64,000 nucleotides of DNA from Pseudomonadota bacterium. Lineage in GTDB: Bacteria; Pseudomonadota; Alphaproteobacteria; Acetobacterales; Acetobacteraceae. Below the pieces are notes generated by a model. The model saw only the letters and a list, made by a program, of their open reading frames with translations, was not told the origin of the DNA and did not search any database. The translations under genes were made by a program, and so were the position numbers. The stretch spans positions 50,344 to 114,343 of the forward strand of contig JABBOH010000011.1 in assembly GCA_019351895.1 (NCBI GenBank), read 5' to 3'. Within the stretch, counting starts at the first letter, position 1. Every line of letters begins with the position of its first letter. This document shows, one piece after another, positions 1 to 64,000 of the stretch.

Positions 1-397
1 TGACGAGGTCGACGAGGCGCCCGAAGATCGCGTCGGTGATGCCGCCGTAATAGCCGACGAGAGCGCCGATGACGGTGCCGATGATCAACGACGGGACGGT
101 GCAGAAGAGCGCGATCTGGATATCGACCTGCGCCGCCCAGATGATGCGCGACAGCACGTCGCGGCCAAAGTTGTCGGTGCCCAAAAGGTGGGTCCATCGT
201 GGCCCGACCTGGAGGTTATTGTAGTCGAATGCGAGCGGGTCGTAGGGCGCGATCAACCCCGGGGCCACCGCGCAGACGAGGAAGAACAGCGTGATGACGA
301 TGCCGAGGGCGAGCGGGACGGAGATTTTGACCCGTCTGCGGCGCGGCACGACCTCCTCGTCCGGGACCTCCGAGAGCGTGGGCGCGGCGCCGCTCAT
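1..397 (-). CDS. ABC transporter permease, DppC-like (partial, runs off the window start)
   Basis: Minus-strand open frame from a start at 397 through the window edge; reads as the N-terminal part of a peptide/nickel-type permease, directly downstream of a DppB-like permease. Confidence 0.75.
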   Translation of the reverse strand, partial: MSGAAPTLSEVPDEEVVPRRRRVKISVPLALGIVITLFFLVCAVAPGLIAPYDPLAFDYNNLQVGPRWTHLLGTDNFGRDVLSRIIWAAQVDIQIALFCTVPSLIIGTVIGALVGYYGGITDAIFGRLVDLV

Positions 398-407
398 CCG
401 TGCACCC

Positions 408-1340
408 TCATGAGTTCAGCCTGGGATCGAGCCAGCTTTCGGCGATGTCGGTGAGCAGAAAGACGATCGACACCATGACGGCGAGCACCAGCGTGACGCC
501 CTGCACGACCGGGTAGTCGCGCCCGAAGATCGCTTCCACAAGCAATCCGCCGATCCCGGGGACCGCGAAGACGTTCTCGACGATCACGGTGTTGCCGAGC
601 AGCGTGCCGATGTTGAGCCCGAACAGCGCGAGCGTCGTGATCAGAGAATTGCGCAGCACATGGCCGGTCAGCACCCGCCAGGGCGCGATGCCCTTGGCGC
701 GCGCGAACTCCACATATTCGGCTCGCAGCACGCCGATGACGGTGCTCCGCAGGCTGCGCATCAGGATCGCGGCGAGGCCGACGCCGAGGGTCAGCGCCGG
801 CAGGATCAGGTGGTAGAGCCCGCTCCAGAAGCCGCTGCCGATCCCACCCACCGGGAACCAGTGCAGTTGGGCGCCCAGGAACCCCAGCATGAGCAGCCCG
901 ATGTAGAACACGGGCGTTGACAGCCCCACCTGGAAGACACCGCGCAGCGCCACATCGCTCGCGCGGTTCTGACGCAAGGCGGCGACGAAGGCGAGCGGCA
1001 GCGCCAGGATCAACGCGAACGCCGCCGCCATCACGACCAGGGCGAGCGTTACCGGCAGGCGGCGCGCGATGACCTCGGTCACCGGAATGCGCTCGCTGAC
1101 CGAGATACCGAGGTCGCCATGCAGCAGGCGCCCGACGAACAGCAGGAATTGCACCCAGATCGGCCGGTTGAAGCCGAGTTGGGCGTTGATGCGGGCGAGC
1201 GCTTCCGGCGTAGCATGAATGCCGAGCAAAGCTGCCGCCGGATTACCGGGCAGCAGCCGGATCAGCACGAAGACGACGACCCCGATCAGAATGAAGGTCG
1301 GGATCATCTGCAGCAGGCGGCCGGGAAGTCTCGCCAGCAT
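408..1340 (-). CDS. ABC transporter permease, DppB-like (peptide/nickel type)
   Basis: Reads MLARLPGRLLQMIPTFILIGVVVFVLIRLLPGNPA... with the EAA-loop region EYVEFARAKGI typical of DppB/OppB. Confidence 0.9.
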   Translation of the reverse strand: MLARLPGRLLQMIPTFILIGVVVFVLIRLLPGNPAAALLGIHATPEALARINAQLGFNRPIWVQFLLFVGRLLHGDLGISVSERIPVTEVIARRLPVTLALVVMAAAFALILALPLAFVAALRQNRASDVALRGVFQVGLSTPVFYIGLLMLGFLGAQLHWFPVGGIGSGFWSGLYHLILPALTLGVGLAAILMRSLRSTVIGVLRAEYVEFARAKGIAPWRVLTGHVLRNSLITTLALFGLNIGTLLGNTVIVENVFAVPGIGGLLVEAIFGRDYPVVQGVTLVLAVMVSIVFLLTDIAESWLDPRLNS

Positions 1341-1351
1341 GATACCGCCTC

Positions 1352-2941
1352 CTACTTCTGGATATAGGCCTCGTCGAAGATGTCGTTGCCGAGCGGGCTT
1401 TGCTTGAAACCGATGACGGTCTTGCGCGTGGCCGCGGCGAACGGCGTCTCGTAAAGGAAGAACTCGGGAGCGTTGGCGACGTAGATCTGCTGGATCTTCT
1501 TGTACTCCGCGGTGCGCTTCGCAGGATCCAGTTCAGTCTGGCTCTGCTCGAACAGCTTGTCGACCTCGTCGTTCTTCCAGCCGCTGTACTGGCTCTTGAT
1601 GTTCGGATAATAGGCCGCGTAGTCGGTGAGCTCGTTCGGGTCCGCAATATCGTTCGTCCAGTAGGCGGAGAGGATCTGGAAGTCGCTGCTGTTGCGGTGG
1701 TTGTCGAGCGTCGTTTCGTCCATCTGCTGGATCTTGAGCTTGACGCCGAGCGCCGCCCACATCTGCTGGATCATCGTCAGCGTCGTCGTGTCATTGGCTT
1801 TCCCGGCCTGGGCAAGCGCCGTCAGCGTAAAGCCCTTGTCATAACCGGCCTCCTTCAGAAGCTGCTTGGCCTTGGCCATGTCGAAGGGATAGGCGGGGCC
1901 GTCGCCGCCATAGTAGTCCGGCGTCGCGGACGACAAATACGAGTGCATCGGCGTGCCGAGGCCGTGCGTCACGACCTGGATGATGGCCTTCTTGCTGATG
2001 GCGTAGTTGAGCGCCTGCCGCACCTTGACGTTGCTGAGCGGGTTCGGCGTGCCGTCCTTTAATGTCGGCATCGCGTTCAGCTGCAGGTAGGTCACCTGGG
2101 TCGAGGGGAATAGATCCATCGTGATGTTCGGATCGGACTGCAACTCCTTGACGCGCTCGTAGGGGATGAACTCTGTGGCGTCGATCTGGCCTGCCTGCAA
2201 CTGCAGGATGCGCGTCGCGTCGTCGGGGACGATGGTGAGATCGACCTCATCGAGATAGGGCAGATGCCGCCCCGCGGAATCCGTGCCGAAATAATACGGG
2301 TTGCGCTTCAGCACCATCTTGCTGCCACGCTGCCAGGAACTCAGCACGAAGGGGCCGCTGCCGATCGGATGCAGGGCGAAATTGTTCGCCTTCTCCGTGT
2401 CCGTCGTGCCCTTCGCAGCCTCGAACAGCTTGTGCGGCATGATGGCGGAGTTGAAGGTCGCGAGCGCCGCCGGGATGCTGGGGTCGGGGTTCTTCAGCGT
2501 GATGACGATGGTGTGGTCGTCGGGCGCGGCGACATTGGCGATGGAGACGAGCAGGAAGTTCCAGATGCCGTTGTTCGGGTTGCGCGCGCGGTTCAGAGAC
2601 CAGATGACGTCGTCGGTCGTGACCGGGCTGCCATCGGCGAACTTCGCACCCTGACGGAGCGTCAGCGTATAGGTCTTGCCGTCGGGGGAGGCGCTCCACT
2701 TTGTCGCCAAGCCGGGGACGAGGCTTTGTCCATCCGGCCCCGGCAGGATCAGCGTGCTGTAGAGGTTGGTCAGGATCCAAATGTCGGCGTTGGCGTTGTT
2801 CAGCACGGGGTCGAGAATCTCGGAGTCCGTATTGCGCGCGAAGCGCAATGTCCCGCCCATGACGGGGTCGGCATAGGCGGCAGCATTCAGCGCGAAGAGC
2901 GTGCCCAGCGCGAATGCGGTTCGTAACAACAACGACTTCAT
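1352..2941 (-). CDS. ABC transporter substrate-binding protein, family 5 (peptide/opine type)
   Basis: Signal peptide followed by GGTLRFARNTDSEILDP..., LVPGLATKWSASPDGKTYTLTLRQGAKFADGSPVTTDDV; SBP_bac_5 hallmarks. Confidence 0.93.
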   Translation of the reverse strand: MKSLLLRTAFALGTLFALNAAAYADPVMGGTLRFARNTDSEILDPVLNNANADIWILTNLYSTLILPGPDGQSLVPGLATKWSASPDGKTYTLTLRQGAKFADGSPVTTDDVIWSLNRARNPNNGIWNFLLVSIANVAAPDDHTIVITLKNPDPSIPAALATFNSAIMPHKLFEAAKGTTDTEKANNFALHPIGSGPFVLSSWQRGSKMVLKRNPYYFGTDSAGRHLPYLDEVDLTIVPDDATRILQLQAGQIDATEFIPYERVKELQSDPNITMDLFPSTQVTYLQLNAMPTLKDGTPNPLSNVKVRQALNYAISKKAIIQVVTHGLGTPMHSYLSSATPDYYGGDGPAYPFDMAKAKQLLKEAGYDKGFTLTALAQAGKANDTTTLTMIQQMWAALGVKLKIQQMDETTLDNHRNSSDFQILSAYWTNDIADPNELTDYAAYYPNIKSQYSGWKNDEVDKLFEQSQTELDPAKRTAEYKKIQQIYVANAPEFFLYETPFAAATRKTVIGFKQSPLGNDIFDEAYIQK

Positions 2942-3196
2942 GAATTCCTGCCCCGATTGATACTACCGAGCCCAAGCCCGAGTTATCACAAAGCCTAGAG
3001 GGGCCGCATAAAGTGAGTCAAATACAATGCGCAGGAATTCGGTGAAGATCGGGCGAAATCCCGCATAGCTCTGAACAAACTCCATGCACCCGTACACAAA
3101 ACAGGCAAAGCCCAAAGATTTCGTCGCGCGTGAATGATCGTCGCTTCAGGCCCGCCGAAAACGCACCAAGCCATTCGCTGTTCCCATCCCGGCAGC

Positions 3197-4594
3197 CTAG
3201 GCTGCCTTCGGCGGTCCATTTTGTTGACCGAGCAACTCGATATAGCGGATCCAGGCCTGGACGCCGTCGCGCAGGCGGCCAAGCCGAAAGAACTCGTTGG
3301 GCGCGTGGTAATCTTCGTCCGAAGTCGCGAAGGAGAAGAACACGGTTTCGATGCCGAGCCGGTGCCTAAAGATGCCGCCGATGGGAACCGTCGCGCCCAT
3401 GCGCACGGGGAGGGTGGGACGCCCGAAGGCTTCCTCCAGAACCTGCATCGCGAGGCGCAGGCCGGCATGGTCGGGCGGCACCGCGACGGCCAAAGCGCCG
3501 CCCGGTTCCCGCACCACGCTCACCCTGACCCCCGGAGGACAATATCGATGGAGATGCCGCTCGATGCAGGCGAGGATGTCGTCAGGCCGCTGATCGGGCA
3601 CCAGACGGCAGGTGATCTTGGCGTGCGCCTCAGACGGAATGACGGTCTTGGAGCCGGGACCGCTGTAGCCGCCCCAAAGCCCGTTAAGCTCCAGCGTCGG
3701 ACGCAGCCAGTTGCGCTCCAGCATCGTCCAGCCGGTCTCGCCCGCTGCCTCGGGCGCGCCGACCGAGCGCAGATACTCGGCCTCGTCGAAGGGAATTTCG
3801 GTCAGCAGCCGCCGCTCCTCGGCCGTCGGCGGATGCACCGCGCCGTAGAACCCCTCCACGGTGACCGCGCCCTTATCGTCATGCAGGCTGGCAAGCAGCC
3901 GGCTCATCGCCTGGAGAGGGTTCGCGACGGAACCGCCATGACGCCCGGAATGCAGGTCCTTCTCGGCGCCCGTCACCGTCAGTTCCAGCGCGCAGATGCC
4001 GCGGCTCGCGACCGCGATGGTCGGCAGATCGGCCCGCCACGTCGCGCCATCGGCCGAGAGCACGAAATCGGCCGCCAGGTCTCCGGCGTGTTCGGCCACG
4101 AAAGCATCGAGATGGGCGCTGCCGATTTCCTCCTCGCCCTCGATCAGCAGCTTGACGTTCACGGGCAGCGAGCCGGTCGTCTGCAGGAAGGCGGCAAGCG
4201 CCGAGAGCGCCACGACGACCGGCCCCTTATCATCCGAGACGCCTCGCCCGTAGAGCCGGTCATCGGCTACCTTTGGCTCGAAGGGCGGCGTGCGCCATTT
4301 CTCCAGGGGATCAGGCGGCTGCACATCGTAATGACCGTAGATGAGGATCGTGGGCTTCCCCGGCGCGTGCAGCCAATCGGCCGACACGACCGGATGACCG
4401 GCGGTCGGCTGCACCGCCACATGCTCAAGCCCGCAACGCTCCATCTCACTGGCCAGGAAAGCCGCGCCCCGCGCCATGTCCGCCGCATAGGCAGGGTCCG
4501 TGCTCACGCTCGGGATCGCCGCGAAGCGGCGCAGCGTGTCGAGGATCGCGTCCTGCTGCGCCTCCGCCCATCTCTGTTGTTCCGTGCGGCTCAT
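3197..4594 (-). CDS. M20 family metallopeptidase (dipeptidase)
   Basis: YGHYDVQPPDPLEKW, GRGVSDDKG, EGEEEIGSAHL motifs. Start placed at ATG 4594 (MSRTEQQRW), overlapping the SDR stop by 4 nt. Confidence 0.92.
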   Translation of the reverse strand: MSRTEQQRWAEAQQDAILDTLRRFAAIPSVSTDPAYAADMARGAAFLASEMERCGLEHVAVQPTAGHPVVSADWLHAPGKPTILIYGHYDVQPPDPLEKWRTPPFEPKVADDRLYGRGVSDDKGPVVVALSALAAFLQTTGSLPVNVKLLIEGEEEIGSAHLDAFVAEHAGDLAADFVLSADGATWRADLPTIAVASRGICALELTVTGAEKDLHSGRHGGSVANPLQAMSRLLASLHDDKGAVTVEGFYGAVHPPTAEERRLLTEIPFDEAEYLRSVGAPEAAGETGWTMLERNWLRPTLELNGLWGGYSGPGSKTVIPSEAHAKITCRLVPDQRPDDILACIERHLHRYCPPGVRVSVVREPGGALAVAVPPDHAGLRLAMQVLEEAFGRPTLPVRMGATVPIGGIFRHRLGIETVFFSFATSDEDYHAPNEFFRLGRLRDGVQAWIRYIELLGQQNGPPKAA

Positions 4595-5334
4595 TTGCCG
4601 CCATCCACACTCAGCGTCTGCCCGCTGATCCAGCCCGCCTGTCCGCTCGCGAAGAACAGCACGGCGTGGGTAATATCCTCGACTGTGCCCGTGCGACGCA
4701 GGGCGATGGCTTCGACCAGCCGCCTTTGCCCGTCGGCGCCGTACGCCTCCCACTGCCGCTCGGTCGTCGGGTTGGATCGCACGAAGCCGGGCGCCACGCT
4801 GTTCACGGTGATGCCGAACGGCCCCAACTCATGTGCCAGTTGCCGTGTCAACCCGATCTCCCCCGCCTTTGCCGCCGCATAGGCCTGGATGCCAGTGAGG
4901 CTCACACCGATTCCGGCACCGCTCGAGATGGTGACGATGCGGCCATAGCCCTTGTCCTTCATGCCCGGCACGACCGCCTGCGCCATCAGGAAGGCGCCGG
5001 TGAGATTGACCGCGAGGATCGCCTGCCACTCCGGCAGCGTCACCTCCTCCACCGGTTTGCCCGCCTGCCCGCAGACGCCGCCTGCGCTATGCACCAGAAT
5101 ATCGACGGGCCCGAAGCCGCGCACGATAGCCGTCACGGCGTCGGCGTCCGTCACGTCCAGTTGTGCGGTTTCAAGATGCTCCTGCCCAGCGGCGGTCTCC
5201 GCCAGACCGGCGGCGTTGATGTCGCAGCCGAGCACGGTTGCACCCAATCCCGCGAAGGCGTGCGCGATCCCGCGACCGATGCCGTGCCCGGCGCCGGTGA
5301 CGATGACGCGCCGCCCTTCAAAGCCGATCCGCAT
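4591..5334 (-). CDS. SDR family oxidoreductase
   Basis: VIVTGAGHGIGRGIA nucleotide-binding motif, ISSGAGIG, YAAAKAG (YxxxK), C-terminal ISGQTLSVDGG. Confidence 0.92.
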   Translation of the reverse strand: MRIGFEGRRVIVTGAGHGIGRGIAHAFAGLGATVLGCDINAAGLAETAAGQEHLETAQLDVTDADAVTAIVRGFGPVDILVHSAGGVCGQAGKPVEEVTLPEWQAILAVNLTGAFLMAQAVVPGMKDKGYGRIVTISSGAGIGVSLTGIQAYAAAKAGEIGLTRQLAHELGPFGITVNSVAPGFVRSNPTTERQWEAYGADGQRRLVEAIALRRTGTVEDITHAVLFFASGQAGWISGQTLSVDGGK

Positions 5335-6368
5335 CACGCACCCTCCGCCACGGCAGTCGCCAAGGCCGTCAGATTGTCGCACGTCAGCGCGCGATCCCCG
5401 TCCTCGACCTCGTGGATCATGGCGATGAGGCGCGCGGTCACGGGGGTCGCGATGCCCAAGCCCGCGCCCTCGGTCACGATCGGGCCGAGTTGCGCATCCA
5501 CCTCTGTCTTGCGCTTCCGCACAGCGAGATCGCGCCAGATGCCGCTATGGGATTTGGCCGAGCGGCGGTTGAAGGCGACCATCTCCTCCATCGAGGCATC
5601 GACCGCTTGCGCCGCGCCGCCCGGCGCGAAGGCCGCCGGATCGAAGCCGTTGAAGCCGCGCGGCCGAATGTTCTTGGCCGCCGCGACCGCCATTGCCTCC
5701 CGCGCCGTTGCGGCCAGCACGACCCGATGCTCCCGCATGGCGAGCACATCGGCGATCGAATCGTCCGTGACGGCGGTCGCGAACAGCAGCGCGCCATAGC
5801 CGAGCTTGCCCCAGAGGTAGCCAAGAATATCGTCGGTCACGATTGCGCCCGGCTCGAACAGGGTCAGCAGGCGATGCAACGCCTCCGCGCGGGCCGTCAC
5901 GCGGCCATCGACCTCACCAAGGACGCAAGCGCCGCGGCCGCCGTACAGGATGCGCCCCGGACCCATGTAGTCGGCACCGAAGTTGATGAAGGCGCCAACG
6001 ACGTTCTCGATTCCCAAAACGCTGCCGATGACGAATTCGTTGAGGCCGTTCTGGAAAGAGGCGACATAGCCGTCCTCCGCCAGATGCGGCCGCAGCGCGC
6101 GCGACGCGGCTTCCGTATGATGCGCCTTCACGCAGAGCAGGATCCGCGAGAAATGCCCGGTTACATCCTGCGGCAAGGCGGCCCGCACGGGCACGGTGAA
6201 TTCCTCGATCGGCCCTTCGATCGAGAGCCCGCCTTCGTTCATGGCGGCGACGTGGTCCGCCGCATTGTCGACGAACAGAACATCCTGCCCGGCCCGCACG
6301 AGATAAGCGCCGATCGTGCCCCCGATGGCCCCGGCGCCCCAGATTAGGACCGTCTCGCTCACGCCCAC
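5334..6368 (-). CDS. Ketopantoate reductase family protein (2-dehydropantoate 2-reductase fold)
   Basis: ILIWGAGAIGGTIGAYL Rossmann motif, ILLCVKAHHTEAA, FQNGLNE; PanE/ApbA family architecture. Confidence 0.85.
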   Translation of the reverse strand: MGVSETVLIWGAGAIGGTIGAYLVRAGQDVLFVDNAADHVAAMNEGGLSIEGPIEEFTVPVRAALPQDVTGHFSRILLCVKAHHTEAASRALRPHLAEDGYVASFQNGLNEFVIGSVLGIENVVGAFINFGADYMGPGRILYGGRGACVLGEVDGRVTARAEALHRLLTLFEPGAIVTDDILGYLWGKLGYGALLFATAVTDDSIADVLAMREHRVVLAATAREAMAVAAAKNIRPRGFNGFDPAAFAPGGAAQAVDASMEEMVAFNRRSAKSHSGIWRDLAVRKRKTEVDAQLGPIVTEGAGLGIATPVTARLIAMIHEVEDGDRALTCDNLTALATAVAEGA

Positions 6369-7060
6369 GGTCCCTCGATCAGAGCGCGCGTCTCCTCGAC
6401 CGCCGCCGCCCAGATGGCGAGCATGTCCTCGTCGCTGCGCTGATAGAGGCCGCCATAATTGCCGTCCTGCAGCATCAACCGTACACCCGCCGGGTCATGC
6501 AGGCGCAGCCGCTCCAGATCGATCATCGGCTTCTGCGTGTCCGGGCCTCGGATATTCGCGAGCCGCGTCCAGGGGAAGTTCTCCATCCAGGAGGCGTGGG
6601 AGGCGACGGGATCGGTCTTCTGCACCATCTCCCAGGTTCGCGGCGCATTCCACCAGCTATGGAAACGCACCGTGGTGCCGGGATGATCGGCCATCCACTC
6701 GATCGCGAAGGCACCGGCGGGCGCGTTGCCGCCATGGCCGTTGCAGAGCAGAATCCGCCGGAAGCCGCTGCGATGAAGCCCGTCGAGAATGTCGCGGATG
6801 ACGCGGATATAGGTTTCCATCCGCAGCGACACGGTGCCGGGAAAATCCTGGAAATAGGGTGTGAGACCGTAGGCCAGCACCGGAAAGACCGGCACACCGA
6901 GCGGCTCGGCCGCTTCCAGCGCCACGCGCTCGCTCAGGATGCTGTCGACCGACAGGCTGAGATAGGCGTGCTGTTCGGTGCTGCCCAAGGGGACGACGCA
7001 ACGATCGTCGTTCCGCAGGTAGGTCTCGACCTGCATCCAGTTCATATCGCTCAGCCGCAT
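6359..7060 (-). CDS. Creatininase family protein
   Basis: PLGSTEQH...VDS and NGHGGNAP metal-binding motifs. Confidence 0.85.
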   Translation of the reverse strand: MRLSDMNWMQVETYLRNDDRCVVPLGSTEQHAYLSLSVDSILSERVALEAAEPLGVPVFPVLAYGLTPYFQDFPGTVSLRMETYIRVIRDILDGLHRSGFRRILLCNGHGGNAPAGAFAIEWMADHPGTTVRFHSWWNAPRTWEMVQKTDPVASHASWMENFPWTRLANIRGPDTQKPMIDLERLRLHDPAGVRLMLQDGNYGGLYQRSDEDMLAIWAAAVEETRALIEGPWA

Positions 7061-8055
7061 GGAACCTCCTGTGTCATGGCGGGGACCGGCCTATGCCTCA
7101 GCGCATGCAGCATCGGCAGGACGTTGCGTTCGACATCGCTCGGGTCAGGGGAATGCCGGTATTCGAGGGCCGGGAAGCCTTTGGGAAGGCGGTCCAGCAG
7201 CGCCTCGGCTCCGGTCGAGTAGACAACGATATCAGCGCTCGCCAGCACCGCGCCGAGGTCCGGGGAATCGAGAACGGCTGCCGCTACCTGCGAGACATGC
7301 GGGGCGAAGCGCTCGATGCCCGTCATCATCATCACGAGCCATTCCGGGAACAAGGAAACGACCGCGACCTGGGCGAAGGGGTCAAGCGCCGCCAGCGCCG
7401 CGCGCACCGGCTCGGCCGGCAGAAACCGTATCGCGACGAGCGGCGGCGCCTGTTGGCCGAGCAGTGCCGCGACCTCGGGCCTCCGGTCGGGGATCGTCAG
7501 GACAAGGTCGGCGCTTGCGGCATCCAGCCATGAAGTCGGGTCCGCCCGCAGCGCGTCGAGCGTCACCGGCCACACCTGATCGCCCGGCGGCAGACGCGCC
7601 TCCACCGCCGCGGCGTAGTCCTGGGTCGCCGCCGGAAAGACGCCGACGAAGATCAGGCGCAAGCCTTCGGCCGGCCGCGCCTGCAGCCGCGTGTGAACCA
7701 GAGCCAGGATATCCGGCGTATTGAGGCCCAGCGCCTCCGCGTCGCGCAGCAGCGCATCGATCCGCGACCGCAGCCGCTGGAGCGCCGTCCGCCGGGCCTG
7801 ATCCTCGGTGTGGCTCGACGCGACGAAGGTGCCGGAGCCGCCCCGCCCCTCCAGCAGCTCCGCCTCCTGCAACTCGCGGTAGACGGTCGCGACAGTCATG
7901 GGCGCGATGCCGATCCGGGCCGCGAGTTCCCGGACCGACGGCAGCCGCTCGCCCGGCCGCAGCTCGCCGCAGGCGATGCCGTATCTGATGCGCCCGCGCA
8001 GCTGCACGCCCAGCGGGACGGAGAGCGAACGGTCGAGCGTGAAACTCATCATCAC
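7051..8055 (-). CDS. GntR family transcriptional regulator with a long C-terminal domain
   Basis: N-terminal wHTH VPLGVQLRGRIRYGIACGELRPGERLPSVRELAARIGIAPMTVATVYRELQ; about 240 aa C-terminal region. Confidence 0.85.
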   Translation of the reverse strand: MMMSFTLDRSLSVPLGVQLRGRIRYGIACGELRPGERLPSVRELAARIGIAPMTVATVYRELQEAELLEGRGGSGTFVASSHTEDQARRTALQRLRSRIDALLRDAEALGLNTPDILALVHTRLQARPAEGLRLIFVGVFPAATQDYAAAVEARLPPGDQVWPVTLDALRADPTSWLDAASADLVLTIPDRRPEVAALLGQQAPPLVAIRFLPAEPVRAALAALDPFAQVAVVSLFPEWLVMMMTGIERFAPHVSQVAAAVLDSPDLGAVLASADIVVYSTGAEALLDRLPKGFPALEYRHSPDPSDVERNVLPMLHALRHRPVPAMTQEVPCG

Positions 8056-8265
8056 GGAGGTGGCACCGAAGCGATCTCTCCCAGGGAGCCCGAACCGGCC
8101 CCCGTATCAACCAACTAGAACAGAATCCGCCTCATCCCGCAAAACGCAACGACGGACGGGGCGACAGGCTCAGTTCGAAGCAAGGACCATGCCTTCCACC
8201 GCTCCCGCTGGTGCGCCGCTTGCATGCGATCGTGCTAATAGGGTGGAACAGTGGAGGGTCACCAC

Positions 8266-8535
8266 ATGACGACTGAGCCTGCCGATAAAAGCGTCAGCCT
8301 GCCGCCCGAATGGGTCTACCCGCCCCTCGATGCCGCTCAGATCGCGACGACCAACGCACAGCTGGTCGCGGTGGCCGCGCTCCGTCATGGGGACCGGCTG
8401 ACGCCCAGCCAACGCGCCGATCTGACGGCGGCCATCGAGACGCAGACGCGCCACGCCGAGGCGCTGCATCGCGTGCCGCTGCGGAACTCCGACGAGCCCG
8501 CCTTCATCCGTGCGACCCTCGGGGACGGCCGATGA
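8266..8535 (+). CDS. Small AtzG/GatC-like protein (DUF4089-like)
   Basis: 89-aa ORF, TGA overlaps the ATG of the amidase (ATGA); C-terminus ALHRVPLRNSDEPAFI resembles AtzG/GatC tails. Confidence 0.7.
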   Translation: MTTEPADKSVSLPPEWVYPPLDAAQIATTNAQLVAVAALRHGDRLTPSQRADLTAAIETQTRHAEALHRVPLRNSDEPAFIRATLGDGR

Positions 8536-9947
8536 TCGCCGCGGATCTGGCTTTCGCGACCATCCCCGAACTCGGCGCCGCGCTCCGCAGCAACACCGTC
8601 TCCTCGGTGGAACTCGCCCGGCTCTTCCTTGAGCGGCTCGAGCGGGACGGCCGCCGCCTCAATGCCGTCGTGACGCTCACGCCCGAGATCGCGCTGCGCG
8701 AGGCCGCGCTCGCGGATGCCGAGCGGCAAGGCGGCCTCGATCGCGGGCCGCTGCACGGCATTCCCTATGGGATGAAAGATATCGTGGCGGCCGCCGGTGC
8801 GCCGACCACCTGGGGCGCGGCACCGTTCCGCGATCAGGTTTTTGCGCAGGAGGCGACCGCGACACGGAAACTGCGCGACGCCGGCGCGGTGCTGGTGGCC
8901 AAGCTCGCGACGGTCGAGATCGCCGGCGGCATGGCCTACAAGAACCCTAACGCCGCCTTCACCGGTCCCACCGCCAACCCGTGGGACGAGGGACGCTGGA
9001 CCAGCGGCTCCTCCAGCGGTCCCGGCGCCGCGGTCGCCGCCGGGGCAGTGCCGTTCGCCATCGGCAGCGACACCAGCGGCTCGATCCTCTACCCAGCCGC
9101 CTTCACCGGCATCTCCGGCCTCCGCGCGACCTATGGCCGTGTCAGCCGCGCCGGGGCCATGACCCTGTGCTGGACGCTGGATCGCCTGGGCCCGATGGCC
9201 CGCACCGCCGAGGATTGCGGCCTCGTGCTGGAGGCAATCGCGGGTCCTGACCCCGCCGATCACGCAAGCCTGCGCGAGCCCTATCGCTACGCCGTGGGTC
9301 GCACCCGGCGCGAGGGCGGCTTTCGCTTCGCCGTCATCGACGGCTGCTGCGAGGGCGTCGAGCCGGAGGTGCAGCGCAATTTCGAGGCGTCGCTCGCGCT
9401 GCTGGAACAGATCGGGACGCTCGACACCGTGGAGCTTCCGGATTTCCCCTATGGCGCGCTGATCAGCACGATCGTCGCGGCCGAGGCCTATGCCGCGCAC
9501 GACGAGTTCATCGCCGCCGGTGGTTTGGCGTCGCTCACCTCACCGCTTTCTGCGGGCGCGCGCCTCGCCGCCTCGGTGCTGCCCGCGCATGACTACATCC
9601 GCGCCCAGCGCATCCGCCACAGACTGGCGCAGGCTTTCACGAGCCTCGCTGGCGGCTACGACGCGCTGCTGGCGCCGAGCCTCGGCGTGGTGGCAACCGG
9701 CCTGCATGACGATTTCGAGCTTGGCCTGCCCCGCGCGATGGGCCGGCGTCCGCTCAACCTCGCGGGCGTGCTGACGGGATCGCCGACCATCTCGATCATC
9801 AACGGCTTCGGCGAAGGCGGCCTACCCACGGGCATCCAATTCGCGGGCGCGCCCTTCGCGGAGAACGCAATCCTCGATGCCGCCACGGCGCTGCAGGGCA
9901 TGACCGACTGGCACCGACGCCGCCCTGCTGGACTGGTTCCCGGCTGA
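8532..9947 (+). CDS. Amidase (amidase signature family, AtzE/GatA-like)
   Basis: GIPYGMKDIV, TSGSSSGPGAAVAAG, GSDTSGSILYPAAFTG: Lys/cis-Ser/Ser triad regions conserved. Confidence 0.92.
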   Translation: MIAADLAFATIPELGAALRSNTVSSVELARLFLERLERDGRRLNAVVTLTPEIALREAALADAERQGGLDRGPLHGIPYGMKDIVAAAGAPTTWGAAPFRDQVFAQEATATRKLRDAGAVLVAKLATVEIAGGMAYKNPNAAFTGPTANPWDEGRWTSGSSSGPGAAVAAGAVPFAIGSDTSGSILYPAAFTGISGLRATYGRVSRAGAMTLCWTLDRLGPMARTAEDCGLVLEAIAGPDPADHASLREPYRYAVGRTRREGGFRFAVIDGCCEGVEPEVQRNFEASLALLEQIGTLDTVELPDFPYGALISTIVAAEAYAAHDEFIAAGGLASLTSPLSAGARLAASVLPAHDYIRAQRIRHRLAQAFTSLAGGYDALLAPSLGVVATGLHDDFELGLPRAMGRRPLNLAGVLTGSPTISIINGFGEGGLPTGIQFAGAPFAENAILDAATALQGMTDWHRRRPAGLVPG

Positions 9948-9950
9948 GGC

Positions 9951-11597
9951 TCAGCGGGAGGCGGCTAGGATCATCGCGCTCGCCTTCTCGGCGATCATGA
10001 TCGTCGGCGAATTCGTGTTGCCGGAGGTGATGCGCGGCATCACCGAGGCGTCGACCACGCGCAGGCCGGAGACGCCTCGCACCCGCAGCTCGCCGTCCAC
10101 CACCGCCATGGGATCGGTGTCGATGCCCATCTTGGCGGTCCCGACCGGGTGGAAGATCGTCGTGCCGACCGCGCGCGCCGCCTCCACCAATTCGGCGTCG
10201 CTCTCGAGTTCCGGCCCCGGCTTGATCTCGACCGGGCGGTAGCGCGCCAGCGCCGGCTGGCCGACGATGTGCCGCACCAGCCGCAGCGCATCGACGGCGA
10301 CGCGCTGATCCTCGTCCGTATGCAGGTAGTTCGGCTGGATGCGCGGCTGGACGACGCCCTCGCCACCGGTTCTTGCCGCATGAACCGACCCACGGCTGCT
10401 CGGCCGCAGATTGCAGACGCTCGCGGTGAAGGCCGGGAATCGGTGCAACTCGTCGCCGAACTTGTCGAGCGAGAGGGGCTGGACGTGAAACTCCAGATTG
10501 GCGGTGGCGTAGTCGTTCGAGGACCGGGCGAAGGCGCCGAGCTGCGAGGGCGCCATGGTCATCGGACCCCGGCGCTGCAGCAGATACTGCAGCCCCATCA
10601 GCCCGCGCCGCCACAGCTTCATGTAGTCCTCGTTGAGCGTGCGGATGCCGGAGACGCTGAAAACCGGGCGCAGCTGCAGATGGTCCTGCAGGTTCTCCCC
10701 GACCCCCGGCAGATCGGAAACGACGGGAATGCCGAGCGACTGCAGATGCTCGCCCTGGCCGATGCCCGAAAGTTCGAGCAAGACGGGCGAGCCCACGGCA
10801 CCGGCGGCGAGGATGACTTCGGCGCTCGCCTCGGCGGTGAAGCGCGCCCCCCCGCGGGTCAGCGCCACGCCCGTCGCGCGGCCACGCTCGAACAGGATGC
10901 GCTCGGCCTGGATGCCGGTTTCCAGCCGCAGGTTCCGCCGGTGCAATGCGGGGCGCAGAAAGCCCCGCGCCGTGCTCCAGCGGCGGCCGCGCCGCTGGTT
11001 CACCTGGAAATAGGAGGAGCCGAAATTGTCGCCGCCGTTGAAGTCGTCGATCTTCGGGATTCCCGCGCTGCCCATTGCCTCCTGGATCACGTCGAGGATC
11101 GGCCAATGGATGCGCGGATGCTCGACCCGCCATTCCCCGCCTGCGCGATGCAGGTCGCTCGGCGGCGCCATGTGGTCCTCATGCTTGAGGAAATAGGGCA
11201 GCACGTCGTCCCAGCCCCAGCCGCCCAGTCCCAGCTGGCGCCAGCCGTCGTAATCCGCCGCCTGCCCGCGCATGTAGATCATGGCGTTGATCGCGGATGA
11301 ACCGCCGATGACCTTGCCGCGCGGATAGGCGAGCACGCGCCCGGCGAGCCCCGGCACCGGCTCCGTGCGGAACATCCAGTCGGCGCGCGGGTTGTTGATG
11401 GCGAAAAGATAGCCGACCGGGATGTGGAACCAGATCCAGTTGTCGCGGCCACCGGCCTCCAGCAACAGCACCCTTCGGCGTGGATCGGCGGACAGGCGGT
11501 TGGCCAGCACGCAGCCCGCCGAACCGGCACCGATGACGATGTAGTCGAACCGCCCTAGGGAGGTTGCCGCGCCGCCGCTGGGACTGTCGCCGCTCAC
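9951..11597 (-). CDS. GMC family oxidoreductase (choline dehydrogenase-like)
   Basis: DYIVIGAGSAGCVLANRLS, YPRGKVIGGSSAINAMIYMRG, C-terminal HPVGTAKMG and NTNSPTIMIAEKA. Confidence 0.93.
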   Translation of the reverse strand: MSGDSPSGGAATSLGRFDYIVIGAGSAGCVLANRLSADPRRRVLLLEAGGRDNWIWFHIPVGYLFAINNPRADWMFRTEPVPGLAGRVLAYPRGKVIGGSSAINAMIYMRGQAADYDGWRQLGLGGWGWDDVLPYFLKHEDHMAPPSDLHRAGGEWRVEHPRIHWPILDVIQEAMGSAGIPKIDDFNGGDNFGSSYFQVNQRRGRRWSTARGFLRPALHRRNLRLETGIQAERILFERGRATGVALTRGGARFTAEASAEVILAAGAVGSPVLLELSGIGQGEHLQSLGIPVVSDLPGVGENLQDHLQLRPVFSVSGIRTLNEDYMKLWRRGLMGLQYLLQRRGPMTMAPSQLGAFARSSNDYATANLEFHVQPLSLDKFGDELHRFPAFTASVCNLRPSSRGSVHAARTGGEGVVQPRIQPNYLHTDEDQRVAVDALRLVRHIVGQPALARYRPVEIKPGPELESDAELVEAARAVGTTIFHPVGTAKMGIDTDPMAVVDGELRVRGVSGLRVVDASVMPRITSGNTNSPTIMIAEKASAMILAASR

Positions 11598-12289
11598 CGG
11601 TCTCCGGCGGCTCCTGCCGCCTGCTCCGCCCTCACCGCGTCGGCCAGACGCTCGAGGTCCGGGTCGGGAATGCCGGCACGGCGCAAGCCGTCGCAGGTGC
11701 GGAACAGGTAATCGGCGGCGCTGCCGAGGGAACCGCTGGCGGTCGCCAGCCGGCGCACGATCTCGGCCTCCGGCAGGTGACCGTCATAGTGATCGCCCGC
11801 GTGGTTGACCGTGAAGGCGAGCCCCGCGCCGAACCGATCGCCATGCTCGTCGTGCAGATCGACCCAGTGGGGCACGTAGGCGCCGGTCAGCATTTCGCGC
11901 CGCCACAGCAGGGTAAGCTCGGTGAATGCGCTTGCCTCGGTAATGCGCAGGGCAACGCCGAGGCAGCTGCCGCCGGGCTCGAGACCCAGCACGAGTCCGG
12001 GATGCTCCGGCGAACCGCGACCGGCGCGCGTCGAGAGGCAGAAGGCACGGTGCCACCCGTCGATCCGCGCGGTGCGCTGCTCGACACTGTGGATGGTCGG
12101 GTTCCAGATCAGCGAGCCGTAGCCGAACAGCCAGACATCGCCGGGCGGGCGGCACTGCATCATGGCGCAGAGGGAGTCCGCGCGTTCGGCCGCGGACCAG
12201 CACTGCAGGTCGGGCGCATCCTGAGCCACGAGGGCGTCGATGCCCCCGGCCTCGATGAAGGCGCGCGTCAACAGGAAGTCATCGGCCAT
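11594..12289 (-). CDS. Gamma-glutamylcyclotransferase, ChaC-like
   Basis: DVWLFGYGSLIWNP motif, CLSTRAGRGSPEHPGLVLGLEPGGSC; ChaC family. Confidence 0.88.
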   Translation of the reverse strand: MADDFLLTRAFIEAGGIDALVAQDAPDLQCWSAAERADSLCAMMQCRPPGDVWLFGYGSLIWNPTIHSVEQRTARIDGWHRAFCLSTRAGRGSPEHPGLVLGLEPGGSCLGVALRITEASAFTELTLLWRREMLTGAYVPHWVDLHDEHGDRFGAGLAFTVNHAGDHYDGHLPEAEIVRRLATASGSLGSAADYLFRTCDGLRRAGIPDPDLERLADAVRAEQAAGAAGDR

Positions 12290-12428
12290 TGCGCTTCGCA
12301 TCCGAAGGTGATGTCGCTACCCTCTCTCCATCCCCGGCATGGCCATCAGCGTCAAGGCCAGGACTATGCACCCCACACAATCCGGGGCGGCAGGTCGAAG
12401 ACCGGAAGGCGGGCAGAGGAGCGACAGC

Positions 12429-13199
12429 ATGGCGGGGACACAGGCGCGGCAGATCGGCCGGCTTCAAGGCAAGGTGGCGATCATCACCGGCGCCGCAAAC
12501 GGCATTGGCCGGGCAACGGCGCTCCGTTTTGCCGCCGAGGGCGCGCGGCTCATGCTCAACGATGTGAATGCGGCGGCGCTAGACACGGTGCTGCGCGAGG
12601 TGACGGAGGCCGGCGGCGCGGTCTGCGGCATTGTCGGCGACGTGGCGAAGGCCGCCGAGGTCGAGCGGCTGGTGGCCGAGGCCGTGGCATCCTACGGGTG
12701 CGTCGATATCCTCATCGCCAATGCCGGCATCATCCCCGAGGCCGATCTGCCGGCCGCGAGTGCCGACCTCTGGGACCGGACCATGGCAATCGACGCGCGG
12801 GGCATGTTCCTGTGCTGCAAACACGCGGCGGCGGCGATGCTGAAGACCGGCGGAGGTGCCATGGTGCTGCTCTCCTCCGTCTCGGGCTTCGTCGGCCAGA
12901 AGGGCCAGGTCGTCTATGGCCCGGCGAAATTCGCGGCCTCGGGCCTCACGAAGCATCTGGCGGTCGAGCTTGCGGCGCAGGGCATCCGCGTCAACGCGGT
13001 GGCGCCCGGCACGATCGCCACGGCGGCCGTCGCGCGGATGGACCCGGCGGGCATCCGCGCCGGCATCGCGAAGCACCCGATGGGCCGGATCGGCCAGCCC
13101 GAAGAGGTGGCGAACGCGATCCTGTTCCTCGCCTCCGACGAGGCGTCGTTCATCACCGGGGCGATCCTCCCGGTCGATGGCGGGTTCCTCGCGCAATAG
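12429..13199 (+). CDS. SDR family oxidoreductase
   Basis: VAIITGAANGIGRATALRFAAEGARL, YGPAKFAASGLTKHLA, FITGAILPVDGGFLAQ. Confidence 0.92.
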   Translation: MAGTQARQIGRLQGKVAIITGAANGIGRATALRFAAEGARLMLNDVNAAALDTVLREVTEAGGAVCGIVGDVAKAAEVERLVAEAVASYGCVDILIANAGIIPEADLPAASADLWDRTMAIDARGMFLCCKHAAAAMLKTGGGAMVLLSSVSGFVGQKGQVVYGPAKFAASGLTKHLAVELAAQGIRVNAVAPGTIATAAVARMDPAGIRAGIAKHPMGRIGQPEEVANAILFLASDEASFITGAILPVDGGFLAQ

Positions 13200-13216
13200 G
13201 GCTACTCCGCCGCCGC

Positions 13217-13966
13217 CTAACTGTTCTTGGACAGGAACAAGCCACGGCTGCGCTGCAGGTGGACGCGCATGGCCTCCACCGCACCCGCCTCGTCATGGGC
13301 GATGATCGCGTCCAGGATCATCCGGTGCTCCTCGAGCGTCAGGTGCTCATGGCCCTTCCAGAGCAGGAGGCTCGCATGGAACATGCTCAGCCAATGCAGC
13401 ATCGCGCGGCTCACCGCCTCCAGCACCGCATTGCGGGTGATCGCCGCGATCGCGGTGTGGAACGCCATATCGGCCGCCACGAACCCGCCGGAGTCGCGCT
13501 TGAGGAAGGAGGCCTGCCGCGCCAGCGCCGCCTCCAGCCGCTCGATATCGGCGGGCTCCGCCAGCCGCGCCGCATCGCGCACGATGCCGATCTCGAAGAA
13601 GCTGCGCGCATCCTGCAGCTGGCCCAGCGATTGCGGCTGCGTCGCCAGGATGTGCCGCGCCGTGTGCTCGATCTGCCCAATCACGTCCGCGACTGTCGGC
13701 TGCGACACGCGCGCCCGCTCGCCATGCGTGATGACGATGAGGCCGAGCTTCTCCAACCGCTGCATCGCCTCGCGGATGGCGGGCCTGCCGACGCCGTAGG
13801 CCGCCATCAGCTCCCGCTCGGACGGGATCTGCGTGTTCGGAGGATAGCCGCCGGTTTCAATCTCCTTCAGCAGGCGGTCGAAGACCTCGTCCGAAAGCTT
13901 GCGCCGGCTGATCTTGCGGACGGCGATCGGCGGGCGGCGGCGATCGGGCCCCGGCGTGGGCATCAC
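13217..13966 (-). CDS. FadR/GntR family transcriptional regulator (FCD domain)
   Basis: LSDEVFDRLLKEIETGGYPPNTQIPSERELMAAYGVGRPAIREAMQRLEKLGLI plus an FCD-like C-terminus. Confidence 0.9.
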   Translation of the reverse strand: MMPTPGPDRRRPPIAVRKISRRKLSDEVFDRLLKEIETGGYPPNTQIPSERELMAAYGVGRPAIREAMQRLEKLGLIVITHGERARVSQPTVADVIGQIEHTARHILATQPQSLGQLQDARSFFEIGIVRDAARLAEPADIERLEAALARQASFLKRDSGGFVAADMAFHTAIAAITRNAVLEAVSRAMLHWLSMFHASLLLWKGHEHLTLEEHRMILDAIIAHDEAGAVEAMRVHLQRSRGLFLSKNS

Positions 13967-15006
13967 GGCACCGGGGCGGCCGGCACGACCGCGCCGCCGC
14001 GCTCCGCCGAGGCATAGGCCGCCATGACAAGCCCGTAGGTGCGCAGGTTGTCGACGCCCGATGTTTCAGGGTCGGTGCCGTTCATCCAGGCGCTGATCCA
14101 GTGGCGCTGGAGGTTGAGCACGCTCTCCTGCACCACGTGCCACGGCTTCTCGGTCCAGCCGGGCGTCACCGGCTCCGCGTCCCGCTCCTCCACGGCGCCG
14201 TTCGAGGTGACGCGCAGGCGATAACCTTCCAGCAACTCGATGGTGCCGGCACTGCCCTCGATGCGCAGGATCGTCTGCGGAAACAGCTCCGGCAGGCGCC
14301 GGCTGGAATAGCTGCAATCGACGATGCTGACGCCGCCGCCCGCGTGGCGGATGAGGGTTGTCGCCACATCCTCCCCGGCGATCTCGGGATTGACCTGCTG
14401 CGTCAGGCAATAGAGCGTCTGCGCCTCGCCCATGATCGCGCGGCAGACGTCGAGGATGTGGATGCCGAGGTCGATCAGGATGAAGCGCTTCTCGGTCGCG
14501 AGATAGGGCTGGCCGGAATAGACGTCGTAGCCGCTGCGGAAGGAAAGCTGCGCGAAATGCGGGGTTCCGATGCGGCCCTCGGCGACCGCCTTGCGGACCG
14601 CGAGAATGGGGCTTTGGAAGCGGAAGTTCTCATGCACCATCAGCCTGACATTCGCCGCCCGGCAGGACTCGACGATGGCGGCGCAATCCTCCCAGCTTGG
14701 GGCCAGAGGCTTCTGCACGATGACATGAACGCCGTGCGCTGCCGCAAGTCCCACCAGCGCCCTGTGCGTCTCCATCGTCGTGGCGATATCGACGAAATCC
14801 AGCCGCTCCGCGCGCAGCATGGCCTCGACATCCGTATAGGCGGCGGGCGCGCCGAAACGCTGCCGAGCCGCCTCCGCCCGCGCCGGATCGCGGTCGCAGA
14901 CGGCGATAAGCTCGACCTCGGGGATCTCACTCCAGGCGTGCAGATGGTTCTGGGCGAAGAAGCCGCAGCCGATAACGGCCAAGCGCAGCTTTTGTTGTGT
15001 GCTCAT
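13963..15006 (-). CDS. Gfo/Idh/MocA family oxidoreductase (candidate apiose-dehydrogenase-like)
   Basis: LAVIGCGFFAQNHLHAW, VIVQKPLAPSWEDC (EKP-like motif), FILIDLGIHILDVCRAIMG. Confidence 0.85.
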   Translation of the reverse strand: MSTQQKLRLAVIGCGFFAQNHLHAWSEIPEVELIAVCDRDPARAEAARQRFGAPAAYTDVEAMLRAERLDFVDIATTMETHRALVGLAAAHGVHVIVQKPLAPSWEDCAAIVESCRAANVRLMVHENFRFQSPILAVRKAVAEGRIGTPHFAQLSFRSGYDVYSGQPYLATEKRFILIDLGIHILDVCRAIMGEAQTLYCLTQQVNPEIAGEDVATTLIRHAGGGVSIVDCSYSSRRLPELFPQTILRIEGSAGTIELLEGYRLRVTSNGAVEERDAEPVTPGWTEKPWHVVQESVLNLQRHWISAWMNGTDPETSGVDNLRTYGLVMAAYASAERGGAVVPAAPVP

Positions 15007-15015
15007 TATCCCGCC

Positions 15016-15855
15016 TCAGGCGTTGCAGATTTCCTTGACGGACTTCAGGACCGCCTCCTTGTTGAACACGCGCTCCAGCCAGCCGTCACGGAAGATCTCG
15101 GGCTTGGCTTTCTCGATGGCGTAGAGCGCGCCGTCCGAGAACTTGCCTTCCGGAAAAGCCTCGAACGCGATGGAGAGGCCGATGTTGATATGACCCAGCA
15201 TGAAATCCATCGCCGCCTGCCGGGGCACGCCACGCCGCACCACATCGTCGACCGCCTCCCGCATGGCGAGGCAGAGAGTGATGCCGACCGTCTCGGACAG
15301 CGCGGGCTCCAGCGTCGCGATGTTTTCCACCGTGCAGCGATGCGCGCGCATCACCGGCTTGTAGATCGTGCGCGCGATCTCCTCGCAGAGCGCGTAATGC
15401 TCCTCGGGTCCCTGCATGAGCGCGCAGACGATGTGCTGCTTGGCGTGGATGCCGCCGAAGAAATCAGCCTTCGCCACGGGGTCCGTCTCGTCGTTGAAGA
15501 TGGGCGGGTGGCATGGATGGGTCACGAAGTAGGTCACATCCGCCCGCTCCGGCATCTCGCCCGCATAGGGGGCGGCGGCGTCGAGCACGATGAGCGCCGC
15601 GTTCGGCCGCACCTTGCCGATGATCTCGTGGGCGATCTTGCCGATCAGCCGGTCCGGCACCGCCATCAGCACGACATCGGCTTCGGCAAGCGCGCGGTCC
15701 ATCTCGACGCAATCCGCGCCGATCGCGGCCTTCAGGCGCTCGCGTCCGGCGCCCGAAACTTCGACGTGATCCACGTCGAAGCGCGAGCCCTGAAGATTGG
15801 TCGAAAGACGCACGCCCATCTTGCCGCCGGCACCGAGGAGAGCGATCTTCGTCAT
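15016..15855 (-). CDS. NAD(P)-binding phosphogluconate-dehydrogenase C-terminal-domain protein; ApnO-like (D-apionate oxidoisomerase) candidate
   Basis: MTKIALLGAGGKMGVRLSTNL Rossmann start; HPCHPPIFNDE; HRCTVENIATLEPALSETVG. Sits beside a DUF1537 kinase and an RLP. Specific function is inferred from context. Confidence 0.7.
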   Translation of the reverse strand: MTKIALLGAGGKMGVRLSTNLQGSRFDVDHVEVSGAGRERLKAAIGADCVEMDRALAEADVVLMAVPDRLIGKIAHEIIGKVRPNAALIVLDAAAPYAGEMPERADVTYFVTHPCHPPIFNDETDPVAKADFFGGIHAKQHIVCALMQGPEEHYALCEEIARTIYKPVMRAHRCTVENIATLEPALSETVGITLCLAMREAVDDVVRRGVPRQAAMDFMLGHINIGLSIAFEAFPEGKFSDGALYAIEKAKPEIFRDGWLERVFNKEAVLKSVKEICNA

Positions 15856-15871
15856 TGGATGATCCTTCAAA

Positions 15872-17251
15872 TCAAGCTGTTGCGGAAATCGCGCGGCCAC
15901 CGGCCTTGATCCCCCCGAAATAGTCGGCCCTACCCATCTGGCCGCCCTTCAGGGCGAGTTCCAGGCGGCGATGGGCGGGATCGTCGGAATGCGCGCGGCA
16001 GAGCGCCGCACCCGGCACCGTCGCGGCGAGCGCCGTCAGCGCATAGACGCCGAGCGCCAAGGCCGCGTGGCTTGACGTGTCACCGCCCGCGATGATGCCG
16101 CGGTCGATGCCGGCGGTCCGCATCACGCGGTCGAGGATGCGGCCGAGGCCGTCGCCGATGCGCTCGTTCACCGCATCGGCGGAAACGCCCGCCGCCTGCA
16201 CGGCCGTGCGCAGCGCAGGCACGGAGGCATCGTCCGGGCCGCGCGCCGTGAAGACGACGGGGTCGTGACCCTCCGACAAAACCCGCAGCGCCCGCGTGAC
16301 GCCCCGCTCCATCTCATCCTGCCAGCGCCGCTCATCGACCGCGGCCGTGGGGTCCAGCCGGATGCCGCCAAAGCCATGCGCCTCGGCCCAGGCGATCTGC
16401 TCGTCCGTCACCGGCGAGCACGAGCCCGAGACCGCCACCACATGCGCCGCGCGCGGCGCCACGGGCGGGGTCTCCACGACGGGGATCAGCCCCCGCGCCT
16501 GCCAATGGGCGATCAGCGCGTAGTCGATGCCCTGCGAACCGACCACGAACTGGCGCGGCTCGCGATGCTCCCAGACCAGCCGGCCGGCTTCGGCCAGCGT
16601 CTCCTGATCGACGATGTCGAGCGACACGATACGCGCGCCCTCGCCGCGACGCCGGGCCAGCGCCGCGTCCCCCTCGCCGCGCTTCATCGCGACGAAATCG
16701 ACGACGCCGCTCGGCACATCGGTCTGCGGGGCGAGATGGCGGCCGAGATCGGCCTCATGCATCGGCGTCACCGGATGGCGGCTCATCGTCGGGTGGCGGT
16801 CCAGCCGGTAGCCGGTGCCACCCACGGTCGCGAAGAGGTTGCCGAAGGCCTGATAGCGGTGGATCGCCGGCGCCGCCGTGATCAGCGGCACCCAGCCATT
16901 GCCGAAGGCCGCAAGGCCGACCTCGATCGCCGTGCCGATCGAGCCGGTGGACGGCGAGGAATCGAAGGTCGAGCAGATCTTGTAGTGGATCAGCGGCGCG
17001 CCCGTCGCCCCAAGCGCCGCGAAGATGGGCGGCAGGTGGTCGCGCATCCATCCGGGCGGCTTCGAGCGGGCGATGCCGGCGATGCCGATGCCACGCAGAC
17101 CCGGAAACCGCGCCAGCTGCTCGGGCTTCGGCACGTCGAAGAACAGAGCCGCCGGCAGTCCTGCGAAGCTCAGCGCCTCCATGGTCGCCGCCGACCCCGT
17201 GAAGTCGTCGCCATACCAGGCGATGAGCGGCCCCTGGGGTAGCGCGTTCAT
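15872..17251 (-). CDS. Four-carbon acid sugar kinase family protein (DUF1537), OiaK-like candidate
   Basis: IAWYGDDFTGSAATMEALSFAGL (DUF1537 start); GSCSPVTDEQIAWA; GGDTSSHAALALGV. ATG at 17251 overlaps the RLP stop by 4 nt. Confidence 0.88.
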   Translation of the reverse strand: MNALPQGPLIAWYGDDFTGSAATMEALSFAGLPAALFFDVPKPEQLARFPGLRGIGIAGIARSKPPGWMRDHLPPIFAALGATGAPLIHYKICSTFDSSPSTGSIGTAIEVGLAAFGNGWVPLITAAPAIHRYQAFGNLFATVGGTGYRLDRHPTMSRHPVTPMHEADLGRHLAPQTDVPSGVVDFVAMKRGEGDAALARRRGEGARIVSLDIVDQETLAEAGRLVWEHREPRQFVVGSQGIDYALIAHWQARGLIPVVETPPVAPRAAHVVAVSGSCSPVTDEQIAWAEAHGFGGIRLDPTAAVDERRWQDEMERGVTRALRVLSEGHDPVVFTARGPDDASVPALRTAVQAAGVSADAVNERIGDGLGRILDRVMRTAGIDRGIIAGGDTSSHAALALGVYALTALAATVPGAALCRAHSDDPAHRRLELALKGGQMGRADYFGGIKAGGRAISATA

Positions 17252-18510
17252 GACACGCCTGTCTTGCCGAAGGCTGCGATAGACTGCGCCAGTTCGGGGT
17301 GCTCCCGCGCATAGGTCTCCAGCGGAACGCCGGAGACCGCCGCTTCCCAGGACTGGCGGATGGCGCGCACGCCGGCCCCGGGGCCTCCGGGATGGCCCAT
17401 GATCCCGCCGCCGCCGAGATAGAGCAGGTCGATCGAGCCGCCGTTGCGCGCGTAGGTCTCGGGCGCCTGACCGCCCCACTGCCCGGAGCCCACCACGGGC
17501 AGCGCGCGGTCGGCCTCGTCCAGCATCGGCGTCATGCAGGCGTGGAAGGAGGCCAGGAAGGACTGGTCCGGCTCCCAGTATTTCGCGCCGATGCCGTTCA
17601 CCTGGAACTGGTCGACGCCGAGCAGGCGCCAGATCTGCTGGTAGACGCTGAAGTCGAAACCCAGATCGGGATGGCGCGTCAGCACGTCCCAGCCGCTGCG
17701 ATGCGCGTGCAGAACGAGGCGGGATCGTTTCCGCAGAAACGCCATCCCGCCATGACCCACGGCGTTGATCGGGATGACCGCCGCATTGCCGCCAGCCTCG
17801 GCGACGATGTCGTGGTGGCGCATCATCGTGTCGGGATCGGCGCTCGCGATGCCGAAGGCGTACATGACCTTCCGGCCGGTCTTCTGCTCGTGGTCCAGGA
17901 TGACCGGCATCACCGCCCGCACACGGTCCGCGAGCGGCGCGTAGCCGGGGTTCATCATCTTCTCGTCGTCCTTGATGAAGTCGACGCCAGCCTCCACGAG
18001 TTCGCGGGTGACGGCGCCGACATCCTGGGCACTCAGGCCGAGGTTGGGCTTGATGATGCTGCCGATCAGCGGCCGACCATAGACGCCTGTCAGCCGCCGG
18101 CTGCCGGCGATGCCGAAGGCTGGACCGGGATGAGCGCGGATGAATTCCGGCGGCAGGGCGAGGCCGACGATCCGCACGCCCGAGAGCCCACGCACCGAGA
18201 AGACCCCGCCGAAGGCGATGGTCATCAGCGCCGCGATGTCGGTGCCGATGACCTCCAGCGGGAAGTCGATATCGACATCGGCGCGGCTGTAGGTGCCGCC
18301 CGGCACCGCATCCTGTGGGAAGGCCGGCCGCTCGTGCGGGTCCAGCATGCGGATGCCGGAGACTCGGGCGGCGCAGCGCGCCTTGAGATCGGGCGTCTCG
18401 CCCGGCACAGGCACGAAGGTCCCGGTCGACTGGTCGCTCGCGATCTTCTCCGCCATGCGGCCGATGTCGCCCGCGGTCTCGATGCGATAGGTGACGCGGG
18501 CAACCGCCAT
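17248..18510 (-). CDS. RuBisCO large chain-like protein (RLP)
   Basis: GSIIKPNLGLS, GVDFIKDDE, LHAHRSGWDVLTR, GSGQWGGQAP, YLGGGGIMGHPGGPGAG: RuBisCO large-subunit fold motifs with several catalytic substitutions. Confidence 0.92.
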   Translation of the reverse strand: MAVARVTYRIETAGDIGRMAEKIASDQSTGTFVPVPGETPDLKARCAARVSGIRMLDPHERPAFPQDAVPGGTYSRADVDIDFPLEVIGTDIAALMTIAFGGVFSVRGLSGVRIVGLALPPEFIRAHPGPAFGIAGSRRLTGVYGRPLIGSIIKPNLGLSAQDVGAVTRELVEAGVDFIKDDEKMMNPGYAPLADRVRAVMPVILDHEQKTGRKVMYAFGIASADPDTMMRHHDIVAEAGGNAAVIPINAVGHGGMAFLRKRSRLVLHAHRSGWDVLTRHPDLGFDFSVYQQIWRLLGVDQFQVNGIGAKYWEPDQSFLASFHACMTPMLDEADRALPVVGSGQWGGQAPETYARNGGSIDLLYLGGGGIMGHPGGPGAGVRAIRQSWEAAVSGVPLETYAREHPELAQSIAAFGKTGVS

Positions 18511-18621
18511 CTACAACGCTCCCATGGCGCCCGCGGCACCGTCGTCATGTCATTATACCAGTTTGCTGCCCCAGTGAAGTTGCGCCGCCATGATTGCCGG
18601 ATGTTGGCCGCAACTGGGCCG

Positions 18622-19431
18622 CTACATCGGCGCGGCCGGCGCGGGCCCCGCATCGTAGCCGCCCCAGACCGACTGGTCGTATTCGATGACCGATCCCGTC
18701 ATGAGCCCGGACTCCCCGGTCGCCAGAAACGCGACGGCGCGCGCGACCTCGGCCGGGTCGATGAGCCGCCCGTTCGGCTGCCCGAGCGCCGCCTTCTCCA
18801 GCCAGTCCGCATCGGCACCGTGAAACTCGCGCTGTATGCGGTCCTCGCCGTCCGACGCCATCCAGCCGATGTGTAGAGCGTTGACCCGGATGCGGTTGCG
18901 CAGCAGGGCATAGGCGGTGTTGCGGGTGAGGGTCGCGAGCGCCCCCTTGGACGCGCAATAGGCGGCGATGAACGGCTGACCCGCCAGGGCCGACATCGAG
19001 CCGATATTGACGATTGTGCCTTCCACGCCCTCCCGCTTCATCAGGGCGATGGTCTCCTGCATCAGGAAGAACGGCGCGCGGACGTTGATCGCGAAGATCT
19101 GGTCGAACAACTCGGGCGTGGTGTCGAGGATGGTGCCTCGATCCGTGCTGCCGGCCGAGTTCACCAGCGTGTCGACGCGGCCGAACGCCCGGTCCGCCGC
19201 CGCCACGATGGACCGGCAGCTCTCGACATCCTGCAGGTCCGCCCGGGCGAAAACCGTGCGCGTGCCGGTCTCCGCCTCGATCCTGGAGGCGACGGCCGCG
19301 CCTCGCGCTTCGTGACGACCGCTGATGACGAGGCCAGCGGCTTTGCGGGCCGCGAGTTCACGCGCGATTGCGGCGCCAAGTCCCTGGGTCGCCCCGGTGA
19401 CGATGGCGACCTTTCCAGACATGTCGAACAT
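18622..19431 (-). CDS. SDR family oxidoreductase
   Basis: VAIVTGATQGLGAAIAREL, NIGSMSALAGQPFIAAYCASKGAL (YxxxK). Confidence 0.92.
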   Translation of the reverse strand: MFDMSGKVAIVTGATQGLGAAIARELAARKAAGLVISGRHEARGAAVASRIEAETGTRTVFARADLQDVESCRSIVAAADRAFGRVDTLVNSAGSTDRGTILDTTPELFDQIFAINVRAPFFLMQETIALMKREGVEGTIVNIGSMSALAGQPFIAAYCASKGALATLTRNTAYALLRNRIRVNALHIGWMASDGEDRIQREFHGADADWLEKAALGQPNGRLIDPAEVARAVAFLATGESGLMTGSVIEYDQSVWGGYDAGPAPAAPM

Positions 19432-19497
19432 TCCATTCCCCCAGTTTTTTCGAACGCACGTTCCTGTTAGCAGGATTATCGTGCCGGGGGCAGACCG

Positions 19498-20163
19498 TCA
19501 GGCGGGCGGCGTCGGATTTATCTCCTCGGCCTTCGCATAGGCGCGCTGCACAGCCGGACGCGCCTTGATGGTCTCGAACCAGCGTTTGACGTGAGGGAAG
19601 TCGTCGAGGTTCTGGCTCTGCCGCTGATAGGGCACGATCCAGGGGTAGCTCGCCATATCGGCGATCGAATAGTCGCCCGCGAGGAATTCCCGATCCGCCA
19701 GCCGCCGGTCCAGCACGCCGTAAAGCCGGGCGGTCTCCTTGATGTAACGGTTCATGGCGTAAGGCAGCTTCTCGGGCGCGAAGGCGTTGAAGTGGTGGTT
19801 CTGCCCGGCCATGGGGCCAAGGCCGCCCACCTGCCAGAACAGCCATTCCAGCGTCGTCACCCGCTGCCGAAGATCGCTCGCGATGAACCGGCCCGTCTTC
19901 TCGGCGAGGTAGAGCAGGATCGCGCCGGATTCGAAGACCGAGATCGGCTCGCCGCCCCCGGCGGGGTCACGGTCGACGATGGCGGGAATCCGGTTGTTCG
20001 GCGCGATCTTGAGGAAGTCTGGCTGGAACTGCTCGTCGCGGCCGATGTTGATGGGATGGATGCGGTACGGCAGCCCCGCCTCCTCCAGAAAGATTGGCAC
20101 CTTATGGCCGTTCGGCGTCGTCCAGTAATAGAGATCGATCATGCGCTTCTCCTGTGGGTTCAA
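19498..20163 (-). CDS. Glutathione S-transferase, YfcG/YghU (Nu-class)-like
   Basis: YYWTTPNGHKVPIFLEEAGLPYRIHPINIGRDEQFQPDFLKIAPNNRIPAIVD, ESGAILLYLAEKTG. Confidence 0.9.
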   Translation of the reverse strand: MNPQEKRMIDLYYWTTPNGHKVPIFLEEAGLPYRIHPINIGRDEQFQPDFLKIAPNNRIPAIVDRDPAGGGEPISVFESGAILLYLAEKTGRFIASDLRQRVTTLEWLFWQVGGLGPMAGQNHHFNAFAPEKLPYAMNRYIKETARLYGVLDRRLADREFLAGDYSIADMASYPWIVPYQRQSQNLDDFPHVKRWFETIKARPAVQRAYAKAEEINPTPPA

Positions 20164-20169
20164 CCGGGC

Positions 20170-21942
20170 TTATTCGGCAGGCGTCGGTAGGGGACCCGCC
20201 GGCACGGTTATATGGCCCTGGGAGACGACCACCCGGCGGTCATGCAGCCGCGCCACCGTCTCGCGGTGCGCGACCGAGATCAGCGTGGTGTTCGCCAGCC
20301 GCTCCCGCAGCAGGGTGTAGAGCGCCAGTTCGCTCTCCGCGTCGAGGCTCGCCGTCGCCTCGTCGAGAAACAGCCAGTCGGGTTTGATGAGCAATGCCCG
20401 GACGATCGCGAGCCGCTGCTGCTCGCCGCCCGAAAGCGCCTGGGTCCAGTTCCGCCGCTCCTCCATCTGCGGCAGCAGATGTCCGAGCCCGCAATCCGTC
20501 ATCGCCGCGCGAAGCTCGTCGTCCGAGATCGTCGCCGGGTCCTTGGGGTAGGTGGCGGCCCGGTGCAGCGTGCCGAGCGGCAGGTAGGGCCGTTGAGGCA
20601 GGAACAGGCAGGTGGCGGCGGGCAGGGTGATGGAGCCGCTCGCATAGGGCCAGATGCCGGCCAGCGTCCGGAACAGCGTCGACTTGCCGGAGCCGGAGGA
20701 GCCGGTGATCACGATGGACTCGCCCGGACGGAAGCGCAGGCGGGCGTTCTCCATCAGAGGCTTCCCGTTCGGCAGGAAGAGGCTGACATCCTCGAGCACG
20801 ACGTCCTGTCCCTGCGTCACGGTGTTCGGCCCCTGGCCCGCATGTGCGCGCGCCTCGTCGATCGACCGCTTGAAGGTGCCAAGACGTTCGACCGTCGCGC
20901 TCCAGGCCGCGAGGTTCGCGTAATTGTTGACGAACCAGGACATCGCCGACTGGACCTGCCCGAAGCCGTCGCTGATGCGGGTGAGCACGCCGAGGGCGAT
21001 CGCGCCCGAGAAATACCGCGGCGCCGCGACCACGATCGGGAAGATGCTGGCGACCTGACCGTAGCCCGTCGTCAGCATGTTGAGCGCCTTGGTCCGGCGC
21101 ATGATCGCCCACCAGTTCTCGACGACGCCGACGAACCGCGTCCGCAACTCGCCGCGCTCCTCGGCCTCGCCGTTGAAGAGCGCCACGCCCTCCGTATTCT
21201 CCCGCAGGCGCATCAGTGCGAAACGGAAATCGGCTTCGACGCGCTGCTGGTTGAAGGTCAGCCGCGCCAGCGGCCGGCCGATGAGGTGGGTGAACCAGGT
21301 TCCGACGAGGGCGTAGATGAGCGCGACCCAGACCATGTACCCTGGGATGGTGACGCCGAGCAGCGTGAGCGACCCTGACAGCGTCCAGAGAATGCCGAGG
21401 AAGCTGCACAGGGTCACGACGTTCGACATGAGGTCGAGGCCGAGGCTCAAGGTGCTCGTGACGAAACTCGCGATGTCCTGGCTGATACGCTGATCCGGGT
21501 TGTCGGTGCCCTCGCCATCGGGCCGCGACTCGAGGCTCATGCGGTAATAGGTGCGGTCGCCCATCCAATCGTCGAGATACTGGCGGGTGAGCCAGCGGCG
21601 CCAGCGGATCTGCAACCACTGGCTGAGGAAGGTCGCATAGACGGCCACCAGGATATAGACGACGGCGATGCTGCAGAAGCCGGGCAGAAACCCGTGCGGC
21701 GTCCGCTTGTAGAGGAAGATCAGTTGGATGAAGGAGTGCCAGTCGTGCGTCTGGATCGAATCGAAGAAGGCGCCGTTCCAGAAGTTCAGCACGACCGTCA
21801 TCCCGACCAGGGAGAGGTTCAGGAGGATGGTCGAGATCAATAGCGTGAGCGCGCTCCATTTCTCCTCGGAGCGGAAGTAGGGAGCGGAGAGAAACCAGGC
21901 GTCCTTGAGGACCGGCCCGAACCGGCGCATCGCACGGCGCAT
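20170..21942 (-). CDS. ABC transporter ATP-binding/permease, SbmA/BacA-YddA type
   Basis: N-terminal TM domain (WRRWLTRQYLDDWMGDRTYYRM), Walker A GSSGSGKSTLFRTLAGIWPYASG, signature ALSGGEQQRLAIVRALL. Confidence 0.9.
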   Translation of the reverse strand: MRRAMRRFGPVLKDAWFLSAPYFRSEEKWSALTLLISTILLNLSLVGMTVVLNFWNGAFFDSIQTHDWHSFIQLIFLYKRTPHGFLPGFCSIAVVYILVAVYATFLSQWLQIRWRRWLTRQYLDDWMGDRTYYRMSLESRPDGEGTDNPDQRISQDIASFVTSTLSLGLDLMSNVVTLCSFLGILWTLSGSLTLLGVTIPGYMVWVALIYALVGTWFTHLIGRPLARLTFNQQRVEADFRFALMRLRENTEGVALFNGEAEERGELRTRFVGVVENWWAIMRRTKALNMLTTGYGQVASIFPIVVAAPRYFSGAIALGVLTRISDGFGQVQSAMSWFVNNYANLAAWSATVERLGTFKRSIDEARAHAGQGPNTVTQGQDVVLEDVSLFLPNGKPLMENARLRFRPGESIVITGSSGSGKSTLFRTLAGIWPYASGSITLPAATCLFLPQRPYLPLGTLHRAATYPKDPATISDDELRAAMTDCGLGHLLPQMEERRNWTQALSGGEQQRLAIVRALLIKPDWLFLDEATASLDAESELALYTLLRERLANTTLISVAHRETVARLHDRRVVVSQGHITVPAGPLPTPAE

Positions 21943-21982
21943 TCGCGTTCCTATCGGCTATCGTTGTGCTGCGGCATGAGCA

Positions 21983-22318
21983 TCAGGCTTGCCTCAGACG
22001 AAGCCGGATGACGCCCTTGATCGCGGCCGGCGCGATCGGCTTGCCATGGCGCAGAATATCGATGAGTCCGGCCTCGGCCAAGCGGCCCGCGGCGGCGCGA
22101 ACGGGGCCGAGCAGCGGGCGCCAGTCATCCGAGAGAGCGCGCGCGACCTCGGACGGGCAGAAGGACTTCTCGGGGCCGCGCTCGGCGGCGAGCCGCAGGA
22201 TGGTCGCGTCGAACCTGCCCGCAGGCGCGGGCGCCTCGGCCACCCCAAGCTCCGGCTCAAGCCCCGATTCAGGCCCCGTTTCAAGCTCAGGCTCGGGTAG
22301 CGGTTCGGGTGTATTCAT
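21983..22318 (-). CDS. DUF3253-like protein with an acidic PEP-rich N-terminal tail
   Basis: CPSEVARALSDDWRPLLGPVRAAAGRLAEAGLIDILRHGKPI core; N-term MNTPEPLPEPELETGPESGLEPELG. Confidence 0.7.
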   Translation of the reverse strand: MNTPEPLPEPELETGPESGLEPELGVAEAPAPAGRFDATILRLAAERGPEKSFCPSEVARALSDDWRPLLGPVRAAAGRLAEAGLIDILRHGKPIAPAAIKGVIRLRLRQA

Positions 22319-22410
22319 GGTCCCGGCACAATCACGTCCCTGAAAAGTGCGGGACCTAACCACGCCAGCGTCACGCCGTCACGGTCCCCCGGATGTCTTT
22401 TCTGTTAGGG

Positions 22411-22446
22411 CGGTCACGGAACGGTCATGCGCCCGCACCGTGACCG
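22411..22446. repeat. Inverted repeat CGGTCACGG-N18-CCGTGACCG with additional ACGGTCA-like half sites
   Basis: Perfect 9-bp arms at 22411-22419 and 22438-22446; a further ACGGTCA at 22421-22427. Confidence 0.6.
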
Positions 22447-22589
22447 TCAGGCTCCGCTCGGGGAGGCCGGTCTGAGCGCCGCGTCGCCCAGGCGTGGTCA
22501 TGCAGCAGCCCGTCGTCCCAGAAATCGTCCGTCGGATGCACGATCGGCGCAGGCGTTTCGTCATGCCCGGGCCGCGCCGCCCAAGCCAT
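22425..22589 (-). CDS. Candidate small ORF (54 aa), below the supplied ORF cutoff
   Basis: Hand translation: MAWAARPGHDETPAPIVHPTDDFWDDGLLHDHAWATRRSDRPPRAEPDGHGAGA*; protein-like composition, no clear RBS. Confidence 0.3.
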   Translation of the reverse strand: MAWAARPGHDETPAPIVHPTDDFWDDGLLHDHAWATRRSDRPPRAEPDGHGAGA

Positions 22590-22698
22590 TGTAGTTTACC
22601 GGGCGGTAAGGCCCACGCACTAGCTTCTGCGGCAGTCATTTACGCCAGCATCGAGGACGATCCGGCTGCCATCTCCTCACCTCCCCTCGGGACAAAGC

Positions 22699-23469
22699 GT
22701 GTCGACGAGCGCCGCAGACCGGCGCTCGCAAGCCGAACTGCGGCGAGCGGTCGCGCGCGACACGCTCCTGCTTGATTTTCAGCCGCGCCATAACATCGAA
22801 ACCGGGACCATCTCCGCGGTGGAGGCCATCCTGCCGTGGCCGCACCGCCGGCTCGGCACGCCGACCATGGCGGCCGTCCCGGGCATTGCCTGGGAGCCCG
22901 GTCTCGCGAGCATGCTCGGCAACTGGATCTTCCGTGCCGCATGCGCCGAGGCGGCCTCCTGGGAGCGGCAGGACCTGCGCCTTTCGGTAAAGCTCGTGGC
23001 GCCGCAACTCCGGGGCGAGGAACTCTGCCTGCAGATCGCCGCCGCCCTTGAGGCGACCGGGCTGGCGCCCGAACGGCTGGAACTGTCCATACCGGAACAC
23101 CTCGCCTTCAATCTGGAGGATGACGCCGACATTGCCTTCGCGAGCCTGCGAGACATCGGCGTCAACCTGCTGCTGGACGAGTTCGGCCATCTCTATGCGA
23201 GCCTCGTCGCGATGCGCGAGATTCCTCTGACGGGGCTCAAGGTCGACCGCGTGATGCTGCGCAACCTGCCGCTCGACGAGGACAACCTCACGGTCGTTCG
23301 CGCGGTGATCGAGACATCGCATGCGATGGGGCTGCGGGTCTGCGCGGACGGCGTGGATACCGATGCGCAGCGGGCGATGCTGCGGACGCTGACGGTGGAC
23401 GAGGGCCAGGGCGGCATCTTCAGCCCGGCGCTGTCGCCCGTGGAACTCAGGGCCTATCTACGCGGATGA
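22699..23469 (+). CDS. EAL domain protein, probably degenerate
   Basis: LDFQPRHNIETGTISAVEAILPWPHRRLG, LLLDEFGHLYASLVAMREIPLTGLKVDRVMLRNL; key catalytic positions altered. Confidence 0.8.
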   Translation: MSTSAADRRSQAELRRAVARDTLLLDFQPRHNIETGTISAVEAILPWPHRRLGTPTMAAVPGIAWEPGLASMLGNWIFRAACAEAASWERQDLRLSVKLVAPQLRGEELCLQIAAALEATGLAPERLELSIPEHLAFNLEDDADIAFASLRDIGVNLLLDEFGHLYASLVAMREIPLTGLKVDRVMLRNLPLDEDNLTVVRAVIETSHAMGLRVCADGVDTDAQRAMLRTLTVDEGQGGIFSPALSPVELRAYLRG

Positions 23470-23510
23470 CCGCGCGCCCGTGACCCTCCTGCCGCGCCCT
23501 TGGGCGGTGA

Positions 23511-24479
23511 TCAGGCCTGGGCCGGACGGCGGGAACGGCGGCGCAGGGCCTTGGTGAAACGGCGCAGCCCGGCCGCCTGCTGTTCCAGATAGTTGCCGGT
23601 ATGCATCGCCTCCTCAGCCGAGGGATCGCCGGTCCGGATGTATTCGCGTCCGAAATCGGCCGTGCCGAAGATCATGTCCCACCACGGCAGCGTCGCCCCG
23701 TAGTTGCAGCTGCGCTGCCCGGCGGCCTTGACGCTGTGATGGGCGCGGTGGAAGCGCGGCGAGATCAGAAGACGCTCGCCCAACCATCCGAAATGGATGC
23801 GCGTATTGGCATGGCTGAAACTCTCGAGCACCCGCACCGTCAGCACCAGCATGGGGAACTGCAGCGGTGGCACGCCGATCGCGAGCGCCACGATCCCGAA
23901 CCAGACACCCGACATGACATCGTCGAGCAGGTGGTTGCGGTCATCCGACCAGAAGGTCATCTGCCGCTGCGCATGATGCAGGGAATGCAGGGAATACCAC
24001 CAGTAGAAGCGGTGCGAGAGCCGATGGCGCCAATACTCGGCGAAATCGAGGACCACGAGATAGATCATCAGCGTAACGATCGGATGGCCGAGCAGAGCGG
24101 GTATCACGCGCTCGATCGTCGGCGGCACGATGCCGTGGTCGGTCAGGAAGCCGTTCATCCAGGTCTGCACGGCGTAGAACAGCACGAAGCTGACCAGCGG
24201 CAGCACGCCGATACGCTGCAGGAGCGTGTAGAAGATATCCGTGCCGACGCTTTCGCTCCGCGTCCAGCGCTCGAGCGGGAAGAAGCGCTCCGCGGGCATC
24301 GAAAGCGCGAGGGTGAGACCGACCTGCGCCACGCCATAGAGCGCGATCAGCGCCCAGCCGTAAGACACGTCCTCCCAGGCGCTGAGGCCGAGATGCCAGA
24401 GCATGGGCAGCAGCAGGTGCCCCTGCAGCCAGCCCGCCATGGCATCAAACGGATCGAGGATGAAGTCGTGGAATGTCAT
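23511..24479 (-). CDS. Sterol desaturase / fatty acid hydroxylase family protein
   Basis: His-box motifs HRLSHRFYWWYSLHSLHHAQRQM and FHRAHHS; multiple TM segments. Confidence 0.88.
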   Translation of the reverse strand: MTFHDFILDPFDAMAGWLQGHLLLPMLWHLGLSAWEDVSYGWALIALYGVAQVGLTLALSMPAERFFPLERWTRSESVGTDIFYTLLQRIGVLPLVSFVLFYAVQTWMNGFLTDHGIVPPTIERVIPALLGHPIVTLMIYLVVLDFAEYWRHRLSHRFYWWYSLHSLHHAQRQMTFWSDDRNHLLDDVMSGVWFGIVALAIGVPPLQFPMLVLTVRVLESFSHANTRIHFGWLGERLLISPRFHRAHHSVKAAGQRSCNYGATLPWWDMIFGTADFGREYIRTGDPSAEEAMHTGNYLEQQAAGLRRFTKALRRRSRRPAQA

Positions 24480-25474
24480 TTCGAGCTTGCAACCGCAGTC
24501 TGCCAGATCTTCGGATCGTGGGTGTTCAGCCAGATGCCGTGCGGCGAGCGACCGACGCGGATGGCCGTGTGGGCGAAGGTATCGGGGTTGATCAGGGCAA
24601 TGCTGTGCTCCCAACGCAGCGTCGCCCAGATCGTGCCGTCGGGAGCGAAGTCCATGTCGTCAGGGCCACCTGGCATCTGGACGCTCTTGAGCACCGCCAA
24701 GGTCTTCGCGTCGAGCACGCTGATGTAGCCGCTTTCGCGGTCGGTGACGTAGATCAGTTTACCGTCGTGCGTGACGAACATGACATGCGTGCCCGGCTTC
24801 AGCGGGATGGTGCCGGTCACGTCGCCTGTGGCGGGATCGACCTCGGCGATATGTCCCTCGCCCATGATGCCGACGAGCAGCTTGCCGTCGTGCCACAGGA
24901 CGCCCGCGGGCGTGTTGCCGACGCGCTTCTTCCATTCGACCTGACCGGTCGCCGTATCGATGGCGAGCAGCTGCCCGGACACCTGGAGGCTGACGTAGAC
25001 GTTCCGCGAGTCCGGCGAGTAGTTGAGGTGGCTCGGCATCGTATCCGCGCGTATGCGATGCAGGAGCTTGAAGGTCTGCGCGTCGTAGATATCGACCTGA
25101 TTGCGGGCGAGGCCCGCGACCGTCAGATATTTCCCGTTCGGGCTGAACACGAGCTGATAGGGATCGCTCATCGTGATGTAGCGCTGCAGCACCCCGGTGC
25201 GCGGGTCGAGGAAGAACAGCGCGTTGCCGACGGTGTCGCCGACGATCAGCGAGTGCCCGTCCGGCGTCAGCGCCATGTGATGCGGCTCGCGGAAGACCGG
25301 AACCTCGCGGATGAGATGATGCGTGTCGACATTGATCTCGTCGATCGAGGCGCTGCGCGAATTGATGACGAAGGCGATCTTGAGATGCGCCGCGGACGCG
25401 CGTGAGGGGAGCGCCAATGCGGCCAGCGCGCTGAGGGCCAAAGCGGGTAGCAGGCGGCGCCAGGCACGCATCAA
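24476..25474 (-). CDS. YncE/YVTN-type beta-propeller protein (secreted)
   Basis: Signal peptide; repeated blades such as LTPDGHSLIVGDTVGNALFFLDPRTGVLQRYI and FSPNGKYLTVAGLARNQVDIYDAQTFKLLHRI. Confidence 0.85.
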   Translation of the reverse strand: MMRAWRRLLPALALSALAALALPSRASAAHLKIAFVINSRSASIDEINVDTHHLIREVPVFREPHHMALTPDGHSLIVGDTVGNALFFLDPRTGVLQRYITMSDPYQLVFSPNGKYLTVAGLARNQVDIYDAQTFKLLHRIRADTMPSHLNYSPDSRNVYVSLQVSGQLLAIDTATGQVEWKKRVGNTPAGVLWHDGKLLVGIMGEGHIAEVDPATGDVTGTIPLKPGTHVMFVTHDGKLIYVTDRESGYISVLDAKTLAVLKSVQMPGGPDDMDFAPDGTIWATLRWEHSIALINPDTFAHTAIRVGRSPHGIWLNTHDPKIWQTAVASSK

Positions 25475-25605
25475 TGGCTCTCCGTGAGATCAAGATCCGC
25501 GTGAAGAAGCCGTAGCAGCCACCTGAAAGTCAAATGAACTCTGGGGCGCCGGGCGCATGATGGACGCGCCCGGCAAGCGTTGCTTCGGCCCGGCCTGCCG
25601 ACGCT

Positions 25606-26208
25606 TCAGATCGTCTCGCTGACGCGGATCGCTGCCTTGCAGCCGAACTTGATCACGGCCGACAGCAGCCGATAGGCGGGAGCCAGCTCCGCCTCGTTCT
25701 CGAGCCCGATGTCACGGTGCTCCACCTCCTCCGCGCGGAAGGTCTCGATCATGTCGCGAAGCGGCGCTTCCTCCTCCCCGAGGTCGGCGGCCTGGGCGGC
25801 GTAATGGGCGTCGATCGCCTCCTCGACGGCGACCGTGCAGGCCATGGCGGCGCGCGTCCCCATCGCGGCCGTCGCCGCGCCGAGCGCGAAGCCAGCGACG
25901 CGCCACAGCGGCAGCAGCGCCGTCGGGCGGACACGGCGGTCGACGATCAGCTTGCCGAAGCTGTCGAGATGGACCTGCTCCTGGGCCGCCATGTGGCGCA
26001 GGAGATCGCCTTTGGGGCCGCGTCCGAGCACGGCGAGCTGGCCCGCATAGATCTGCTTCGCACCGAATTCGCCGGCGTGATCGACGCGGATGATCCGCTC
26101 GATCACTGCGCGCGGCGTCGCGTCGCCCGGCAAGCGTCCCGTACTCACGTTATCGGCCATGGTGTCGGCCACGCCGTCACCCGAACCGTCGCCCAAGCTG
26201 CTGCTCAT
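25606..26208 (-). CDS. coq7: Demethoxyubiquinone hydroxylase (Coq7 family)
   Basis: IERIIRVDHAGEFGAKQIYAGQ, MAAQEQVHLDSFGKL, VEEAIDAHY, FRAEEVEHRDIGLE di-iron motifs. Confidence 0.95.
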   Translation of the reverse strand: MSSSLGDGSGDGVADTMADNVSTGRLPGDATPRAVIERIIRVDHAGEFGAKQIYAGQLAVLGRGPKGDLLRHMAAQEQVHLDSFGKLIVDRRVRPTALLPLWRVAGFALGAATAAMGTRAAMACTVAVEEAIDAHYAAQAADLGEEEAPLRDMIETFRAEEVEHRDIGLENEAELAPAYRLLSAVIKFGCKAAIRVSETI

Positions 26209-26215
26209 GCCTCTG

Positions 26216-26707
26216 TCATCCCGCTCTGCTGCGGACAAGATAGGCCCCAAGAGCCGCCGCGCCCACTGCCGCCAGGATAAAATCCATCGTGGCGAAGGAG
26301 ACCGGCAGACCGGGGATCAGGAAGTTCGGCGCGTCGCAGGGTTTGGCGGGCGTCGCGGGAAGGCTCGCGACGAGAGCCCGGATGTTGCCCGTGACGAGGT
26401 TCGAGGCGCTGCACTCCGGCAAAGGGCTGGGCCACCAGCCCTGTTCGACGCCGACGTGAACGAAAGCGATGGCCGCGCCGCATAGAAACACGAGGGCGCA
26501 GGCCCATAGTAACACGCGGCGCAATACCGGCGAGACGAACAGCGCCAGCGCGGCCAGGACGACCAGAACCCGATACGGCCACCGCTCCCACAGGCAGAGT
26601 TCACAGGGCGCCATGCCCAGGACATGCTGGGAACCGAGGGCGACGCCAAGCGCGAGCGCGGCCAGAACAAGGACGTAGACTGCGATGCGGCGATCCGGTG
26701 GGCTCAT
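26216..26707 (-). CDS. dsbB: Disulfide bond formation protein B
   Basis: APCELCLWERWPYR CxxC loop, second cysteine pair PLPEC...KPCDAP, four TM segments. Confidence 0.88.
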   Translation of the reverse strand: MSPPDRRIAVYVLVLAALALGVALGSQHVLGMAPCELCLWERWPYRVLVVLAALALFVSPVLRRVLLWACALVFLCGAAIAFVHVGVEQGWWPSPLPECSASNLVTGNIRALVASLPATPAKPCDAPNFLIPGLPVSFATMDFILAAVGAAALGAYLVRSRAG

Positions 26708-26848
26708 GACAGCCTCTTATTCCCTGCGACATCGGCGGAGCCACCGGCAGCAGAACAGCAGAGCTCTCGATAAACCGCTTGGTTTCGCCCGTCTTTCGGG
26801 TGATACGCTTCCATGATCCGCGCGTGGCCGCTCCCCGTCCTCTGAGAG

Positions 26849-27427
26849 ATGTCCTCCATCTTCCTCTTCCTGACGGCGGCATTGCGGCATCCGATCGTTC
26901 AGGTCCTCTCCGTGATCGGCGCGACCTTCATCCTGGAAGACGCCGCGACCGTCGTGACCGCGATGCAGGTGCAGGCGGGATCGATGTCGCTCGAGATCGG
27001 CCTCGGGTCGCTCTATGCCGGCATCATCCTCGGCGATCTCGGCCTTTACGGGCTGGGGCGGCTCGCCGCCCATCTGCCTTGGCTGGAGCGGTTCATTCCC
27101 GCCCGGCGCCGCGATATCGGCCGCGATTGGCTGAATAGCCGCCTTGCACGCGTTATTCTCGTCAGCCGCTTCTTGCCGGGCCTGCGTCTCCCCACTTATA
27201 CGACCTGTGGATTTCTCCGCACGTCGTTCCTCGTCTTCGCGGGAACGGCGATCTTTGCGACTTTGATATGGACCAGCCTGCTCTTCACCGTCTCGATGAA
27301 GCTCGGGCATTACATCATGGGCTATCTCGGCGCATGGCGCTGGGTCGGAATCGGCGTTTTCTGCATCGTGCTTGTGGTCGCCAGCCGGTTCTTCGCTAGG
27401 CAGCTGAGAGGAAAAGAGACGACGTGA
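26849..27427 (+). CDS. DedA family membrane protein
   Basis: FILEDAATVVTAM, AGIILGDLGLYGLGR, VSRFLPGLRLPTYTTCGFLRTSF. Confidence 0.88.
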   Translation: MSSIFLFLTAALRHPIVQVLSVIGATFILEDAATVVTAMQVQAGSMSLEIGLGSLYAGIILGDLGLYGLGRLAAHLPWLERFIPARRRDIGRDWLNSRLARVILVSRFLPGLRLPTYTTCGFLRTSFLVFAGTAIFATLIWTSLLFTVSMKLGHYIMGYLGAWRWVGIGVFCIVLVVASRFFARQLRGKETT

Positions 27428-28545
27428 GCGATATTCCGGCGCCTTCGACGGCTTTTTCCCGCCTCAGGCGCGCCGCGAAGCCTCGCCCCGAACGTCTGAC
27501 CTCCTTCTTCGAGTTCTGGCCCGGCTGGATCGCCTACGCCCCGATCGCGCTGCAATGGATCGGCCTCGGCATCCGCTATGGCAACCCGATCCTCGCGACC
27601 GCCGCGAACCCCCGGATCGAAGCCGGCGGACTGTGCGGCGAATCGAAGCAGTCGATCCTCGACCAGATCGCCGGACCGGCACGGGACTGGATCGCGCCCT
27701 ATACCGTCGCCGCGACCGGCGCCTTCGCGGAGTCGGATGATCTGAGCATCGCAGAAGCCGCGATGGCCGCCTCGGGCCTCTCCTTCCCACTCGTGGTCAA
27801 GCCCGATATCGGCTGCAACGGCACGGGCGTCTGTCTCGTCGACAACCGCGCCGACCTCGCGCGCTATCTCGCAGCCTTCCCGCGCCTCACCCGCTTCATG
27901 CTCCAGGCGCTCATCCCGCATGAGGCCGAAGCCGGGATCTTCTACATCCGCCGGCCCGGCGAGAAGACCGGCACCATCACCTCGGTAACGTTGAAATCCT
28001 CGCCGGTCGTGGTCGGGGACGGCCGGTCGAACTTGCGGCAGCTCATCATGGCCGAGCCCCGCTGCGCCCAGGTGCCGCATCTCTATCTGCCGCGGCTCGC
28101 GGCGCGGCTGCATGAGGTGCCGGCGACCGGCGAGCGCGTGAAGCTCGTCTTCGTCGGCAACCACTGCAAGGGCTCGACCTTCCGGAACGGCGCCAAGCTC
28201 GTGACGCCCGAGCTTTCGGCCCGCATCGAGATGATCGCCCGCGCGATCCCGGACTTCCATTTCGGGCGGTTCGACATCCGCTATGAATCCCCCGGGGCGC
28301 TGCGGGCCGGAGAGGGCTTCAGCATCATCGAGATCAACGGCGTGGGCTCGGAGGCAACCCACATCTGGGACCCGCAGACGACGCTCACCGAGGCCTACCG
28401 CGCGCAATTCTTCCACTACCGCGCCGCGTTCCAGATCGCCGCCGCCAACCGCGCGCTTGGTCACCGGCCCACCGACTTCTTCACGCTGTTCCGCATGTGG
28501 CGGCAGCAGAAGCGGTTGCTGGCCGCCTATCCCGTCAACGACTGA
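27424..28545 (+). CDS. ATP-grasp domain protein of unknown substrate
   Basis: FPLVVKPDIGCNGTGVCLV, FMLQALIPHEAEAGIFYIRRPGE, EGFSIIEINGVGSEATHIWDP; GTG start overlaps the DedA stop (GTGA). Confidence 0.8.
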   Translation: MSDIPAPSTAFSRLRRAAKPRPERLTSFFEFWPGWIAYAPIALQWIGLGIRYGNPILATAANPRIEAGGLCGESKQSILDQIAGPARDWIAPYTVAATGAFAESDDLSIAEAAMAASGLSFPLVVKPDIGCNGTGVCLVDNRADLARYLAAFPRLTRFMLQALIPHEAEAGIFYIRRPGEKTGTITSVTLKSSPVVVGDGRSNLRQLIMAEPRCAQVPHLYLPRLAARLHEVPATGERVKLVFVGNHCKGSTFRNGAKLVTPELSARIEMIARAIPDFHFGRFDIRYESPGALRAGEGFSIIEINGVGSEATHIWDPQTTLTEAYRAQFFHYRAAFQIAAANRALGHRPTDFFTLFRMWRQQKRLLAAYPVND

Positions 28546-28567
28546 CGCCCGCCGGGTCCGCATCGCA

Positions 28568-29326
28568 GTGGCCGCGTCGCCTAAATCGCGCCGCGTCCGC
28601 GCCGACCGGCTGTTGCTGGATCGGGGCCTCGTCGACAGCCCCGAGCGCGCCCGCGCCGTCATCATGGCGGGGCAGGCCTTCCACGACACCCGCCGCATCG
28701 ACAAGGCGGGCGACCTGCTCCCCGACGATGCGGCCGTCACGCTCAAGGGTCAGGACCACCCTTGGGTTTCGCGCGGCGGGCTGAAGCTCGCACACGGTCT
28801 TGCACATTTCGGCGTGTCGGCCGAGGGCCGCGTCTGCCTCGACATCGGCGCTTCGACCGGCGGCTTCACGGATGTCCTGCTCGGGCACGGCGCGGCGCGC
28901 GTCTATGCGGTGGATGTCGGCCACGGGCAGCTTGCCTGGAAGCTCCGCAACGACAGTCGTGTGGCGGTGCGGGAGCGGACGAATGCCAGGCTGTTGACGG
29001 CGTCACGGGTGCCGGAGCCGGTGGAGGCGCTTGTCTGCGATGCGAGCTTCATCGGATTGCGGGCGGTGCTGCCCGCGCCGCTTGGCCTCTGCGCGCCGGG
29101 GGCCTGGGCGATCGCGCTCATCAAGCCCCAGTTCGAGGCGGCGTTCCAGGATATCGGGCCGCGCGGCGTGGTGACCGACGCCGGTCTTCGCGCGGCGATC
29201 TGCGCGGACATCAGTGCGTGGTGGTCAGGCCTGCCCGGCTGGGAGGTGCTGGGCGTCACCGAGAGCCCGATAACAGGGCCCGAGGGTAACCACGAGTATC
29301 TGATCGGAGCCGTGCGCGCGCCCTAG
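28568..29326 (+). CDS. tlyA: TlyA family RNA methyltransferase (S4 domain)
   Basis: S4 RADRLLLDRGLVDSPERARAVIMAG; CLDIGASTGGFTDVLLGHGAARVYAVDVGHGQLAWKLRND; GTG start. Confidence 0.92.
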   Translation: MAASPKSRRVRADRLLLDRGLVDSPERARAVIMAGQAFHDTRRIDKAGDLLPDDAAVTLKGQDHPWVSRGGLKLAHGLAHFGVSAEGRVCLDIGASTGGFTDVLLGHGAARVYAVDVGHGQLAWKLRNDSRVAVRERTNARLLTASRVPEPVEALVCDASFIGLRAVLPAPLGLCAPGAWAIALIKPQFEAAFQDIGPRGVVTDAGLRAAICADISAWWSGLPGWEVLGVTESPITGPEGNHEYLIGAVRAP

Positions 29327-29331
29327 GGCCC

Positions 29332-29508
29332 TCAGGGCGCGCTGTTGCAGTTCTCCCCGGAGCCACCGAAAGGGATGTCGTCGGCACCGCCGACCGCCGA
29401 TACATCGTCCAGAAGCGACCAGACGCGATGCGCTTCCAACGGCGCTGTCGGGTCGTTCAGAATCCGGTCCAACTCCTCAAGCTTCCACCCAATCGTCCGC
29501 TGTATCAT
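29332..29508 (-). CDS. Candidate small ORF (58 aa), convergent with tlyA
   Basis: Hand translation: MIQRTIGWKLEELDRILNDPTAPLEAHRVWSLLDDVSAVGGADDIPFGGSGENCNSAP*; below the supplied ORF cutoff. Confidence 0.45.
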   Translation of the reverse strand: MIQRTIGWKLEELDRILNDPTAPLEAHRVWSLLDDVSAVGGADDIPFGGSGENCNSAP

Positions 29509-29633
29509 CACAATCCACCGCTGCTATCCGTCTGCGGAAGCAGGTAAGTGCTTCAATCGCAGAACACATGGTGAATATTGGGATTAGTCCGAGCTTCTTC
29601 CAGAGGTTCAGCCTCAGGATCCTGTCACATATC

Positions 29634-30869
29634 CTACACAGATGAGAGGATGGCAGGCGCCAGCGCGGGGTCCTTGGCCGCCGGATGGGCGGGATTGCGG
29701 AAACGCAGCTCGCCCTCCGCCACGGCATCGGGTCCGGTGAGGCCGAACATCTCCATCCGGCTGTAGCAGGTGACAGCGACCACAGCGGAAGCCCCGCCGC
29801 AGGTCATGAAGTGGCGCGCCGCGCCCTCCAGCTCCAGGCTCTCGCGCAGGACGCGCCACTCCCCGCGGTCGATATCCTCGAGAAAGAGCGACAGCACCGC
29901 CGGCCGGGTGCCCGAAACACGGTCAGGGGCCAGCCGGTCGAGATGGGCACGGATGACGCCGGCCACCTCGTTCCGCCGCCCCGCCCGCGCCGCCATGGCC
30001 CAGACGCCGTCGGCGCAGGCCGACACCGATAGATGCGCCTCGGGGCCGAATTCGCGGCGCAGCCGCGTCATCAGGCCGTCGACCGTGGGGCTCGACCCGG
30101 ACATCGCGAGCGGCTCCACCCGGAGCACCGCGATCTCGTCCTGGTCCAGGCGCGTCCCCGTCTCCAGCATCGCCAGCACGCGCCGCTGCAGCGTCTCGAG
30201 CAGATCGTCGCGGCCGTCGCGCAGGCCGCGCGCCAAGGTCATCTTGAGCAGGTAGCGGCCCGGACGCGCGCCGAGCCATCGCTTCATCTGGCCTTCGATA
30301 CGGTCGCAGAACTGCGCCCAGGCGCGGCGATGGATGTCACGGCCCGCCTCCGCCGAGATCGTTTCGCAGACGCATTCCATCTCGACGCCGTCCCGTACGA
30401 GCACGAAATCATGCAGCGTGCCCTGCTCCAGGCCAGTGAAGGACACGCCGAACCCGCGCGCCTGATTGAGCGCCGCGGTGCGGAACAGGTGGAAGATATC
30501 GACGAGACTGCCTTCGCCGCGCAGCGCTGCCTGCAGGCGCTCGCGCAGCCGTGCCGCGCCCGCCGCCGTGAGGGTCTGGATTGTGGCGACGATCTCCTCG
30601 ACGATCGCATGCAGCTTCTGCTCGGCGACGGATGGTGGCGTGGGTCTTTTCGGCCGCATCCGCTCAAGCGCCAGTTCCAGCGCATGACGCTGCTTGAGCA
30701 CCCCGCCGAGCCGATTGGTTGCCGCCGACCGCGCCGCGATGTCAGCCAGCCGCGCCGCCCAGAGATCCTGGCCGACGAACACGATGAACTGCTCGATGGG
30801 CGAGAGCGCTGTGACAGGAAACTCCCGGCCCGTCTGCTTCAGATTTTCCGGGGATAGGGTGCGTGTCAT
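29634..30869 (-). CDS. Conserved-looking hypothetical protein (411 aa)
   Basis: Long ORF with protein-like composition and a plausible start; I recognise no family. Confidence 0.65.
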   Translation of the reverse strand: MTRTLSPENLKQTGREFPVTALSPIEQFIVFVGQDLWAARLADIAARSAATNRLGGVLKQRHALELALERMRPKRPTPPSVAEQKLHAIVEEIVATIQTLTAAGAARLRERLQAALRGEGSLVDIFHLFRTAALNQARGFGVSFTGLEQGTLHDFVLVRDGVEMECVCETISAEAGRDIHRRAWAQFCDRIEGQMKRWLGARPGRYLLKMTLARGLRDGRDDLLETLQRRVLAMLETGTRLDQDEIAVLRVEPLAMSGSSPTVDGLMTRLRREFGPEAHLSVSACADGVWAMAARAGRRNEVAGVIRAHLDRLAPDRVSGTRPAVLSLFLEDIDRGEWRVLRESLELEGAARHFMTCGGASAVVAVTCYSRMEMFGLTGPDAVAEGELRFRNPAHPAAKDPALAPAILSSV

Positions 30870-30962
30870 AAATCACGAATACGCGATGGCACACCCGCTC
30901 TCAATCGCGTCATGCGTCACAGAATTGTGATGGCGGGCTGAGGCTGGACCGGAACCGACGCC

Positions 30963-32036
30963 TCAGGGGTTCTGCGCGCGGTGCCGCAGGAGATGGTCCG
31001 CCAGAGCGCACGCCACCATCGCCTCGCCGACCGGCACGGCGCGGATGCCGACGCAGGGGTCATGGCGCCCCTGGGTCGACACCTCCGTTTCGTGGCCGGC
31101 GTCGTTGATCGAACGGCGGGGCGTGAGGATGGAGCTTGTCGGCTTCACCGCGAAGCGCGCGACGATGGGCTGGCCGGAGGAGATGCCGCCAAGCACGCCG
31201 CCCGCGTGGTTCGAGAGGAAGACAGGCTCACCATCCGGCCCGATGCGCATCTCGTCCGCGTTGGCCTCGCCGCGAAGCCGGGCGGCGGCGAACCCGTCGC
31301 CGATCTCGACGCCCTTGACGGCGTTGATGCTCATGAGCGCCGCGGCGATTTCGGCGTCGAGCTTGGCGTAGATCGGCGCGCCGAGGCCGGGCGGCACGCC
31401 CTCCGCCACGATTTCGATCACGGCGCCGATGGAGGAGCCCTCCTTCCGGATGGCGGTGAGTTCCGTCTCCCAAGCGGCGGCGGTGACGGGATCGGGGCAG
31501 AAGAATGCGTTCGCCTCGACCGCCGCCCAGTCCCACCGCTCGGGGGCGACCGCATGCTCCCCCATCGCCACCATGGCGCCGCGAATGACGACGCCGTTAC
31601 CCAGCACCTTGCGGGCGACAGCGCCGGCGGCGACCCGCATCGCTGTCTCGCGCGCCGAGGACCGGCCGCCTCCCCGGTAGTCCCGGATGCCGTATTTCAG
31701 CTGGTAAGTCAGATCGGCATGGCCGGGGCGGTAGCTGCGGGCGATGTTGCTGTAATCCTTCGACCGCTGATCGACATTGTCGATCACCAGTGCGATGGGC
31801 GTGCCGGTGGTCTGCCCCTCGAAGACGCCGGAGAGGATGCGGACCTGATCGGGCTCCTGCCGCTGCGTCGTGAAGCGCGATTGCCCGGGCCTGCGGCGGT
31901 CGAGATAGGGCTGGATATCCGCCTCGGTGAGCGGGATGCGCGGCGGGCACCCGTCGATCACGCAGCCGATAGCGGGCCCGTGGCTCTCGCCCCAGGTGGT
32001 GACGCGGAACAGATGGCCGAAGGTGTTGTGCGACAC
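30963..32036 (-). CDS. aroC: Chorismate synthase
   Basis: [71 protein letters not shown]. Confidence 0.98.
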
Positions 32037-32075
32037 GCGCGGCGCTCCGCCGGGGCTCGGCCCCCGCTTTCCCAG

Positions 32076-32930
32076 TTATCCGATGACGGTCGCGATATCG
32101 GGCGCGGCCGGGTTCTTCATGCCGACGACGTGGTAGCCGCAGTCGACGTGATGGATCTCGCCGGTGACGCCGGCGCCGAGTTGCGACAACAGATAGAGAC
32201 CGGACCCGCCGACCTCCTCCGTCGTCACGTTGCGGCCGAGCGGCGCGTTAAGCTCGTTCCACTTCAGGATGTAGCGGAAATCGCCGATGCCGCTCGCGGC
32301 CAGCGTCTTGATCGGACCTGCGCTGATCGCATTCACCCGGATGTTGCGCTCGCCAAGATCGGCCGCGAGATAGCGCACCGAGGCTTCCAGCGCCGCCTTG
32401 GCCACACCCATCACGTTATAGTGAGGCATCACGCGCTCGGCCCCCAGATAGGTGAGCGTCAGCATCGAGCCGCCGTCATTCATGATGCGCTCGGCACGCT
32501 GGCAGACGGCGACGAAGCTGTAGCAGGAGATGTCGAGCGCCTGCAGGAAGGCGGCGCGCGGGGTGTCGAGATAGCGGCCGCGCAGATAGGCCTTGTCGGC
32601 CCAGCCGATGGCATGGACCAGGAAGTCGATCTTGCCCCAGCGCTTCTCGACCTCGGCGAAAGCCGCGTCGATGCTTGCCTCGTCGCCGACGTCGCAGGGC
32701 AGAACAAGATCCGATCCGACGCTCTGGGCCAGCGGCCGCACCCGCTTCTCCAGCGCCTCGCCCTGATAGGTGAAGGCGATCTCGGCCCCCTGCGCCGCAC
32801 AGGCAGCCGCGATGCCCCAGGCGATCGACCGGTCGTTGGCGACACCCATGACGACGCCGCGCTTCCCGGACATGAGCGCGCCCCGGGCGGGTTGGGGGGC
32901 TGGCCGGGCGGCTGAGGCATCAGAAGACAT
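32076..32930 (-). CDS. fabI: Enoyl-[acyl-carrier-protein] reductase (NADH)
   Basis: GKRGVVMGVANDRSIAWGIAAACAAQGAEIAFTYQ, YNVMGVAKAALEASVRYLA, INAISAGPIKTLAASGI. Confidence 0.96.
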   Translation of the reverse strand: MSSDASAARPAPQPARGALMSGKRGVVMGVANDRSIAWGIAAACAAQGAEIAFTYQGEALEKRVRPLAQSVGSDLVLPCDVGDEASIDAAFAEVEKRWGKIDFLVHAIGWADKAYLRGRYLDTPRAAFLQALDISCYSFVAVCQRAERIMNDGGSMLTLTYLGAERVMPHYNVMGVAKAALEASVRYLAADLGERNIRVNAISAGPIKTLAASGIGDFRYILKWNELNAPLGRNVTTEEVGGSGLYLLSQLGAGVTGEIHHVDCGYHVVGMKNPAAPDIATVIG

Positions 32931-33070
32931 GCTGGACCTCTTCGGGCTAGACGGTTCGAGACAGGGCAAGCAATGCACGGCGGCAGAGCCAGGTCCGGGC
33001 GGAGAGGCCTCCTGACACAAGCGCCCCCCGACCGACAAGGGGCCGCAAGGACGAAGCCGGTTCCCCGCCC

Positions 33071-33117
33071 GCGCGGGCCACCTTGGCCGCAGGGGCCGCG
33101 CGGGCCACAATGGCCGC
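33071..33117. repeat. Two tandem imperfect 20-bp copies of GCGCGGGCCA-N3-TGGCCGC, each with palindromic arms
   Basis: 33071-33090 gcgcgggccaccttggccgc and 33098-33117 gcgcgggccacaatggccgc; arms GGCCA/TGGCC identical, 3-nt loops differ. Confidence 0.7.
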
Positions 33118-33140
33118 TCAGCCCAAGGACCCCGAGGCCC

Positions 33141-33743
33141 ATGACCCTTTCGCCGCTGCCCAGCACCGACCCCTTCGCGCTCCTCACATCCTGGCTCGCG
33201 GACGCCCGGCGCACCGAGATCAACGATTCAAACGCGATGACGCTGGCGACCATCGGATCGGATGGCGCGCCGGATGCCAGGATCGTGCTGCTAAAGGGCC
33301 ATGATGAGCGCGGCCTCGTTTTCTACACGAATTACGAGAGCCGTAAGGGGGAAGAACTCGCAGTCGACCCACGGGCGACGTTGGTTTTTCACTGGAAGTC
33401 GCTGCAGCGGCAGGTCCGCGTGGAAGGCCGGACCGAGCGCGTGTCGCCCGAGGAGGCGGACGCCTACTTCGCCTCCCGCCCCCGCCTCTCCAAGATCGGC
33501 GCCTGGGCCTCCGACCAATCCCGCCCGCTGGCCGAGCGGGCGGAGCTTGAGCGCCGGCTGGCAGAGGCCGAGGCCCGCTTCCCGGGGGATGACGTGCCGC
33601 GCCCTCCGCACTGGTCGGGCTACCGTCTGGTGCCGCAGCGTTTCGAATTCTGGCGCGAGATGCCCTATCGGCTGCATGACCGGCTGGTCTTCAGCCGCAG
33701 CGGCGCCGGAGCGCCCTGGTCGACCAGCCGCCTCTTTCCCTGA
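33141..33743 (+). CDS. pdxH: Pyridoxamine 5'-phosphate oxidase
   Basis: NAMTLATIGSDGAPDARIVLLKG, GLVFYTNYESRKGEELA, C-terminal RLHDRLVFSR...PWSTSRLFP. Confidence 0.96.
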   Translation: MTLSPLPSTDPFALLTSWLADARRTEINDSNAMTLATIGSDGAPDARIVLLKGHDERGLVFYTNYESRKGEELAVDPRATLVFHWKSLQRQVRVEGRTERVSPEEADAYFASRPRLSKIGAWASDQSRPLAERAELERRLAEAEARFPGDDVPRPPHWSGYRLVPQRFEFWREMPYRLHDRLVFSRSGAGAPWSTSRLFP

Positions 33744-33814
33744 GCGCGGCCATGCTACAATAGGCGGGATAGTTTAGCCGGAACGACGACGAGCTAGCTA
33801 CAGTAGAGGCCGGA

Positions 33815-34705
33815 ATGACGGGGACGGACGAAACGAGCATGGCGATCCGCAAGCTGATCCTGCTTCTGAACGAAACCGCGGCCGGCAAGGCGGCGCTCGA
33901 CGCCGCGCTCGACGCCGCGCGAATCTGGAACGCGCATCTCACCGTGCTGCATGTTCGCGTCGATGCGCGGGACGTGGCGCCCCTGGCGGGCGAAGGCCTC
34001 TCGGGCGCCATGATCGAGGACATGATGGTCGCGACCGAGAAGGAGAGCGCGGTCCGCGCCCATGACGTGCGGGTCCTGTTCGAGCATGCTGTCGCGATGC
34101 ATGGGGTGACGGTCGGCGAGCCGCGCACCGGCAACGGCGGTCCGACCGCCAACTTCGTCTCGGTCGCCGGGCGCGAGGAGGAGATCCTGGCGCAGCAATC
34201 CCGCCTCGCCGATCTGGCGGTCATTCCCCACCCCGAGGCCGGGCAGGACGTCTCCTCCTCCGACGCGCTGCATGCGGTGCTGTTCGATTCCGGGCGGCCT
34301 GTCCTGCTATCGCCGGCGGTGGCACCCCGCAGCATCGGCCAGCGGATCTGCGTCGGCTGGAATGGCACAGCCGAATCCTCGGCCGCCGTACAGGCAGCGA
34401 TCCCCTGGATGAAGCGCGCGGAGATCGTCCGCATCCTCACCTCGGAGGATTACCAGCGGCGCGGACCCGACGCGGCCGACCTGCAGGCCTATCTCGCCCT
34501 GCACGACATCCACACGGAAATCGCGACGTTCCGGCCGATCGACAAATCCGTGGGCGCTGGGCTGCTGGGCGCGGCGCGGGAATTCGGCGCCGACCTGCTC
34601 TCGATGGGCGCCTATTCGCATTCCCGCCTGCGTCAGCTGATCCTCGGCGGGGTCACCCGGCACATCCTGGAAAACGCCGACCTGCCGGTGCTGATGAGCC
34701 GTTAG
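33815..34705 (+). CDS. Universal stress protein (UspA) family, tandem domain
   Basis: ILLLNETAAGKAALDAALDAARIWNAHLTVLHV; C-terminal LLSMGAYSHSRLRQLILGGVTRHILENADLPVLMSR. Confidence 0.9.
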   Translation: MTGTDETSMAIRKLILLLNETAAGKAALDAALDAARIWNAHLTVLHVRVDARDVAPLAGEGLSGAMIEDMMVATEKESAVRAHDVRVLFEHAVAMHGVTVGEPRTGNGGPTANFVSVAGREEEILAQQSRLADLAVIPHPEAGQDVSSSDALHAVLFDSGRPVLLSPAVAPRSIGQRICVGWNGTAESSAAVQAAIPWMKRAEIVRILTSEDYQRRGPDAADLQAYLALHDIHTEIATFRPIDKSVGAGLLGAAREFGADLLSMGAYSHSRLRQLILGGVTRHILENADLPVLMSR

Positions 34706-35355
34706 GGCGGGACCAGCCGGTAGACCGTCACCGGGCGCGTCTCGGCGTCCTCCAGCTCCAGCGTCGTCGGCACCGTCATTCGCGCCACGACCTCCATGCC
34801 CTCGCGCGGCAGGTAGGCGCGGCCCGGATCGGCGATCCACACCTCGGCCCCGCCAGCGGCCATCGCCCGCAGCCAGGGCAGGATGTGGCCGGTCATCGGC
34901 GCCTCGTAGCAGACGTCTCCGCAAAGGATGACATCCCAGCGGCAGGCGTCGCCCACCACGTCGCGTGTCTCGGCGTGGATGCTCACGCCATTGGTCCGGG
35001 CATTCAGCAGCGCCGAGGCCGTCGCGAGCGGGTCGATCTCGGCGGCTTCCACCAGCGCCGCGCCCGCCTTCGCGCAGGCGATGGCCGCAAGCCCGCAACC
35101 GGCCGCGAAGTCGAGCACGCGCCGTCCCCGGACGTGCTCCGGACTGTCGAGCACGATCCGCGCCAGCGCCTGGCTGCCGGGCCAGGCGAAGGCCCAGAAC
35201 GGCGGCTCGATCCCGCGCTCGGCGAGCCACGCCTCGGTCGCCTGCCAGATGGGCGTGATCTCGGTCGCGAGGTGCAGCAGGATTTCCGGCACGATCGCGG
35301 CGCGCGACAGCTTGGTGTGACGGCGCAGAAACGCCTCCCGGGTGTCGGCGGTCAA
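34702..35355 (-). CDS. Class I SAM methyltransferase, ETFB lysine methyltransferase/Nnt1-like
   Basis: PPFWAFAWPGSQALARIVLDSPEHVRGRRVLDFAAGCGLAAIACAKAGAALVEAAEIDPLA; start placed at TTG 35355 overlapping the ubiA stop. Confidence 0.8.
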   Translation of the reverse strand: MTADTREAFLRRHTKLSRAAIVPEILLHLATEITPIWQATEAWLAERGIEPPFWAFAWPGSQALARIVLDSPEHVRGRRVLDFAAGCGLAAIACAKAGAALVEAAEIDPLATASALLNARTNGVSIHAETRDVVGDACRWDVILCGDVCYEAPMTGHILPWLRAMAAGGAEVWIADPGRAYLPREGMEVVARMTVPTTLELEDAETRPVTVYRLVPP

Positions 35356-36251
35356 AGCCGCCCGGCCACCAGCGCCAGCCCGACCGCCAGCCCGACCCAC
35401 TTGTTGCTCTTGAACAGCGCGAGACAGAGCCCCGGGTCGTTCACGTCGAGCGCCCGGATTTGGCGCGCGAGCAGCGCCGCCGGCAGGATCAGCACGACGA
35501 GGAACCACATCGACAGCCCGGCGAGCAGCCCGGCCGCCACGAGGAGCGCGACCGTCAGCGCGAAGCAGACCGCGAGAAACGGACCCGAGGTCTCGGCGAA
35601 TAACCGCGCGGTGGAGCGGACGCCCACCAGCGCGTCGTCCTCGCGGTCCTGATGCGCGTAGATCGTGTCGTAGCCCAGGATCCAGAAGAAGACCGCGGCG
35701 TAGAGCAGCAGCGCGGCGGTGTCGAACTGACGGGTGGCGGCGACGTAGCCCAGCGGCGCGCCGAAGCCGAAGGTGATGCCGAGCATCGCTTGCGGCCACC
35801 AGGTCACGCGTTTGGCCGCCGGATAGAGCGCCATCAGTATCAGCGACGACGCCCCCAGGATCTGCGCCTGCCAGTTGAGGCTCAGCAGGATCGCGAGGCC
35901 GATGCAAAGCAGCCCCGCCAGAAACGCCAGAGCCTGACGGACGGAGAGCGCGCCCGAGGCCAGCGGCCGCCCCGCGGTGCGCTCCACCAGCCGGTCGATC
36001 TTGCGGTCCCAGATGTCGTTCACGACGCAGCCGGCGCTGCGCATCACAACGGAGCCGATGCCGAACAACACGATCAGCCGGACCGTCTCGGGCCAGGGTG
36101 CGCGGCCCAGCAGGATGCTCCACGATCCGGGCAGAAACAGCAGCCACGCGCCGATCGGCCGGTCGAGCCGTGCCAGGATCGCATAGGGCGCGACCGCCGC
36201 GGGCAGCTTGCCGACCCAGCCTTCACGTTGGATATCTGTGTGCGCCGTCAT
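35352..36251 (-). CDS. ubiA: 4-hydroxybenzoate polyprenyltransferase
   Basis: RLDRPIGAWLLFLPGSW, SAGCVVNDIWDRKIDRLVERTAGRPLASG, YDTIYAHQDREDDALVGVRSTARLF. Confidence 0.96.
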   Translation of the reverse strand: MTAHTDIQREGWVGKLPAAVAPYAILARLDRPIGAWLLFLPGSWSILLGRAPWPETVRLIVLFGIGSVVMRSAGCVVNDIWDRKIDRLVERTAGRPLASGALSVRQALAFLAGLLCIGLAILLSLNWQAQILGASSLILMALYPAAKRVTWWPQAMLGITFGFGAPLGYVAATRQFDTAALLLYAAVFFWILGYDTIYAHQDREDDALVGVRSTARLFAETSGPFLAVCFALTVALLVAAGLLAGLSMWFLVVLILPAALLARQIRALDVNDPGLCLALFKSNKWVGLAVGLALVAGRL

Positions 36252-36981
36252 GACATCTCCATCCCCCTTGGCCGATCATGGGTCAATCCGCCTTCATGTC
36301 ACGGCGCCGCTGGCTCCGGGCGCTTCCGTCCTGTTGGATGAGGGGCAGGCGCGCTATCTCGGCGCCGTCATGCGCCAGGGGCCGGGCAACCGGCTGCGCC
36401 TGTTCAACGGCCGCGACGGAGAATGGCACGCGCGCATCGAGACGCTGGGCAAAAAGGGCGTCCTCCTCGCGGTCGATGAGCGGCTCCGGCCCCAGACCCC
36501 GGAGCCCGACCTTTGGCTGTTGCTGGCGATCATCAAGCGCCCGGCGCTGGAATGGGCGATTGAGAAAGCGACGGAACTCGGAGCCGCGGAAATCCTCCCC
36601 GTCATCACAGCGCGCAGCCAGCCGGCCCGCCCTGCCCCCGAGCGGCTACGGGCGATCTCGGTCGAGGCCGCCGAGCAGTGCGAGCGGCTGACGGTGCCGC
36701 TGATCCACCCGCCGCGCCCTCTGGACGCCGTGTTGCGGGACTGGCCGGAGGGACGCCGGGTGGTGGCGGCCATTGAACGCGACGCAGCCCCGCCGCCGCC
36801 CGCCGAGACCGGCCCCGCGGCCCTCCTGATCGGACCGGAGGGCGGCTTCGACGCCAGGGAGCTTGACGCGATGCGCCGCCTTCCCTTTCTTACGCCGGCG
36901 TCGCTCGGGCCCCGTATCCTCCGGGCAGAGACCGCTGCCGTCGTGGGTCTCGCCTTGCTGCAGCGCCCATCGCCTTCTTGA
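36250..36981 (+). CDS. rsmE: 16S rRNA (uracil1498-N3)-methyltransferase
   Basis: RYLGAVMRQGPGNRLRLFNGRDGEWHARI, EKATELGAAEILPVITARS, LLIGPEGGFDARE, LGPRILRAETAAV. Confidence 0.95.
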   Translation: MTSPSPLADHGSIRLHVTAPLAPGASVLLDEGQARYLGAVMRQGPGNRLRLFNGRDGEWHARIETLGKKGVLLAVDERLRPQTPEPDLWLLLAIIKRPALEWAIEKATELGAAEILPVITARSQPARPAPERLRAISVEAAEQCERLTVPLIHPPRPLDAVLRDWPEGRRVVAAIERDAAPPPPAETGPAALLIGPEGGFDARELDAMRRLPFLTPASLGPRILRAETAAVVGLALLQRPSPS

Positions 36982-37007
36982 ACATAGACGCTTGAGCGGA
37001 ACAGCCG

Positions 37008-38369
37008 ATGTCCAACCCCGGCGAGGGCGACCTCACCCCCATTGCCAGTACGAGCCAGCTTGCCGCCTATCTGGCGACAGGCTGCAAAACGCCGGACCGG
37101 TTCCGCATCGGCACCGAGCACGAGAAGTTCGGCTTCCGGCTGACAGATCTCTCGCCGCCGCCCTATGAGCCGAAGGGCATCCGCGCCATGCTGGAGGGCA
37201 TCGCCACCGACGGGTGGCAGCCGATCCTCGACCACGACCAGCCGATCGGCCTCACCAAAGGCGGCGCCTCGATCTCGCTGGAACCCGCCGGGCAGTTCGA
37301 ACTCTCGGGCGGCCTCTGTCGCAGCCTGCATGAGACGCAGGCCGAGCTCGACGCGCATCTGGCCGAGGTGCGGCCGGTGGCCGAGCGCCTGGGCCTCGGC
37401 TTCGCGCCGCTCGGCTTCCATCCGCTGGCGCGCCAGGACGAGATGCCCTGGATGCCGAAAGGCCGCTACGGCATCATGGGACGCTACATGCCCAAGGTCG
37501 GCAGTCGCGGCCTCGACATGATGACGCGCACCTGCACGGTGCAGGTGAACCTCGATTTCGCCTCCGAGGCCGACATGGTGCGCAAGCTGCGCGTAGGTCT
37601 CGCGCTGCAGCCCTTCGCGACGGCGCTCTTTGCCAATTCGCCCTTCTACGAGGGCGCGCCCAACGGGCTGATGTCGAACCGCGCCGAGGTCTGGACGGAT
37701 ACCGACAACGCGCGCGCGGGCATTCCGGCGGCGGTTTTCGAGCCGGGCTTCGGCTTCGAGCGGTTCGCCGAATACGCCCTCGATGTGCCGATGTACTTCG
37801 TCTATCGCGACGGCCGCTACATCGATGTCGCCGGCGCATCGTTCCGCGACTTCATGGCCGGACGCCTGAAGGGGCTGGAGGGTCAGGTGCCGAACATGGG
37901 TGATTTCGCCGATCACCTCACGACGATCTTCACCGATGTCCGGCTCAAGCGTTTCCTCGAGATGCGCGGCGCGGACGCGGGCTCTCCCGCCATGATGACG
38001 GCGCTTCCGGCGTTTTGGGTCGGTCTCCTGTATGACGACGCGGCGCTCACCGCCGCCGAGGCGCTGGTCGCCGATCTGGGCGCGGAGGCGCTGATGGCGG
38101 TGCGCGCCGAGGTGCCGCGCGCGGGCCTCGATGCGTCCTGGCGGCGCGGGACGTTGCGCGACATCGTCGGTCCGCTGGTCGCCATCGCCGAGGACGGGCT
38201 CGCCGCGCGCGCCCTCGTCAATGCCGAGGGCGAGGATGAGCGCATCCATCTGGAGCCCTTGCGGGAAATCGCGGCGGGCGGCCCGACGCAGGCCGAGCAT
38301 TGGCTGGCGCGCTGGCATGGCGCGTGGGGCGGCGACACGCGGCGGATTTTCCCGGAAGCCGCGATCTGA
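37008..38369 (+). CDS. gshA: Glutamate-cysteine ligase (plant/alphaproteobacterial type)
   Basis: IGTEHEKFGF, KGGASISLEPAGQFELSGG, GFHPLARQDEMPWMPKGRYGIMGRYM, MMTRTCTVQVNLDFASEADMVRKLRV. Confidence 0.96.
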   Translation: MSNPGEGDLTPIASTSQLAAYLATGCKTPDRFRIGTEHEKFGFRLTDLSPPPYEPKGIRAMLEGIATDGWQPILDHDQPIGLTKGGASISLEPAGQFELSGGLCRSLHETQAELDAHLAEVRPVAERLGLGFAPLGFHPLARQDEMPWMPKGRYGIMGRYMPKVGSRGLDMMTRTCTVQVNLDFASEADMVRKLRVGLALQPFATALFANSPFYEGAPNGLMSNRAEVWTDTDNARAGIPAAVFEPGFGFERFAEYALDVPMYFVYRDGRYIDVAGASFRDFMAGRLKGLEGQVPNMGDFADHLTTIFTDVRLKRFLEMRGADAGSPAMMTALPAFWVGLLYDDAALTAAEALVADLGAEALMAVRAEVPRAGLDASWRRGTLRDIVGPLVAIAEDGLAARALVNAEGEDERIHLEPLREIAAGGPTQAEHWLARWHGAWGGDTRRIFPEAAI

Positions 38370-38383
38370 ATGAAGGTTTTTTT

Positions 38384-38428
38384 GTTCTTTTTCGCAGAAA
38401 AGAACGGCGCTTCCTTTTGTAGGAAGCG
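38384..38428. repeat. Two tandem perfect hairpins between gshA and the downstream methyltransferase gene
   Basis: GTTCTTTT-TCGCAG-... stem arms 38384-38391/38398-38405 (AAAAGAAC), then CGCTTCC-TTTTGTA-GGAAGCG arms 38408-38414/38422-38428. Confidence 0.7.
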
Positions 38429-38431
38429 TGA

Positions 38432-39226
38432 ATGAGCGATCAGGCCGATATCTTCGACCGCGGCGCCGTCCGCCGCCATCGCGAGCGCGCCGCCTCGACC
38501 GTCGGCGGTGTGGTCCCCATCCTCGAGGATGTGGCCGACCGCCTGCTCGACCGACTGGCCGACACCACCCGCAGATTTTCCGCGGCACTCGACCTCGGCG
38601 GCCGCGGCGTCATCGCGTCGCGGCTGCGCGCGGCCGGCATCCCGACCGTCGCCATGGACCTGTCGTTGGGCATGGCGGCGCTCAGCGGCGCCCCCTCCCT
38701 CGTCGCCGACGAGGAGATGCTGCCCTTCGGCCCGGATAGCTTCGACCTCGTGGTCGCCAACCTCTCGCTGCACTGGGTCAACGATCTGCCAGGCGCGCTG
38801 ATCCAGCTGCGCCGCGCGATGAAGCCCGAAGGGCTGCTGCTCGCGAGCCTGCCGCTGCTCGGCACGCTCGACGAACTGCGGCGCGCGGTGACAGAGACCG
38901 AGACCGAGTTGCGCGGCGGGATCAGCCCGCGCATCTCGCCCTTCCCGGACCTCCGCGATTGCGCCGGGCTTCTGCAGCGCGCCGGCTTCACCCTGCCCGT
39001 CGCGGATGCCGAGGACATCGACCTGCTCTACGCGAACCCCCTCGCCTTGCTCCGCGACCTGCAGGCGGCGGGCGAGCGTAACGCCATCCGCGAGCGCAGC
39101 CTGTTCGTGCCCCCGCGCGCGCTGTTCCCGGCGGCGCTGATGAGCTTGCCCGTGACGGCCGAGGGACGCGTCATCATCCGGCTGCGGCTCGGCATCATGA
39201 CCGGCTGGGCGCCGCCGGCGGCCTGA
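38432..39226 (+). CDS. Class I SAM methyltransferase, NDUFAF5/BioC-like
   Basis: ALDLGGRGVIASRLRAAGI, FDLVVANLSLHWVNDLPGALIQLRRAMKPEGLLLASLPLLGTLDELR. Confidence 0.88.
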   Translation: MSDQADIFDRGAVRRHRERAASTVGGVVPILEDVADRLLDRLADTTRRFSAALDLGGRGVIASRLRAAGIPTVAMDLSLGMAALSGAPSLVADEEMLPFGPDSFDLVVANLSLHWVNDLPGALIQLRRAMKPEGLLLASLPLLGTLDELRRAVTETETELRGGISPRISPFPDLRDCAGLLQRAGFTLPVADAEDIDLLYANPLALLRDLQAAGERNAIRERSLFVPPRALFPAALMSLPVTAEGRVIIRLRLGIMTGWAPPAA

Positions 39227-39431
39227 TCCGCTGTCGGCGCATCGCTTGCAGGGTCAGAACGCGAGCGATATGCACGAGCGACCGGGTTGCGAGATCTGCT
39301 CCTGCGGGTCGCGCGATCATCCGTCCGCCACAGGGTTCCTTTGTTGCGCATGACCGCTCATCGCGAGCCCGCTTCCTCTGTGTCCGGGGATGCAGAGGAT
39401 TTGCAACCTAGAAGACGAGCCGGGAGATCCC

Positions 39432-40880
39432 ATGAGCCGCGTATATGACGTGAACGTCGACGAGATCCGGCGGTTGTCGGATCAGGCCACTCAACAGCTG
39501 CTCAACCGGCCGGGCACCGCGTCGAGCGCGCGGGGCGGCTGGATGATGATCGCGACGATCCTTATCGAGGCCTGGGACCTCTATGCGATCGCCTTCGTTC
39601 TCATCTTCATCAAGACCGATCTGAACCCCACGGCCGCCGAGGTGGGCCTCGCGATGGCGGCCGTTCAGGGCGGTGCCCTCATCGGCGCGCTGCTCGGCGG
39701 CGTGCTCGCCGACCGCCTCGGGCGCAAGCGTGTTTTCATCGGCACGATGGTGCTGTTCATCGTGCTCGCGATCGCGCAGGCCTTCGTGCAGACGATATGG
39801 GAGTTGATCGCCGTCCGGATATTGATCGGCATCCCGCTCGGCAGCGATATCTCCAACGGCTACGCCTACATCATGGAGTCGATGTCGAAGGGCAAGCGCG
39901 AGGAGATGGGCAGCCGGTGGCAGTTCATGTTCGGCGTCGGCGAAGTGATCTCGATCATCGTCGTCACGGCGATGTATGTAGCGGGCGTCGATCATGCGAT
40001 TCTCTGGCGCGTGGCGCTCGCGCTCGGGGCGCTGCCCGCGGTGGCGCTGCTGCTGGGACGGCTCAACCTGCCGGAGACGCCGCTGTCCCTGCTGCAGCGC
40101 GGCAAGTTTGTCGAGGCAAAGCAGGTTTCGCAGCAGCTGTTCAACGATCCGCTGGACATGTTGCCCAATCATGACGTGAAGCTGCCGCGCGCCAAGCTCG
40201 GTGACTTTCTGCAGGTCATCTGGGCAGACCCGATCAAGCGCCGCGCCACCATCTTCGCGTGGATTTCGAATGCCTGCCAGGGCGCCGAGTTCACGGCCTG
40301 GGGCTTCTATCTCCCGGTGATCCTGGTACTGAGCGGCGTCGGCGTCTCGCAGAACGGCAGCATCACCGGGACGAACATCGTCACCGCGCTGATCTTCTGT
40401 CTCGCCACGGTGTCAGGCTATGTCGCTCCGCTGATGTTGCCGAGGATCGGCCACCGGGGCCTCTCGATGTGGGGCTTCGGGCTCGCCTTCGTCGGCCTCA
40501 TCCTCGGCGGGATCGCCATTCATTTCGATTGGAAGATCGTCATCGTCATCGGCGCCTGCATCCTGATGTGGGGTCACTACTGGGATGCCTCGAACGGCAT
40601 GACCATCGCCTCCATGGTCGCCCCCACCCGCTTCCGCGCCACGGCATCCGGCTTCGGCTATGTCTTCGTGAAGGCCGCGTCGTTCTTCGGCGCCTTCGTC
40701 TTCCCTCTCGTCAGCGCCCATTTCGGCAAGGCCGGCGCCACCTTCACCGTGGCCATCCTGTCGCTCATCGGCTTTCTGGCGGCGAAATTCATCCTGCCGG
40801 AGATCTATGGCTACGTCGAAGCCGAGGATGTCTCGGCCAGCGGCAGCCGCGGCGGCGGCGTCCGCGGCACCGGCATCTAG
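39432..40880 (+). CDS. MFS transporter (metabolite/sugar:H+ symporter-like)
   Basis: GALLGGVLADRLGRKRVFIGTM, ILIGIPLGSDISNGYAYIMESMSKGKREEMGSRWQ; 12 TM pattern. Confidence 0.92.
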   Translation: MSRVYDVNVDEIRRLSDQATQQLLNRPGTASSARGGWMMIATILIEAWDLYAIAFVLIFIKTDLNPTAAEVGLAMAAVQGGALIGALLGGVLADRLGRKRVFIGTMVLFIVLAIAQAFVQTIWELIAVRILIGIPLGSDISNGYAYIMESMSKGKREEMGSRWQFMFGVGEVISIIVVTAMYVAGVDHAILWRVALALGALPAVALLLGRLNLPETPLSLLQRGKFVEAKQVSQQLFNDPLDMLPNHDVKLPRAKLGDFLQVIWADPIKRRATIFAWISNACQGAEFTAWGFYLPVILVLSGVGVSQNGSITGTNIVTALIFCLATVSGYVAPLMLPRIGHRGLSMWGFGLAFVGLILGGIAIHFDWKIVIVIGACILMWGHYWDASNGMTIASMVAPTRFRATASGFGYVFVKAASFFGAFVFPLVSAHFGKAGATFTVAILSLIGFLAAKFILPEIYGYVEAEDVSASGSRGGGVRGTGI

Positions 40881-40905
40881 CCCGAGGGCGGAGGGTGCGC
40901 GGTGC

Positions 40906-44705
<3,800 letters not shown>

Positions 44706-44733
44706 GGCGCCCCTCCAAGGGTTCAGGCCGGCG

Positions 44734-45651
44734 TCAGAAGAGCCAGCCCAAGAAGCCGCCCGAGGATTTCGGCGGCGGGGTCGCCGGGCCTCGCGGCGCC
44801 ACGGTTCCGGTGTCGGTCGTGGTGTCGCGGTCCGACGCCAGCACGTTCGCGTCTCCGGTCCGGCGGTTGATCACGTCGGCGCTGGCGAGCTTGGCGTAGG
44901 CGTCGCGGTACCAGCTGCTGCCGGGGTAGTTGTAGGCCAGGACCGCAGCCGTGCGGCGCGCCTCGTCAGTCAGGCCGAGCTTGAGATAAACCTCCACCAG
45001 CCGCTCCAGCGCCTCGGCGGTGTGGTTGGTCGTCTGGAAGTTGTTGATGACAGCCTGATAGCGGCCGATCGCCGCCGCATACAGATGCTGCTCCTCATAG
45101 TACTTGCCGATGACCATCTCGTGCCCGGCGATCTGATCCTGGCAAAGGGCGATCTTGAGCTGTGCGTCGCGGGCGTAGGCGCTGTCGGGGAAGCGGTTCA
45201 CGACCTCCTGCAGCGCCGTGATCGCATCCTGCGTCGTCAGCTGCTCGCGCTGCACATCCGAGATCTGCTCATAATAGCAGAGGGCACGGAGGTAATAGGC
45301 GTAGGCGATGTCGCGGTCGGCAGGATGCAGGTCGATGTAGCGGTTCAGCGCGCTCACCGCGTCGGTGTAGTGGCTGCGCAGATATTCGGTGTAGCCGTGC
45401 ATCAGCTGGGCGTTCGTCGCCCAGGGTGAATAGGGCGTGTTCTGCTCGATGTCGTTGAAGTCGTTGACGGCCTGCTGATAGTCCTGATGCTGGATGGCGT
45501 TGATGCCGTTGTTGTAGACGACCTCGGGCGGCAGCCGTGCGTTCAGCGCCGAAATCTGCGTGGACGACGGCGCCGAATGGAAAATTCCGCACCCGGACAG
45601 CGTCGGCGCGAGGAGCAGGGCGATCGGGAGAATCCGGCGGTGCTTGGACAT
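44734..45651 (-). CDS. bamD: Outer membrane protein assembly factor BamD
   Basis: Lipobox LLLAPTLSGC; VYNNGINAIQHQDYQQAVNDFNDIEQNTPYSPWATNAQLMHGYTEY; TPR pattern. Confidence 0.95.
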   Translation of the reverse strand: MSKHRRILPIALLLAPTLSGCGIFHSAPSSTQISALNARLPPEVVYNNGINAIQHQDYQQAVNDFNDIEQNTPYSPWATNAQLMHGYTEYLRSHYTDAVSALNRYIDLHPADRDIAYAYYLRALCYYEQISDVQREQLTTQDAITALQEVVNRFPDSAYARDAQLKIALCQDQIAGHEMVIGKYYEEQHLYAAAIGRYQAVINNFQTTNHTAEALERLVEVYLKLGLTDEARRTAAVLAYNYPGSSWYRDAYAKLASADVINRRTGDANVLASDRDTTTDTGTVAPRGPATPPPKSSGGFLGWLF

Positions 45652-45744
45652 TTTCGGCGACTTATACCATTCCGGGCCGCGCGCGAAGACCCTCGGCGGT
45701 GAAGATCTCCTCGGCGAAAGACTGAGCCACGGCGTCTTGCGTCG

Positions 45745-46344
45745 TCACCGCGCGCCGCCGGGAACCCACAGCACCTCCTGCCCGGACCCCGCGTTGAGCG
45801 CGCGGCTCAGCACGAAGAGATGGTCCGAGAGGCGGTTGAGCAGCTTGAGCGCCAGCGGGTTCACGGGCTCCTCTGCCGCGAGCGCGACCGCCAGTCGCTC
45901 CGCCCTACGGACCACGGTGCGGGCGAGATGGGCATAGGCCGCCGCCGGGGTGCCGCCCGGCAGGATGAAGCTCCCGAGCGGCGGCAGCGCCGCGTTCATC
46001 GCCTCGACCTCCGCCTCCAGCCGGAGCACGGGCGCCTCGGCGACCCGCAGCCGGGGCCGCGGCCCGTCATCGGCCGATTGCGGCGCGCAAAGGTCGGCAC
46101 CGAGGTCGAACAGGTCGTTCTGGATGCGCGCGAGCATCGCATCCTCCACCGGCCGGTCCCGCGTGTGGAGACGCAGCATGCCGATGGCGGCATTCGCCTC
46201 GTCGACGGTTCCGAAGGTCTCGACCCGCAGCGCGTTCTTGGCGACCCGCTCGCCGGTACCGAGCGAGGTCGTGCCGCTGTCGCCGCCGCGCGTCACGACC
46301 CGGTCGATCCTGACCGTCGGGGTCTCGTTCCTCGTCTCCGGCAT
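45745..46344 (-). CDS. Cob(I)alamin adenosyltransferase, PduO type
   Basis: TRGGDSGTTSLGTGERVAKNALRVETFGTVDEANAAIGMLR, LGSFILPGGTPAAAYAHLARTVVRRAERLAV. Confidence 0.93.
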   Translation of the reverse strand: MPETRNETPTVRIDRVVTRGGDSGTTSLGTGERVAKNALRVETFGTVDEANAAIGMLRLHTRDRPVEDAMLARIQNDLFDLGADLCAPQSADDGPRPRLRVAEAPVLRLEAEVEAMNAALPPLGSFILPGGTPAAAYAHLARTVVRRAERLAVALAAEEPVNPLALKLLNRLSDHLFVLSRALNAGSGQEVLWVPGGAR

Positions 46345-46469
46345 GATCTCTGGTACTGCCTCTTATGCGGACTGATCCGCGTCCACACACGGATAGCCCG
46401 CGAGCGGCGGCAAGTCACGAGTGCCGCCACCACTGCCCGTCCGACAGGCTCTTTCGCCATCAGAAAGAA

Positions 46470-46506
46470 CCATTGTGTGGCGGTGAGAGCGCCATTATGT
46501 GCGGTG
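46470..46506. repeat. Direct repeat CCATTRTGTG(G)CGGTG, 22-bp period, immediately upstream of zapE
   Basis: 46470-46485 ccattgtgtggcggtg and 46492-46506 ccattatgtgcggtg. Confidence 0.65.
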
Positions 46507-46510
46507 CAGC

Positions 46511-47639
46511 ATGGATATGTCGTCTCCCGTCGACTCGGTCTTCAGCGGCGCCCCCACCGGGTCCGGGCCGCTGGCTGTCTATCGTCATGCGGTGTCGAGC
46601 CGTCGCCTGATCTCGGACCCGGCCCAGGCCGCGGCGGCGGAGCGGCTGCAGGCCCTGTGGCAGAGGGCGCTTCCTGCGGCGGAAGCCCGTCGACGAGGCG
46701 CCCGCCACCCATCTGCACGGGCTCTACCTCGTGGGCGAGGTCGGGCGCGGCAAGTCCATGCTGATGGACATGTTCTTCGAGACCGCCGAGGTGCCGCGCC
46801 GCCGCCGCATCCACTTCCACGCCTTCATGCAGGAGACCCACCAGCGGATTTTCGCCTGGAAGCAGGAGCATCCCGAGGGCCACGATCCCATCCCGCCGCT
46901 CGCCGAACAGATCGCGGACGAGGCCATCCTGCTCTGCTTCGACGAATTCCAGATCAACGACATCGCCGACGCGATGATCCTCGGCCGCCTGTTCGAGGCG
47001 CTGTTCGAGCGTGGCGTCATCGTCGTCGCCACGTCCAACACCGTCCCCGACGACCTGTTTCGCGGCCAGCCCGGGCGCGATGCCTTCCTGCCCTTCATCG
47101 CCATCCTGAAGGAGCATCTCGACGTGCTGGTGCTGGATGCGGCGCGGGATTACCGCCGCGACCATCCCGACACCGAGGATAGCTGGCACGTCCCGGCTGG
47201 CCCCGCCGCGCGGGCCGCGCTCGACCGCGCTTTCCGCCAGTTGACCGAGGGCGCGCCGGTGGCCCCGGTATCGCTTCACGTCATGGGCCGCGTCCTGCCG
47301 GTGCCGCTCGCCGCGAACGGCGTGGCGCGGTTCGGCTTCGGAGACCTGTGCAGCCGCAATCTCGGCGCCGGTGACTATCTGGCCATCGCCACCCACTTCC
47401 ACGCCGTCGTGCTGGACGACGTGCCGGTGCTGACGCCCGACAACCACAACGAGGCCCGGCGATTCATCAACCTGATCGACAATCTCTACGAGCACCGCGT
47501 GAAGCTCGTGGCTTCGGCGGCTGCGATGCCGGATGAGCTTTACGCCGAGGGCGATGGCGCGCGCGCCTTCGAACGCACCGCGTCACGCCTCATGGAGATG
47601 CGGACGGAAGGCTATTTCGAGTTGCCGCACCTGACGTAG
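46511..47639 (+). pseudogene. zapE: AFG1/ZapE-like ATPase, coding signal split over two reading frames (frameshift or sequence error)
   Basis: N-term (GPLAVYRHAVSSRRLISDPAQAAAAERLQALWQR) in the 46499 frame; GRFLRRKPVDEAPATHLHGLYLVGEVGRGKSMLMDMFF... in the 46731 frame through the stop at 47639. Confidence 0.75.
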
Positions 47640-47669
47640 TCCGTCGCGGCGACGGCGCGCAGGATCGGA

Positions 47670-48770
47670 TCAGGCACGCAGCCCCGAGGGGATGCGGGCG
47701 TTCCGATAGTTCCGCCGTGTCGCGATGCCGCGCCGCCCCGCCATCGGCACCAGATTGCCGAGAAACATCTTGGTCGCCGCCGACCAGGAGAAGCCTTCGG
47801 CAAAACGCCGGCAGAGAGAGCGGTCGACCTGTAGCGCCGCCAGCGCCGCCGCCTGCAGATCCTCGTCGAGACCGCCGACCGGCGGCGACGCGGCGCCCAG
47901 TATGTCGCGCGGGCCCATGACGGGGTAAGCCGCGACGGGAGTCCCGCAGGCCAGCGCCTCCAGCATCACGAGGCCGAACGTGTCGGTGCGGCTCGGAAAC
48001 ACGAGCACGTCCGCGGAGGCGTAGGCGCGCGTCAGCGCCTCCCCCGACAGCATCCCGGCGAAGCGCACCTGCGGAAAGCGCCGCTCCAACCCCGCGCGGT
48101 CGGGACCATCACCCACCACCAGCTTCGAGCCGGGCAGATCGAGTTCGAGGAAGGCCTCGATGTTCTTCTCGACCGCGAGGCGCCCCGCATAGAGAAAGAC
48201 CGGCCGCGCCGTGCCGCCAGGCTCGCCGCGTAAGCCGGGGTGGAAGCCCTTCGTGTCCACGCCGCGCGTCCAGAGACAGACATTGGCGAAGCCGCGCCCC
48301 CGCAACTCGCCGATCAGGCTCGGTGTCGCCGCCATGACGGCGGAGGCGGCGCCATGGAAGCCGCGCATCCAGCGATAGACGACACGCTCCGTCAGCGCGC
48401 GCGGCAGGGGCAGGCGGGCCGCGAGATACTCCGGGAACCGGGTGTGGAAGGAGGTCGTGAAGGCGTAGCGCTGACGCATCGCCCAACGCCGCGCGGAGAG
48501 GCCGAGCGGCCCTTCGGTCGCGATATGCAGGGCGTCCGGCTTGAACTCGCGCAGCATGCGGTGGAGCCGCCGCTTGGGCCAGAGCGCCAGCCTGATCTCG
48601 GGGTAGAAGGGGCAGGGCAGCGTCGCGAAACGGTCGGGGCCGAACAGTTCGACCTCGATGCCCTGTCCGCGCATCTCGCGCACCAGCTGACCCAGGCTGC
48701 GGACGACGCCGTTCACCTGCGGATGCCACGCGTCCGAGACGATGGCGACGCGGCGCGGCCAGTTCGTCAT
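47670..48770 (-). CDS. Glycosyltransferase family 4 (GT1/GT4 superfamily)
   Basis: RVAIVSDAWHPQVNGVVRSLGQLVREM, VFLYAGRLAVEKNIEAFLEL, VFPSRTDTFGLVMLEALACGTPVAAYPVMGP. Confidence 0.94.
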   Translation of the reverse strand: MTNWPRRVAIVSDAWHPQVNGVVRSLGQLVREMRGQGIEVELFGPDRFATLPCPFYPEIRLALWPKRRLHRMLREFKPDALHIATEGPLGLSARRWAMRQRYAFTTSFHTRFPEYLAARLPLPRALTERVVYRWMRGFHGAASAVMAATPSLIGELRGRGFANVCLWTRGVDTKGFHPGLRGEPGGTARPVFLYAGRLAVEKNIEAFLELDLPGSKLVVGDGPDRAGLERRFPQVRFAGMLSGEALTRAYASADVLVFPSRTDTFGLVMLEALACGTPVAAYPVMGPRDILGAASPPVGGLDEDLQAAALAALQVDRSLCRRFAEGFSWSAATKMFLGNLVPMAGRRGIATRRNYRNARIPSGLRA

Positions 48771-49666
48771 GCGGGGACCGGCGCGCTGTCCGCGACGGGC
48801 GCAGAGGCCGCCCGCGGCGCGGGGGCGGCGCGCGGCGCGGGCGCCGTCACGAGGCTCATCCGCGTGACCGTCGGCCAGTCGATCAACTCGAACCGCCCGT
48901 CGTGGTGCTCGACCAACGCCGAGCAGCTTTCGACCCAGTCGCCGGTATTGAAGTAGCGGGTGGCGCCGATCATGCGCATCTCGGCGTGGTGGATGTGGCC
49001 GCAGACGACGCCGTCCATGTCGCGCGACTTCGCTTCCTGGGCCAAAGCCACTTCGAAGCTGTCGATGAACTTCACCGCTTCCTTGACCTGGCGCTTCAGC
49101 CAGGCCGAGAGGGACCAGTAGGGATAGCCGAGATGCCGCCGCCCCCAGTTGAACCAGCGGTTGAGCGCCAGCGCCGCCGTGTAGGCGTGATCGCCGAGAT
49201 GGGCGAGGAACTTCGCGTAGCGCACGACGCTGTCGAAGGCATCGCCGTGGATCACCAGCAGCTTCTGGCCGTCCGCCGTGACGTGCACCGCCTCCTCGGC
49301 CAGACGGACCCCGGCGATCTCGAGACCGATCGGCAGCCAGTCGCGCAGCATTTCGTCGTGGTTGCCCGGAATATAGATGATTTCGGTGCCGTGCCGGGCG
49401 TGACGCAGGAGGGTGCGCAGCACCGCGTCATGATGGCGGTCCCAGAACCAGGACCGTTTCAGACGCCACCCGTCGATGATGTCCCCCACGAGATACATCG
49501 TCTCGCAGCTTGCATCGGCGAGGAACTCCGCCAACATCTCGGCCTTCGCGCCCTTGGTGCCGAGATGCGCGTCCGAGACGAACACGGCCCGGTAGCGGGC
49601 GGATTTCGGCGGCTGGGACCGGAGGCCCTCGGCGCGCTCGAGAAAGGCGTGCGGCGTTTCGTTCAT
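48767..49666 (-). CDS. UDP-2,3-diacylglucosamine diphosphatase-like metallophosphoesterase
   Basis: AVFVSDAHLGTKGAKAEMLAEFL, YLVGDIIDGWRLKRSWFW, IPGNHDEMLRDWLP, VIHGDAFD, VVCGHIHHAEMR. Confidence 0.92.
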   Translation of the reverse strand: MNETPHAFLERAEGLRSQPPKSARYRAVFVSDAHLGTKGAKAEMLAEFLADASCETMYLVGDIIDGWRLKRSWFWDRHHDAVLRTLLRHARHGTEIIYIPGNHDEMLRDWLPIGLEIAGVRLAEEAVHVTADGQKLLVIHGDAFDSVVRYAKFLAHLGDHAYTAALALNRWFNWGRRHLGYPYWSLSAWLKRQVKEAVKFIDSFEVALAQEAKSRDMDGVVCGHIHHAEMRMIGATRYFNTGDWVESCSALVEHHDGRFELIDWPTVTRMSLVTAPAPRAAPAPRAASAPVADSAPVPA

Positions 49667-49922
49667 GCTTCGCGACTCGCGTCTGGATGAGCGTGATCGC
49701 GCATCGGACTAGTCGTGGCGGACGGCGGATCCCAGTGACACTTGAATGAATCGAGGGTCTTGGAGCAGTGCAGCCATGCGTCCGACGCGACCGCGCCTCT
49801 GGCCATCCTGCCAGGGCGCATTTCCGCTTGGCCGCACCAGATGTTAGCTGTGGATGTTAACCAAGCCTCGCCTGCCCGCGTAGACTTCAAGATACCCGTT
49901 GACCGAGGATGAGCGTCCGATC

Positions 49923-50105
49923 ATGGCGGCCCAGCACTTCCTGTTCATCGAACCCGGCGCCCGCGTCCGCAATCCGGCCTGCCCGGATTGGGGTACGGGC
50001 CAGGTGCAGTCGGTGATCGGCGACCGGATCACGGTCAATTTCGAGGATGCCGGCAAGGTGCTGGTGAACGCCCGGGTCGTATCCCTGGAACTGGTGGACG
50101 ATTGA
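49923..50105 (+). CDS. DUF3553 domain protein
   Basis: [60 protein letters not shown]. Confidence 0.85.
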
Positions 50106-50113
50106 TCGCCGAC

Positions 50114-51154
50114 ATGTCTCAGCTGACGCCCAACCCGTCGCCTCGCCCGCTGATCGACCCGTTCGGCCGCGCGATCTCCTATCTGCGCGTGTCCGTCACG
50201 GACCGCTGCGACCTCCGCTGCGTCTATTGCATGCAGGAGAACATGGTCTTCCTGCCGCGCGAGGAGCTTCTGACCTTCGAGGAGCTGGAGCGCCTCGGCC
50301 GCATCTTCATCCGGCTCGGCACGCGCAAGCTGCGGATCACCGGCGGCGAGCCTCTGGTGCGCCGTGACGTGATGCGGCTCATCGCCAGTCTCGGCCAGGA
50401 CCTCGCGCCGGGACGTTTGGAGGAGCTGACGCTCACCACCAACGGCAGCCAGCTCGCGAAACACGCGGCGGGTCTGGCGGCGGCGGGCGTTCGCCGGATC
50501 AATGTCAGCCTCGACACACTCGACCCCGAGCGCTTCCGCGCCGTCACCCGTGGTGGCCGCCTGCCGCAGACGCTCGACGGGTTGCAGGCCGCGCGCGACG
50601 CGGGGCTCGCCGTCAAGATCAACACGGTGGCGCTTCGTGATGTGAACGAGGACGAGTTCGACACGCTCATCGCGTGGTGCGGCACGCAGGGCTTTGACCT
50701 CTGCCTGATCGAGACGATGCCGCTGGGCGAAACCGGCGAGGACCGCGTGGAGCAGTATCTGCCCCTCTCCACGGTGCGCCCGCGGCTGCAGCGTCACTGG
50801 ACCCTGCAACGCGACGATACGCCCGGGCTGGCAGGCGTGGCTCCCGGACCCGCGCGATACTGGCGGATCGCCGAAACCGGCCAGCGCATCGGCTTCATCA
50901 CGCCGCTCACCGAGCATTTCTGTGACAGCTGCAACCGTGTGCGGCTGACCTGCACGGGCACGCTGTTCCTCTGCCTCGGGCAGGAGGATCACGCCGATCT
51001 GCGCACCCCGCTGCGGGACGGCGCATCGGACGAGGAGATGGAGGCGATCATCCGCGCGGCGGTGGCCCGTAAGCCGAAGGCGCACGACTTCATCATCGAC
51101 CGCGACCACCCGCAAACGCAGATCGCCCGTCACATGAGCATGACGGGCGGCTGA
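50114..51154 (+). CDS. moaA: GTP 3',8-cyclase MoaA
   Basis: [15 protein letters not shown] radical-SAM motif, [15 protein letters not shown]-terminal [20 protein letters not shown]. Confidence 0.97.
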
Positions 51155-51209
51155 TCAGGACGTATCTGCGGGAGTTCCGCCGGGCGGGCCGGCGGAGGTC
51201 GCTGCGGCG

Positions 51210-51518
51210 TCAGGCTGCCGGGGTCGCGAGGGCCTTCTTCGCGGCGGCGCGCTGGATGCGGCGCTTCATCACCTTCGCCTCGGGCGGCAGCTGGCTTGCC
51301 GGCGTGTTCAGCAGGAAGCTGTCGATGCCGCCATTGTGCTCGATCGTGCGAAGGCCCCGTGTGGTCACCCGCAGGGTGATGGGCGCACCGAGAATATCGG
51401 ACATCACCGAGGCATCCTGCATATTGGGCAGGAAGCGGCGGCGGGTCTTGTTATTGGCGTGGCTGACGTTGTTGCCAGACAGCACGCCCTTGCCGGTGAT
51501 CTCGCAGCGACGGGACAT
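51210..51518 (-). CDS. rpmB: 50S ribosomal protein L28
   Basis: [34 protein letters not shown]. Confidence 0.97.
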
Positions 51519-51690
51519 GGGTGAAACCTCGAAAACATCAAACGCACGATACCGCGGAAAATCCTGTCGCGCGGCACCTGACGGAGGCGGGCTTATGGCC
51601 AATGCGAGGCCGAGCGTCAAGCATGGGGGCCGCGCATCTCCCGACTAGGGAAGGCGGGGCTCGCGCCCCGTCTCGCGTTCCCCTTGGCGC

Positions 51691-51969
51691 TCAGGCGTTA
51701 CCCTGAGCCGGAGGATCGGACAGCGCCGCCATCTCCCCGGACTCGACGCTCGCCCGGGCCTGATCGAGCACGGCCAGGACCGCGTCGGTCGTGAGGTGCA
51801 TCGTCAGCATCCCCATCGCGCCGCCGAGCAGCGCCGAGGCGATCGCCACCGGATCGATGTTCTGCTTCGTCATGTAGTCGATGGCCTGATCGACAACCGC
51901 GCCCGCGTGGCGAAGATCGGGCGACGCGCCTTCCAGACCGGGCATGCCGGGCGGATCCTGTTCGCTCAT
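51691..51969 (-). CDS. Small hypothetical protein (92 aa)
   Basis: MSEQDPPGMPGLEGASPDLRHAGAVVDQAIDYMTKQNIDPVAIASALLGGAMGMLTMHLTTDAVLAVLDQARASVESGEMAALSDPPAQGNA. Confidence 0.65.
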   Translation of the reverse strand: MSEQDPPGMPGLEGASPDLRHAGAVVDQAIDYMTKQNIDPVAIASALLGGAMGMLTMHLTTDAVLAVLDQARASVESGEMAALSDPPAQGNA

Positions 51970-52003
51970 TCTTTCGTATCCCTCTATCCGGCCGGCATCC
52001 GCA

Positions 52004-53923
52004 CTAGGCTGCCGGAACGCCGCGCGGTTTGGTGGCGACTGCTTGCTCGGCGCGAGCGCCTTCGTCCTGCTCCGCCTGCGCCGCCCACATCCCCGCATAG
52101 ATGCCGCCGCGCGCGAGCAAATTCCAGTGGCTGCCGCGCTCGACGACCTGCCCGTCATTGAGGACGAGGATTTCGTCGGCGTCGACGACGGTCGAGAGGC
52201 GGTGCGCGATGGTGAGCGTGGTGCGGTTGCGCGCGACCGCCCGGAGGGCCGCCTGAATCTCCTGCTCGGTATTGGTGTCAAGCGCGCTGGTCGCCTCGTC
52301 CAGCACCAGGATGCGGGGGTTCTTGAGCAGCGTCCGCGCGATCGCGACCCGCTGCTTCTCGCCGCCCGACAGCTTCAACCCGCGCTCGCCGACCTTCGTC
52401 TCATAGCCCTGCGGCAGCGTCTGGATGAAATCATGGAGCTGCGCCAGCCGCGCGGCGTTTTCCACCTCCGCGGGCGAGGCGCTCGGGCGGCCATAGGCGA
52501 TGTTGTAGCGGATCGTGTCGTTGAACAGCACGGTGTCCTGGGGCACGACGCCGATCACGGCGCGCAGGCTGTCCTGCGTGATGCCGCGTATATCCTCGCC
52601 GCCGATGCGGATGCTGCCGCCGCCGACATCGTAGAAGCGGAACAGCAGGCGGGTGAGGGTCGACTTCCCGGCGCCCGTCGGCCCGACGACGGCGAGGTTG
52701 CCGCCGGGCGGGATCACGAAGCTGACGCCCTTCAGGATCTCCCGCTGCGGGCCGTAGCCGAAGCGGACATCGGTGAATTCGAGCCCGGCCGCGCCCTCAT
52801 CCGGGACGAGATCCTGCGCGCCTGGCCGGTCGCTGACCTCGGCGCCGACCTGCATGAGGCGGAACATCTGCTCGGTGTCGACGAGCCCCTGCTTCACCTC
52901 GCGATAGACGAAGCCGAGGAACGTCAGCGGCGTGTAGAGCTGCATCAGGTAGGTATTGGCCAGCACGAAGCGCCCGACAGTCATGTGGCCGGAGGCGACG
53001 CCCTTCGCGGAGAGCAGCATGATGGCCGCGAGCCCCAGCGCGATGATGACCGACTGGCCGATATTGAGCAGGTTGAGCGACACCTGGGAGCGCACGGCGG
53101 CGCGCTCGTATTTGGCGAGCGCCGTATCGAAACGCGCGGCCTCGTGGCGCTCGTTGCCGAAGTATTTGACCGTCTCGTAGTTCAGCAGGCTGTCGACCGC
53201 CTTGGTCTGTGCGTCGGCATCTGAATCGTTCATCAGCCGCCGGAACCGGACGCGGTAGTTGGTGAAGGTGAGCGTGAAGGCGATATAGGCGCCGACGGCG
53301 CCGAGCGTCGTCGCGGCGTAGCGCCAGTCGAACAGCCGCCACAGGATGACGGTGACCATCGTCAGCTCGAACAGCGTCGGGATGATGTTGAACACGGCGA
53401 AGCGCAGCACCTGTTCGATGCCGTTGGTGCCGCGGTCGATGGCGCGGGAGAGGCCGCCGGTATGGCGGTCGAGATGAAAACGGAGCGAGAGCCGGTGCAG
53501 GTGCTCGAAGGTCTGCAGCGCGATGCGCCGCACGGCCCGCTGCTGCACGGCCGAAAACACGGCGTCGCGCATTTCGGCAAATCCGCCGGAGGCGATCCGC
53601 AGCAGGCAGTACCCGATGATGAGCGCCACCGGCACGGTGATGACGGCGGCGGCCGTGGCGTCCGTCCCTATCCTGTGAGCGGCCTTCGGCGCCAGATGGT
53701 CGACCGCGCGGCTATAGAGGATCGGGATGCAGACGGTCGCGACTTTGGCGAGGATCAGGCAGAGGACCGCCGCGACCACGCGGACCTGGGCCACCCTGTC
53801 GCCGGGCGGCCATAGATAGGGCAGCAGCATCCGCACGGTGCTTGCCCCCGTATCTTTCGTCGTAGCCGCCGCCGTGGTGCTATCCAGTGGATTTGATGCG
53901 GGGCCGGTCGCCATGCTCGGCAT
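52004..53923 (-). CDS. ABC transporter ATP-binding/permease, ATM1/HMT1 type
   Basis: ADHLAPKAA TM domain, LNYETVKYFGNERHEAARFD (ATM1 hallmark), Walker A GPTGAGKSTLTRLLFRFYD, LSGGEKQRVAIARTLLKNP. Confidence 0.95.
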   Translation of the reverse strand: MPSMATGPASNPLDSTTAAATTKDTGASTVRMLLPYLWPPGDRVAQVRVVAAVLCLILAKVATVCIPILYSRAVDHLAPKAAHRIGTDATAAAVITVPVALIIGYCLLRIASGGFAEMRDAVFSAVQQRAVRRIALQTFEHLHRLSLRFHLDRHTGGLSRAIDRGTNGIEQVLRFAVFNIIPTLFELTMVTVILWRLFDWRYAATTLGAVGAYIAFTLTFTNYRVRFRRLMNDSDADAQTKAVDSLLNYETVKYFGNERHEAARFDTALAKYERAAVRSQVSLNLLNIGQSVIIALGLAAIMLLSAKGVASGHMTVGRFVLANTYLMQLYTPLTFLGFVYREVKQGLVDTEQMFRLMQVGAEVSDRPGAQDLVPDEGAAGLEFTDVRFGYGPQREILKGVSFVIPPGGNLAVVGPTGAGKSTLTRLLFRFYDVGGGSIRIGGEDIRGITQDSLRAVIGVVPQDTVLFNDTIRYNIAYGRPSASPAEVENAARLAQLHDFIQTLPQGYETKVGERGLKLSGGEKQRVAIARTLLKNPRILVLDEATSALDTNTEQEIQAALRAVARNRTTLTIAHRLSTVVDADEILVLNDGQVVERGSHWNLLARGGIYAGMWAAQAEQDEGARAEQAVATKPRGVPAA

Positions 53924-53961
53924 GTTGCACGGCGTCCCGAGCTTGCAAAGGTCTCCCTCGC

Positions 53962-54816
53962 ATGGCTGACGCCGTTATCGAACCGTTCATGCGGCACATC
54001 CGGCTGTGCCGGAACCTGGAATTGCCAGGCGGCCGGCTGCCCTTTCGCATCGGCGACGCGCCCGTCGGCTGGCTGCGGCCGGATTTCGCCCGGGCGCTCG
54101 CGCTCGCGGCGGGGCTCGCACAGGACGCGGATGGCGCGGTGACGCTGCCGGCCAGTCGCGCGGAGAGCTTGCCGGCCATCGCCGAAACGCTTGGCCGCGC
54201 CGGCTGGTTTCATCTGCGTGGCGAGGCCTTCGACGTGCGGGCAGACGACGACGCGCCCGCTCTCACGACGCTCGACCGTGGCGCGGTGCCCTCCTTCGGC
54301 GTTACCTCGCGCGGGGTTCATTGCAACGGTCTCGTCCGACGGGCCGATGGGCTCCACCTCTGGGTGGCGCGCCGCGCGGCGGACAAGCTGCTCGATCCCG
54401 GCAAGCTCGATCATATCGTGGCAGGCGGCATCTCGGCGGGCATGGGCCCCTTCGACACGCTGGTGAAAGAGGCGCAGGAGGAAGCGGCCGTGCCCGCGGT
54501 CCTCATCACCAGGGCACGGCCCGTCGCCACCATCCGCTACACGATGGAGCGCTCGGAGGGCCTGCGGCGTGATCTGCTCTATTGCTACGACCTTGATCTT
54601 CCAGAAGATTTCATGCCCCGCCCAAGCGATGGCGAGGTCGAGGCCTTCGAGCTCTGGCCGGTCGAGCGCGCGGTCGCGGCAGTCAGGGCGGGCGACAGCT
54701 TCAAGTTCAACGTCAATCTCGTCCTGATCGACCTCTTTCTCAGGGAGGGGCTGCTCGGGTCCGGTGCCGATGCTGTAATGCTGCGCCGCACCCTGGATTG
54801 CGATGTTTCAGGGTGA
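53962..54816 (+). CDS. DUF4743/NUDIX hydrolase family protein
   Basis: HCNGLVRRADGLHLWVARRAADKLLDPGKLDHIVAGGISAGMGPFDTLVKEAQEEAAV (Nudix box region). Confidence 0.88.
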   Translation: MADAVIEPFMRHIRLCRNLELPGGRLPFRIGDAPVGWLRPDFARALALAAGLAQDADGAVTLPASRAESLPAIAETLGRAGWFHLRGEAFDVRADDDAPALTTLDRGAVPSFGVTSRGVHCNGLVRRADGLHLWVARRAADKLLDPGKLDHIVAGGISAGMGPFDTLVKEAQEEAAVPAVLITRARPVATIRYTMERSEGLRRDLLYCYDLDLPEDFMPRPSDGEVEAFELWPVERAVAAVRAGDSFKFNVNLVLIDLFLREGLLGSGADAVMLRRTLDCDVSG

Positions 54817-54871
54817 AACAAATAAAAACCGCAAAATCAAAGTCTTCTGCGGTAACATGGAGCAACAATCA

Positions 54872-54900
54872 TTGACTGGCGGTTACCGTTACAGAATGCT
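54872..54900 (+). promoter_or_regulatory. Candidate lpxC promoter TTGACT-N17-AATGCT overlapping an inverted-repeat arm
   Basis: TTGACT at 54872-54877, AATGCT at 54895-54900; IR arms CGGTAAC 54850-54856 / GTTACCG 54882-54888. Confidence 0.35.
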
Positions 54901-54973
54901 TTCTTCCCCCCAGATTAAAGATGCGACGAGGTCGTCGCGCGCTTGATCGTGTGATGTGAGGGTTGACTCTGTG

Positions 54974-55957
54974 ATGGACGGATTGCCGGGATATTACACT
55001 GAGACGGCGATCCCGGTGGCATCGCGGACCCTGCGCAACACCATCGACTGCCGCGGCACCGGCCTGCATAGCGGGCGGGAGACGCATCTCATCCTGCGCC
55101 CGGCTCCGGCCGGCACGGGCATCGTCTTCCGGCGTAGCGATCTCGGTATCGACATTCCGGCCCAATTTGACCTCGTCACCGACACGCGGCTGTGCACGAA
55201 GCTCTCCGCGCCCGGGCAGCCGGAAGCCTCGGTCGGCACGGTCGAACACATCATGGCGGCGCTGGCAGGGGCTGCCATCGACAACGTGATCATCGAGGTC
55301 GACGGTCCCGAAATCCCCATCTTCGACGGCTCGGCCGCGCCCCTCGTCTTCCTGATCGACTGCGCGGGCGTTGCGGACATCCCCGTGGCCCGGGAGATGA
55401 TCGAGGTTGTGCGGACGGTGACGGTCGTGGACGGCGGGGCCTCGGCCAGTTTCGAGCCGCTTCCGACCGGCCGAAGCTGGGTCGGGCTCGACATCTCGAT
55501 GTCGATCGATTTTTCCGCGACAGCGATCGGCCGGCAGTCGTTCGATCTCCGGTTTTCCGAGGCGCGCTTCCGCAGTGAGATCGCGGGCGCCCGCACCTTC
55601 GTCCAGGCGGAGGAGGTAGCGCAGCTACGGGCCGTGGGTCTCGCGCTCGGCGGCAGCCTCGACAATGCCGTGGTCGTCGATGGCGATCAGGTTCTCAATC
55701 CGGCGGGCCTCAGGGTCCGCGACGAATTCGTCCGCCACAAGGTGCTGGACGCGGTGGGCGACCTCGCCCTCGCCGGGGCCTCAATCATCGGCCGCTTCAC
55801 CGGCCACCGTTCCGGCCACCGCACCAACAACCTCCTGTTGCGCGCGCTGCTCGCCGATCCTGCCGCCTTCCGCCGCGTGACGGCCAGCGGCCTGATCAGC
55901 CGTGGCTTCACCGGCGCGGTGCAGATGCCGCTGGGGCTGACCGCCGCCGCTGCCTGA
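54974..55957 (+). CDS. lpxC: UDP-3-O-acyl-N-acetylglucosamine deacetylase
   Basis: RTLRNTIDCRGTGLHSGRETHLILRPAPAGTGIVFRR, VGTVEHIMAALAGAAIDNVIIEVDGPEIPIFDGSA, VRHKVLDAVGDLALAG. Confidence 0.97.
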   Translation: MDGLPGYYTETAIPVASRTLRNTIDCRGTGLHSGRETHLILRPAPAGTGIVFRRSDLGIDIPAQFDLVTDTRLCTKLSAPGQPEASVGTVEHIMAALAGAAIDNVIIEVDGPEIPIFDGSAAPLVFLIDCAGVADIPVAREMIEVVRTVTVVDGGASASFEPLPTGRSWVGLDISMSIDFSATAIGRQSFDLRFSEARFRSEIAGARTFVQAEEVAQLRAVGLALGGSLDNAVVVDGDQVLNPAGLRVRDEFVRHKVLDAVGDLALAGASIIGRFTGHRSGHRTNNLLLRALLADPAAFRRVTASGLISRGFTGAVQMPLGLTAAAA

Positions 55958-56045
55958 GCGCTCGCCGCACGTCCGACCTTTCGGTAACCCCGGCGCCACC
56001 CAATCCACCTTCTCAAGTGGCCCATGCGGTGCCACATCGGGCGCC

Positions 56046-56693
56046 ATGAACCGTCGATCTTTCCTGGCACTCACGCCGCTCGCGGCCTTGCCGCTCGTGG
56101 CCATTCCCCTGGCGGGCGCGGAGGCGCAGCTTGCCGCCTCGCCGCCTCGCACTCCGCAGGATCAGGCGGACATCGCCAAGGTCGAGGCGTATCTCAACGG
56201 CATCCATACGATGAAGGCGCGATTCCTTCAGGTGGATGCGAACGGCCGCTCCATCGGCGGCAACGTCTGGATGGAACGTCCTGGCCGCATGCGGTTCGAA
56301 TACGACCCGCCGGACCGGATGCTGCTCGTCGCCGGCCATGGGCTGCTTGTCTACTACGATCCGGCGGTGCAGCAGACGACCAACATATTCCTCTCCAGCA
56401 CGCCGCTTGGCTTGTTGCTTCAGGACAACCTGCGGCTCGCCGGGGCTGTCACCGTCACCGGCATTGCGCGGGCACGCGGGCAGCTCCAGGTCAGCCTCGT
56501 GCGGACGGCGCGTCCGAAGGAGGGCACGATCACCCTCATTTTCGCGACCGACCCGATGACGCTGCGCAGCTGGGTCATCACCGACGCGCAGGGCCGCCGC
56601 ACCCAGATCAGCCTCTATGACATGACCTTCGGCGGCCACTATCCGGAGAGCATGTTCACCTTCGTCGGCCCTCAGTTCGAGCACAACCAGTAG
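56046..56693 (+). CDS. lolA: Outer membrane lipoprotein carrier protein LolA
   Basis: Signal peptide; YLNGIHTMKARFLQVDANGRSIGGNVWMERPGRMRFEYDPPDRMLLVAGHGLLVYYD. Confidence 0.92.
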   Translation: MNRRSFLALTPLAALPLVAIPLAGAEAQLAASPPRTPQDQADIAKVEAYLNGIHTMKARFLQVDANGRSIGGNVWMERPGRMRFEYDPPDRMLLVAGHGLLVYYDPAVQQTTNIFLSSTPLGLLLQDNLRLAGAVTVTGIARARGQLQVSLVRTARPKEGTITLIFATDPMTLRSWVITDAQGRRTQISLYDMTFGGHYPESMFTFVGPQFEHNQ

Positions 56694-56787
56694 CGGCGGA
56701 GGCGCTCCGTTCCGCAAAATTGGTGCGGTGCGGCAAAAGCCTGTAGGAGGGCGCCTCGCCCTCACCCTATCGTCCGGCACCTTCCAC

Positions 56788-58419
56788 ATGATCCAGATCG
56801 ACGGCCTCGTCTTCAACGCCTGGGGACGCCGCTTCTTCGACCGCGCCTCCGTCACCCTGCCGGTCAACTCCAAGGTCGGGCTCGTCGGCCGCAACGGCGT
56901 CGGCAAGTCGACGCTGTTCAAGCTCATCCTCGGCTCGCTGCAGCCCGACAGCGGCGAGATCAACGTGCCGCGCGCGGCCCGCATCGCGGCGGTCGACCAG
57001 GAGCATGCGGCGACCCCCATATCCCTGCTCGACACCATTCTCGCCGCCGACACAGAGCGCGACGCGCTCTACGCCGAGTTGGAAACCGCCGAGCCCGAGC
57101 GCATGGGCGACATATACGGGCGCCTCAGCGAGATCGACGCCGATCGCGCGCCCGCCCGCGCCGCCGAAATCCTCAGCGGCCTCGGCTTCTCAACCGAGGA
57201 TCTGGAACGCCCGATGGCCGAGTTCTCGGGCGGCTGGCGGATGCGCGTGGCGCTCGCCTCCGCGCTGTTCGCCCAGCCCGACCTGCTGTTGCTGGACGAG
57301 CCCACGAACTATCTCGATCTCGAAGGCGCGCTGTGGCTCGAAGCGCGGCTGCAGAAATACCCGCATTCCGCGCTCATCATCAGCCATGACCGCGAGCTTC
57401 TGAACAACTCGGTGCAGCACATCCTGCATGTGAGCGAGGGCAAGCTCGACCTCTATACCGGCGGCTACGACGATTTCGAGCGGCGGCGCGCCGAGAAGCT
57501 GCGCCTGCAATCGGCTTCGCGGGCCAAGCAGGAAGCCGAGCGGGCGCATCTGCAGAGCTTCGTCGACCGCTTCCGCGCCAAGGCGAGCAAGGCAGCCCAG
57601 GCGCAGTCCCGCATGAAGCGCCTCGCCAAGCTGGAACCGATCGGCGAGACGATCGAGGAGCGGGTGTCGCCCTTCCTGCTGCCGTCGCCCGCTCGCCCTC
57701 TGGCGCCGCCGCTCATGCGGCTCGAGAACGTCGATGTCGGCTACGGCGACGATCCGCCGGTTCTGAGCCACCTCGACCTCAGGCTCGACATCGACGACCG
57801 CATCGGGCTGCTCGGCGTCAACGGCGCGGGCAAGTCGACCTTCGCCAAGATGGCGGCGGGCGCCTTGGCCATCCGCTCGGGCCGGATGCAGCGAGAGGGC
57901 CGCATCAAGGTCGGCTGGTTCCACCAGCATCAGATCGAGGCGCTGGACCCCGACGACACTCCGCTCGAGATCGTGCGGCGCGCCCTGCCCAAGATCAGCG
58001 AATCCGCCCGGCGGTCGCGGCTCGCGCAGTGGGGACTCGGCTTCTCCAAGCAGGAGACGACGGTCTTCGACCTCTCGGGCGGCGAGCGCGCGCGGCTTCT
58101 GCTGAACCTCGTGGCGCAGGCGGCCCCGCATCTGCTGATCCTCGACGAGCCGACGAACCACCTCGACATCGACAGCCGCCGCGCGCTGCTGGACGCGCTC
58201 AACGACTACGAGGGCGCGGTCATCCTCATCACCCATGACCGTTCGCTGATGGAGCTGGTGGCCGACCGGCTTTGGCTGGCGGCGGACGGGACGGTGGCGC
58301 CCTTCGACGGCGACATGGACGACTACGCGAAATTCGTGCTCGAGCGGGCCCGCGGCGGCGCGCCCGCGCCGACGCAAATAGCGCGCGAGGGCAAGAAGAA
58401 GAAAAAGAAGACGGCCTGA
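56788..58419 (+). CDS. ABC-F family ATP-binding protein
   Basis: Two Walker A motifs (GRNGVGKSTLFK, GVNGAGKSTFAK), FSGGWRMRVALASALFAQPDLLLLDEPTNYLDL; no TM domain; Lys-rich C-terminus. Confidence 0.95.
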   Translation: MIQIDGLVFNAWGRRFFDRASVTLPVNSKVGLVGRNGVGKSTLFKLILGSLQPDSGEINVPRAARIAAVDQEHAATPISLLDTILAADTERDALYAELETAEPERMGDIYGRLSEIDADRAPARAAEILSGLGFSTEDLERPMAEFSGGWRMRVALASALFAQPDLLLLDEPTNYLDLEGALWLEARLQKYPHSALIISHDRELLNNSVQHILHVSEGKLDLYTGGYDDFERRRAEKLRLQSASRAKQEAERAHLQSFVDRFRAKASKAAQAQSRMKRLAKLEPIGETIEERVSPFLLPSPARPLAPPLMRLENVDVGYGDDPPVLSHLDLRLDIDDRIGLLGVNGAGKSTFAKMAAGALAIRSGRMQREGRIKVGWFHQHQIEALDPDDTPLEIVRRALPKISESARRSRLAQWGLGFSKQETTVFDLSGGERARLLLNLVAQAAPHLLILDEPTNHLDIDSRRALLDALNDYEGAVILITHDRSLMELVADRLWLAADGTVAPFDGDMDDYAKFVLERARGGAPAPTQIAREGKKKKKKTA

Positions 58420-58428
58420 CCGGTCGCC

Positions 58429-59352
58429 CTACTGCGGATGCACCGGCGGATGCTCCGCCGTGACGCGCGGCTGGCGCACCTTCTCCCGGGCGAAGGTGAA
58501 CAGACCCGCGCCGATGATGACGATGGCGCCGAGGATCATCACCCCGTCCAGCCGGTCGCCGAAGACGCCGTAGCCGAGGCCGATGCCCCATAGCATCTGG
58601 CTGTATTGGGTCGGCGCCACGATGCTCGCCGGGGCCATGCGGCCCGTCACCATCATGAGGACGTTTCCGGCGGCGCCCATCAGCCCGTAGGAAAGGATGA
58701 AGATGAGGTCATGGGCCGTCGGCAGGACGAAGTGCGGCAGGCTGAGGACGAGCCCGGCGACCAAGGGTCCGATCAGCCCCGCGCCATAGAGCGAGGTGCG
58801 CTTCTCCGAGTTCCCCAGATGCCGCAGCAGCACGACGGTGACGGCACCGGCGAAGCCGCCGCAGAGCGCGGCGACATGGCCGAGCCTGAGGACATGGAAC
58901 CCCGGCCGCAGCACGATCAGGACGCCGATGAAGCCCACGACCACGGCTGACCAGCGCCGCCAGCCCACCGGCTCCTTGAGGAAGATCACGGACAGGATGG
59001 TGACAAAGCCGGGCAGCAGGAACAGCAGCGCGAAGGCTTCCGCCATCGGCAGTTCCGTGAAGGCGACGACGGAACAGACAGCGCCGGCGGCGGCCGCGCC
59101 CGCGCGGAGGCTCCACATCCGACGGTCGCGGCAGCGCACCAGATCGCGCCAGCGGTCCCCTTTTCCGCGCACGAACGGCACCGCGAGCAAGCCCAGCAGG
59201 GAGCCGAAGAACACGAGTTCGAAGGGCGGCAACGCGCCGTGCAGCGCCCGCACGGAGGCATCGCTCAGGGCATAGACGGCGTAACCCAGGAAGGAGACGC
59301 CGACGCCCTGAACCGTCCTCCGCCTGACCTCGTCGATCGTTGCTGGCTGCAC
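58429..59352 (-). CDS. DMT family transporter (EamA)
   Basis: ALSDASVRALHGALPPFELVFFGSLLGLLAVPF, VGWRRWSAVVVGFIGVLIVLRPG; GTG start at 59352. Confidence 0.9.
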   Translation of the reverse strand: MQPATIDEVRRRTVQGVGVSFLGYAVYALSDASVRALHGALPPFELVFFGSLLGLLAVPFVRGKGDRWRDLVRCRDRRMWSLRAGAAAAGAVCSVVAFTELPMAEAFALLFLLPGFVTILSVIFLKEPVGWRRWSAVVVGFIGVLIVLRPGFHVLRLGHVAALCGGFAGAVTVVLLRHLGNSEKRTSLYGAGLIGPLVAGLVLSLPHFVLPTAHDLIFILSYGLMGAAGNVLMMVTGRMAPASIVAPTQYSQMLWGIGLGYGVFGDRLDGVMILGAIVIIGAGLFTFAREKVRQPRVTAEHPPVHPQ

Positions 59353-59381
59353 GGCTGTTCCGATCCGACCTTCGAAGCCGG

Positions 59382-59780
59382 TCAGCCGCCGCCGTAAAGC
59401 GCGTCGGGAGAGACGACCGGCTCCGCTATCTCGACCAGCCCCTCGGGCCGCGCGGCGCGGTAGAAGCAGCTCAGCCGGCCGGTGTGACAGGCGACGCCCG
59501 TCTGATCGACCAGCAGCAGCAGCGTGTCGCCGTCGCAATCCACCCGCAGCTCGACCAGCCGTTGAACCTGCCCGGAGGTTTCGCCCTTGCGCCAGAGCCG
59601 TCCCCGGCTGCGGCTGAAATAGCAGGCGCGGCCGGTCGCCAAGGTCTCGGCGACCGCCTCCCGGTTCATCCAGGCCATCATCAGAACCGCGCCCGTGTCG
59701 TGCTGCTGCGCAATGGCGGGCACCAGCCCCTCCGCGCTGAAGGCCAGCGCCGCCAGCACCGAATCCAGCGGTTCAGCCAC
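59382..59780 (-). CDS. hisI: Phosphoribosyl-AMP cyclohydrolase
   Basis: [80 protein letters not shown] start. Confidence 0.96.
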
Positions 59781-60996
59781 CGGCCGCACCGGCGAGGCAG
59801 GCGAAGCCGCGCTCGAGATCCGCCATGATGTCGGCGGGGTCTTCGAGGCCGATATGCAGCCGCATGATCTCACCGCCGAACCGCCCCGACCCCGCGGTGC
59901 GATGGATCGAGCCGGTCGACGGCAGCACGAGGCTTTCGAAGCCGCCCCAGGACGCGCCGATGCCGAACAGCGTCATGCCGTCGATCATGGCGGCCACGGC
60001 CTCGACCGTGAACTCGGGCTTCAGCACCACGCCGAACAGACTGGAAGCGCCGGTGAAATCCCGCTGCCAGAGTTCATGGCCGGGCGACCCCGGCAGCGCC
60101 GGATGCAGCACCCGCAGCACCTCGGGCCGCTCGGCGAGCCACCGCGCCACCACCAGCCCGTGCTCCATCTGCGTCGCCAGCCGCACGCCGAGGGTGCGGA
60201 CGCCGCGCAGCGCCAGCCAGCAATCGTCCGGGCTCGCGTACTGGCCGAGCGCCATCGAGGCGTCCCGCAGACGGACCCAGTCCTCGTCGGTCGCGACCGT
60301 CACCGCGCCCAGGATGATGTCGGAGTGGCCGCCGATATACTTGGTCGCCGCCTGGATCGAGATGTCCACGCCGTGGCTGAAGGGCTGGAAGAAGTGGATG
60401 CCCCAGGTGTTGTCGATCATGACGCGGGCGCCGTGCGCGTGGGCCACCGCCGAGAGCGCCGGCACGTCCTGCACCTCGAAGGTGTGGCTGCCCGGGCTTT
60501 CCAGGAACAGCACGGCGGTCTCGGGGCGCATGAGCGCTTCGAGGCCATCGGCCGAGATCATCGGGTCGTAATAGGTCGTGGCGATGCCGAGACCGGCCAG
60601 CATCCCGTCGCAGAAGCGGCGCGTCGGACCATAGACGTTGTCGGGCACCAGCACATGCTGTCCGGTCTTGAGGAAGGCGAGCAGCGGCGTGGTGATCGCG
60701 GAGAGCCCCGAGGAGACGATCTGGCAGCGCGTCCCGCCCTCGATCTCCGCGATGGCGTTCTCCAGGGCGAAATGGGTCGGCGTCCCGTGCGTGCCATAAA
60801 CCAGCGCCTGCTCGTGGCGAAGCGCGCTCTGGCTCCGCTGATGGGCGAGGTTCGGATGCAGCACCGTCGAGCCGCGGACGAGCGGCTGGTTGACGAAGCC
60901 ATGCGCGCGCGGGCCGGGACGCCCGAGCTGCGTCAGCCGGGTGGCAAAGCCTTGGCTCCTCGCGCCGTTCCGCGCGTCGTTCTGGTCATCCGGCAT
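59773..60996 (-). CDS. metC: Cystathionine beta-lyase (PLP-dependent)
   Basis: [61 protein letters not shown] (PLP lysine). Confidence 0.93.
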
Positions 60997-61837
60997 CGTT
61001 CTGGGATTCCACAGCTGTGTCGGGGCGGCCGCCCCATTCGGACCAAGACCCATCATATAGGGTGCCCGTCGGCAAGCCCGCGACCGCAAGCCCGAGCGTC
61101 AGCACCGCCCCCGTGACCCCGGTGCCGCAGCTGGTGACGACGGGACGCGCGCCGTCCGCGCCCTCCGCCGCGAAGCGGGCCCGAAGCTGGTCGGGCGGCA
61201 GCATCGTGCCGTCCGCCGCGAGCAGCTGGTTGAACGGAATGTTGCGCGCGCCGGGCATGTGGCCGCCACGCAGGCCGGGCCTCGGCTCCGGCGCGGTGCC
61301 CGCAAACCGTCCGGCGGGCCGGGCATCCAGGATCAGCGCCGAGGCGTCCGCGACCGTCGCCTGCATCTCCGCGAGGTCGCGGACGAGCGTGGGGTTCGGC
61401 GCGGCGCGGAAGGTCGCGGGGCTTGGCAGGACCGGCTCGGCGGTTTCCAGCGGCCGGTTCTCGGCGCGCCATTTCGGCAGCCCGCCATCCAGCACCGCCG
61501 CCTCGTCATGGCCGAAGACGCGCATCATCCACCAGCCGCGCGCCGCCGAGAACAGGCCGATCTGGTCGTAGAACACGACCTTCGACCGGTTCGAGATGCC
61601 GAGGGCGCCCGCCATCTCGGCGAAGGCGTCGGCGCTCGGCAGCATGTGCGGCAGGTCGGTGGCGGCGTCCCTGATCACATCGATGTCGAAGAACCGCGCG
61701 CCTGGGATCCGGGCCTCCCTGAACAACGCCGCCGCGTTGCGCGGGTCGTTCGGCAGGTAGAAGGAGCAGTCGCAGACCACGAGATCCGGGTCCTCCAGCC
61801 TCTCGGCCAGCCAGTGGGTGCTCACGAGCGGCGTCAT
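60986..61837 (-). CDS. sseA: 3-mercaptopyruvate/thiosulfate sulfurtransferase
   Basis: LVSTHWLAERLEDPDLVVCDCSFYLP; active-site loop TSCGTGVTG. Confidence 0.93.
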   Translation of the reverse strand: MTPLVSTHWLAERLEDPDLVVCDCSFYLPNDPRNAAALFREARIPGARFFDIDVIRDAATDLPHMLPSADAFAEMAGALGISNRSKVVFYDQIGLFSAARGWWMMRVFGHDEAAVLDGGLPKWRAENRPLETAEPVLPSPATFRAAPNPTLVRDLAEMQATVADASALILDARPAGRFAGTAPEPRPGLRGGHMPGARNIPFNQLLAADGTMLPPDQLRARFAAEGADGARPVVTSCGTGVTGAVLTLGLAVAGLPTGTLYDGSWSEWGGRPDTAVESQNDAG

Positions 61838-61998
61838 GCTGTTCTCCTTGCGCAGTGCCTGCGGCAGTGTCCTCCCGCGCAGGAGGACGGGCAAGACGCG
61901 ATGCCGTAGGCCGGGGCGGCGTAGTCTCTGCCCCACGGCAACGAGATGCGGTAACAGAACGGGATGCGAAGATCGCCCGCCACAAGGATTGCGCACCC

Positions 61999-63120
61999 GT
62001 GACCGAACGCTTTCTGATCTGGGTGCTTCTCGGAACCCTCATCGCCGGATGTCTGGCGGTGCTGCAGCCCTTCATCGCGGCCATCGCCTGGGCCGCAATC
62101 CTCACCTTCACCACTTGGCCCATCTACTGCTGGCTGCGGACGCAGCTGCGCATGCCCAAGGCCGCCGCGGCCCTGCTGATGGTCGTGATGACCGCGCTGT
62201 TGATCCTGCTGCCGCTGACGCTGATCGCGGAGAACGGCCTGCAGAATGCCGCCAACCTCCGCCGGATGATCAACGAGGTGCTGATCTTCGGCCTGCCTGC
62301 GGCGCCGCCCTGGGTCGCCACGCTTCCCGTGTTCGGCTCGACGGTCAGCGATGTCTGGAACCACTGGTCGGCGGATCTCGAAAGCCTGCTGGCGGCGATC
62401 CACCCCTATCTCGGCATCGTCGCCAAGGAGGGCCTGCAACTCCTCATCGCCATCACCGACGGCGTGGTGCGCATGGGCCTCGCGCTGTTCATCGCCTTCT
62501 TCCTGTTCATGTACGGCGAGCCGCTGGCCCGCAACATCAGGGGTTTCCTCTCCCGGATCATCGGCGGACAGGCCGAGCGGCTGCTGACGATCGTCGGCGC
62601 CACCGTGCGCGGGGCGGTCTATGGCATTCTGGGCACGGCGCTGGTGCAGGGCATCATGCTGAGCCTCGGCCTCTGGATCAGCGGCGTCCCGAATGCCGCG
62701 GCACTCGCGCTTGCCGGGACCTTCTTCTCGCTTGTCCCCGGCGGCGGCGCGCTGATCTGGGTGCCCGCGGCGATCTGGCTGCTGAGTTCGGGCGATGACG
62801 TGGCCGGGCTCGGCCTCGCCGCGTGGTGCGGCATCGGCATCTCGATGGCCGATAGTTTCGTGCGGCCCTGGTTCATCGCGCGCGGCGCGCACCTGCCGTT
62901 CATCCTGACGCTTCTGGGGGTGCTCGGCGGGGCGCTCGCCTTCGGCATCCTCGGCGTCTTTCTCGGGCCCGTGCTCCTCGGCGTGGGTTTCATCCTCGCC
63001 GAGGAGTTCGCGCGCGGCGCACCGCTGGCGGCGGCGGCCGAGATCCACGCCGTGCGGCTGGAGGAGTCTCGCAAGGCCGCCGAGACGATCGCGGCGCTCC
63101 GCCGCAGCCGGGAAGGCTGA
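61999..63120 (+). CDS. AI-2E family transporter
   Basis: FIAAIAWAAILTFTTWPIYCWL, VPGGGALIWVPAAIWLL, FVRPWFIARGAHLPFILTLLGVLGGALAFGILGVFLGPVLLG; GTG start. Confidence 0.9.
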   Translation: MTERFLIWVLLGTLIAGCLAVLQPFIAAIAWAAILTFTTWPIYCWLRTQLRMPKAAAALLMVVMTALLILLPLTLIAENGLQNAANLRRMINEVLIFGLPAAPPWVATLPVFGSTVSDVWNHWSADLESLLAAIHPYLGIVAKEGLQLLIAITDGVVRMGLALFIAFFLFMYGEPLARNIRGFLSRIIGGQAERLLTIVGATVRGAVYGILGTALVQGIMLSLGLWISGVPNAAALALAGTFFSLVPGGGALIWVPAAIWLLSSGDDVAGLGLAAWCGIGISMADSFVRPWFIARGAHLPFILTLLGVLGGALAFGILGVFLGPVLLGVGFILAEEFARGAPLAAAAEIHAVRLEESRKAAETIAALRRSREG

Positions 63121-63153
63121 CAGTCGGCCCGGCTGGGCCCGGCCGGCGCGCCG

Positions 63154-64000
63154 CTAGTAGGTCACGACCGTCCGGATCGATTCGCCGCGCTTCATCAGCT
63201 CGAAGCCCTCGTTGATCTGCTCGAAGGGCAGGACATGGGTGATGAGGTCGTCGATGTTAATCTTGCCGTCCATGTACCAGTCGACGATGCGCGGCACGTC
63301 CGTCCGCCCGCGCGCCCCGCCGAATGCGGTGCCGAGCCACTGTCGCCCGGTCACCAGCTGGAACGGCCGGGTGCTGATCTCGGCCCCGGCCGGTGCCACG
63401 CCGATGATGATCGACTTGCCCCAGCCGCGATGCGCGCACTCCAATGCCTGCCGCATCACCTTCACGTTGCCGATGCACTCGAAGCTGTAGTCAGCGCCAC
63501 CTTTGGTCAGGTTCACGAGGTAGGGCACCAGATCGCCCTCGACCTCGGAGGGATTGACGTAATGGGTCATGCCGAACTTGGTCGCCATCGGAACCCGCCC
63601 GGGGTTGAGGTCGACGCCCACGATCATCTCCGCGCCCGCCAGCCGCGCGCCCTGCACGACGTTGAGCCCGATGCCGCCCAGGCCGAACACCACGACCTTC
63701 GCGCCGGGCTCGACCTTCGCCGTGTTGATGACGGCGCCGATGCCGGTGGTGACGCCGCAGCCGATGTAGCAAACCTTGTCGAAGGGCGCGTCCTCGCGGA
63801 TTTTGGCGAGCGCGATCTCGGGCAGGACCGTGAAGTTCGAGAAGGTCGAGGTGCCCATGTAGTGGTGGATGGTCTCGCCCTCGCAGGAAAAGCGGGAGGT
63901 GCCGTCCGGCATCAGCCCCTGCCCCTGGGTCGAGCGGATCGCCACGCAGAGGTTCGTCTTGCGGCTGAGGCAGTATTCGCACTGGCGGCATTCCGGCGTG
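63154..64000 (-). CDS. S-(hydroxymethyl)glutathione dehydrogenase / class III alcohol dehydrogenase (partial at window end)
   Basis: TPECRQCEYCLSRKTNLCVAIRSTQGQGLMPDGTSRFSCEGETIHHYMGTSTFSNFTVLPEIALAKI; CGVTTGIGAVINTAKVEPG. Confidence 0.95.
   Translation of the reverse strand, partial: TPECRQCEYCLSRKTNLCVAIRSTQGQGLMPDGTSRFSCEGETIHHYMGTSTFSNFTVLPEIALAKIREDAPFDKVCYIGCGVTTGIGAVINTAKVEPGAKVVVFGLGGIGLNVVQGARLAGAEMIVGVDLNPGRVPMATKFGMTHYVNPSEVEGDLVPYLVNLTKGGADYSFECIGNVKVMRQALECAHRGWGKSIIIGVAPAGAEISTRPFQLVTGRQWLGTAFGGARGRTDVPRIVDWYMDGKINIDDLITHVLPFEQINEGFELMKRGESIRTVVTY

Follow-up and report, generated by a model that had tools for sequence, protein, structure and literature searches.

A RuBisCO-like protein of an acetobacterial operon assigned to the OiaX family of predicted 3-oxo-isoapionate-4-phosphate decarboxylases

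Enediolate formation is common to RuBisCO-like proteins (RLPs), whereas the steps that follow it differ (PMC10176493). For 3-oxo-isoapionate-4-phosphate two outcomes have been described, namely decarboxylation by the RLP of A. radiobacter K84 and transcarboxylation/hydrolysis by the RLP of X. autotrophicus (PMC6302742), and we here refer to the two types as OiaX and OiaT, respectively. A further relative, RHE_RS26630 of R. etli CFN42 (locus L094, 9950-11245), has been treated as a biotin-independent CO2-fixing carboxylase (PMC8914248).

Based on sequence models, phylogeny, active-site alignment and gene neighbourhoods, we propose that the RLP encoded in the window (the whole stretch of 64,000 nucleotides analysed here) is very probably OiaX, a form IV RuBisCO-like protein that would decarboxylate 3-oxo-isoapionate-4-phosphate in D-apiose/D-apionate catabolism, apiose being a sugar of plant walls. 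With OiaX proteins (NF042437; Rhizobium, Shinella, Acidisoma and others) it shares a model score over the cut-off, the clade, the active-site residues and the neighbours (kinase, ApnO, Gfo/Idh and NanR), but it has N rather than the A or S of most OiaX at position 177, and its operon lacks ApnL and isomerases and has an SDR gene upstream. The sister RLPs that we call OiaT-type (including the Burkholderia fungorum RLP of crystal structure 3nwr), a provisional name taken from context and literature for a clade that may hold other activities, have in common with it the fold, K175, K201/D203/E204, H294/R295, K334, the partner kinase and the loss of K177 and H298; they differ in keeping E60, N123, H325, H327 and S379, in being only 42-47% identical and in having no adjoining TIM or RpiB. 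Form I/III RuBisCO, at about 27-32% identity, shares the fold, the Mg/carbamate ligands, K175, H294, R295, K334 and the phosphate-binding glycines, but K177, N123, H298, H327, E60 and S379 are replaced in the window RLP.

Family membership and gene neighbourhood

The RLP frame reads from 18510 to 17248, and the plus strand there holds an antisense frame only; the open frame, previously reported with no strand, is real and lies on the minus strand. The RLP stop codon (17248-17250) and the kinase start codon share bases in an ATGA at 17248-17251. The protein scores 751.9 bits with the NCBIfam OiaX equivalog NF042437 (cut-off 700), covering profile positions 2-412 of 412, and the next best model reaches 204 bits, far under its own cut-off. 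In one scan of the genome collection, 36 usable loci encoded orthologues sharing 63-83% identity, from Acidisoma, Shinella, Rhizobium, Labrys, Lichenibacterium, Paracoccus and Mameliella, among others; a further 231 plasmid records contain relatives at 60-80% identity, many of them annotated OiaX, and all five Acidisoma genomes examined carry the gene. In a maximum-likelihood tree, a single OiaX clade of 39 rows (support 100/100) stands apart from the OiaT-like RLPs, with the window RLP inside its Acidisoma group (100/98); long outgroup branches are unsurely placed in this tree, which does not affect the position of the window RLP in the OiaX clade. The AlphaFold model (pLDDT 85.5, pTM 0.85) finds its best structural match in the RLP crystal structure 3nwr (TM 0.89/0.93). 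The family model and the tree, in conjunction with the residue pattern, the operon and the isomerases beside orthologues, place the protein in the OiaX family. The gene itself is routine, a further OiaX in a known enzyme family that is already annotated on many rhizobial replicons.

Table 1 Genes of the operon in the window
Feature	Position	Strand	Size and matches
SDR oxidoreductase (PRK06198 family)	18622..19431	-	NF004847 428 bits; 4nim E 1.6e-117
RLP, OiaX (predicted 3-oxo-isoapionate-4-phosphate decarboxylase)	17248..18510	-	420 aa + stop, ATG start; NF042437, tree, model
Four-carbon acid sugar kinase (SBD_N/NBD_C), OiaK-like 3-oxo-isoapionate kinase	15872..17251	-	459 aa; NF042436
PGDH_C-domain protein, ApnO-like D-apionate oxidoisomerase candidate	15016..15855	-	PF16896 211.6 bits
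Gfo/Idh/MocA oxidoreductase, candidate D-apiose dehydrogenase (ApsD)	13963..15006	-	PF01408
GntR/FCD regulator, NanR-like, candidate operon regulator	13217..13966	-	NF003011 269 bits, cut-off 260

The table follows minus-strand order (SDR, RLP, kinase, PGDH_C protein, Gfo/Idh, NanR-like), in which genes after the RLP overlap or are separated by at most about 10 bases; a promoter and terminator scan gave nothing above chance. The SDR gene immediately precedes that of the RLP and is read in the same direction; no counterpart was found at any other OiaX locus compared, and its product could be an additional enzyme for entry into the pathway. The best NCBIfam match of the kinase is OiaK, with 546 bits under a cut-off of 700, a higher score than the 473 bits of the kinase beside R. 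etli OiaX. The ApnO-like protein probably starts at 15855, which gives it the 279 aa of its orthologues, within an open frame extending to 15900, and is 81-89% identical to the same-operon gene in four congeners; it matched no curated ApnO model, and the assignment draws on the domain, synteny and similarity to the solved relative 5t57 (E 2.4e-96). The Gfo/Idh gene is 74-75% identical to the operon gene of three congeners, and its best solved relatives are 5uhw, 5uhz, 5ui9, 5uia and 5uib (E 3.5e-109), structures which we take to be from work on apiose.

Comparable settings recur among the 39 OiaX loci, where kinase, ApnO and NanR genes are each present in 38, Gfo/Idh in 36 and ApnL in 31; in genome G086 no kinase gene was seen beside OiaX in the stretch examined. 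A congener (G121) has the same order as the window, RLP-kinase-ApnO-Gfo/Idh-NanR, and upstream of its operon lie four open frames sized like the ribose-type ABC transporter genes of R. etli. R. etli CFN42 combines OiaX, kinase, TIM, RpiB, ApnO, the ribose-type ABC transporter, Gfo/Idh and a 44% ApnL match in a single run. Within the stretch examined at the 39 loci, TIM occurs in five and RpiB in six: the RLP gene is followed by TIM and then RpiB in Acidisoma sp. L85, and by RpiB in two other Acidisoma. With the D-erythrulose-4-phosphate isomerase model DerI (cut-off 240), the RpiB proteins of L85 and R. etli score 246 and 258 bits, respectively, and so pass it. TIM or RpiB was found at none of 11 sister-clade loci; two of these have a pyruvate kinase gene, in one case together with an enolase gene, as would befit a 3-phosphoglycerate product. 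As TIM and DerI would be needed after decarboxylation and not after formation of 3-phosphoglycerate and glycolate, their location beside OiaX orthologues favours the decarboxylase OiaX.

Active-site residues compared with RuBisCO and the sister clade

The window RLP was aligned with form I RuBisCO (Afipia carboxidovorans cbbL), the form III enzyme 8dht, the RLP 3nwr, OiaX orthologues and the sister RLPs; residues are given in spinach RuBisCO numbering, followed by that of the window RLP. The metal and carbamate ligands are kept (K201=K180, D203=D182, E204=E183), as are K175=K154, H294=H270, R295=R271, K334=K310 and G403/G404=G367/G368, consistent with the motifs GSIIKPN, KDDE, HAHRS, DQFQVNGIGAKYWEPD and GGGGIMGHPGG found in the protein. 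The retained K175 region, carbamylation motif, H294/R295 pair and phosphate-binding motif listed in the preliminary description are hence borne out by alignment, and so are its two replacements, K177 to N156 and H327 to Q303. It had, in addition, described the lysine context of loop 6 as remodelled, which holds for H327 and for the neighbours of K334 but not for K334 itself: the loop-6 register is exact (DHIHAGTVVGK in form I, DQFQVNGIGAK in the window RLP, 11 residues each), and since the distance from the Asp before H325 to K334 equals that in form I, the lysine is kept in register. The possibility that the substitutions reflect an offset is answered by the same alignment, which shows them to be true and the canonical set to be even less complete than first counted, with E60 to D26, W66 to F32, N123 to G102, H298 to W274, H325 to Q301 and S379 to G341 overlooked; of these, the S379 assignment is less certain, as it hinges on alignment of the SGQWGG/SGGIH segment. 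The full residue set for RuBP carboxylation, by which forms I-III are recognised, is absent. The earlier view of an intact Mg/carbamate site incapable of RuBP carboxylation is therefore upheld, the changes at K177, N123, H298 and H327 being unfit for a normal RuBP carboxylase.

The description of the site as selectively altered is nonetheless misleading, as the pattern is shared by all 39 orthologues, and the sister RLPs compared likewise lack K177. D60, G123, W298, Q325 and Q327 occur in 39/39 OiaX sequences, position 379 is occupied by G in 21 and by C in 18, and position 177 by A in 28, S in 9 and N in 2, the last being the window RLP and that of genome G086. In the sister clade, all 23 distinct RLPs have E60, N123, H325, H327 and S379, and K177 and H298 are absent from every one. 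The altered active site is thus, on the sequences compared, the OiaX family's own pattern and not a variant peculiar to the window RLP.

Single positions are poor guides. The K177 change, initially offered as a functional clue, carries no weight, K177 being absent from every relative compared: A, S or N is present in all OiaX and sister RLPs, and G in one Streptomyces RLP. Being lost in both clades, K177 and H298 mark a protein only as not a RuBisCO. H325Q alone was rejected as a diagnostic, since Q is also found in the form III enzyme 8dht and, together with an intact H327, in a Streptomyces RLP, and neither N123G nor S379G alone is OiaX-specific, both being present in the RLP2 structure 2qyg. 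Jointly, five positions (60, 123, 325, 327 and 379) part the clades without exception in our sample (39 versus 23).

Other RLPs encountered in the survey have different residues and settings. On a Streptomyces plasmid, the gene of an RLP whose motif reads DQLH (L112, 3938-5203; Q325, H327 kept) adjoins genes for a four-carbon sugar kinase and for glycosidases of families GH28 and GH78, which suggests a pectin/rhamnogalacturonan setting. A set of deep MAG RLPs (L041 9956-11185, L042, L043, L044 9959-11155, L045, L047 and L050), from Pelolinea, Zipacnadia, Acidobacteriota, Pirellulales, Poribacteria and Isosphaeraceae, keeps K175, KDDE and H294, with R295 replaced by C/S, H327 by R/Q, K334 by Y/F/R/L and G404 by T/S, and matches none of the RLP types compared; at two of the loci the neighbours include sugar kinases, a DeoC-type aldolase, a ribulose-phosphate-3-epimerase-type gene and xylose-isomerase-like barrels.

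Proposed pathway and alternative readings

From family and context we infer the reaction, what it yields and how the individual residues contribute as follows, with intermediates under their apiose-pathway names. The ApsD-like Gfo/Idh protein would oxidise D-apiose to a lactone, which a lactonase would open; the ApnO-like protein would then make 3-oxo-isoapionate, and the OiaK-like kinase would phosphorylate it. In the RLP, Mg on carbamylated K180 together with D182 and E183 would hold the 3-oxo acid while CO2 departs, and the resulting enediolate would be stabilised and protonated, yielding L-erythrulose 1-phosphate for release. In a re-carboxylating enzyme, E60, N123, H325, H327 and S379 would help to bind CO2 and the remainder of the substrate and to orient them; as all five are changed here, the enediolate would be protonated and not re-carboxylated and cleaved. 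The predicted products of the window RLP are CO2 and L-erythrulose 1-phosphate, the latter of which TIM-type and RpiB-type isomerases would next convert to D-erythrose 4-phosphate.

The remaining steps were sought in the rest of the source genome (97.9% complete). No ApnL was found there by two homologues and the NCBIfam model; the same model matched in two congeners, ApnL being missing from two of four. Eight SMP-30-type lactonases are encoded, one of which may stand in for ApnL. Outside the window operon, contig C62 encodes a TIM that shares 62% identity with the one in the L85 operon, and the sole RpiB, on contig C33, scores 150.7 bits with DerI (cut-off 240); the steps downstream of decarboxylation are likely encoded in the source genome. 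On C33, this RpiB-type isomerase gene overlaps a dihydroxyacetone-kinase-type gene, and a second DhaL/DhaK-like pair lies further on (L076, 170-2466 and 9214-10877), likely a tetrulose or polyol catabolic island.

The substrate guessed in the preliminary description, 3-oxo-isoapionate-4-phosphate, is also the one predicted here, but its assay assumed release of 3-phosphoglycerate and glycolate, i.e. an OiaT-type transcarboxylase/hydrolase. Such an enzyme would use the same substrate with the same kind of kinase and ApnO partners, and the sister clade, at the identity given above, is common in the same family; we nevertheless consider it improbable for the window RLP, which has D, G, Q, Q and G at positions 60, 123, 325, 327 and 379 and so keeps none of the OiaT-type residues retained by the sisters. 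Sister RLPs score only 410-495 bits with the OiaX model, against 752, and their loci lack TIM/RpiB, two of them carrying pyruvate kinase or enolase genes instead. The family model, the phylogeny, the active-site residues and the gene neighbourhood all point to OiaX, and the products to seek in an assay are corrected to CO2 and L-erythrulose 1-phosphate. A role in another branched-sugar-acid route, e.g. of the D-hamamelose type, with the SDR at 18622 replacing the apiose enzymes, would fit the absence of ApnL and the restriction of the SDR to this locus among those compared, and an Ochrobactrum RLP of the hamamelose pathway has been described (Kim 2018, as cited in PMC8914248 and PMC10176493). 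It is very unlikely, as ApnO-, OiaK- and ApsD-like genes are all present, the sequence is a full-strength OiaX, and G121 is also without ApnL in an otherwise identical gene order.

Readings outside 3-oxo acid chemistry were rejected on model scores and residues. A true CO2-fixing carboxylase is hardly conceivable given the loss of K177, N123, H298 and H327 and carboxylase-model scores far below cut-off (204 of 497 and 195 of 438 bits). Such a function has been proposed for the R. etli/R. phaseoli orthologue, growth defects of rlp mutants (RHE_RS26630) being read there as CO2 fixation (PMC8914248); the 14C values given in that paper for CIAT652, 1047 in the mutant and 630 in the wild type, contradict the stated 'diminished' fixation. 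RHE_RS26630 is an OiaX orthologue within a full apiose gene set, and the OiaX assignment thus bears on this 2022 report, which treats it as a CO2-fixing enzyme. Equally remote is a methionine-salvage enolase (MtnW, 2,3-diketo-5-methylthiopentyl-1-phosphate enolase) or an RLP2/photosynthetic-type RLP. Both belong to the same superfamily and have K175 and KDDE in common with the window RLP, and MtnW shares the form IV class and chemistry via an enolate, but the MtnW models give 117 of 513.6 and 154 of 409 bits, far below cut-off, the operon is different with no salvage genes nearby, and the RLP2 structure 2qyg is without R295, K334 and G404, all kept here.

Implications of the residue split

With the window RLP assigned to OiaX, the clade residue split is the sole part that a specialist might pursue. 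Genome G086 carries both an OiaX-type and an OiaT-like RLP (loci L080 and L084), each beside an ApnO-type gene, and is a natural test bed for both routes. We tentatively raise the idea, which we would sooner doubt than accept, that E60, N123, H325, H327 and S379, all of which line the RuBisCO active site, jointly switch an RLP from one chemistry to the other on a shared substrate: E/N/H/H/S would permit enediolate carboxylation and cleavage to 3-phosphoglycerate and glycolate, and D/G/Q/Q/(G or C) would leave decarboxylation and protonation only. The split makes the residues for CO2 capture testable by swapping a few positions between two enzymes that share a substrate. If the idea is true, the OiaX/OiaT pair would represent a natural experiment on the residues that let the RuBisCO fold handle CO2.
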